Shown piece after piece: positions 1-27,937 of a DNA stretch of 27,937 nucleotides. Location: IMG/VR virus record IMGVR_UViG_3300042379_000273, positions 1 to 27,937 of that record. One strand, 5' to 3'. The DNA comes from a virus. The position numbers and the translations under genes are program-made. How positions within the stretch are numbered: the stretch's first letter is position 1; each line of letters starts with the position of its first letter. The notes under the pieces were generated by a model that worked only from the letters and a program-made list of their open reading frames with translations, was not told the origin of the DNA and searched no databases.

Positions 1-194
1 CTTTTGCTACTGAATTGTATAAGCCTTTAAATAATCTAAGCAGTAGGTCTATAATAATTAGTGATGGTTCTTCAAATGTTGTACCAAATGTAATAATTCT
101 ATTTGATAGGACTCAAGGAATTAAAATACAAGGAGGTATAACTCAAGGAATTGTATCTTTACATTTTGAGGGTTCATATAAAGTAGCAAATTAA
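1..194 (+). CDS. Partial tail/baseplate-associated protein (C-terminal 63 residues)
   Basis: An open frame enters from the left edge (first full codon at base 3) and stops at TAA 192-194. The visible residues are beta-prone, with many Ile, Val, Ser and Gly residues and a short internal repeat (TQGI twice, ten residues apart, from a 12-nt direct repeat at 111-122 and 141-152). It sits 11 nt upstream of a beta-rich protein and a large tail fibre, so a structural tail role is likely. This rests on position only; no family is recognisable in so short a fragment. Confidence 0.6.
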   Translation, partial: FATELYKPLNNLSSRSIIISDGSSNVVPNVIILFDRTQGIKIQGGITQGIVSLHFEGSYKVAN

Positions 195-205
195 AAAAAT
201 AAATT

Positions 206-1210
206 ATGGCAATAGAAGCAATTTTAATAGGTCAGCAACAAGCAGTTTTTGCGGATAACATTGTTAATCCGTATATGACTTTTAACAATGCAATTACCTA
301 CGATTTTACAAGTGGTGTAGGGAATGCAACTGTTACCAATTCAGATGAAAAGACTTTAGTAGGTAGTAAAGCAATGAAAATACGTGCTTTAACTACTTCT
401 AGCTGTAATTTTAACGCAAATGATAGTTTTGACTTCATAATTCAAAGTGATGGAGTTCATAATATACAATTTAGAGCTTGGAAATCAGATCCAGATGCTA
501 TTGTAAATATGGTTGTAAATGTTTTTATTGATGGAGCTTTAACGGCTGATAGAACAATTAATGTATTAATGGATTCAGATAATGGATTTGTTGACGATTC
601 TTGGAATTTATTTTATCAATCATTTACAGCATTAAATGGAGATAATGCTTCTATTTCATTTTACTTTCAAAGTGATACCGTTGATTGTATTGTTTATTTA
701 GATGCTTTCAAAGTAGAAGCTAATAATCAAAATCAATTAGCACCAAGCCTTTATACAGATCCACAATTCTTAATAAACAAATGGTCTAGGATTTATGACT
801 TTGATAATACACAATTATTATTTGAAGATACTGCAATTAATTTTAGTTTATTTGAGGGTACATTTGAAAGCAATTGTGGAAGTGAGATATTAGTTGAGGG
901 AGTAGGATTTAAGCCTACTAGATTAAATAGTTTCTTTACAGTTAATGCTAACTTTTTAGCAAAAGTACCTACTGGAACAACTCCACATATTGAAGCTGAA
1001 TTAAACATTAATGGAACGACATATTATGGCGATTGTAAGTTTTTACAAAAGGCAGTTGATGGATTAGAGTATGTAAACTTTTCTTTTCAAATTCCTTGTA
1101 ATGCAGAGTTTTTACAATTTGATGGCGCACTTGAATTAATAGCAAAAGGAAACGATATTGAAATAAGCAGACGAGTTTTGACAATTTCAGAAACAGTAAA
1201 TTCAAATTAA
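206..1210 (+). CDS. Beta-rich phage structural protein, probably tail/receptor-binding accessory
   Basis: A 334-aa protein whose ATG follows the context AAATT typical of this phage. It has no signal peptide or membrane segment and is rich in Asn, Phe, Thr and Val. Residues about 35-170 form alternating hydrophobic strands ending in a phrase like VYLDAFKVE, which resembles the last strand of jelly-roll carbohydrate-binding modules. A second beta-rich half (about 185-330) ends in ISRRVLTISETV. It is 1 nt upstream of the large fibre and follows another tail gene, so it is probably part of the distal tail that meets the cell surface. The carbohydrate-binding idea is inference from sequence texture; no named family is recognised. 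Confidence 0.6.
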   Translation: MAIEAILIGQQQAVFADNIVNPYMTFNNAITYDFTSGVGNATVTNSDEKTLVGSKAMKIRALTTSSCNFNANDSFDFIIQSDGVHNIQFRAWKSDPDAIVNMVVNVFIDGALTADRTINVLMDSDNGFVDDSWNLFYQSFTALNGDNASISFYFQSDTVDCIVYLDAFKVEANNQNQLAPSLYTDPQFLINKWSRIYDFDNTQLLFEDTAINFSLFEGTFESNCGSEILVEGVGFKPTRLNSFFTVNANFLAKVPTGTTPHIEAELNINGTTYYGDCKFLQKAVDGLEYVNFSFQIPCNAEFLQFDGALELIAKGNDIEISRRVLTISETVNSN

Positions 1211-1211
1211 T

Positions 1212-4200
1212 ATGTTTACAATAGAGAAAGACCTAAGCGGTATATTTTGGCATATTTACAACAATGCAAGAACACGAGTAAACGTATCTGACTTTGATGT
1301 AGTTATAGATTCAATATCACAGACGTTTATAATTCAATGTAAGAACGGTTCAAACATACCTAGTCAAGCAATTGCAATAAGTTTAATGCAAGTAATTGAC
1401 TTGAACGTTGGTACTTCTCCAATTCCTTTTAGTGGGGCAGACGGTCTTATTCAATTGTTAATGGCTAAGAATTACACGCCTTATTTACAAGATGCTCCAT
1501 CTCAATCTGTTTATGTTTATAGAGTTGGTCAAGTTGGAGTGTTTACAATGACACCTACACAGTTTACAAATAACTTTAATAGTACTGGTTTAGGTACTAG
1601 CACAATGATAGGTTGGGCGTTAAGAAATGGAAATAACGGAACTAAAAACCAACAAGGTAAATTCTCACTAAATAAAGGTGCAAGTCCTTACGATGTTATT
1701 GGAACTCTTGGTGGTAGTGCGAATAGTGTTTTGATAGGACACGACCACGATATGGTAAATGTAATGGGTGGTGCTGCTTCTTATGGCGCTCCTAGTGGTG
1801 GGAATGTATATGTAGCTACGACAAAGAAAACTTCTATTAAAGGTATTTCTAATACTGGTGCAGATGCTCCTAGCGAGACTGGTGTTGGTAAAAATATGCC
1901 TCCTTACTTAATTGATGTTTGGGTTGAAAGAGTTACTGATTTAATTATCAATTCAGGGAGCGGTGGCGGAGGCGGTGGCGGAGTTCAAACAGTTACAGGA
2001 GTAACTGTTACAGGAACGGCAACTGATAGAATTGTTGGAGTACCTACCTTAAATCAAGTTCTTACAGAAGATAATGAAACTGGTGGCGAAAACATACTTA
2101 TAAATGATGCTGATGCAATAGAACTAGAAAACGGTTCAAAATTAAGTCAAGGAATAGTAGATGCTGGAACTGGTGGAAACAAAGGTATTGCTTTAACGTG
2201 TGCGGTTGGTTTTGAGTGGAAGTTTGAAGCAGGAGAAGCATATTTAACTGAAACAACAAGTGGATATATTAGTCTTAAACAATATGCACGAAGTTTACCA
2301 TCGGTAAATGATGATATTACAAAAGGTTTTATAAGTGGCAGTAAATGGTATTCTGATAATTTCACATATTTTTACGAGTGTACTGATCCAACAACTGGAG
2401 CAGCGGTTTGGGTGCAAAATTTTGGTACAACTCCTACACTTCAAGAAGTATTAGACAATAATCACGATTTAGTAGATGGAAATAATTTTCAAGGCACGGG
2501 AGCTGGATTAGGAAATTCAAACAACGATGTAAATGCTTTTGGAACTAATGCGGCAACCAATAATGGTGGTCCAAGTGTTAACGCTTTAGGAAATAATGCA
2601 GCTACAAATAATGTCGGAGCAAACATTAATTCTTTTGGAGTTAACGCATCTTTAGATAATCAAGGAGATAACATAAACGCTTTCGGTACAAATGCAGCAA
2701 ATGGCAACACTGGTAGTGGAGTAAACGCTTTAGGAAGTGGAGCTGGAGAAGATAACTTATTTAATAATGTTAACCTATTTGGTTCTAATGCAAATGCAGA
2801 TGAAGATAATCAAACCGTATTTTCAAAAAACGGTACTATTATGGCTAGAGTTTCAACTACTGAATTAACAGATAGTAGAAAATATACTTTACAAGATGCA
2901 GATGGAACTTTGGCTTTTTTAAGTGATATTACTGGCGGTGGTACAGTTACTTCAGTCGGATTAACTATGCCAAGTGCTTTTAAGGTAACAAATAGTCCTA
3001 TTACATCAAGTGGAGATATAGCAGTTACAGGGGATGGAGCAGTATCGCAATACGTTCGTGGCGATGGTAGTTTAGCTAATTTTCCAACTTCAAGCGGTGG
3101 CGGTTCATCATTATCTTTTTATCTAAATGGTTCAGTTTCACAAGGCACATTTGGAGGAGTTGCATTTAAAGAAATGGATAGAACACCAATTCTAGGTGCA
3201 GGTACAGATTTTACAATAAATGCAAATGGTTATATTCAATCATTTATTACAGATGCTGGAGTACCAAATCAATTAGAGATACCAGCAGGAAATTGGAATT
3301 TTGAAACCTATTTTAGTGCTTCAAGTGGTGGAGGTTCGCCATCATTTTACGTTGAGTTATACAAATGGGATGGTACAACTCTATCTTTAATTGCAAGTAG
3401 CTCTGCAACGCCTGAGAATATAACAGGAGGCACAAGTATAGATTTGTATGTTAGTGCTTTAGCAGTACCACAAACTACATTATTAGCAACTGATAGACTA
3501 GCAGTTAGAATTTACGTTACACATAGTGGAAGAACTATTACACTTCACACAGAAAACAGTCATCTTTGTCAAATAATAACAACCTTTTCAACTGGTTTAA
3601 CTGCATTAAATGGACTTACAGCACAAGTACAAAATTTAGCAGTAGGAACAACAGGAACTGATTTTGGTATTAACTCTACCACAGCAACACACACGTTTAA
3701 TTTACCAACAGCAAGCGCAAGTAATAGGGGTGCTTTAAGTTCAGCGGATTGGACAACATTTAACAGCAAACAAAATACAGCTACATTAATTTTTGATTCG
3801 ATTCAAAAAGCAATAATGAGAGATAATTATTTTTGGTTTGTTCCTAATAATATTTCAACAGGAGTAGCTGCTGGTTTTGGTTATTCTGAAAGGTTAATGG
3901 GAAATACTTTTACTATTGCTGGGAACGGTAATTTATTAAGAGGGTTAATGGCTTTTAATACAACTGCAACAGCTGGTACAATAGCATTTATGAGAAGACA
4001 CGATAGTATGATATTAACTGGTTTAGAGGTTGTATTTACTCGTAAAATTCAATTTAATTCTAACGTGTCAGGACAGCGTTTCTTTTGCGGAATAAGCAAA
4101 GGAAATCAATTTAGTGCACCAACTAACGTAGAGCCATCAACACTAACTGATATTGTGGGAGTTTGTCAATTATCTAGTTCAACTAATATGCACGTTGTTC

Positions 4201-4499
4201 ACAATGACGCAAGTGGAACAGCTACAACAATAGATTTAGGAAGTTCATATCCTTGTACCGATTCGCAATATAACTACTACATTACAATCGAGCAAACAAT
4301 TACAAGTTATATTGTAACAGTTGAAAGGGTAACAGTATCAACTGGAGCAAGTATATCAACTACAAACACATTAAGCACTAACATTCCTAATTATGCAACT
4401 GGAACTATTCAATTATTAACTTGGATTTCAAATAACGCTACTGCTGCTGTTGCAAGTTATTTAGATGGTGGCGCAATAGGGAACGTAAAAAATCAATAA
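1212..4499 (+). CDS. Large mosaic tail fibre with collar-like domain, Gly linker and beta-roll repeats
   Basis: A 1095-aa protein. Residues about 130-240 read like a phage tail-collar domain: a GWALRNGNNGT segment at 134 onward, a GHDHDM His-rich loop and the closing phrase NMPPYLIDVWVERV from 228. A run of Gly follows (about 249-256). Residues 438-533 are six 16-residue repeats of the YadA-head type. Around 575-640 comes a segment seen in Bacteroidota phage fibres (TVTSVGLTMP, then YVRGDGSLANFP), and near 845 the phrase SSADWTTFNSKQN. The C-terminal ~230 residues are beta-rich and may be the receptor-binding tip. The mosaic is the usual mark of host-range fibres; trimer formation is inferred from the repeats. 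Confidence 0.85.
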   Translation: MFTIEKDLSGIFWHIYNNARTRVNVSDFDVVIDSISQTFIIQCKNGSNIPSQAIAISLMQVIDLNVGTSPIPFSGADGLIQLLMAKNYTPYLQDAPSQSVYVYRVGQVGVFTMTPTQFTNNFNSTGLGTSTMIGWALRNGNNGTKNQQGKFSLNKGASPYDVIGTLGGSANSVLIGHDHDMVNVMGGAASYGAPSGGNVYVATTKKTSIKGISNTGADAPSETGVGKNMPPYLIDVWVERVTDLIINSGSGGGGGGGVQTVTGVTVTGTATDRIVGVPTLNQVLTEDNETGGENILINDADAIELENGSKLSQGIVDAGTGGNKGIALTCAVGFEWKFEAGEAYLTETTSGYISLKQYARSLPSVNDDITKGFISGSKWYSDNFTYFYECTDPTTGAAVWVQNFGTTPTLQEVLDNNHDLVDGNNFQGTGAGLGNSNNDVNAFGTNAATNNGGPSVNALGNNAATNNVGANINSFGVNASLDNQGDNINAFGTNAANGNTGSGVNALGSGAGEDNLFNNVNLFGSNANADEDNQTVFSKNGTIMARVSTTELTDSRKYTLQDADGTLAFLSDITGGGTVTSVGLTMPSAFKVTNSPITSSGDIAVTGDGAVSQYVRGDGSLANFPTSSGGGSSLSFYLNGSVSQGTFGGVAFKEMDRTPILGAGTDFTINANGYIQSFITDAGVPNQLEIPAGNWNFETYFSASSGGGSPSFYVELYKWDGTTLSLIASSSATPENITGGTSIDLYVSALAVPQTTLLATDRLAVRIYVTHSGRTITLHTENSHLCQIITTFSTGLTALNGLTAQVQNLAVGTTGTDFGINSTTATHTFNLPTASASNRGALSSADWTTFNSKQNTATLIFDSIQKAIMRDNYFWFVPNNISTGVAAGFGYSERLMGNTFTIAGNGNLLRGLMAFNTTATAGTIAFMRRHDSMILTGLEVVFTRKIQFNSNVSGQRFFCGISKGNQFSAPTNVEPSTLTDIVGVCQLSSSTNMHVVHNDASGTATTIDLGSSYPCTDSQYNYYITIEQTITSYIVTVERVTVSTGASISTTNTLSTNIPNYATGTIQLLTWISNNATAAVASYLDGGAIGNVKNQ
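2523..2810 (+). repeat. Six tandem 48-nt (16-residue) coding repeats in the tail fibre
   Basis: Six consecutive 16-residue units occupy fibre residues 438-533. The consensus is roughly x-x-(V/I)-N-(A/S/L)-(F/L)-G-x-(N/G)-A, then four variable residues, often Asn/Asp, and usually Gly. The first three begin NDVNAFGTNA, PSVNALGNNA and ANINSFGVNA. DNA identity between units is only partial, so these are old repeats. The periodicity matches left-handed beta-roll head repeats of trimeric autotransporter adhesins. Confidence 0.8.
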
Positions 4500-4501
4500 T
4501 T

Positions 4502-4759
4502 ATGTACTATAAAAATTCAAAATACCAAATCTTTGATGCTGATAACAACCTTGTAATAATGCAAGAGGGAACAACGCAATATAACGCATATTTAGCGTAT
4601 TTGCAGAACGATGGCGAGTTAATCGATACTGACTATGAAATAGCAGTAAATGAGAGCGCAAATGTTAAAGATATAGTTATTGATTTACTTACAAAGCAAG
4701 TTGAAACATTGAGCGAAACAGAGAAAACAGATTTACTAGAAACAATTTTAAACACCTAA
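4502..4759 (+). CDS. Unknown 85-aa protein between tail fibre and lysis genes
   Basis: ATG follows the fibre stop after 2 nt, in the same TAATTATG context. The N-terminus (YQIFDADNNLVIMQEGTTQYNAYLAYLQNDGEL) looks like a small beta hairpin with an amphipathic helix. The C-terminal half is an acidic helix with a Leu heptad pattern (VIDLLTKQVETLSETEKTDLLETIL). No membrane segment. Tight coupling to the fibre gene suggests a fibre chaperone or small tail component, but that is only a positional guess. Confidence 0.7.
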   Translation: MYYKNSKYQIFDADNNLVIMQEGTTQYNAYLAYLQNDGELIDTDYEIAVNESANVKDIVIDLLTKQVETLSETEKTDLLETILNT

Positions 4760-4760
4760 T

Positions 4761-5102
4761 ATGAAAGACTTAATTAAATCAATCCTAAGCGATGTTAAAA
4801 GTTGGAATAGAATATTAGTTAATCGTTGGCATTTACACGCACCGATCGCTTTAATTGCAGGGTGCTTTATGTTTTGGCTACTAAAAGACACAATAAGCGA
4901 CACTTATGTATCAACAGAAATAGCGTTTAAGATATTTGTACCTGCATTTTTAGGCGGTATTTGCCTTTGGTTGTTTGAAGCGTGGCAAAAGAAAGGGCGC
5001 ATAATTGGAGAACTTGAAATGTTTGAGAGCAATAAGGACTTTATTGTCGGTTTATTTTTCTTACTTTGCGGAATAGTAATAACTTTTTTTTATTTTTTGT
5101 AG
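4761..5102 (+). CDS. Three-segment membrane protein, holin candidate
   Basis: A 113-aa protein with three hydrophobic stretches at about residues 27-41, 54-73 and 94-112, separated by short charged loops (KDTISDTY and WQKKGRIIGELEMFESNKD). The N-terminal 25 residues are basic and amphipathic. Its size and topology suit a class I holin, and it lies two genes before the endolysin in a same-strand cluster. Holins are not conserved in sequence, so the assignment depends on topology and position. The following gene also has a membrane anchor and is the alternative candidate. Confidence 0.65.
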   Translation: MKDLIKSILSDVKSWNRILVNRWHLHAPIALIAGCFMFWLLKDTISDTYVSTEIAFKIFVPAFLGGICLWLFEAWQKKGRIIGELEMFESNKDFIVGLFFLLCGIVITFFYFL

Positions 5103-5105
5103 TTT

Positions 5106-5519
5106 ATGGAATGGATTGTTAATAATTGGATGTTGATAGTAGGAGCAATAAGCACTCCGATAGCTTGGGTATTTGGAGGTAAACAAGCCAAAGCGCAGGA
5201 AATAAAAAAAGGCGAAACTGATATAAAGAAAGGTAATGCCGATGCGGTTTCAGCGATGCAAGAAGTTTATAATAAATTCCTAGATGACTATAAATTACGA
5301 ATGAGCGAGGTTATGACTGAACTTACAGAAGTAAAGGACAATTATAAGACGATGCAGAAGCAATTTAATGAAATGCAAATCTCTTACCTTAACGATACAG
5401 AAAAACATAGAGATTTATCTTCAAAATATACAGCTTTGGAAAAGGACTATGAGCAGTTAAAAGGTTTGTATGATAAATTGAAAAAAGATTTTGACGCACA
5501 AAAAAAATTAGCCAAATGA
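5106..5519 (+). CDS. Membrane-anchored coiled-coil protein of the lysis cassette
   Basis: 137 residues: one N-terminal membrane segment (about 5-24, WIVNNWMLIVGAISTPIAWVF) and then a long charged helix from about 45 to the end, rich in Lys, Glu, Gln and Asp with a leucine/methionine heptad pattern. This is the layout of an i-spanin or of a holin partner. Its last codons overlap the endolysin start by 4 nt (ATGA), so the two are translationally coupled. A separate u-spanin candidate lies downstream, so whether this protein works as a spanin or as a holin/antiholin partner is open. Confidence 0.65.
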   Translation: MEWIVNNWMLIVGAISTPIAWVFGGKQAKAQEIKKGETDIKKGNADAVSAMQEVYNKFLDDYKLRMSEVMTELTEVKDNYKTMQKQFNEMQISYLNDTEKHRDLSSKYTALEKDYEQLKGLYDKLKKDFDAQKKLAK

Positions 5520-5962
5520 AACTCGATGATAATGGTTACAAATTGATACAAGGCTTCGAGGGATTGTCTTTAGTTCCTTATTTATGCAGCGCAAAAGTAG
5601 CGACCATAGGTTACGGAGCGACTTTTTACCCTAGCGGTAAAAAAGTAACAATGCAAGATGCTCCGATAAGTTTAGCCACAGCGAAATGGATGTTTAGAAC
5701 AATAGCGGATAGGTTTGCAGTTGATGTAGATAAAATGATTAAAGCAAATATCAATCAAAACCAGTTCAACGCTATTGTGTCTTTAGCTTATAACATCGGA
5801 CTTGCTGGACTTGCTAAAAGTTCATTATTGAAAAAAGTAAATGCTAATCCTAGCGATCCGACAATTACAAACTCCTTTATGATTTGGAATAAAGCGGGTG
5901 GCAAAGTATTAAACGGACTTACTAAAAGACGTGCTATTGAAGCTAAATTGTATTTTGCATAG
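5516..5962 (+). CDS. Endolysin, phage-type lysozyme (GH24)
   Basis: A 148-aa muramidase-type endolysin that would cut the glycan backbone of peptidoglycan. The GH24 active-site signature E-x8-(D/C)-x5-T is present: Glu15 in GFEG, Cys24 in YLCSAK and Thr30 in ATIGYG. Later family landmarks are also visible, such as FNAIVSLAYNIG (about 83-94) and a WNKAGGK...LTKRRAIEAKLY C-terminus. Cys replaces Asp at the second position, as in part of the family. There is no signal peptide, so it needs a holin for export. The start overlaps the preceding stop (ATGA). Confidence 0.93.
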   Translation: MKLDDNGYKLIQGFEGLSLVPYLCSAKVATIGYGATFYPSGKKVTMQDAPISLATAKWMFRTIADRFAVDVDKMIKANINQNQFNAIVSLAYNIGLAGLAKSSLLKKVNANPSDPTITNSFMIWNKAGGKVLNGLTKRRAIEAKLYFA

Positions 5963-5971
5963 ATAAAAGGG

Positions 5972-5979
5972 TACATTTG
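5972..5979 (+). promoter_or_regulatory. Promoter -7 element (TACATTTG) with a leader hairpin
   Basis: TACATTTG fits the Bacteroidota -7 consensus TAnnTTTG. A TTG at 5948-5950 lies 21 nt upstream, within the spacing reported for flavobacterial -33 elements. Just inside the expected transcript is a perfect 7-bp inverted repeat, TTTGTTG (5976-5982) and CAACAAA (5991-5997), with an 8-nt loop, four bases before the ATG context of the phosphoesterase at 6002. The hairpin may influence initiation. Confidence 0.6.
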
Positions 5980-6001
5980 TTGAAACTAAACAACAAAAAT
6001 T

Positions 6002-7021
6002 ATGGGCGTAAAAGGAAACCAAAACGCAGCAACCTACAAAAAAGATATTATATTATCTTATTTGAAAAGATTTCCAAAAGCTACAACGATGGCTATCTCA
6101 CGAATGATATTTTTTGAAAATCCTTTAGACTTTAAAAAGCTAGAGGGAGTTAGGGGAATGGTTAGACAGTACAGAAATGAAAGTAAAAATAAATCCATCA
6201 CGCTAGAGGGAGTTAGAACAGCAGAGGAGAAGAAATTAGCAATGCGACAAATTTCCGAACTTCCTGAAAGCGATTACTCAAAATTAGAGCCTTTCATTAT
6301 TCCAAAAGGACAAAATAACATATTAGTTTTATCGGATATTCATTTACCGTATCAAGATAATCACGCACTTACACTAGCTTTGAATTACGGACTTGAAAAC
6401 AAAGTAAACGCTGTTTATTTGAATGGCGATACGATTGATATGTACCAAGCGAGTAGGTTTACAAAAGACAGACGTTTACGTGATCTAGCTGGGGAGTTGG
6501 AAATGACTAGGGAGTTTTTAAAATTGGTGCAAGGTATGTTTAAATGCCCGATTTATTTTAAGATAGGAAACCACGAAGCGAGATGGGAGCATTATTTACA
6601 ATTAAAAGCGCCCGAACTATTAGGGATTGACGATTTTAAACTTGAGCAAATATTACGATTTAGAGAGTTTGGCGTTACGCTTGTAAAAGATAAGCAAATA
6701 GCAATGGCGGGAAAACTCCCAATACTTCATGGACACGAATGGTATGGCGGTTTTGCGCCTCCAGTTAATCCAGCGAGGGGGTTATTTTTAAAAGCAAAAG
6801 AAAGCGCATTAGTCGGACACCATCATCGCACTAGCGAACACACAGAAAAGACTTTAAGCGGGGAAGTAGTTACAACGTGGTCGACTGGATGCCTTTGCGG
6901 ACTTGAACCCGAGTATGCGCCTTACAATAATTATAATCACGGATTTGCTCACGTTAAAGTTGGAAGCGATGGCAATTACGAATTAAAAAACATTCGCATC
7001 ATTAACTATAAAATCGTTTAA
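6002..7021 (+). CDS. Calcineurin-like metallophosphoesterase with N-terminal helical domain
   Basis: 339 residues. The C-terminal part (from about 105) carries all metallophosphoesterase motifs in order: D112-x-H114 (SDIH), G142-D143 (NGDTID), G189-N190-H191-E192, H245 (HGHEW) and G272-H273-H274-H275. These bind a dinuclear metal centre and hydrolyse phosphomono- or diesters. The first ~65 residues form a basic helical region beginning GVKGNQNAATYKKD, possibly winged-helix and DNA-binding. The motif set alone does not settle the substrate (nucleic acid, nucleotide or protein). It has its own promoter, although it sits between the endolysin and the spanin candidate. Confidence 0.88.
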   Translation: MGVKGNQNAATYKKDIILSYLKRFPKATTMAISRMIFFENPLDFKKLEGVRGMVRQYRNESKNKSITLEGVRTAEEKKLAMRQISELPESDYSKLEPFIIPKGQNNILVLSDIHLPYQDNHALTLALNYGLENKVNAVYLNGDTIDMYQASRFTKDRRLRDLAGELEMTREFLKLVQGMFKCPIYFKIGNHEARWEHYLQLKAPELLGIDDFKLEQILRFREFGVTLVKDKQIAMAGKLPILHGHEWYGGFAPPVNPARGLFLKAKESALVGHHHRTSEHTEKTLSGEVVTTWSTGCLCGLEPEYAPYNNYNHGFAHVKVGSDGNYELKNIRIINYKIV

Positions 7022-7022
7022 A

Positions 7023-7520
7023 ATGAAATATTTACTACTTGCATTTCTTATTGTTTCCTGCGGAGCAAAAACAATTAATAAAGAGGAAAAGAAAACCGAT
7101 AGTATTGCTACAACTATTGCAGTAGTGAAAACCGATAGCACTTCTATTGATAAAAAGGTACTCGTTTATGATGTTCAAACGGATGAAATCGTAATTGAAG
7201 CAGTAGATACAACCGAGCCAATCGAAATAACCAACAACGAGGGCAAAGTAACCAAGTACAAAAACGCTCGTTTAAGCACTAAAAAAAGAAAAGACAACAC
7301 AATAGTAGTAAGCGAAAAGATAGTGGCTAAAATCGTTGTTGATTCAGTTACAAACGAGATTGAAGTTAATAAAGTTGAAAGCACAAAGATAGTTTACAAG
7401 GAGCAGTTTAATTGGGGAACATTTATTTTGCAACTCTGGTGGTTATGGCTACTTATAATTTTAGCAATTTATTTAGCTTATCGATATTATAAAGGTTATC
7501 TCAAATTCCCTTTACTTTGA
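7023..7520 (+). CDS. Lipoprotein with C-terminal membrane segment, u-spanin candidate
   Basis: 165 residues. The N-terminus (MKYLLLAFLIVSC) is a lipoprotein signal with lipobox I-V-S-C and Cys13 as the lipidated residue. The middle is a charged, Thr/Lys/Glu/Val-rich, beta-prone region. Residues about 132-153 are a Trp- and Leu-rich transmembrane helix followed by a basic tail (YRYYKGYLK). An outer-membrane lipid anchor plus a C-terminal inner-membrane helix is the architecture of unimolecular spanins such as T1 gp11, which fuse the two membranes at the end of lysis. Family identity is inferred from topology and proximity to the endolysin. Confidence 0.72.
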   Translation: MKYLLLAFLIVSCGAKTINKEEKKTDSIATTIAVVKTDSTSIDKKVLVYDVQTDEIVIEAVDTTEPIEITNNEGKVTKYKNARLSTKKRKDNTIVVSEKIVAKIVVDSVTNEIEVNKVESTKIVYKEQFNWGTFILQLWWLWLLIILAIYLAYRYYKGYLKFPLL

Positions 7521-7636
7521 TTCCACAGTACGAATGGATAAAAGAGGGTAAAGATTGGGTGCGAGTTGAGAAGCCAGTCAACAAATGGAAAGGGATTCCG
7601 CCGATTGAGGTTGAAATAAAAAAGCCGCTAGATTAA
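7517..7636 (+). CDS. Small 39-aa ORF with TTG start overlapping the spanin stop
   Basis: A TTG at 7517 overlaps the preceding TGA (TTGA, the 4-nt overlap arrangement), and the frame is open to TAA 7634-7636. The predicted peptide (IPQYEWIKEGKDWVRVEKP, then NKWKGIPPIEVEIKKPLD) is polar, Trp/Lys/Pro-rich and protein-like, with no ATG in frame. The frame is closed at 7490, so TTG or another near-cognate codon is the only choice. Its stop codon lies in the loop of the terminator that follows. Function unknown. Confidence 0.5.
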   Translation: MIPQYEWIKEGKDWVRVEKPVNKWKGIPPIEVEIKKPLD

Positions 7637-7647
7637 TAGCGGCTTTT
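7620..7647 (+). terminator. Intrinsic terminator ending the lysis operon
   Basis: AAAAGCCGCTA (7620-7630), a 6-nt loop GATTAA and TAGCGGCTTTT (7637-7647) form a perfect 11-bp stem with a T-run. It is nearly symmetrical (A-run before, T-run after), so it can also serve the convergent minus-strand transcript that ends at 7701. Confidence 0.9.
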
Positions 7648-7700
7648 CTAATTATCAAACATCAAACATTATGAAAGGCAAATGTAGTAATTTATTTTAA

Positions 7701-7784
7701 TTACCAACAAACTAAAACGCCATAAGTTATCGCTACTAATAGAATGACTATTAAAAGCACCAATCCCTCGTTATTTTTTCTCAT
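7701..7784 (-). CDS. 27-aa single-pass membrane micropeptide
   Basis: The minus-strand ATG at 7784 overlaps the end of the upstream 49-aa ORF by 14 nt. The peptide starts MRKNNEG and continues as one hydrophobic helix (LVLLIVILLVAITYGVLVCW). A basic N-terminus plus a 20-residue hydrophobic span indicates a bona fide membrane peptide, with the C-terminus possibly outside. It is the last gene of the minus-strand unit that begins with the methyltransferase. Function unknown. Confidence 0.5.
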   Translation of the reverse strand: MRKNNEGLVLLIVILLVAITYGVLVCW

Positions 7785-7920
7785 TGTATTTTGTAGTTAA
7801 ATAATCATAAGCTAATCGGTTACATTCTTTTGTACCTCCGATCACTTCGATCTTATACTTTTCTAGTTTTCCGTTATACGGTTCTCGTTTCTCTATTCCT
7901 TTTTTTGGTCTTCCTGCCAT
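7771..7920 (-). CDS. 49-aa basic peptide with an AT-hook-like N-terminus
   Basis: The minus-strand ATG at 7920 lies 28 nt inside the end of the 86-aa gene. The N-terminus MAGRPKKGIEKREP contains a GRP core flanked by lysines, like an AT-hook minor-groove DNA-binding motif. The rest (YKIEVIGGTKECNRLAYDYLTTKY) is helical and polar. Nested overlaps on both sides suggest translational coupling. The DNA-binding role is inference from the short motif. Confidence 0.55.
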   Translation of the reverse strand: MAGRPKKGIEKREPYNGKLEKYKIEVIGGTKECNRLAYDYLTTKYNEKK

Positions 7921-8153
7921 ATTAAATTATTTGATTGTTTATATTCTTTAGGTATTATTTCGATGATTCGCACACGCCAGCAACCTATCGCATCCTGTTC
8001 AACTACTCTAAAATTACTCGGCAAAGTTACAATAGAATTATCATAGTGGCGAACTATTATAAACTTAGGATTTTGTATTGTATTAATGTGGGATATTTTC
8101 ATCCTTTTTTGTTGTTTTAGAGTGATAGGTCTTAGTTTGTCAGTTGTAGCCAT
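7893..8153 (-). CDS. Unknown 86-aa protein downstream of the methyltransferase
   Basis: Minus-strand ORF starting at ATG 8153, inside the sequence AGCCATTA that is repeated at 9000-9007. The N-terminus is basic (KLRPITLKQQKRMK) and the middle is beta-like (FIIVRHYDNSIVTLPSNFRVVEQDAIGCWRVRIIEIIP). It lacks the A-rich start context common in this phage. It lies 79 nt after the methyltransferase stop and just outside the putative cassette boundary at 8156, so it may have been next to a different gene before the cassette arrived. Function unknown. Confidence 0.6.
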   Translation of the reverse strand: MATTDKLRPITLKQQKRMKISHINTIQNPKFIIVRHYDNSIVTLPSNFRVVEQDAIGCWRVRIIEIIPKEYKQSNNLIWQEDQKKE

Positions 8154-8156
8154 TAG

Positions 8157-8994
8157 TTATACGCAAGGGCTACATTCCGTCTCCGTTTGACAATTTTGTG
8201 TTCAAAAAAAACAAAAAATTTCCCCACGCTTCTAAAATAATGTAGTTTGCATTTGTTCATTTTCTAATCGTTTTAATCCTGCTAAATAATACTCTTCTAT
8301 TAATTCGCACCCAACAAGGCTAAATTTTTCTCTGTGGCAAGCAATCGCAATCGAAGCACTTCCCAAATGAGTATCTAAAATCAAATCACCTTCCTTTGCG
8401 TAGTTTTGTAAAATCCATTGGTATAGTTGTATTGGCTTTTCAGTTGGATGTATTCGTTCTTGCTTGTTACCCATATTTTGCTGTATAAATCCGTGCCAAG
8501 TCCATTTAAAAGTCCTTACAGCAGTATTAAACGAAGTCCAAGCAAGTTCAGCATCAGCAAAATATCCGCCTACTTTGTTTTTATCCCATACAAGCCAACA
8601 ACTACTATTTTTGTTTATCCTTTCAATAAAGTGATTTGCACCCCAAACAATTTGATTTTTAGATACTCTTTGCAATTCATCAAAATAAGCCTTGTCAGGT
8701 GCTTTTTTATCCCAATCGTATTTAGTGTATTGCTTTGCCTTTCCTGCTCCGTCAATGCCTATTTTACCGCCATCCATATCAATTCCGTATGGTGGGTCAA
8801 CTATTGCTAAATCAAAATGTTTATCAGGGTATTTAGCCATAAGTTCCATATTGTCGCAATTAAATAATTCTATTTTCCCTTCGCTCATTTTTTGTTTTTT
8901 TTGTTTGTGCTACTAATTAAGTTCCTACTAAATAACCGCCCCAGCGTATAACAGCACCTATGCGCCATTAAAACGAGCGCATAGCTGCAAAACG
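8157..8994. mobile_element. Possible integron-type gene cassette carrying the methyltransferase
   Basis: The left edge carries GTTATACGC (8156-8164) and the right edge its exact reverse complement GCGTATAAC (8944-8952), followed by an imperfect hairpin and GTTATAAGC (8994-9002). This is the layout of an integrated cassette: the segment would start after G of G|TTATACGC and end at the G of G|TTATAAGC, and the circular form would rebuild a perfect R''/R' pair. The enclosed gene runs opposite to the usual cassette orientation, no integrase is visible, and GTTATAC/GTTATAA match GTTRRRY only partly. An 8-nt repeat AGCCATTA flanks the whole (8148-8155, 9000-9007). Confidence 0.35.
8232..8888 (-). 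CDS. DNA methyltransferase, beta-class amino-methyltransferase (N6-adenine or N4-cytosine)
   Basis: 218 residues. Motif IV is DPPY at 31-34 (VDPPYGIDMDGG) and motif I comes late, DTHLGSASIAIA from 172, followed by VGCELIEEYY. The order IV then I is the beta class. Motif I departs from the usual DPFxGSG: Thr-His replace Pro-Phe, and Ala replaces the last Gly. The family transfers a methyl group from S-adenosylmethionine to the exocyclic amino group of A or C. No restriction enzyme lies next to it, so it is probably an orphan enzyme protecting the phage DNA. It heads a minus-strand unit reading from a promoter near 9024. Confidence 0.88.
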   Translation of the reverse strand: MSEGKIELFNCDNMELMAKYPDKHFDLAIVDPPYGIDMDGGKIGIDGAGKAKQYTKYDWDKKAPDKAYFDELQRVSKNQIVWGANHFIERINKNSSCWLVWDKNKVGGYFADAELAWTSFNTAVRTFKWTWHGFIQQNMGNKQERIHPTEKPIQLYQWILQNYAKEGDLILDTHLGSASIAIACHREKFSLVGCELIEEYYLAGLKRLENEQMQTTLF

Positions 8995-9002
8995 TTATAA
9001 GC
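8944..9002. repeat. attC-like imperfect inverted repeat
   Basis: Outer arms GCGTATAAC (8944-8952) and GTTATAAGC (8994-9002) pair at 8 of 9 positions. The inner arms, GCA-C-CTATGCGC (from 8954) and GCGCATAG-C-TGC (8977-8988), pair with one mismatch around an 11-nt loop. The total length of 59 nt is in the range of short integron attC sites. On the minus strand it is also the 5' leader of the methyltransferase transcript, so a regulatory RNA hairpin is the alternative reading. Confidence 0.45.
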
Positions 9003-9023
9003 CATTAACCTACTTTCATTTCG

Positions 9024-9031
9024 CAAATCTA
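9024..9031 (-). promoter_or_regulatory. Minus-strand promoter -7 element (TAGATTTG)
   Basis: The minus strand reads TAGATTTG, an exact match to TAnnTTTG, upstream of the methyltransferase at 8888. No clear -33 TTG is seen at the right distance. A transcript from here would run through the hairpin at 8944-9002 before the first gene. Confidence 0.45.
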
Positions 9032-9078
9032 CAAATAAACTTTTATATAAAAAAATTTTTTTATTACAATTTAGATTC

Positions 9079-9086
9079 TATATTTG
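9079..9086 (+). promoter_or_regulatory. Plus-strand promoter -7 element (TATATTTG)
   Basis: TATATTTG matches TAnnTTTG and precedes the 9114 ATG by 27 nt, in an A/T-only stretch. With the minus-strand element at 9024 it forms a divergent promoter pair. The -33 region is T-rich without a clear TTG. Confidence 0.6.
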
Positions 9087-9113
9087 CCTCATCAAACTTT
9101 AAAAACATTTATT

Positions 9114-9203
9114 ATGAAAACATTTCAAAAAAACGATTGGCAGTATTTAATTGCGTTTGGCGCAGCAGTATGGTTTCTAACTCAAATAATATTTAGATAC
9201 TAA
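9114..9203 (+). CDS. 29-aa hydrophobic micropeptide
   Basis: ATG in the standard ACATTTATTATG context directly after a promoter. The peptide MKTFQKNDWQYLIAFGAAVW continues FLTQIIFRY: a short polar start, then about 18 hydrophobic residues, so it is probably membrane inserted. Its TAA overlaps the next ATG by one base (TAATG). It is the first gene of a chain of five small overlapping ORFs. Function unknown. Confidence 0.55.
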   Translation: MKTFQKNDWQYLIAFGAAVWFLTQIIFRY

Positions 9204-9454
9204 TGAGAAACTACGACCACGATGTGCTAGGAGTTGGAAACTCAATGCACCCAGCGAACCAAGAGGAAACAGAATTGGAGTTGACTATTGAGGAGCAAAT
9301 GGAAAATGAGATTTGCGATTTAGAAAGCAAAATCAGAGATTTAACAAACCGCATCAAATACCGAGAAGCGGTTAACAAGAAAATAGTTGAACTTTGCCAA
9401 GCGGTGTGTGGCGACAATACTTATATTTTTAACAAACTAAAAGAGATAAAATAA
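9203..9454 (+). CDS. Unknown 83-aa coiled-coil protein
   Basis: Starts at the ATG overlapping the previous stop (TAATG). Residues about 22-60 form an acidic then mixed-charge helix with heptad spacing (LELTIEEQMENEICDLESK, then LTNRIKYREAVNKKI). The C-terminus contains two Cys (LCQAVCG). Its stop overlaps the next start (TAATG again). The small size and coiled coil suggest a protein-binding adaptor or inhibitor; no family is recognised. Confidence 0.7.
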   Translation: MRNYDHDVLGVGNSMHPANQEETELELTIEEQMENEICDLESKIRDLTNRIKYREAVNKKIVELCQAVCGDNTYIFNKLKEIK

Positions 9455-9681
9455 TGGAAGATTTAATCAAATTTCAAGCACAACAATTAAACGCATTAAG
9501 ACAAGAAAACGAGCGTTTAAACAATGAACTTCGACAAGCTAGGGAATTAATGCAAGCACTTATAAACGATTGGGAGGTGCAAGATGCAGAAGTATTAGAG
9601 TTTCCTCAACTGGACCAAGCGACTAAAGTGTTTGACGAGATATTTCAAAACCCGATTGAGCAACTTAATAACTTATACTAA
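9454..9681 (+). CDS. Unknown 75-aa coiled-coil protein
   Basis: The N-terminal half is a clear leucine/asparagine heptad helix (LIKFQAQQLNALRQENERL and on to about residue 36), and the C-terminal half is acidic with aromatic residues (EVLEFPQLDQATKVFDEIF). It overlaps both neighbours by one base. The pairing with the preceding coiled-coil gene suggests the two products could interact; that is inference from adjacency and similar structure. Confidence 0.7.
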   Translation: MEDLIKFQAQQLNALRQENERLNNELRQARELMQALINDWEVQDAEVLEFPQLDQATKVFDEIFQNPIEQLNNLY

Positions 9682-9836
9682 TGGACTACATAGCAGACAA
9701 CATCGTAGTACTTAGCTTTATAGCTGTTTACTTACTTCTTTTGATTGTGTTCATCGTTTATATTTTATTATTCCCCGATGAAATGATTGAGGATTTGGAT
9801 TGGAAAGATAACTTTAAAGACTGGGATAATGGATAG
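9681..9836 (+). CDS. 51-aa single-pass membrane protein
   Basis: ATG 9681 overlaps the previous TAA (TAATG). MDYIADN is followed by a long hydrophobic helix (IVVLSFIAVYLLLLIVFIVY, to about residue 30) and an acidic tail (PDEMIEDLDWKDNFKDWDN). By topology it is a membrane protein with an acidic soluble tail. The next gene starts 8 nt inside its end. Function unknown. Confidence 0.6.
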   Translation: MDYIADNIVVLSFIAVYLLLLIVFIVYILLFPDEMIEDLDWKDNFKDWDNG

Positions 9837-10035
9837 GAGAAAAGATTACAGTAGTTTTAAAATAACCATCATTGAGTTATGGTTTAGATTTGAGTACTTC
9901 GGGCGACAAACATTTATTAACCGAATGGCTATTAGTTCTAAAAAACTTAATAGAATTTTAGACGAGTGGGAGCAGAACGATGAATGTATTATCGTTGGAA
10001 GTAGATTAAATAATACTGCAAAGACTTATTTATAA
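9829..10035 (+). CDS. Unknown 68-aa basic protein
   Basis: The chosen start is ATG 9829, overlapping the end of the membrane-protein gene by 8 nt. A TTG at 9787 in the same frame would add 14 residues but lies deep in the upstream gene. The product is basic and aromatic (MDRRKDYSSFKITIIELWFR), with a helix-turn-helix-like second half (TFINRMAISSKKLNRILDEW). A small DNA-binding protein is possible. It ends 7 nt before the second methyltransferase. Confidence 0.6.
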   Translation: MDRRKDYSSFKITIIELWFRFEYFGRQTFINRMAISSKKLNRILDEWEQNDECIIVGSRLNNTAKTYL

Positions 10036-10042
10036 ATTTAAT

Positions 10043-10999
10043 ATGGAAGTAAATAAAATATATCAAGAACCTTGTTTAGATACTTTAAGAAAAATGCCTG
10101 ATAATTTTTTGGATTGTGTAATTACTTCTCCACCTTATTGGCAACTTAGAGATTATGGATATGAAGGACAATGGGGATTAGAACCTACATTTGATTTATA
10201 CTTAGAACATCTTTGGGAAATGATGGACGAAATTAAAAGAGTTTTAAAACCTAGTGGTACTGCTTGGATAAACCTTGGAGATACATATAGTCGTAAGGGT
10301 GGCAAAAGCATAGGTAAATTACAACCTAATGCTTTGTTAGGTAATACAAAAAAAGGTGTTAGAGGAGGAAATTGTAATGGTGTTGAAGGAATAATGGACA
10401 AATGTTTACTACTTATTCCTCATAGATTTGCTATTGGTTGTATTGATAGAGGTTGGATAGTTAGAAATGATATTATTTGGGCAAAGCGAAATGGTATGCC
10501 AGAAAGTATTACGGATAGATTTTCTAAAAAGCACGAATACTTTTTTTTAATGTCTAAAAGTGAAAAGTACTTTTTTGATTTAGATGCTATTAGAGATAAA
10601 CATATTCACGCAAACGACAAAAGAAATGATGGAAATAGACACGAATACAGAGATGGAACTAAAAGTATGAATAACCAAATGTTAGCAACAAATGCAGTTT
10701 CATTTAATCCATTAGGTAAAAATCCAGGTTCAGTTTCAGATTTTTGGGATATTCCAACAAAAGGTAGTACAAGCGAACATTACGCAAGTTATAATGATAA
10801 TTTGCTAAAAAAGCCAATGTTAGCTGGATGCCCTGTTGGTGGATTAGTTTACGATCCGTTTATGGGTACAGGAAGTACGGCGGAAGTAGCAATAAGAACA
10901 AAAAGAAATTTCATAGGAAGTGAAATGAGTTTAGATTACATTAATATTTCAGAAAAAAGATTAGAGCCATTTTTAAAAAGTTATACATTAGATATTTAA
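10043..10999 (+). CDS. DNA methyltransferase, beta class with SPPY motif
   Basis: 318 residues. Motif IV is TSPPYWQLRDYG (SPPY at 29-32) and motif I is DPFMGTGSTAEVA from 271. Between them lie VLKPSGTAWINLGDTY and a target-recognition region. SPPY is found mostly in N4-cytosine enzymes, while DPPY is commoner in N6-adenine ones, so cytosine-N4 is slightly favoured. The order IV then I is again the beta class. It differs strongly from the first methyltransferase at 8232, so the two probably protect different sites. No endonuclease partner is adjacent. Its codon use is AT-rich like its neighbours. Confidence 0.9.
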   Translation: MEVNKIYQEPCLDTLRKMPDNFLDCVITSPPYWQLRDYGYEGQWGLEPTFDLYLEHLWEMMDEIKRVLKPSGTAWINLGDTYSRKGGKSIGKLQPNALLGNTKKGVRGGNCNGVEGIMDKCLLLIPHRFAIGCIDRGWIVRNDIIWAKRNGMPESITDRFSKKHEYFFLMSKSEKYFFDLDAIRDKHIHANDKRNDGNRHEYRDGTKSMNNQMLATNAVSFNPLGKNPGSVSDFWDIPTKGSTSEHYASYNDNLLKKPMLAGCPVGGLVYDPFMGTGSTAEVAIRTKRNFIGSEMSLDYINISEKRLEPFLKSYTLDI

Positions 11000-11006
11000 T
11001 TTTTTA

Positions 11007-11014
11007 TATATTTG
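11007..11014 (+). promoter_or_regulatory. Promoter -7 element (TATATTTG)
   Basis: Exact TAnnTTTG match 7 nt after the methyltransferase stop. The next ATG is 101 nt downstream, leaving a long structured leader (11020-11098). No obvious -33 TTG. Confidence 0.65.
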
Positions 11015-11019
11015 CATAC

Positions 11020-11098
11020 CAATCTGGTCAGAGATTGAAACAAAACTATAATCTATCCTGACTTTGCCTATGCTGACCCGTAGGATTTAAGTTAGGAT
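11020..11098 (+). promoter_or_regulatory. Structured 5' leader RNA with possible loop-loop pairing
   Basis: CAATCT (11020-11025) and AGATTG (11032-11037) form a perfect 6-bp hairpin with loop GGTCAG. That loop is exactly complementary to CTGACC at 11073-11078, which lies in the loop of a second possible hairpin ATCCT (11055-11059)/AGGAT (11082-11086). A second AGGAT at 11094-11098 is an alternative partner for ATCCT. Kissing loops or a switch between pairings are both possible. It precedes the gene at 11116. Confidence 0.45.
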
Positions 11099-11115
11099 TT
11101 TTTAATTTAAACATT

Positions 11116-11559
11116 ATGAGTAAAGATTTATTTAGTTTAATGCGACAACAAGAGATTGACACGCAAAACTTTTTACCAAACAAGCTAGAAATTCAGCTAT
11201 CTGCACGAACATTCATCAAAGAAGTGTTAGATGCTGGAGAGATTGACAAAATTGAACTACTAGCACAAGCCAAACGAATGGGCGAAGCCTTAGACGTTAT
11301 TAATGCAGAACTGATAAAAGTTCTCCCACAAGAGAACTTTGAGGGTTACGGACTTAAAGGTACATTCCGAAGCGGAGGGGAAACAATTAACTTTAAAGAT
11401 TGCGAAGTTTGGAGCGACATCAACCGAGAACTTAAAGAACGTGAGGACTTATTAAAGTTAGCTTTGAAATCGCAAAACGAAATATACGATGCGGCAGGAG
11501 TTCAAGTGCCTAAAGTATCAACAACGCCACGCAAAAGTAGTATGGCTATTTCATTTTAA
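11116..11559 (+). CDS. Unknown 147-aa protein of the replication region
   Basis: ATG in the context AAACATTATG. The protein is charged and mostly helical: LFSLMRQQEIDTQNFLP, then a helix with KRMGEALDVINAELIKVLP (about 58-77), a Gly-rich turn (FEGYGLKGTFRSGGE) and another helix (WSDINRELKEREDLLKLALK). It ends in a basic Ser/Thr tail (TTPRKSSMAISF). It lies directly upstream of the SSB-like gene and has its own promoter, so a role in early DNA metabolism is likely by position. No family recognised. Confidence 0.75.
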   Translation: MSKDLFSLMRQQEIDTQNFLPNKLEIQLSARTFIKEVLDAGEIDKIELLAQAKRMGEALDVINAELIKVLPQENFEGYGLKGTFRSGGETINFKDCEVWSDINRELKEREDLLKLALKSQNEIYDAAGVQVPKVSTTPRKSSMAISF

Positions 11560-11564
11560 TTTAC

Positions 11565-11620
11565 TATATTTACATTTCATAATTAACCGATGCAAGGTTC
11601 GGGCATCTTAACTCCGATCC
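11565..11620 (+). promoter_or_regulatory. Promoter-like element and structured leader of the SSB-like gene
   Basis: TATATTTA (11565-11572) and TACATTTC (11571-11578) each match TAnnTTTG at all but the last base. Downstream, GATGC (11589-11593) and GCATC (11603-11607) enclose the loop AAGGTTCGG. Part of that loop (GGTTCGG) can pair with CCGATCC at 11614-11620 except for one T-T mismatch. This is weaker than in the neighbouring leaders, but the arrangement is similar. Confidence 0.35.
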
Positions 11621-11638
11621 ATAAACAAATATTTTATT

Positions 11639-12325
11639 ATGAGTACTTCAAACAGACGTGCAGCATTTGCACAACCACAAAGCAATCCAGCCACTAAATT
11701 TATCGAGTGGAAATCAAACGACAAGTGTTTTAATTACTACGACAAGGATGCACAAAAGAATGTAGAAATACCTTTGCCGTTTAAGTTCTTAGTCCTAGAC
11801 GAGCTACATTGTATTAAAGGTTGGAATGATGCTTCCTCAAGTAACATCTATTCCAACGAAGTGAAGTTCATTTCAAAAGAAGTAATGACAGTTAAACCTT
11901 TTAAGGGTAACGAAATTGCAAAAGGGTATTACAAAGACATTAAAGAGAAAGTTGTAGCTGCTGGAGGGCATTACACCAAGTCTATTTATGTAATGCTCGA
12001 AGATGGTTCACTAGCAAACATATCGCTAAAAGGTTCTGGCGTTCAAAAGTGGGGCGACTTCACACAAAAGACACGAAACAGACTTGCAGATGAGTGGGTA
12101 ATAGTTGCATCAGCAGAAGATGGTAAGAAAGGCGCAGTTAAGTTTTCAACACCAGGTTTCTCTTTTGCAAACTCTATTTCAGATGAAGAAGCTAATATGG
12201 CAGACGAAGCGTTCAACATATTAGAATCGTATCTTAAAACATACTTAGCAAAAGCAGAGCCATCTATTGTTGAAGAAGAAGAAGATGACTTCGAGCCAAC
12301 AATGGATGATGGATTAGACTTCTAA
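11639..12325 (+). CDS. Putative single-stranded DNA-binding protein
   Basis: 228 residues. A soluble beta-rich body (IPLPFKFLVLDELHCIKGW, then SIYVMLEDGSLANISLKG and WVIVASAEDGKKGAVKFSTP) is followed by a linker and a strongly acidic C-terminal tail ending EEEEDDFEP...DDGLDF. An acidic tail ending in Asp-x-Asp-Phe-like residues is the hallmark of SSB proteins, which use it to recruit replication and recombination partners. The place between a leader-regulated early gene and the origin-like array, upstream of primase and helicase, supports this. The body does not show an obvious OB-fold signature by eye, so the assignment stays provisional. Confidence 0.6.
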   Translation: MSTSNRRAAFAQPQSNPATKFIEWKSNDKCFNYYDKDAQKNVEIPLPFKFLVLDELHCIKGWNDASSSNIYSNEVKFISKEVMTVKPFKGNEIAKGYYKDIKEKVVAAGGHYTKSIYVMLEDGSLANISLKGSGVQKWGDFTQKTRNRLADEWVIVASAEDGKKGAVKFSTPGFSFANSISDEEANMADEAFNILESYLKTYLAKAEPSIVEEEEDDFEPTMDDGLDF

Positions 12326-12347
12326 ACGCCAAACAACACAACTAACT

Positions 12348-12376
12348 AAAGCCACTTAATTGAGTGGCTTTTTTTT
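12348..12376 (+). terminator. Intrinsic terminator after the SSB-like gene
   Basis: AAAGCCACT (12348-12356), loop TAATTG and AGTGGCTTT (12363-12371) with a further T-run to 12376. It is a perfect stem 22 nt after the stop codon and marks the left edge of the repeat array. Confidence 0.9.
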
Positions 12377-12617
12377 ATTTTAAACCTAGTTTAAAATTTT
12401 AAAGTATTTTAAACCAATAAAACGCTGTCAAGCCTTATAAACATTGAGTTTTAAACCAGCTGGTTTAAAATTTGAATAAAATTTTATTTTTTTTTATTTT
12501 ACAAAAATTATTTTTTACCTAAAAATTTTTAAACTTGGTTTAAAAACAGCGTTAAGCCTTACTATCATTGAAAAGGTTGGTTTAAAATTAGTTGAAAATT
12601 TTAAACTAGGTTTAAAA
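12377..12617. repeat. Array of TTTTAAAC/GTTTAAAA palindromes and direct repeats, candidate replication origin or operator region
   Basis: This fills most of the 375-nt gene-free gap 12326-12700. Four palindromes occur: 12377-12397 (9-bp arms around CTA), 12449-12470 (perfect, centred on AGCT), 12526-12546 (9-bp arms around TTG) and 12599-12617 (8-bp arms around TAG). Lone half-sites TTTTAAACC and GGTTTAAAA lie near 12407-12415 and 12579-12587. Two 30-nt direct repeats, 12419-12448 and 12543-12572, share 22 positions including AAGCCTTA and CATTGA. A very AT-rich 55-nt block (12471-12525) lies in the middle. Order: palindrome, half-site, repeat, palindrome, AT block, palindrome, repeat, half-site, palindrome. 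This resembles an iteron origin with an unwinding element next to the primase gene; an autoregulatory operator array for the HTH gene is the alternative. Confidence 0.75.
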
Positions 12618-12679
12618 AGTATTTTAAAATAAAATAAATAAATTATAAGTTTAATTAGTTTATATTAAAAATAATAAAG

Positions 12680-12687
12680 TATATTTG
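12680..12687 (+). promoter_or_regulatory. Promoter -7 element (TATATTTG) of the HTH gene
   Basis: Exact TAnnTTTG match, 13 nt before the ATG at 12701 and 63 nt after the last palindrome of the array. The leader would be very short or absent. Its closeness to the palindromes makes autoregulation plausible. Confidence 0.65.
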
Positions 12688-12700
12688 TAAAAAAATAATT

Positions 12701-12931
12701 ATGAAAACAAAAGAAAAAATTATTGAGTTGTCTTTGAAAGGAATACCAGTTGATGAAATAGCTGATGAATTAAATGTTTCAATTCAAAATGTCTATAAGC
12801 ATTTAAGAGCTGATAAAATAGAAAAGCAAGAAAGAAAAGATAGATTAGAAAAAAATATTAATCTTACTGATTTAGATATTGAAAGATTATCTGAAAGAAT
12901 TTATTTAAAGATATTAGCGTATATTAATTAA
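12701..12931 (+). CDS. Small helix-turn-helix DNA-binding protein
   Basis: 76 residues. Residues about 4-36 are a helix-turn-helix of the resolvase/sigma-region-4 style: IIELSLKGIPVDEIADELNV, then SIQNVYKHLRADK, with the recognition helix at about 26-36. A charged helix with KIEKQERKDRLEK and a leucine-rich tail (LTDLDIERLSERIYLKILAY) follow, possibly for dimerisation. It lies between the repeat array and the primase gene, so it may be the array-binding initiator or repressor. That is inference from position; the fold call rests on the HTH pattern. Confidence 0.75.
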   Translation: MKTKEKIIELSLKGIPVDEIADELNVSIQNVYKHLRADKIEKQERKDRLEKNINLTDLDIERLSERIYLKILAYIN

Positions 12932-12938
12932 ATATTAT

Positions 12939-12946
12939 TACATTTG
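12939..12946 (+). promoter_or_regulatory. Promoter -7 element (TACATTTG) overlapped by an inverted repeat
   Basis: TACATTTG matches TAnnTTTG. The perfect 6-bp inverted repeat ATTACA (12937-12942)/TGTAAT (12951-12956) overlaps it, as an operator would. Transcription from here would enter the leader at 12961-13042 before the primase ATG at 13057. Confidence 0.6.
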
Positions 12947-12960
12947 CCTTTGTAATGTTC

Positions 12961-13042
12961 TGGTGGGTTCGTTACATCTAAAGAATTATTAAAATGTCCT
13001 TTAGGGAGTAGTTGCCACCACAACGAAACCTAAAGGATTTTT
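12961..13042 (+). promoter_or_regulatory. Primase leader RNA: attenuator-like terminator with pseudoknot potential
   Basis: TCCTTTAGG (12997-13005) and CCTAAAGGA (13029-13037) form a perfect 9-bp stem followed by TTTTT, an intrinsic terminator inside the 5' leader of the primase. Its top holds GTTG (13011-13014)/CAAC (13021-13024) with the loop CCACCA, exactly complementary to TGGTGG at 12961-12966. The internal loop has AGTA (13007-13010) opposite GAA (13025-13027), the sequence pair of the bulged-G (sarcin-ricin type) motif. GGTTCGTT (12966-12973) can instead pair, with one bulge, with AACGAAACC (13022-13030), which would oppose the terminator. A cis-regulatory switch is a reasonable reading. 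Confidence 0.55.
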
Positions 13043-13056
13043 ACTTTTAAATATTT

Positions 13057-15330
13057 ATGGAAGAATCTAAATTAAAAAAGTTCTACGAAAACTTTTCTTT
13101 AATAACTGTATCAGATAATAAAGTTCCAAACTTCTCTTGGAAACATTGTCAATCTGAAAAACAAAGTTGGGATGGCTTTTACAAAAACTTTAATTACAAA
13201 GGCGGTATATTTAAAAAGGATGGAACTGAGATACCAGCAACTGATAACTTTGGCATTGTTACAGGTTTTGAATACTTAGAGTGTATTGATGTTGATCTTA
13301 AGGTTTTTTCAACTGCAAAGGAGCAAATAGCTTTTTGGGATGAGTATATTACTTATTTAAAAGATAATATATTGGATTTTGAAGATAAGGTTATAGTTTA
13401 CAAAACTAAAAACGCTGGATTTCATTTGCTTTACAAATCGAAAAGAGTTGATGGTAATTTAAAATTAGCGAAATTAAAAGGACATAAAGAAGCCGTTATT
13501 GAAACAAGAGGGATAGGCGGTTATATTTTTACATATCCTGACAATAAGGTTTATAAGAAAAGTTACCACGATATTGATTTTATATCTGATGAAGATAGAG
13601 AAATTATTATTAGCTTCTCTAAAATGTACGATTATCAAGAGCCTATAAAAGAAGTAGCTGAAACAAAGAAGATAAAAAGTGAATATGTTGAGGGAGAGAT
13701 ACTGCCTTGGGATGACTTTAACGATAAGAATAGTATTTTTGATATTGTAGCTTCTGAATTTACAATAGTTGGAAATCATAAGGATAAATACATAATAAAA
13801 AGACAAGGAGGGACTTCTCCACATAGCGGTTACATTTATAAGAATGACAACATAATGTTTCTTTTTTCAACTGGCACAATATACCCGCACGAAAAACCAA
13901 TATCTCCTTACACAGCTTACACTTGGCAAAACTTTAATGGAGATTATAGTGCTTCAGCTAAACAAATTTACATTGATGGTTATGGAAGTAGAAAAGTAAA
14001 ACAAGAGTTAGAGCCTAAAGAAAAGATTGTAATTAACAAAACAGACTTAGAGTTCCCTATTGATATATTTCCAAAGTCAATTCAATCTTATATTTTAGAG
14101 TGCAATCAAACATTAGATAGCTCAGTCGATTATATGAGCTGTTCCTTGCTGTGGCTTACTTCTTTGAGTATTGGTAACAGTATGCAAATTGAAGTAAAAA
14201 GAGGTTGGACTGAAAACGCTACAATTTGGGTTGCTATTGTTGGTAAAGCTGGTATAGGTAAAACACCGTCTATATCAAATATTATATTTCCTTTAGAGAA
14301 AATTAATAATAAGGAAATTTCTAACTACATTAAAGAGTACGAAAAGTATGAGTACTACAACGGACTTTCAAAAAAAGACCAAGAAGAATGTATGGAGGTA
14401 AGTAAGCCAATAAAAAAACAATTTATTGCAAATGATATTACTATTGAAGCCTTAGTTGATTTGCACCAACAAAGTGATAATTCAGTTGGAGTTTTTAAAG
14501 ATGAACTAGCGGGATGGTTTAAGGATATGAATAAATATAAACCTGGTTCTGACTTAGAGTTTTGGCTTTCAACCTGGAGTGGTAAGTCAGTTAATCTAAA
14601 TAGACTTACAAGAGCTGGTTCATTTGTAGCAAAGCCTTTAATCCCAGTACTAGGAGGAATACAACCTAGTATTTTTAATTCATTTTATACTGATGACAAC
14701 AAGGATAATGGTTTTATGGACAGAATGCTACTATCTTTTCCTGATTTAAGCATTGAAAGTTATAATGATAATGAAATGAATTATGATACTATTCAATGGT
14801 ACAGCGATACAATTATCGCTTTTTATGACACGATTAGAAATAAAGTTATACAAAGGGATCAAGATGGAGCGATAACACCTAAAATTGTTAAATTCAATGC
14901 TGAATCGAAATTAGAATGGATGCGTATTTTTAACGAGATAACAGAAATTCAAAATAGCGAAAGCGAAAATGAATACATGAAATCAATGTTGCCAAAGCAA
15001 AAGTCTTATATTCCTAGATTTGCTCTTTTAATACACGTTTTTGGAGCAATCGGACAAACAAATTATAATTTAGATGAAATATCTGTTGAATCAATTTTAA
15101 AGGCAGAAAAGCTATCTAAATACTTTATTGCTATGGCTAAGAAAGTTAAAGTTGATAGTATTGAAGTTTCAGAGATTAGAAAGGTTTTAAAAGTTAATGA
15201 TGGAAAAACAAACAAAGATAAATTTACAGCTCTTTATAAGTCAAACCCAGCATTAAATAAAAAAGAAGTTTCAGAGCAATTAGGAGTTTCTTTACAAATG
15301 ATTTACAAATATGTTAAAGAGCTAGAATAA
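13057..15330 (+). CDS. Primase-polymerase (AEP type) fused to DUF3987-like P-loop ATPase
   Basis: 757 residues. The N-terminal ~190 residues look like a bifunctional primase/polymerase domain: metal-binding D78-x-D80 in ECIDVDLKV, H123 in GFHLLY and the segment E149-T-R-G-I-G-G-Y with FTYP. The central region (about 330-640) resembles DUF3987, with Walker A GKAGIGKT at 396-403 and a Walker B-like VGVFKDELAGW (D482, E483). The C-terminus (about 730-757) is a small HTH (KKEVSEQLGVSLQMIYKYV). Such fusions prime and unwind phage DNA. It is preceded by a leader with a terminator hairpin and ends one base into the next gene (TAATG). Confidence 0.87.
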   Translation: MEESKLKKFYENFSLITVSDNKVPNFSWKHCQSEKQSWDGFYKNFNYKGGIFKKDGTEIPATDNFGIVTGFEYLECIDVDLKVFSTAKEQIAFWDEYITYLKDNILDFEDKVIVYKTKNAGFHLLYKSKRVDGNLKLAKLKGHKEAVIETRGIGGYIFTYPDNKVYKKSYHDIDFISDEDREIIISFSKMYDYQEPIKEVAETKKIKSEYVEGEILPWDDFNDKNSIFDIVASEFTIVGNHKDKYIIKRQGGTSPHSGYIYKNDNIMFLFSTGTIYPHEKPISPYTAYTWQNFNGDYSASAKQIYIDGYGSRKVKQELEPKEKIVINKTDLEFPIDIFPKSIQSYILECNQTLDSSVDYMSCSLLWLTSLSIGNSMQIEVKRGWTENATIWVAIVGKAGIGKTPSISNIIFPLEKINNKEISNYIKEYEKYEYYNGLSKKDQEECMEVSKPIKKQFIANDITIEALVDLHQQSDNSVGVFKDELAGWFKDMNKYKPGSDLEFWLSTWSGKSVNLNRLTRAGSFVAKPLIPVLGGIQPSIFNSFYTDDNKDNGFMDRMLLSFPDLSIESYNDNEMNYDTIQWYSDTIIAFYDTIRNKVIQRDQDGAITPKIVKFNAESKLEWMRIFNEITEIQNSESENEYMKSMLPKQKSYIPRFALLIHVFGAIGQTNYNLDEISVESILKAEKLSKYFIAMAKKVKVDSIEVSEIRKVLKVNDGKTNKDKFTALYKSNPALNKKEVSEQLGVSLQMIYKYVKELE

Positions 15331-16247
15331 TGACAAAATATGAATATTTATTTGATTGTGACAATAAGTTAGTTCATAAATCGGAAGCAATAAGACTTAA
15401 TGAATATAGGTTATATCCTGACGAGCCTTTAGATTATATTTATAAGCAAGGGGATGATAGAGAATACTTTGCAAAAAAGATTGAAACTAACAATGTTTTT
15501 GGTTTTGTAGGATTAAAAGAGCAAGGAATTTATGGAGAATCTCCAGAGCATTATAACGCTAAAATGAAAATAGTTCGCCAAAAAAAATACTTTGACACTG
15601 TTTTTAATCAATGGATTGATTTTGATTTAGTAGTTCCAGAATTTTACCACGATATAAAGAAACGACCAGACTTATCTTGTTATGATGCTAAAAACAAATT
15701 AGTTTGTTGTATTGAAATTTGCTGGAGTAATGCAAAAACAGAAATAGATATAATAAAACTAAAAGAATTAAAAGTTCCAATAATCGAAATACACTTAAAA
15801 AATGACAACAAATCTAAACACCTTGTACTCACAGAAGTACTCGAATCTAACAAATCAGTATTTGAAGAATTACAAAAACAATTCAGACAAGCTAATGAAC
15901 ACTTCGGAAATCTTACAAGAGAACACGAAAGTATTAAAACAAGCGTTGGAAAAATCAACGCAAGAAATGAATACCTTAGAACTTTTAATGAAAAAGGAAA
16001 TGGAGATTTTAAAGATGAAGAAATTGATACCATTGAGAGAGAAATTAAATCATGTATTTTTAAGACAATCGAAATTATCAGAAATTTACGAGCGTATTCC
16101 AATAGAACACAAGATGAGGAAAACCAGTTACGATTACACCGAGAGCTTAATGACTGCGAAAGTGAAATTAAAAGCGTTGAAGGACTTATTGAAATCAATG
16201 CCTGGTATTCGGACAAAAAAACGGACAATTTCTTATGGATCAACTAA
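15330..16247 (+). CDS. CoiA-like nuclease domain protein with C-terminal coiled coil
   Basis: 305 residues. Residues about 65-155 show a CoiA/PD-(D/E)xK-like layout: GESPEHYNAKMKI at 69-81, then KRPDLSCYDAKNKLV (D114), CCIEICWSN (E129, S133) and IDIIKLKELKVPIIEI. This family cuts or processes DNA in recombination settings. The remaining ~150 residues are a charged coiled coil (EELQKQFRQANEHF, later REIKSCIFKTIEIIRNL). Its start overlaps the primase stop. From 15802 to its end another frame on the same strand is also open. The family call rests on motif spacing, and the catalytic set is not complete beyond doubt. Confidence 0.68.
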   Translation: MTKYEYLFDCDNKLVHKSEAIRLNEYRLYPDEPLDYIYKQGDDREYFAKKIETNNVFGFVGLKEQGIYGESPEHYNAKMKIVRQKKYFDTVFNQWIDFDLVVPEFYHDIKKRPDLSCYDAKNKLVCCIEICWSNAKTEIDIIKLKELKVPIIEIHLKNDNKSKHLVLTEVLESNKSVFEELQKQFRQANEHFGNLTREHESIKTSVGKINARNEYLRTFNEKGNGDFKDEEIDTIEREIKSCIFKTIEIIRNLRAYSNRTQDEENQLRLHRELNDCESEIKSVEGLIEINAWYSDKKTDNFLWIN

Positions 16248-16254
16248 CGAGTAA
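15802..16254 (+). CDS. Possible overlapping (overprinted) 150-aa ORF
   Basis: A second open frame (+1 relative to the nuclease gene) starts at ATG 15802, preceded by an A-run, and ends 7 nt after the nuclease gene stop, just before the helicase ATG. The product is lysine- and leucine-rich and helical (ILQENTKVLKQALEKSTQEM, then LKALKDLLKSMPGIRTKKR). Codon choice in this frame (more CGG, AGG, ACG, TCG, GCG) is less typical of the phage than in the nuclease frame. A stop at 15796-15798 rules out an extended fusion. It is either an overprinted gene or a chance opening. Confidence 0.3.
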   Translation: MTTNLNTLYSQKYSNLTNQYLKNYKNNSDKLMNTSEILQENTKVLKQALEKSTQEMNTLELLMKKEMEILKMKKLIPLREKLNHVFLRQSKLSEIYERIPIEHKMRKTSYDYTESLMTAKVKLKALKDLLKSMPGIRTKKRTISYGSTNE

Positions 16255-16259
16255 AAATT

Positions 16260-17549
16260 ATGATACAGCTTCGAGATTACCAAATAAAGCTATCAAATGA
16301 GGCAGCTGATATTTTAAGGCGCAAAGGTTTGGTTTATCTGGCGATGGAAGTAAGGACTGGTAAAACATTAACTGCACTCCAGACCGCACAATTATTTCAA
16401 GCTAAGCGAGTATTGTTTTTAACAAAAAAGAAAGCAATATCTAGTATTCAATGGGATTACGACAACTTTGGATTTGATTTTGATTTAACAATTACTAACG
16501 ATGAAAGTTTACATTTGGTCGATAAAGAGTTTGATTTAGTGATCCACGATGAGCATCATCGATTTGGAGCTTACCCTAAGCCAAACACAGTAGCCAAACT
16601 TTTTAAAAAAAAGTATTCACATTTGCCGATGATATTTTTATCTGGAACGCCAACCGCTGAATCGCACTCACAATGGTATCATCAATTTTGGGTTAGCGAT
16701 TACAGTCCGTTTAAGGAATACCCAAACTTTTATAAATGGGCAGCAGATTTTGTAAATGTAAAAGTTAAACATCTCGGTTATGCAAAAGTGAATGATTACT
16801 CCGATGCAGATATAAAATACATCCAAAGAAGAATTAAATATTTCATCCTAACTTTTACTCAAGAACAAGCTGGGTTTTCCTCAACTGTTAATGAAATGGT
16901 TTTGGAAGTTGAGATGAAGCCTATAACCTATCAAATTATTGAAAGGCTAAAAAAAGATTTGGTTGTAAAAAATCCGCAAGGACAAATAATATTAGCAGAC
17001 ACAGCAGTAAAATTGCTACAAAAGGTTCATCAATTATCAAGTGGTACTTGTAAGTTTGAGGATGGATCTAGCAAAGTAATTGATTACTCAAAAGCGGAGT
17101 TTATAAGGGATAATTTTAAAGAAGTAAAGATTGGTATATTTTATAAATTTAAAGAGGAATACAACGCCTTAAAATTGATTTTAGGAGATAACCTAACTGA
17201 TAACCTAGAGGAGTTTAATACAACCGATAAATGTATCGCTTTACAAATTGTTTCTGGGCGTGAGGGAATTTCTTTAAAAGAGGCAAAATACTTAGTTTAT
17301 TATAATATTGACTTTTCTAGTGTAAGCTATTGGCAAAGTAGGGATCGATTAACTGAAAAAACTAGATTAAGTAACGAAGTTTTTTGGATTTTTTCTAAAG
17401 GAGGTATTGAATATAAAATTTATAAGACAGTTTTGCAAAAAAAAGATTATACACTTAATTTATTTAAACAAGATGCTGGAATCAAAAATTCAAACCAAAA
17501 TAAAAAAGAAGTTGGAAGAAAAGGGGTTTTTAGTAATAAAATTAATTAA
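16260..17549 (+). CDS. SF2 DNA helicase (DEAD/SNF2-like)
   Basis: 429 residues. Motif I is AMEVRTGKTLTAL (G34-K35-T36), Ia is RVLFLTKK (50-57), II is D97-E98-H99-H100 and III is S128-G129-T130-P131. The second RecA-like lobe contains LQIVSGREGISLKEAKYLVYYN and the motif VI region SYWQSRDRL. The N-terminal LRDYQ is the Q-motif-like element of SNF2-type translocases. It probably remodels forks or recombination intermediates. It follows the nuclease gene closely and overlaps the VRR-NUC gene by 77 nt, forming a replication and recombination operon. Confidence 0.92.
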   Translation: MIQLRDYQIKLSNEAADILRRKGLVYLAMEVRTGKTLTALQTAQLFQAKRVLFLTKKKAISSIQWDYDNFGFDFDLTITNDESLHLVDKEFDLVIHDEHHRFGAYPKPNTVAKLFKKKYSHLPMIFLSGTPTAESHSQWYHQFWVSDYSPFKEYPNFYKWAADFVNVKVKHLGYAKVNDYSDADIKYIQRRIKYFILTFTQEQAGFSSTVNEMVLEVEMKPITYQIIERLKKDLVVKNPQGQIILADTAVKLLQKVHQLSSGTCKFEDGSSKVIDYSKAEFIRDNFKEVKIGIFYKFKEEYNALKLILGDNLTDNLEEFNTTDKCIALQIVSGREGISLKEAKYLVYYNIDFSSVSYWQSRDRLTEKTRLSNEVFWIFSKGGIEYKIYKTVLQKKDYTLNLFKQDAGIKNSNQNKKEVGRKGVFSNKIN

Positions 17550-17736
17550 GACTTCCTGTAATGGTATTCCAGACTTAATGGCTTTAAAAGATGGCAAAAC
17601 AATTTTTATAGAAGTCAAGCAACCAAATGGCGTTTTGTCTGAATTGCAAAAGTTAAGAATTAAGCAGTTGAGCGATTTAGGTTTTGAGTGCAAGGTCTGG
17701 ACGGACTACGAATGCGATTTTATGTTAAAAAATTAG
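17473..17736 (+). CDS. VRR-NUC domain endonuclease
   Basis: 87 residues from the ATG at 17473, which matches the natural N-terminus of the family (MLESKIQTKIKKKLEEKG). An upstream in-frame ATG at 17407 would add 22 residues unlike the family. The core is a PD-(D/E)xK nuclease: NGIPDLMAL (P33-D34), then TIFIEVKQPNG (E47-x-K49) and LSELQKLRIKQLSDLGF. VRR-NUC proteins are structure-specific nucleases often found beside phage helicases. It overlaps the helicase 3' end by 77 nt in another frame. Confidence 0.9.
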   Translation: MLESKIQTKIKKKLEEKGFLVIKLIKTSCNGIPDLMALKDGKTIFIEVKQPNGVLSELQKLRIKQLSDLGFECKVWTDYECDFMLKN

Positions 17737-17756
17737 TTTAATAAAAAAATTCTTTT

Positions 17757-17764
17757 AATATTTG
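17757..17764 (+). promoter_or_regulatory. Near-consensus promoter -7 element (AATATTTG)
   Basis: AATATTTG differs from TAnnTTTG at the first base only and stands 23 nt before the ATG at 17788. An A-run and T-run precede it. It would drive the chain of small ORFs 17788-19523. Confidence 0.4.
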
Positions 17765-17787
17765 CTCAAACATTAAATTTAAACATT

Positions 17788-17925
17788 ATGAGAAAACAAT
17801 TTTACATCTGGACACAAGAGAACCAGCACTCTGAAAATTATTACCGAACAGAGCAGCACGCTAAATTAAGAGCGGAGTTGAAAGGTTATGAGAACTACGA
17901 AATTAGAGAGGTTTATACGCGATGA
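17788..17925 (+). CDS. Unknown 45-aa protein
   Basis: ATG in the AAACATTATG context. A polar, Tyr/Glu/Arg-rich peptide (MRKQFYIWTQENQHSENYYR) ending in YEIREVYTR. The size and pattern suggest a small alpha-beta fold. It is linked to the next ORF by an ATGA overlap. Function unknown. Confidence 0.6.
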   Translation: MRKQFYIWTQENQHSENYYRTEQHAKLRAELKGYENYEIREVYTR

Positions 17926-18077
17926 TTTACAGAAATTACACCATCGAGCGAGATTATACTTCAAGTGAAGTAGTCTTTGATTTTTTTTGGGAGCGAGAAT
18001 ATATGGGAACTGGAACGAGTATAGAACATTGTCAAAAGCAAATTGATAGGTTATGGATTATAGAAGCCTCAATTTAA
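17922..18077 (+). CDS. Unknown 51-aa protein
   Basis: ATG at 17922 overlaps the previous stop (ATGA). The peptide MIYRNYTIERDYTSSEVVFD continues FFWEREYMGTG, then a helix with EHCQKQIDRLWIIEAS. It has beta then alpha character and two aromatic patches. The end overlaps the next gene by 25 nt. No family recognised. Confidence 0.55.
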   Translation: MIYRNYTIERDYTSSEVVFDFFWEREYMGTGTSIEHCQKQIDRLWIIEASI

Positions 18078-18316
18078 GCATCACGCCAAAACTTTCAAAG
18101 TTAGGCAGACCTTATAGGTTGTTAAGTATTGCTAAAAATTTACAAATGTCAAGTAAATGGATCAATAAACTTGAACATTGGCATTGGTACTATTTTTTTA
18201 TTTACACCGACGATTTGAGCCTATTTGGATTTGAATTTGATTACAATGATAATTTTGTGCAGAAGTTTAACCACGAGGGAACTCGAAAAATAATTGATAG
18301 TTATGGATATAAGTAA
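18053..18316 (+). CDS. Unknown 87-aa aromatic-rich protein
   Basis: ATG 18053 lies within the end of the previous ORF. The N-terminal part has a basic segment (PKLSKLGRPYRLLSIAKNLQ) that could be helical and bind nucleic acid. The middle is unusually rich in Trp, His, Tyr and Phe (LEHWHWYYFFIYTDDLSLFG). It overlaps the next ORF by 14 nt. Function unknown. Confidence 0.6.
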   Translation: MDYRSLNLSITPKLSKLGRPYRLLSIAKNLQMSSKWINKLEHWHWYYFFIYTDDLSLFGFEFDYNDNFVQKFNHEGTRKIIDSYGYK

Positions 18317-18527
18317 ATGCTCCGACCACCTTTGCCCCTCAAAAGAAATTTGTTATAGGTTTACTGCTCCAGCAGGATTTAGACAAACATACATTAACAC
18401 CAACCGAGAGTGCGACGCTTACAACTGCGATTTATTTTGGCACAATGGCACTTGTAAATACTGCGGACAAAAAGAGGGAGTTCATAAAATGAGTTGTGAA
18501 ACACATAAACAACAAATAAACTTATGA
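18303..18527 (+). CDS. Cys/His-rich small protein, probably zinc-binding
   Basis: 74 residues from ATG 18303; an in-frame TTG at 18294 is less likely. Nine cysteines: C-x4-C-x5-C near the start (CSDHLCPSKEIC), ECDAYNC in the middle and GTCKYCGQKEGVHKMSCETH at the end. The last is a CxxC plus His/Cys/His set fit for one zinc knuckle. The FTAPAGFRQTYIN stretch between them recalls small conserved phage proteins of unknown role. It overlaps both neighbours (4 nt with the next). Confidence 0.7.
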   Translation: MDISKCSDHLCPSKEICYRFTAPAGFRQTYINTNRECDAYNCDLFWHNGTCKYCGQKEGVHKMSCETHKQQINL

Positions 18528-18697
18528 AAAAAGAAACACTTGAAGAATTTGCTATTGGATTTGCAGAGTGGTTCACAAACGAACAATCTCCCTATTCTAT
18601 TATGAAAGGCAATCAAGAGGTAAGATTTTCAGATTTCAGAAAAGAGTACACAGCAAAAGAACTATTAGAAATTTATAAAAAAGAAAATAACCTATAA
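18524..18697 (+). CDS. Unknown 57-aa protein sharing a C-terminal block with the next gene
   Basis: Starts by an ATGA overlap with the zinc-binding ORF. The body (EEFAIGFAEWFTNEQSPYSI, then VRFSDFRKEYTAKELLEIYKKENNL) is acidic and helical. Its last nine conserved residues, ELLEIYKKE, are encoded by a 28-nt sequence repeated exactly inside the next gene at 18848-18875, so the two probably share a duplicated segment. Confidence 0.65.
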   Translation: MKKETLEEFAIGFAEWFTNEQSPYSIMKGNQEVRFSDFRKEYTAKELLEIYKKENNL

Positions 18698-18875
18698 AAC
18701 GGCAGTAAATGTAAAAAAGTGCCAATAATTAGATAAAAAATGAATTTTGAAAATTGGCTAGACGATTATTATCCGTACAGGAATAGAAATTTTAAAAATG
18801 AAATTCTTTACGCGAAGTCGAAATTTGATGAAACTTATTTATACAACGAACTATTAGAAATTTATAAAAAAGAAA
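18659..18875 (+). repeat. Exact 28-nt direct repeat pair (18659-18686 and 18848-18875)
   Basis: The two copies are 189 nt apart and identical over 28 nt; both encode ELLEIYKKE in frame. The unit begins GAACTATTAG and ends AAAAAAGAAA. Identity at DNA level, not just protein level, points to a recent duplication or recombination between copies. Confidence 0.9.
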
Positions 18876-19087
18876 TTATGATCCCATTACATTACCCGCA
18901 GCAATACGATGTTATCGACTTCGTGAGCGACAATAGCCTCAATTTTAACGAGGGAAACGTGATTAAGTACATAACACGTGCCAGAAAAAAAGGAACGCAT
19001 TTAATCGACCTAGAAAAGGCACTCGATTATATCCAACGAGAAATAAAAATAGTTAGAGAAAAAGAATTAAAACAAATAGAAAAATGA
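18740..19087 (+). CDS. DUF3310-containing protein with an acquired N-terminal segment
   Basis: 115 residues. Residues from about 47 read like DUF3310: HYPQQYDVIDFVSDNSLNF, then NEGNVIKYITRARKKG and LIDLEKALDYIQREI. DUF3310 proteins are common in phages and often annotated as nucleotide-kinase-like. A Met at position 47 (IMIPLHYPQ) looks like an old start. The first ~46 residues (MNFENWLDDYYPYRNRN to ELLEIYKKE) end in the block shared with the preceding gene, so the ORF seems to be a fusion formed across the 28-nt repeat. It overlaps the next start by ATGA. Confidence 0.78.
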   Translation: MNFENWLDDYYPYRNRNFKNEILYAKSKFDETYLYNELLEIYKKEIMIPLHYPQQYDVIDFVSDNSLNFNEGNVIKYITRARKKGTHLIDLEKALDYIQREIKIVREKELKQIEK

Positions 19088-19287
19088 AAGCAGTAATTAC
19101 AACAGACAAAAAAATCTTCCAACTTTACCTACTTCAAGAAAACCTAACTTTTAAAGAAGCTAGGCAAATTTGCAGAAAAGATGATTTAGATAACACCGTT
19201 TACGATGATGTTATAGATTTAGATCCAAAACAAAATGTAACCGACTGGGTGCGAGAAAGAATAAAATCAAAAACTTTAGAAATATGA
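19084..19287 (+). CDS. Unknown 67-aa acidic protein
   Basis: ATGA overlap with the DUF3310 gene. The N-terminal strand MKAVITTDKKIFQLYLL is followed by a helix (TFKEARQICRKDDLDN) and an acidic stretch (VYDDVIDLDPKQNVTDWVRE). It looks like a compact alpha-beta protein. Coupled by ATGA to the following lipoprotein gene. Function unknown. Confidence 0.65.
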   Translation: MKAVITTDKKIFQLYLLQENLTFKEARQICRKDDLDNTVYDDVIDLDPKQNVTDWVRERIKSKTLEI

Positions 19288-19523
19288 AAAAAATTTATTT
19301 ATTATTAGCATTTTCTTTTTTTAGTTGTAGTACTGAAAATTCAGAAAATAATCCAGAACCAGAAGCAAATTGCCGTTGCTACACAATTTTAGAAGCAAAT
19401 GTATTTACAATAGTTACTGGCAACCAATTTACCGCTGGAGTTATGGAAAACGATTGTACAGGAGTTCAGAAAAATTTTAATAGACCTGGAATTTATAGAG
19501 CAGGAGAAAAAATTTGTAATTAA
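19284..19523 (+). CDS. Small lipoprotein (79 aa)
   Basis: The N-terminus MKKIYLLLAFSFFSC is a lipoprotein signal with Cys15 as the lipidation site, followed by an acidic tether (STENSENNPEPEANC) like Bacteroidota surface-export signals. The mature part has four further Cys (ANCRCY, NDC and the final ICN) and Gly/Asn-rich strands, so disulfides are likely. A phage lipoprotein outside the lysis cassette could act in superinfection exclusion at the outer membrane; that is inference. The operon ends at the terminator just downstream. Confidence 0.75.
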   Translation: MKKIYLLLAFSFFSCSTENSENNPEPEANCRCYTILEANVFTIVTGNQFTAGVMENDCTGVQKNFNRPGIYRAGEKICN

Positions 19524-19524
19524 T

Positions 19525-19552
19525 AAAAAAGCCTCAATTAAGAGGCTTTTTT
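19525..19552. terminator. Bidirectional terminator between convergent operons
   Basis: A-run plus GCCTC (19531-19535), loop AATTAA, GAGGC (19542-19546) plus T-run. It is symmetrical, so it ends both the plus-strand lipoprotein operon and the minus-strand block. The stop codon of the minus gene at 19534 lies inside the stem. Confidence 0.92.
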
Positions 19553-19725
19553 AATTTTCTGTAAATAAATAACATCGAGATAGGTATTTTTCCTAATTTT
19601 TTCTTCGGGTTGCTATGGTTACGAATATTTTGCTCGCTGCAATTTAATAGCTCCGATATATCTTTATTATTAATTTTTAAGGCTTTTTTCATTTGCTTAA
19701 ATTCTTCGTGTGTGTAAACTTCCAT
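19534..19725 (-). CDS. Small HTH protein (63 aa)
   Basis: Minus-strand ATG at 19725. Residues about 8-50 form an XRE/HTH-like fold: EEFKQMKKALKINNKDISEL, then LNCSEQNIRNHSNPKKKLGK, with the recognition helix around SEQNIRNHS. It ends in ISMLFIYRKLKKPLN. It is the last gene of the minus-strand block and its TGA falls in the shared terminator. Probably a small DNA-binding regulator; its target is not evident. Confidence 0.7.
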   Translation of the reverse strand: MEVYTHEEFKQMKKALKINNKDISELLNCSEQNIRNHSNPKKKLGKIPISMLFIYRKLKKPLN

Positions 19726-19790
19726 TTTTTTGCTGTTTTTATTAGTTTTAAGAGATTATTTTCTATTTTAGGTATGTAGATATAGATTTG

Positions 19791-19907
19791 TTATTTATAA
19801 GCCTTAAAAAAGCTATTTAATAAACCAATTTCCAAAATACTTAATTCCGATAATTGTTTTCCGTTTACAGTCCATTTTCCGTTAATCATTTTTATTATTG
19901 CTTCCAT
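19791..19907 (-). CDS. Unknown 38-aa peptide
   Basis: Minus-strand ATG at 19907, 1 nt after the stop of the upstream gene. The peptide MEAIIKMINGKWTVNGKQLS continues ELSILEIGLLNSFFKAYK: a small hairpin with a polar strand pair, then a helix. The start context (AAATAAAATGG) and spacing fit the rest of the block. 65 nt follow before the HTH gene, in which nothing else is seen. Function unknown. Confidence 0.5.
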   Translation of the reverse strand: MEAIIKMINGKWTVNGKQLSELSILEIGLLNSFFKAYK

Positions 19908-19908
19908 T

Positions 19909-20115
19909 TTATTTTAAATTATAAGTTATTTTTAAAGTTATTTTATTTTTTATAAAATCATTACCAGCCATACCAATTGAAAGCGAATAATCCTCAACAT
20001 TTAGATTTTTTCTTTTTATCAAATAATCCGAAATTTTCTGAAATTGATTTGAGAATTTTTCGTGAAAGTCTATTTTGTGTTTATTCACTTTCAAATAAAT
20101 AATATGTTTTTCCAT
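19909..20115 (-). CDS. Unknown 68-aa basic protein
   Basis: Minus-strand ORF starting MEKHIIYLKVNKHKIDFHEK. Lys/Ile/Asn-rich with a basic helix (QFQKISDYLIKRKNLNVEDY) and a C-terminal strand pair (KNKITLKITYNLK). No signal or membrane segment. It belongs to the tightly packed minus-strand block. Function unknown. Confidence 0.6.
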   Translation of the reverse strand: MEKHIIYLKVNKHKIDFHEKFSNQFQKISDYLIKRKNLNVEDYSLSIGMAGNDFIKNKITLKITYNLK

Positions 20116-20119
20116 TTTT

Positions 20120-20185
20120 TTAATAATTTACATTTAACGGTTTAGATCCAAAAAGTAAGTAAGATATTTTTTTATAAATTTTCAT
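20120..20185 (-). CDS. Possible 21-aa peptide
   Basis: Minus-strand ATG at 20185 overlaps the stop of the upstream gene (ATGA), the typical coupling in this phage. The peptide MKIYKKISYLLFGSKPLNVN(Y) is basic with a short hydrophobic patch. It is too short to judge alone; the overlap geometry is the main support. Confidence 0.35.
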   Translation of the reverse strand: MKIYKKISYLLFGSKPLNVNY

Positions 20186-20391
20186 TTTTTTAATTTATTA
20201 AGTTGATAACATTTTAAAAATCCTAGTATAAAATAATTCATATTTTCGTAATCTAAGGCTGGCGAAATACAGCAGCCATCTAGTGAAAGAAAATAACATT
20301 TTATTGTTTTTCGTTTGTCCTCAAAATATTTTTCGTGAACTATTAACCCAGCTACATTTGAAGCTGCATTTTGCAAATATTGAATTTCCAT
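20182..20391 (-). CDS. Unknown 69-aa protein
   Basis: The chosen start is ATG 20391 (MEIQYLQNAASNVAGL), 4 nt after the upstream stop and in the TAAAATTATGG context used in this block; an ATG at 20409 would add 6 residues and overlap the upstream gene. The product contains a CYFLSLDGCCISPALDYENM segment with three Cys and a C-terminal aromatic helix (YFILGFLKCYQLNKLKK). No family recognised. Confidence 0.6.
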   Translation of the reverse strand: MEIQYLQNAASNVAGLIVHEKYFEDKRKTIKCYFLSLDGCCISPALDYENMNYFILGFLKCYQLNKLKK

Positions 20392-20395
20392 AATT

Positions 20396-20722
20396 TTAGT
20401 TTTTAGCAATTTGTAAAGTATTGATATAATTTAATAATTCGGTTTTTATTCTTTCGCAAAATCTATCATCATTTTTAATACTTTCTTTTGCGTACTCAAT
20501 ATAATTTTTAGCTTCTGACAATTCGTTAAAAAATATATTACTATTTTTTCTAATTGGAAACATTTTTAAAGGCGTTAACCTTTGAAAAAATCCTAAATTG
20601 TCAACCTCAATTTTATTTTCGCTTTTATTTTTATTTATTTCATTTATAAATTTTACAGGATATTCGTTAAGATAGAAGCTATCAACTTTTTTTGATCCTT
20701 TGGTAATGTAGTAAGTTTCCAT
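20396..20722 (-). CDS. Unknown 108-aa protein
   Basis: Minus-strand ATG at 20722. The N-terminal third is mixed strand (METYYITKGSKKVDSFYLNE), then a basic segment with LGFFQRLTPLKMFPIRKNSN, then a long helix (ELSEAKNYIEYAKESIKNDD, with CERIKTELLNYINTLQIAKN). Codon use is as AT-rich as its neighbours. No motif recognised. Confidence 0.65.
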   Translation of the reverse strand: METYYITKGSKKVDSFYLNEYPVKFINEINKNKSENKIEVDNLGFFQRLTPLKMFPIRKNSNIFFNELSEAKNYIEYAKESIKNDDRFCERIKTELLNYINTLQIAKN

Positions 20723-20724
20723 AA

Positions 20725-20895
20725 TTAATTAGTTTTTAATTTTAATTTTGCTATTTCATTAGCAATTTTGGCAACTTTTTTAGAGTAATAGCCATCTTTT
20801 TTTAATTGTTCAGTATGATTTTTATTCCAATATTCTAATTTTTTAAAATTTGTATCATAAATAATTTCAAAAATTTCTTTTTTTATAGCTCCCAT
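20725..20895 (-). CDS. Unknown 56-aa lysine-rich helical protein
   Basis: Minus-strand ATG at 20895 in the TAATTATGG context, ending 2 nt before the next ATG. The peptide MGAIKKEIFEIIYDTNFKKL continues with NKNHTEQLKKDGYYSKKVAK and IANEIAKLKLKTN: two basic amphipathic helices. Spacing to both neighbours is 2-6 nt, as expected for a real member of the block. Function unknown. Confidence 0.55.
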   Translation of the reverse strand: MGAIKKEIFEIIYDTNFKKLEYWNKNHTEQLKKDGYYSKKVAKIANEIAKLKLKTN

Positions 20896-20901
20896 AATTA
20901 G

Positions 20902-21186
20902 TTAGTTTTTAATTTTAACAAAGTTTTTTTGTAAACCTGTATATTTTCTGTGGGTTGGTATTTTATCGGATCTTAGTTCTATAAATTCGCCAGCATTTAA
21001 TGTAAATATACTTTTGTCGTTAAATTTTAGCGTTATTCCACTAAAAGCAGCGCAATAAAAGTTAGTGACTATTTCGCCAGTCAATTCGTTTCTTAGATCC
21101 CTAGTATCGTTAATATCGTTGTAATACATTACAAATCGTTGGTTCGTTTCAATATTTGTATAAATTCTTTGCGTTGGTCGTTTCAT
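20902..21186 (-). CDS. Unknown 94-aa beta-rich protein
   Basis: Minus-strand ATG at 21186. Starts MKRPTQRIYTNIETNQRF, then alternating strands (NFYCAAFSGITLKFNDKSIF, TLNAGEFIELRSDKIPTHRK). It appears to be a compact all-beta protein with a basic surface. No signal peptide. Part of the minus-strand block; no family recognised. Confidence 0.6.
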   Translation of the reverse strand: MKRPTQRIYTNIETNQRFVMYYNDINDTRDLRNELTGEIVTNFYCAAFSGITLKFNDKSIFTLNAGEFIELRSDKIPTHRKYTGLQKNFVKIKN

Positions 21187-21189
21187 CTT

Positions 21190-21384
21190 TTATAAGTTTT
21201 TAAGTTGGTTTACAGTTTTAAAAAAATATTCCCCAGCGGCATCCAGACATAAGCCGTCCTTTTCTTTCAATATGTTATCATTATAAGATAATTCAACCGA
21301 ATATAAACCGCCTAAATTGGCGGTCTTATATTCAATCATTAAAACGGTATAATTTTTTTTTGTGTATGAGTTTATTGCTTTCAT
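21190..21384 (-). CDS. Unknown 64-aa beta-rich protein
   Basis: Minus-strand ATG at 21384. MKAINSYTKKNYTVLMIEYK, then GGLYSVELSYNDNILKEKDG and a closing helix DAAGEYFFKTVNQLKNL. It may be a small beta-sheet plus helix domain. It ends 3 nt before the next ATG. Function unknown. Confidence 0.6.
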   Translation of the reverse strand: MKAINSYTKKNYTVLMIEYKTANLGGLYSVELSYNDNILKEKDGLCLDAAGEYFFKTVNQLKNL

Positions 21385-21385
21385 T

Positions 21386-21484
21386 TTAGATTTGAATTAA
21401 GATTGAAATAATTAAGATTAAAAAAGTTAGTAAGGTATATTTTACCTTTGTATTTGTTGCTGAGTGTGGTTTTTTAGGTTGCAT
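21386..21484 (-). CDS. 32-aa single-pass membrane micropeptide
   Basis: Minus-strand ATG at 21484, 4 nt after the stop of the 110-aa gene; its TAA ends 1 nt before the next ATG. A basic start (MQPKKPHSATNTKVKYT) is followed by one hydrophobic helix (LLTFLILIISILIQI). Topology predicts the N-terminus in the cytoplasm. Function unknown. Confidence 0.5.
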   Translation of the reverse strand: MQPKKPHSATNTKVKYTLLTFLILIISILIQI

Positions 21485-21488
21485 AATA

Positions 21489-21821
21489 TTACAGGTTAAA
21501 AATATCGTTATAAGTTCGTAAATAACAACCGAGTAACTCTATTTCATTATTTTGATCGTCCTCGCTTAATTCGTAAAACCCCGCTTCCTCGCTTGCTATT
21601 TCATAAAGACAATCATTTGAAGTCAAAAATATAGGAACGCCGCCCGTATTGGTAACGCCCGAAAACGTTACCAGAATTTCAGAAGCGCAAAAGTGATCTA
21701 ATAACAAAGTTCTGATTTGCTTTGCCTTTGGTGCTATCTTTTCAATAGGCACATATTGACGTGAAATAATAGCGTCAAAAATTTGTTTGGTACTCGGTGA
21801 AGTAATTTGATAGAATTGCAT
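21489..21821 (-). CDS. Unknown 110-aa protein
   Basis: Minus-strand ATG at 21821. Helical N-terminus (STKQIFDAIISRQYVPIEK, then IRTLLLDHFCASEILVTFSG), a Gly-rich middle (VTNTGGVPIFLTSNDCLYEI) and an acidic end (EEAGFYELSEDDQNNEIELL). It is the first gene after the hairpin-bearing leader at 21849-21884. Acidic and compact, so a protein-binding or anti-host role is possible but not shown. Confidence 0.65.
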   Translation of the reverse strand: MQFYQITSPSTKQIFDAIISRQYVPIEKIAPKAKQIRTLLLDHFCASEILVTFSGVTNTGGVPIFLTSNDCLYEIASEEAGFYELSEDDQNNEIELLGCYLRTYNDIFNL

Positions 21822-21848
21822 AATATTTGTTTTTTAGATTTGTAATAG

Positions 21849-21884
21849 ACTAGCCGAAGCTAGTTTCGGACATTTAGTCCTCCT
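21849..21884 (-). promoter_or_regulatory. Leader with perfect Shine-Dalgarno, 7-codon ORF and UUCG-capped hairpin
   Basis: The minus strand reads GAGGAGG, 5 nt, then ATG (21873) opening MSETSFG with a TAG at 21852-21850. A GGAC/GTCC stem encloses the ATG. Then ACTAGC-TTCG-GCTAGT (21864-21849) is a perfect 6-bp hairpin with the very stable C(UUCG)G loop; CCGAA/TTCGG is an alternative pairing. No T-run follows, so it is not a plain terminator. A translational leader or RNA-processing/stability hairpin is possible. Confidence 0.5.
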
Positions 21885-21897
21885 CAGTATTACTTTA

Positions 21898-22176
21898 TTA
21901 ATATGCGTTAAATTGGTATTTGTCAAAATGTAGATCGTAATATTTAGATAGTAAATCTTTATAAATAGCCTCTATTTTATACATTTGAGTATAAGCCCAA
22001 ACATTAAAATCTACATCATTAACAGGGTTAAAATCTTTAATACTACATTTGTTGTCTACTTCTATTTTATGTAGTTCATAAATTGAAACTACATCATTAA
22101 CAGCCTGTAAAACCTCGTTTATGTTATCTGATTTTAATAGTTTTTTAAATTTACTTGCTTGTTTAATTGCTTCCAT
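21898..22176 (-). CDS. Unknown 92-aa helical protein
   Basis: Minus-strand ATG at 22176 in the TATTATGG context. Almost entirely helical: MEAIKQASKFKKLLKSDNIN, then EVLQAVNDVVSIYELHKIEV, an acidic turn (DFNPVNDVDFNVW) and a final aromatic helix (YKDLLSKYYDLHFDKYQF). One Cys. It lies directly upstream of the hairpin leader. No family recognised. Confidence 0.6.
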   Translation of the reverse strand: MEAIKQASKFKKLLKSDNINEVLQAVNDVVSIYELHKIEVDNKCSIKDFNPVNDVDFNVWAYTQMYKIEAIYKDLLSKYYDLHFDKYQFNAY

Positions 22177-22180
22177 AATA

Positions 22181-22534
22181 TTAAAGATTTTTTAAAGTTT
22201 GAGAAAATATTAAATAGTGATATAATTTGATAGTCTTTTCAATAGGGTAACTTTTGCCGCTGGAATTTAAACCTAATGAATTAACATACATTTCAATATC
22301 ATAATTGGAAAAGTGAAACGAGAACGGCAACCCAAAAAGATAGTCCGAAAAACGCTCCTGGTTATTAGGGAACTTTGCCAAGTTATAAGGATAATTAGCA
22401 ACCCTGATAAATTCATTATTTAAATGATTTGCAGCCGCTTGAATAGTTGCAAATGTATTACCGTTATAATCGGTAACGTTTTCTAAAATGTGCAAATTAA
22501 TTGCGTTTCTTACTTGTTTTGAATTTGATTTCAT
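22181..22534 (-). CDS. Unknown 117-aa protein
   Basis: Minus-strand ATG at 22534. MKSNSKQVRNAINLHILENV, then a helix TFATIQAAANHLNNEFIRVA, a turn (YPYNLAKFPNNQERFSDYLF) and a C-terminal helical part with DIEMYVNSLGLNSSGKSYPI and TIKLYHYLIFSQTLKNL. The pattern resembles small conserved proteins of Bacteroidota phages, but I cannot name a family. It lies second in the minus-strand block. Confidence 0.65.
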   Translation of the reverse strand: MKSNSKQVRNAINLHILENVTDYNGNTFATIQAAANHLNNEFIRVANYPYNLAKFPNNQERFSDYLFGLPFSFHFSNYDIEMYVNSLGLNSSGKSYPIEKTIKLYHYLIFSQTLKNL

Positions 22535-22545
22535 AATAATAAAAA

Positions 22546-22770
22546 TTAAAGTTTAATAAATTTGAATGTAAATTTGTAATTGTCAATATTAACAGTGCAA
22601 AAGTTATCGAAAGGTAATTGTATCACCTCGATTAATTTAGCGCCATTAAATAGGATGTAATTAGGTAAATAAGCCGACAAGGTTTGCACCAGGTCGTAAT
22701 TGGTTAACTCGTCAATATTTGACGCAATTAAAACAACAGGGCTTTCAGTATTGGTACATTTTGCAAACAT
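22546..22770 (-). CDS. Unknown 74-aa protein, first gene of the minus-strand block
   Basis: The chosen start is ATG 22770 (MFAKCTNTESPVVLIASNID), in the ACTATTATG context. An upstream in-frame ATG at 22824 would add an 18-residue hydrophobic stretch that mimics a signal sequence but lies at the likely promoter. The product is beta-alpha-beta-like (ELTNYDLVQTLSAYLPNYIL, then NFCTVNIDNYKFTFKFIKL). Function unknown. Confidence 0.6.
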   Translation of the reverse strand: MFAKCTNTESPVVLIASNIDELTNYDLVQTLSAYLPNYILFNGAKLIEVIQLPFDNFCTVNIDNYKFTFKFIKL

Positions 22771-22846
22771 AATAGTAAAATAAAAGATTAATAAAAAGAA
22801 CTTTAATACACTACGAATGTACAAATACTATTCATATATTAATAAC

Positions 22847-22854
22847 TATATTTG
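22847..22854 (+). promoter_or_regulatory. Upstream promoter -7 element (TATATTTG) of the packaging genes
   Basis: Exact TAnnTTTG match in the divergent gap 22771-22934, 80 nt before the terS ATG. On the other strand, AGTATTTG (22829-22822) is a weaker candidate for the minus-strand block, so the gap probably fires both ways. Confidence 0.5.
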
Positions 22855-22904
22855 CTTTTTAACATAACTTTAACACAATTTAGATATTAAATAGATTTTA
22901 TTTA

Positions 22905-22912
22905 TACATTTG
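22905..22912 (+). promoter_or_regulatory. Proximal promoter -7 element (TACATTTG) of terS
   Basis: TACATTTG, 22 nt before the ATG at 22935. It overlaps the palindrome TTTGTACAAA (22909-22918), a possible operator. No clear -33 TTG. Confidence 0.55.
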
Positions 22913-22934
22913 TACAAACTAATAAAGAAAAGTT

Positions 22935-23486
22935 ATGGGAAAGAAAAAGGAAATACAAGTAACGTCCGCAGGATCTACATTGACAACACAACCCGAAAGG
23001 AGAGGAACGCCGGAACACCTCCAGACACAACAAAACCAAGCCTTGCAGATCATCGACTTAATAGGTAACAAAGGACTGCCAATGGTGAAAGCAGCTAAGG
23101 AAGTAGGAATGAACCAAACAACGTTCCTTGACTATATCGAGAAAGATAATCGACTAATCGAATTATACGCGAGAGCAATCGACCAGAGGAACGATCTTAA
23201 AGCGGAACGTATCATAAAGCTAGCAAACAAACGTAGTTTAGATATGTACGTAGATCAAAACGGACACCTCCGCCCAAACCCCGTCGCAGTACAAAGGGAT
23301 CGTTTAATTATCGACTCTGAAAAGTGGTTATTATCTAAGTTAGCGCCTAAGAAATACGGTGACCGCATACAGATTGACGCGGAAGTAAAGCACACCGCGC
23401 CTCTATCAATTGACCAAGTGAATGATATATTAAAGCAGCTTGATAGCAATACGATAGACATAACACCAGAAGCGGAAGCGGAATAG
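22935..23486 (+). CDS. terS: Terminase small subunit
   Basis: 183 residues. After a disordered start, residues about 35-75 form an HTH-like DNA-recognition region (QALQIIDLIGNKGLPMVKAA, then KEVGMNQTTFLDYIEKDN). A helical oligomerisation part (DLKAERIIKLANK) and the family-typical stretch RDRLIIDSEKWLLSKLAPKK followed by YGDR complete it. TerS binds the packaging site and loads the large subunit. It ends in an EAEAE run at a TAG; immediately behind, the +1 frame is open for 54 codons and equally Ala/Glu-rich. Codon use is richer in C and G than in most of the window. Confidence 0.9.
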   Translation: MGKKKEIQVTSAGSTLTTQPERRGTPEHLQTQQNQALQIIDLIGNKGLPMVKAAKEVGMNQTTFLDYIEKDNRLIELYARAIDQRNDLKAERIIKLANKRSLDMYVDQNGHLRPNPVAVQRDRLIIDSEKWLLSKLAPKKYGDRIQIDAEVKHTAPLSIDQVNDILKQLDSNTIDITPEAEAE

Positions 23487-23649
23487 CGTTGCTGCTGGAG
23501 CGAGAGCCGTTAACGCTGCAACCGATGAAGCGAACCAACCCAGAGCGGGAGGCGTTGAGGCGATAGCAGCCAAAGCGGAGGCGGTTGAGGCGTTGGAACT
23601 TTTGAAAGCGAGAGGCGGGCGGGGATATAAACACCAAAATAATTTTTAG
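23485..23649 (+). other. Ala/Gly/Glu-rich +1-frame extension of terS (recoded or frameshifted C-terminus)
   Basis: From AGC at 23485 the +1 frame runs to TAG 23647-23649 without a stop and without any ATG, GTG or early TTG start. Its residues (SVAAGARAVNAATDEANQ, later AKAEAVEALELLKARGG and KHQNNF) continue the EAEAE character of the TerS end. It is the most GC-rich stretch of the window, explained by GCG, GGC and GCC codons. It is readable only as a fusion with TerS, by programmed +1 frameshift at GAA-TAG-C, by a recent single-base mutation or by a sequencing error in the GAAGCG repeat. The rest of the gap to 23810 holds only a promoter. Confidence 0.55.
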
Positions 23650-23683
23650 CAATTTTGAGCTATATCTTTTTTTACTTTTTCCA

Positions 23684-23713
23684 TTGTTATAACAAATATT
23701 ATTTTTATATTTG
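23684..23713 (+). promoter_or_regulatory. Promoter of the large terminase gene with an overlapping palindrome
   Basis: TATATTTG (23706-23713) with TTG at 23684-23686 as -33, spaced by 19 nt: the best two-part Bacteroidota promoter in the window. The perfect 12-nt palindrome TTGTTATAACAA (23684-23695) covers the -33 element, so a repressor or activator site is plausible. The leader to the ATG at 23811 is about 90 nt and T-rich. Confidence 0.7.
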
Positions 23714-23810
23714 CACTTTAACTTTACTAATAATAGTAAGGGAATATTTCTATTGAGTAAATTGGTCTTTTTAAATTTTTTTTTTATAAATTTACACCAA
23801 ATATTTTTTT

Positions 23811-25268
23811 ATGCTAAATGGTCTAAGTCCTTTACAAATACTGCAAGCTAGGTTAATGGGAGATAGTTTGGCTTTTACTAAGTATTTCTTCCAGAAACGG
23901 TTTAATAGGAGTTTTGTTGTAAATAGTCATCACGAGATTATTTGCAAGGCTATGGATAGAATATTGAGGGGAGAGTTAAAAAGGGTTTGTATAAGTATAG
24001 CACCGAGATATGGCAAGACTGAATTGGCTGTTAAGAATTTTATTGCATTGGGATTGGCACATAATCCAAGTAGTAAGTTTATTCATTTGAGTTATAGTGG
24101 TAGTTTGGCTGAGGACAATAGTGAGAGTGTAAGGGATTTTATTGATAGTGAGGATTATAGTGCTATATTCCCTTATGTTGAGTTAAGTAAGAGTAGTGCT
24201 AGTAAAAGTAAGTGGGCGACTACTGCGGGTGGTGGTGTTTATGCAACTGCGACTGGAGGACAGATTACAGGGTTTGGAGCTGGAGAGGTTGATAGGGATA
24301 TTTTGGGTGCGATGCCAGATGAGAAGAAGAATAGCTTTGCGGGTGCGATTATTATTGACGATGCGTTAAAGCCTGATGATGCGCTGAGTGATTTGAAAAG
24401 GCAGAGGGTTAATGAAAGGTTTGAGAATACGATAAGGTCGAGGACTAACAGTAGAGATACGCCTATTATAGTTATAGGGCAAAGATTGCACTCAAACGAT
24501 TTGATAGGGTATTTAAAGGAAACGGAGGAAGAAGCGTGGGAGTTTATAGATATTCCTTGTATTACGGTTGATAAGTTTGGAGTTGAACACGCCTTGTGGG
24601 AATTTAAGCAAACTTTGGCTGAATTGAACAATATTCGGCAAATTGACGAGAATGTATTTGAAACGCAGTACCAGCAGAACCCGCAGGACTTAAAAGGAAA
24701 GTTATTGCCGTTACAGAGTTTAAAGTTTTGGAATTTGGCTAATATTCCATTTGAGAGTATAGTTTGGAAGTTTGCGGTGGGCGATCCAGCGAATGTTGGT
24801 GGAGATTATTATTCTATTCCATTTATGCACGTTGCCATTATTGAGGGGAAGCTGTTATGTTTTGTAAAAGGGATAGTTCACAGTAAGGAGGGGATTGAGA
24901 TTGTGAATGATAGGATGATTGACAAGACTAGGGAGCATTTTATTGAGGAAGTGTTTTTGGAGGTTAACGGAATTGGGGCAGCAGCGTTTATGTTATTAAA
25001 GCGAGATTTGAGTAATACGACTAAAGTTAAGCCGTTTACGGTAACAATTCCAAAGGAGGCTAGGATATTGAGCAATAGTGAGTTTATACGAAATCATTTT
25101 GTTTTTGACGAGAGGTATAAGGAAGATCAAGAATATGCGAGATTTATCAATCACGTTACGGGTTACGATAGGGAAAGCAGTAATACGCATAAAAAGGATG
25201 CTATTGACAGTTTAGCAAGTGCAGCGAACATCTTAAAGATAAAATATAAGAATTTGTTATTTGGTTAA
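23811..25268 (+). CDS. terL: Terminase large subunit (ATPase and nuclease)
   Basis: 485 residues. The ATPase domain has Walker A APRYGKT at 64-70 and Walker B GAIIIDDALK (D183, D184), with a coupling-motif-like region around VIGQRLHSND. The RNaseH-like nuclease domain has the expected acidic residues: D325 in AVGDPANVGGDYY, E384 in VFLEVNG and D463/D466 in KKDAIDSLA. It is the motor that translocates DNA into the prohead and cuts concatemers. The start ATG is preceded by a T-rich leader rather than directly abutting terS. Codon use is T/G-rich, visibly different from terS. Confidence 0.95.
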   Translation: MLNGLSPLQILQARLMGDSLAFTKYFFQKRFNRSFVVNSHHEIICKAMDRILRGELKRVCISIAPRYGKTELAVKNFIALGLAHNPSSKFIHLSYSGSLAEDNSESVRDFIDSEDYSAIFPYVELSKSSASKSKWATTAGGGVYATATGGQITGFGAGEVDRDILGAMPDEKKNSFAGAIIIDDALKPDDALSDLKRQRVNERFENTIRSRTNSRDTPIIVIGQRLHSNDLIGYLKETEEEAWEFIDIPCITVDKFGVEHALWEFKQTLAELNNIRQIDENVFETQYQQNPQDLKGKLLPLQSLKFWNLANIPFESIVWKFAVGDPANVGGDYYSIPFMHVAIIEGKLLCFVKGIVHSKEGIEIVNDRMIDKTREHFIEEVFLEVNGIGAAAFMLLKRDLSNTTKVKPFTVTIPKEARILSNSEFIRNHFVFDERYKEDQEYARFINHVTGYDRESSNTHKKDAIDSLASAANILKIKYKNLLFG

Positions 25269-25278
25269 TAATATTTTA

Positions 25279-25286
25279 TATATTTG
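25279..25286 (+). promoter_or_regulatory. Promoter -7 element (TATATTTG) of the portal gene
   Basis: Exact TAnnTTTG match in the 37-nt gap between terL and the portal gene, 19 nt before the ATG. A TTG at 25254-25256 is 22 nt upstream, inside the terL end. Confidence 0.6.
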
Positions 25287-25305
25287 TCACAAAATATTAT
25301 AATAA

Positions 25306-26568
25306 ATGGCGTGGTCATTATTTGGTAGAAAGAAAAATTCACCGCAAGGTTTTGCAGAAGTTCAGAATGATGGAGCTTGGCTAAGCTATTTTAATCAGTA
25401 TTTACAAAATGCTAATGGAGATAGGTTAATTAAGTTTGACCAAAGTAGGGCTTATGAGTTGGCTAATACTATTGCTGAAATATTTATACCCATTGATGCG
25501 ATTGCCGAAAGATGTGCGAATATCAAATATGATATTATAAACAGAAGTACACAAGAGATAATAACTCCACAAGGGAATTTAAAGAAGTTATTAGAAACTC
25601 CTAATCCCTTGGATAAGTTTAGTGATTTAGTTTACCAAGAGGTGTTTAGTAAGTTAGCTGATGGCAATAGTTATTATTACACAAAGACTGCTGATAGCAT
25701 TGTTAATCCTACTTACGACAACATAAGTAACATTTGGGTATTACGACCTAACTTTACAACTCCAGTATTAAAAAAGAGCATTAGTAATCCTTTTTTAATG
25801 AAAAGCATTGGGGATATAGTTGATTATTACAAGACGTTCTTTTTTTATGAGCATCAGATACAGCCGAGATATGTATTGCATAGCACGGCTTTAGGGATTA
25901 CACAATCGGGGATGGGGAGAAGTCCATTGTTTGCTTGTGAGAAAAACATAAATAACATATTGGCGGTTTATCAAGCGAGGTATAATGTATATGCTAAGAA
26001 TGGTAATGCTGGTATTTTAGCAAAAGCTCCTGTTGGAGGAGGTGGTGCTAGTTTGCAAGAAGCGATTGATCCTATTACTAGAGATACGATGCTTAAAGAT
26101 TTGCAAGATAGAAATGGGTTGATAGGCGATAAGAACTTTATTGGAATGTCAAGTGTGCCTTTGCAGTTCATTAAGACGTTGGGAACGATTAAGGAGCTAG
26201 AGCCATTTGATGAAACATTAGAGAACGCTATTAAGATTGCTGGTGTTTTTGGCGTTAACAAAGAATTGATACCAAAGAAAGACAATGCGACTTTTAGTAA
26301 TCAAATGATTGCAGAGAAAAGTTTTTGGCAAAATGTAATTAAGGGAACGGCTTATGATGTGGCTAAAAGTTTAAACAAGGCTTATTATTTGCCAGCAGAG
26401 TGGACTTTTGAGCCAAACTTTAGTGGTATTGAAGCATTACAAGAGGATAAAAAAGCTGGTTTTGAAGCAGATGGGTTAATGATTGATAACTTAGATAAGT
26501 TAAAGGCTAACGGAATAGATATGTCAGAAGCATATTTAAAAATACAAGAGAGATACAATGGAAAATAA
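25306..26568 (+). CDS. Portal protein (HK97 family)
   Basis: 420 residues, the usual size for HK97-type portals. Landmarks include IAEIFIPIDAIAERCANIKYDI near the start, an early LLETPNPLDKFSDLVYQEVF segment, LADGNSYYY, the central GMGRSPLFACEKNINNILAV and the helical hairpin around NGNAGILAKAPVGGGG, then ELIPKKDNATFSNQMIAEKS toward the C-terminus. The dodecameric portal forms the DNA channel at one capsid vertex. It overlaps the protease gene by 11 nt. Confidence 0.92.
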   Translation: MAWSLFGRKKNSPQGFAEVQNDGAWLSYFNQYLQNANGDRLIKFDQSRAYELANTIAEIFIPIDAIAERCANIKYDIINRSTQEIITPQGNLKKLLETPNPLDKFSDLVYQEVFSKLADGNSYYYTKTADSIVNPTYDNISNIWVLRPNFTTPVLKKSISNPFLMKSIGDIVDYYKTFFFYEHQIQPRYVLHSTALGITQSGMGRSPLFACEKNINNILAVYQARYNVYAKNGNAGILAKAPVGGGGASLQEAIDPITRDTMLKDLQDRNGLIGDKNFIGMSSVPLQFIKTLGTIKELEPFDETLENAIKIAGVFGVNKELIPKKDNATFSNQMIAEKSFWQNVIKGTAYDVAKSLNKAYYLPAEWTFEPNFSGIEALQEDKKAGFEADGLMIDNLDKLKANGIDMSEAYLKIQERYNGK

Positions 26569-27235
26569 AATATTAGAATTTAAGGCACAAAGGGATTTAT
26601 TTAAAAATCCAGTTTCACTTGGACTTGATGCAGAGAGAGCAAAGTTAGAGATAACTGCTGATAGAAAGGTAAAAGGCTATGCTATTGTATGGGGAAGCAA
26701 GAATGACTACAATGAGATTGTATTGAAAGGTGCGACTTTAAATAGTTTAAATGCTAGAGGAATTGGAAGCACAAGTGGCAATCCAATTTTGGTTTTAAAC
26801 CAACACAGACAGACAGAGCCATTATGCAGACCGACAATATTACAAGAAGATGATTATGGCTTGTATTTTGAGGGAGATATAATTGAGGGTGTAGGTTATG
26901 CTGATGAAGCGGTTAGTCAAGTGTCGCAAGGTGTTTTAAGACAATTATCTTACGGATTTAACTATATATGGGATAAAACAGAATATGATGCGACAATGGA
27001 TGCTTATATTCTTAAAGAAATAAAATTAGGCGAAATTTCACTTGTAACATTTTCTAGCGATGAAAATGCACAGTTAAGAAGTTTTAATGAATTACAAGAA
27101 AGAGCAGTATTGGACAAATTTAGTCCAGAGCAAATAAATGACTTACATAATCTTTTAGCTACAAGAGCCGTGACGAACACTCCAAAAGAAGAAAAGGTTA
27201 TAGAGATTGAAAAGGGAAAAGTAACATTATTTTAA
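26558..27235 (+). CDS. Prohead maturation protease (HK97 family)
   Basis: 225 residues. The family pattern is visible: VKGYAIVWGSKNDYNEIVLKG near 38-58, the catalytic His83 in LNQHRQTEPL and Ser131 in LRQLSYGFNY, then the acidic EIKLGEISLVTFSSDENAQL segment. It is a herpesvirus-assemblin-like serine protease that removes the scaffold (delta) domain of the capsid protein during prohead maturation. The C-terminal ~50 residues are charged and may be self-cleaved. It overlaps the portal gene and precedes the capsid gene. Confidence 0.9.
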   Translation: MENKILEFKAQRDLFKNPVSLGLDAERAKLEITADRKVKGYAIVWGSKNDYNEIVLKGATLNSLNARGIGSTSGNPILVLNQHRQTEPLCRPTILQEDDYGLYFEGDIIEGVGYADEAVSQVSQGVLRQLSYGFNYIWDKTEYDATMDAYILKEIKLGEISLVTFSSDENAQLRSFNELQERAVLDKFSPEQINDLHNLLATRAVTNTPKEEKVIEIEKGKVTLF

Positions 27236-27248
27236 AAAAAACAACAAA

Positions 27249-27937
27249 ATGGAAGCATTAAATTTAAGAAGTGCCTTAGAAAAAGGTGGTGCTACTTTGG
27301 ATGAAAACCAAATCAAGTTCGTTTCGGCTATTGAGAACGAAATGAATGAGAGAGCAAAAAAACAAGAAGAAGCGTATTCAGCATCTTTAACAGAAGCGTT
27401 AAGAAGTGTATTAGGAGCGCAAGAAAAAAACGAGCAAGGACAAACAGTAACAGTTGCAGAGCAATTGCGTAACCTTGCAGAGGGATTAGAGAAAGTTGAG
27501 AAAAACAATGTTAGACAATTGTCTAATGTAGAGAAATTCCAACTTCGTAAAATGGTAAAAGAGCAACACAAAGATATTTGTGAGGCTATCAGAAGCGGAA
27601 GTGATTTAGAGATTACTTTTAATGCTAAGCGTTCTGCTGCTATTTACACGGCTTCTACTGCTGTTGCAAATGATACTGGTGTATTATTGCCATTGAATGA
27701 AAACTTTGAGTTTGAAAGCGAAATTTCTAAAATTCGTTACCCAGAGAATTTCATCTTAGATGTAATCTCTAACAGACAAGTTGCTAGAGTTCCACAACAA
27801 ATCATCAAAAATGAGCAAGCTACTGCTGAGGGAGCTGTTGCTTTAGTTGCTGAGGGTGGTACTAAGCCATTAGTTTCTGATACATTCTTGAGAACACTTA
27901 CTTTGCGTAAGAAATATGCTGCTCACATCGAGTGGAC
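27249..27937 (+). CDS. Major capsid protein (HK97 fold), 3' end beyond the window
   Basis: 229 codons are visible with no stop before the right edge. The first ~110 residues are a charged coiled coil (IENEMNERAKKQEEAYSASL, later LRNLAEGLEKVEKNN), the delta scaffolding domain expected to be cut off by the upstream protease. The capsid body then begins (IYTASTAVANDTGVLLPLNE, then IRYPENFILDVISNRQVARV and GAVALVAEGGTKPLVSD), typical of the HK97 N-arm and P-domain. The start ATG lies 13 nt after the protease stop in an A-rich context. Confidence 0.9.
   Translation, partial: MEALNLRSALEKGGATLDENQIKFVSAIENEMNERAKKQEEAYSASLTEALRSVLGAQEKNEQGQTVTVAEQLRNLAEGLEKVEKNNVRQLSNVEKFQLRKMVKEQHKDICEAIRSGSDLEITFNAKRSAAIYTASTAVANDTGVLLPLNENFEFESEISKIRYPENFILDVISNRQVARVPQQIIKNEQATAEGAVALVAEGGTKPLVSDTFLRTLTLRKKYAAHIEW

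Follow-up and report, generated by a model that had tools for sequence, protein, structure and literature searches.

The closest described counterparts of the locus reported here are the rep-ori regions of PICI/SaPI elements, in which two sets of short iterons flank an A/T-rich region beside the gene for a primase/helicase initiator that functions as a self-loading helicase (PMC6092414). The origin lies immediately 3' of the initiator gene, and the C-terminal domains of SaPI Rep and Cch2 are described as acting on their iterons (PMC7581432). In the P4 alpha protein, primase, helicase, and DNA-binding functions are joined in one multidomain protein that works on repeats through a C-terminal DNA-binding domain, and the primase is of the Toprim (DnaG/bacterial) type (PMC4234260). 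The pRN1 protein ORF904 also unites a PrimPol domain, a helicase, and a C-terminal DNA-binding domain, with a helicase of superfamily 3 and a large stem-loop as the origin (PMC4234260).

Matched changes in initiators and origins have also been described. The DNA-binding domain of PLE RepA covaries with the origin and its specificities swap as modules, and the ICP1 protein Odn is a T5orf172 nuclease that borrows a DNA-binding domain of the RepA kind (PMC8263062). In geminiviruses, the specificity residues of Rep and the matching iterons recombine together, although these proteins are unrelated rolling-circle initiators of plant viruses (PMC2974675). Kazlauskas et al. predicted that DUF3987 is a helicase and that the C-terminal winged-helix domains of related primases recognize origins (PMC5862659).

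The DNA analyzed here, which we call the window, is a 27.9-kb virus record carrying a terminase-portal-protease module and a replication module. Genome collections label its relatives as metagenome-assembled genomes of Bacteroidota, including one Psychroflexus; a sixth match, which is partial, is labeled Sphingomonadaceae. The promoters in the window are of the TAnnTTTG type, which is the consensus of the Bacteroidota -7 promoter element, and the carrier of the array described below is very probably a tailed phage of Bacteroidota. Among cultivated phages, the INPHARED relatives are only partial matches that cover no more than 49% of the query. Genes for two N6/N4 DNA methyltransferases, on opposite strands at 8232-8888 (-) and 10043-10999 (+), lie on either side of the replication module.

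An earlier note on this DNA had proposed that a semi-symmetric group of repeats in a gap without genes is a phage replication origin, with an operator array as the main alternative. The gap is bounded by a phrog_6706 gene and a gene for a 76-aa HTH protein, and it holds the following elements, those without a strand being marked as such.

12378-12617, no strand: whole array, two half-arrays flanking an A/T core
12378-12396, no strand: palindrome 1, TTTTAAAC-CTA-GTTTAAAA, arms 3 nt apart
12407-12414, no strand: lone half-site TTTTAAAC
12419-12447, plus strand: spacer element copy 1 (CGCTGTCAAGCCTTATAAACATTGA), 29 nt
12449-12470, no strand: palindrome 2, TTTTAAAC-CAGCTG-GTTTAAAA, arms 6 nt apart
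12471-12525, no strand: A/T core with A or T at 51 of 55 positions, a probable DNA unwinding element
12527-12545, no strand: palindrome 3, TTTTAAAC-TTG-GTTTAAAA, arms 3 nt apart
12543-12571, plus strand: spacer element copy 2 (CAGCGTTAAGCCTTACTATCATTGA), 29 nt
12580-12587, no strand: lone half-site GTTTAAAA
12599-12617, no strand: palindrome 4, TTTTAAAC-TAG-GTTTAAAA, arms 3 nt apart

Every palindrome, half-site, repeat, and A/T block that had been claimed is present at its place, including the 55-nt block, which contains 4 G/C, and the wider spacing of the second palindrome relative to the other three. The direct repeats had been described as 30 nt long; they exist, but their length is 29 nt, with 76% identity. 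The 240-bp array matches its own reverse complement at 70% (E 8e-20), and its score under a local Markov model is approximately 1e-15. The sequence TTTTAAAC occurs 14 times in the window, where 8.5 copies are expected, and 10 of the 14 fall inside these 240 bp.

We consider it highly probable that this array is a replication origin and that the PrimPol-DUF3987 primase-helicase encoded next to it serves as the initiator. The relevant genes and signals of the neighborhood are as follows.

11639-12325: phrog_6706 gene with its own terminator, past which lie the array and then the 76-aa HTH gene
12680-12687, plus strand: -7 promoter element TATATTTG of the Bacteroidota type in front of the small HTH gene, matched to TAnnTTTG
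12701-12931, plus strand: 76-aa HTH protein, recognition helix VSIQNVYKHL
12939-12946, plus strand: second -7 element, TACATTTG, the promoter of the primase operon
12947-13037, plus strand: structured leader RNA with kissing loops and a terminator-like stem, which belongs to the primase promoter and not to the array
13057-15330, plus strand: PrimPol-DUF3987 primase-helicase, 757 aa, proposed origin-binding initiator
15211-15324, plus strand: its C-terminal HTH, aa 719-756, proposed origin-recognition domain
15292-15324, plus strand: recognition helix, aa 746-756, in which L746, Q747, and K751 covary with the arms
22935-25268: terminase genes, 10 kb from the array

In structure models, the N-terminal part of the primase-helicase matches a pRN1-type PrimPol (E 1e-5), the DUF3987 part weakly resembles an MCM-like AAA+ ring (E 3e-3), and the C-terminal 40 residues fold into a three-helix HTH at a pLDDT of about 85. 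DUF3987 (PF13148) matches 50 of 50 representatives above its cut-off, with the window protein at 167.6 bits against 27. HTH families match the C terminus in most members, and a C-terminal HTH is nearly universal. A sequence search of the PDB with the primase profile returned zero matches.

The window resembles PICI/SaPI in having two sets of sites around an A/T region beside a primase-helicase gene. Unlike those satellite islands, however, it has terminase, portal, and head protease genes of its own and therefore is not a satellite. The PrimPol fold of its protein differs from the Toprim primase of P4 alpha (PMC4234260), and no second P4-like repeat site (crr) was found in the window. The N-terminal fold is shared with pRN1 ORF904, whereas an iteron array stands in place of the stem-loop origin of that plasmid (PMC4234260).

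To examine related phages, viral contigs were scanned with the window primase as query, which yielded 402 related stretches and 125 distinct related primases, the relatives being metagenomic contigs throughout. Counted loci were required to have at least 1000 nt of upstream and 600 nt of downstream flank, leaving 101 distinct loci, and arrays were detected de novo, blind to protein sequence. The array adjoins the PrimPol-DUF3987 gene in all 101, upstream in 57 and downstream in 44, where it lies no more than about 300 nt past the primase stop codon. Of 2315 control segments taken from these loci, just 5 attain the array score of 1e-8. The earlier note had counted loss of the palindromes from relatives that keep the primase as evidence against an origin, and no such loss occurs among these flanked loci.

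The relatives carry the same array build in the same place with different arms, which by lineage are TTTAAAC, GTGTAAAG, GTGTAACAT, TGTGAAC, GTTGCAAC, and others. Arrays hold 6 to 18 sites, commonly laid out as two clusters with an A/T core between them that has a median relative position of 0.49 and is about 95% A+T. The primase is the sole constant neighbor gene. The nearly mirror-ordered arrangement pointed out in the earlier note exists in the window, but as a general rule it is ruled out, because the net orientation of half-sites is opposite in 15 loci, the same in 17, and undefined in 12. The change of arm spacing in palindrome 2 had been taken as a possible sign of different dimer geometries; relatives show spacers of 0, 1, 3, and 6 nt, a range that would suit HTH domains on flexible tethers better than fixed geometries. 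In one locus (L045), a 15-bp unit with AGCGTTGGATAAA is repeated in tandem about 20 times, about 1.1-0.8 kb upstream of the primase.

Among 50 non-redundant representatives, the similarity of sites is unrelated to the identity of primase bodies (rho 0.04). When body identity is accounted for, the sliding protein segment that best follows site similarity is aa 746-756 of 757 (partial r 0.43, against 0.27 for the next best elsewhere). Leave-one-out nearest-neighbor prediction with 10-aa segments reaches 0.75 for the recognition helix versus 0.57 +/- 0.03 for all segments (z 8.6). For pairs with body identity below 70%, those that agree at residues 746, 747, and 751 have a median site similarity of 0.86 versus 0.53 (p 2e-29).

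These correspondences can be read as a code in the register GTGTAAAC. Arg746 accompanies GTG, and Leu, Ile, or Val746 accompanies TTT or AAT. At the next position, Arg747 is found with a central G (GTGTGAA, TTGAAC), and Gln or small residues with A. Lys751 is found with a following C (..AAAC), Arg751 with ACAT, and Asn751 with neither, the Lys/Asn751 rule having been read by eye. For contingency tables, string rules were devised after the first set had been seen and before the second set was tabulated, and those for 746, 747, and Arg751 agree between the sets. Arg747 occurs with the central G in 10/10 cases of the first set and 16/19 of the second, and Arg751 with AC(A)T in 7/8 and 20/20. The half-site orientation of the near-palindromic TTTAAAC class is ambiguous from DNA alone and was assigned on the basis of the code; the main statistics use an orientation-free similarity and are independent of that choice.

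Helix and repeats change in step in hundreds of related phages, which makes the repeat sequence predictable from the protein. Four site predictions written in advance for distant genome-contig loci (TTTTAAAC, GTGTGAA, GTGTAACAT, and ATGT.ACAC) were all found. For a held-out set, a new scan used a primase of 44% identity as query and yielded 69 usable loci, of which L414 and L420 share contigs with earlier records. There, the mean similarity of helix-predicted sites was 0.76 versus 0.56 by chance (p 3e-12), and the array was present in 62 of 62 loci with enough flank.

Natural exchanges provide further examples. In L259 and L272, the primase bodies are 99% identical and the genes are 91-100% identical in DNA over 2.1 kb, yet the array upstream and the HTH at the 3' end have both been exchanged. 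Since a conserved gene sits between the array and the helix, which are 2 kb apart, linkage cannot explain this co-swap. Helix and downstream array are swapped between L103 and L108 and between L074 and L089, with conserved DNA on both flanks, an arrangement in which a single recombination event could exchange both. The pairs L297/L298 and L166/L029 are additional swaps with the array upstream.

The origin proposed in the earlier note is supported by the constant linkage to the primase, by arms that change within a fixed layout, and by the covariation of arms with the C-terminal HTH. A GC-skew switch, which that note had expected at an origin, was looked for at the array position in the window and is absent; skew follows gene strand. 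A search of the window for DnaA boxes found zero. Given the C-terminal HTH, the two clusters around an A/T core, and the lack of a DnaA box, the simplest model is a self-loading initiator. The covariation suggests that the C-terminal HTH would bind TTTTAAAC half-sites in both clusters, with the spacers perhaps serving as bending or accessory sites, IHF-like in many relatives and represented by the CCTTATAAACATTGA element in the window. The MCM-like AAA+ ring would then assemble on both clusters, load as a hexamer, and melt the central core, and the N-terminal primase would lay primers, with replication presumably starting at the array and DnaA not needed.

Several explanations compete with this model. 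An operator array, at which either the primase or the small HTH protein would regulate transcription while the origin lies elsewhere, could draw on the location of the window array about 60 bp upstream of a TAnnTTTG promoter and on the similar recognition helix of the small protein, yet it is improbable because 44 of the 101 loci have their array downstream of the primase gene. Past the stop codon, an array cannot act as operator for that gene. In addition, 6 to 18 sites around a core of constant position are too many for an operator, and the partner in covariation is a replicative primase-helicase. In upstream arrangements, autoregulation in addition to origin function is possible.

We give even less credence to an origin bound by the 76-aa HTH protein with the primase-helicase recruited second. 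The gene for this protein, which the earlier note had taken as the neighboring initiator, directly follows the array, and its helix SIQNVYK is of the same residue class as SLQMIYK of the primase. It is missing, however, from most relatives that keep the array, including the close relatives L004, L006-L008, and L010, which rules out the small HTH as a universal initiator, and in every lineage the site can be predicted from the primase HTH alone. The 76-aa protein may instead be an optional accessory that competes for the arms or regulates copy number. Upstream of the primase in L151, L186, and L034, an 83-aa protein with two HTHs whose helices belong to this class too (VSIQYVYR, VSVQYVYR) replaces the 76-aa gene.

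A packaging, partition, or recombination site linked by chance to the primase gene is the least credible reading. Repeat arrays mark centromeres and pac sites too, but the terminase genes are distant and arm specificity fits the DNA-binding domain of the primase-helicase.

In 13.8 kb of arrays there are 27 copies of the IHF consensus WATCAANNNNTTR, versus 1.7 +/- 1.2 in shuffles; outside the arrays, the loci have 0.17 per kb. The consensus is present in 18 of 50 representatives, in the interval between the outer cluster and the inner palindromes; no exact copy exists in the array or spacers of the window. Both 29-nt repeats of the window contain an element of approximately CGCTnnAA(C/G)CC(C/T)TATAAACATTGA, whose core CC[CT]TATAAA occurs at 0.80 per kb in arrays versus 0.027 per kb elsewhere. 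Since the element recurs in arrays with very different arms, the direct repeats are a genuine arm-independent element, possibly a host-factor site.

Genes for T5orf172/MUG113 (GIY-YIG) proteins lie beside arrays at L054:5608-6105, L036:2380-2961, L378:4369-4911, L056:8499-8981, L137:2274-2804, L385:4968-5564, and L368:5107-5769. Most of these proteins have an initiator-like C-terminal HTH with key residues unlike those of the carrier's own primase. By analogy with Odn, we tentatively raise the possibility, itself rather doubtful, that origin specificity is a compatibility system under diversifying pressure, as the swapped helix-array cassettes might indicate, and that these proteins would be nucleases aimed at origins, cleaving those of rival phages or satellites and sparing their own.

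PLE RepA differs in that it is not a primase-helicase and in that two specificity groups are described for it (PMC8263062), whereas many exist here; the nuclease function of the T5orf172 proteins here is putative. Compared with PICI/SaPI, where the C-terminal domain of the initiator binds the iterons, the covariation and blind predictions point likewise. The array is always adjacent to the initiator gene but, rather than being fixed at its 3' side, lies up- or downstream, and further differences are the PrimPol-DUF3987 fusion, the dozens of specificities with a residue-base code, and the IHF-like spacer sites. Although a PICI/SaPI-like layout is known, the initiator family, the specificity range, and the code look new; in the open-access literature searched, we found no description of a PrimPol-DUF3987 initiator family together with its origin that belongs to phages themselves and combines many specificities with a readable code. 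A large uncultivated family of Bacteroidota phages thereby gains a predicted origin, initiator, and sequence-readable recognition code, and the published prediction for DUF3987 and C-terminal domains (PMC5862659) becomes directly testable. Dozens of natural specificities and near-isogenic swaps offer built-in controls, and orthogonal initiator-origin pairs suit the study of replicon compatibility and phage-phage conflict.

The leader RNA of the primase follows its TAnnTTTG promoter and consists either of two hairpins whose loops are complementary (kissing) or of an H-type pseudoknot; a terminator-like stem and a T-run close it. No Rfam family matches it at threshold, and below threshold only chance-level matches appear. 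Such a leader follows 32 of 73 TAnnTTTG motifs located within 900 bp upstream of the primase versus 8 of 770 elsewhere. Among 7 close relatives, 9 pairs have changed on both sides, and 98.8% of cells are paired versus 37-59% when the structure is slid. A second pseudoknot-like leader, at 11026-11098 (+), follows TATATTTG and precedes a 147-aa gene at 11116.
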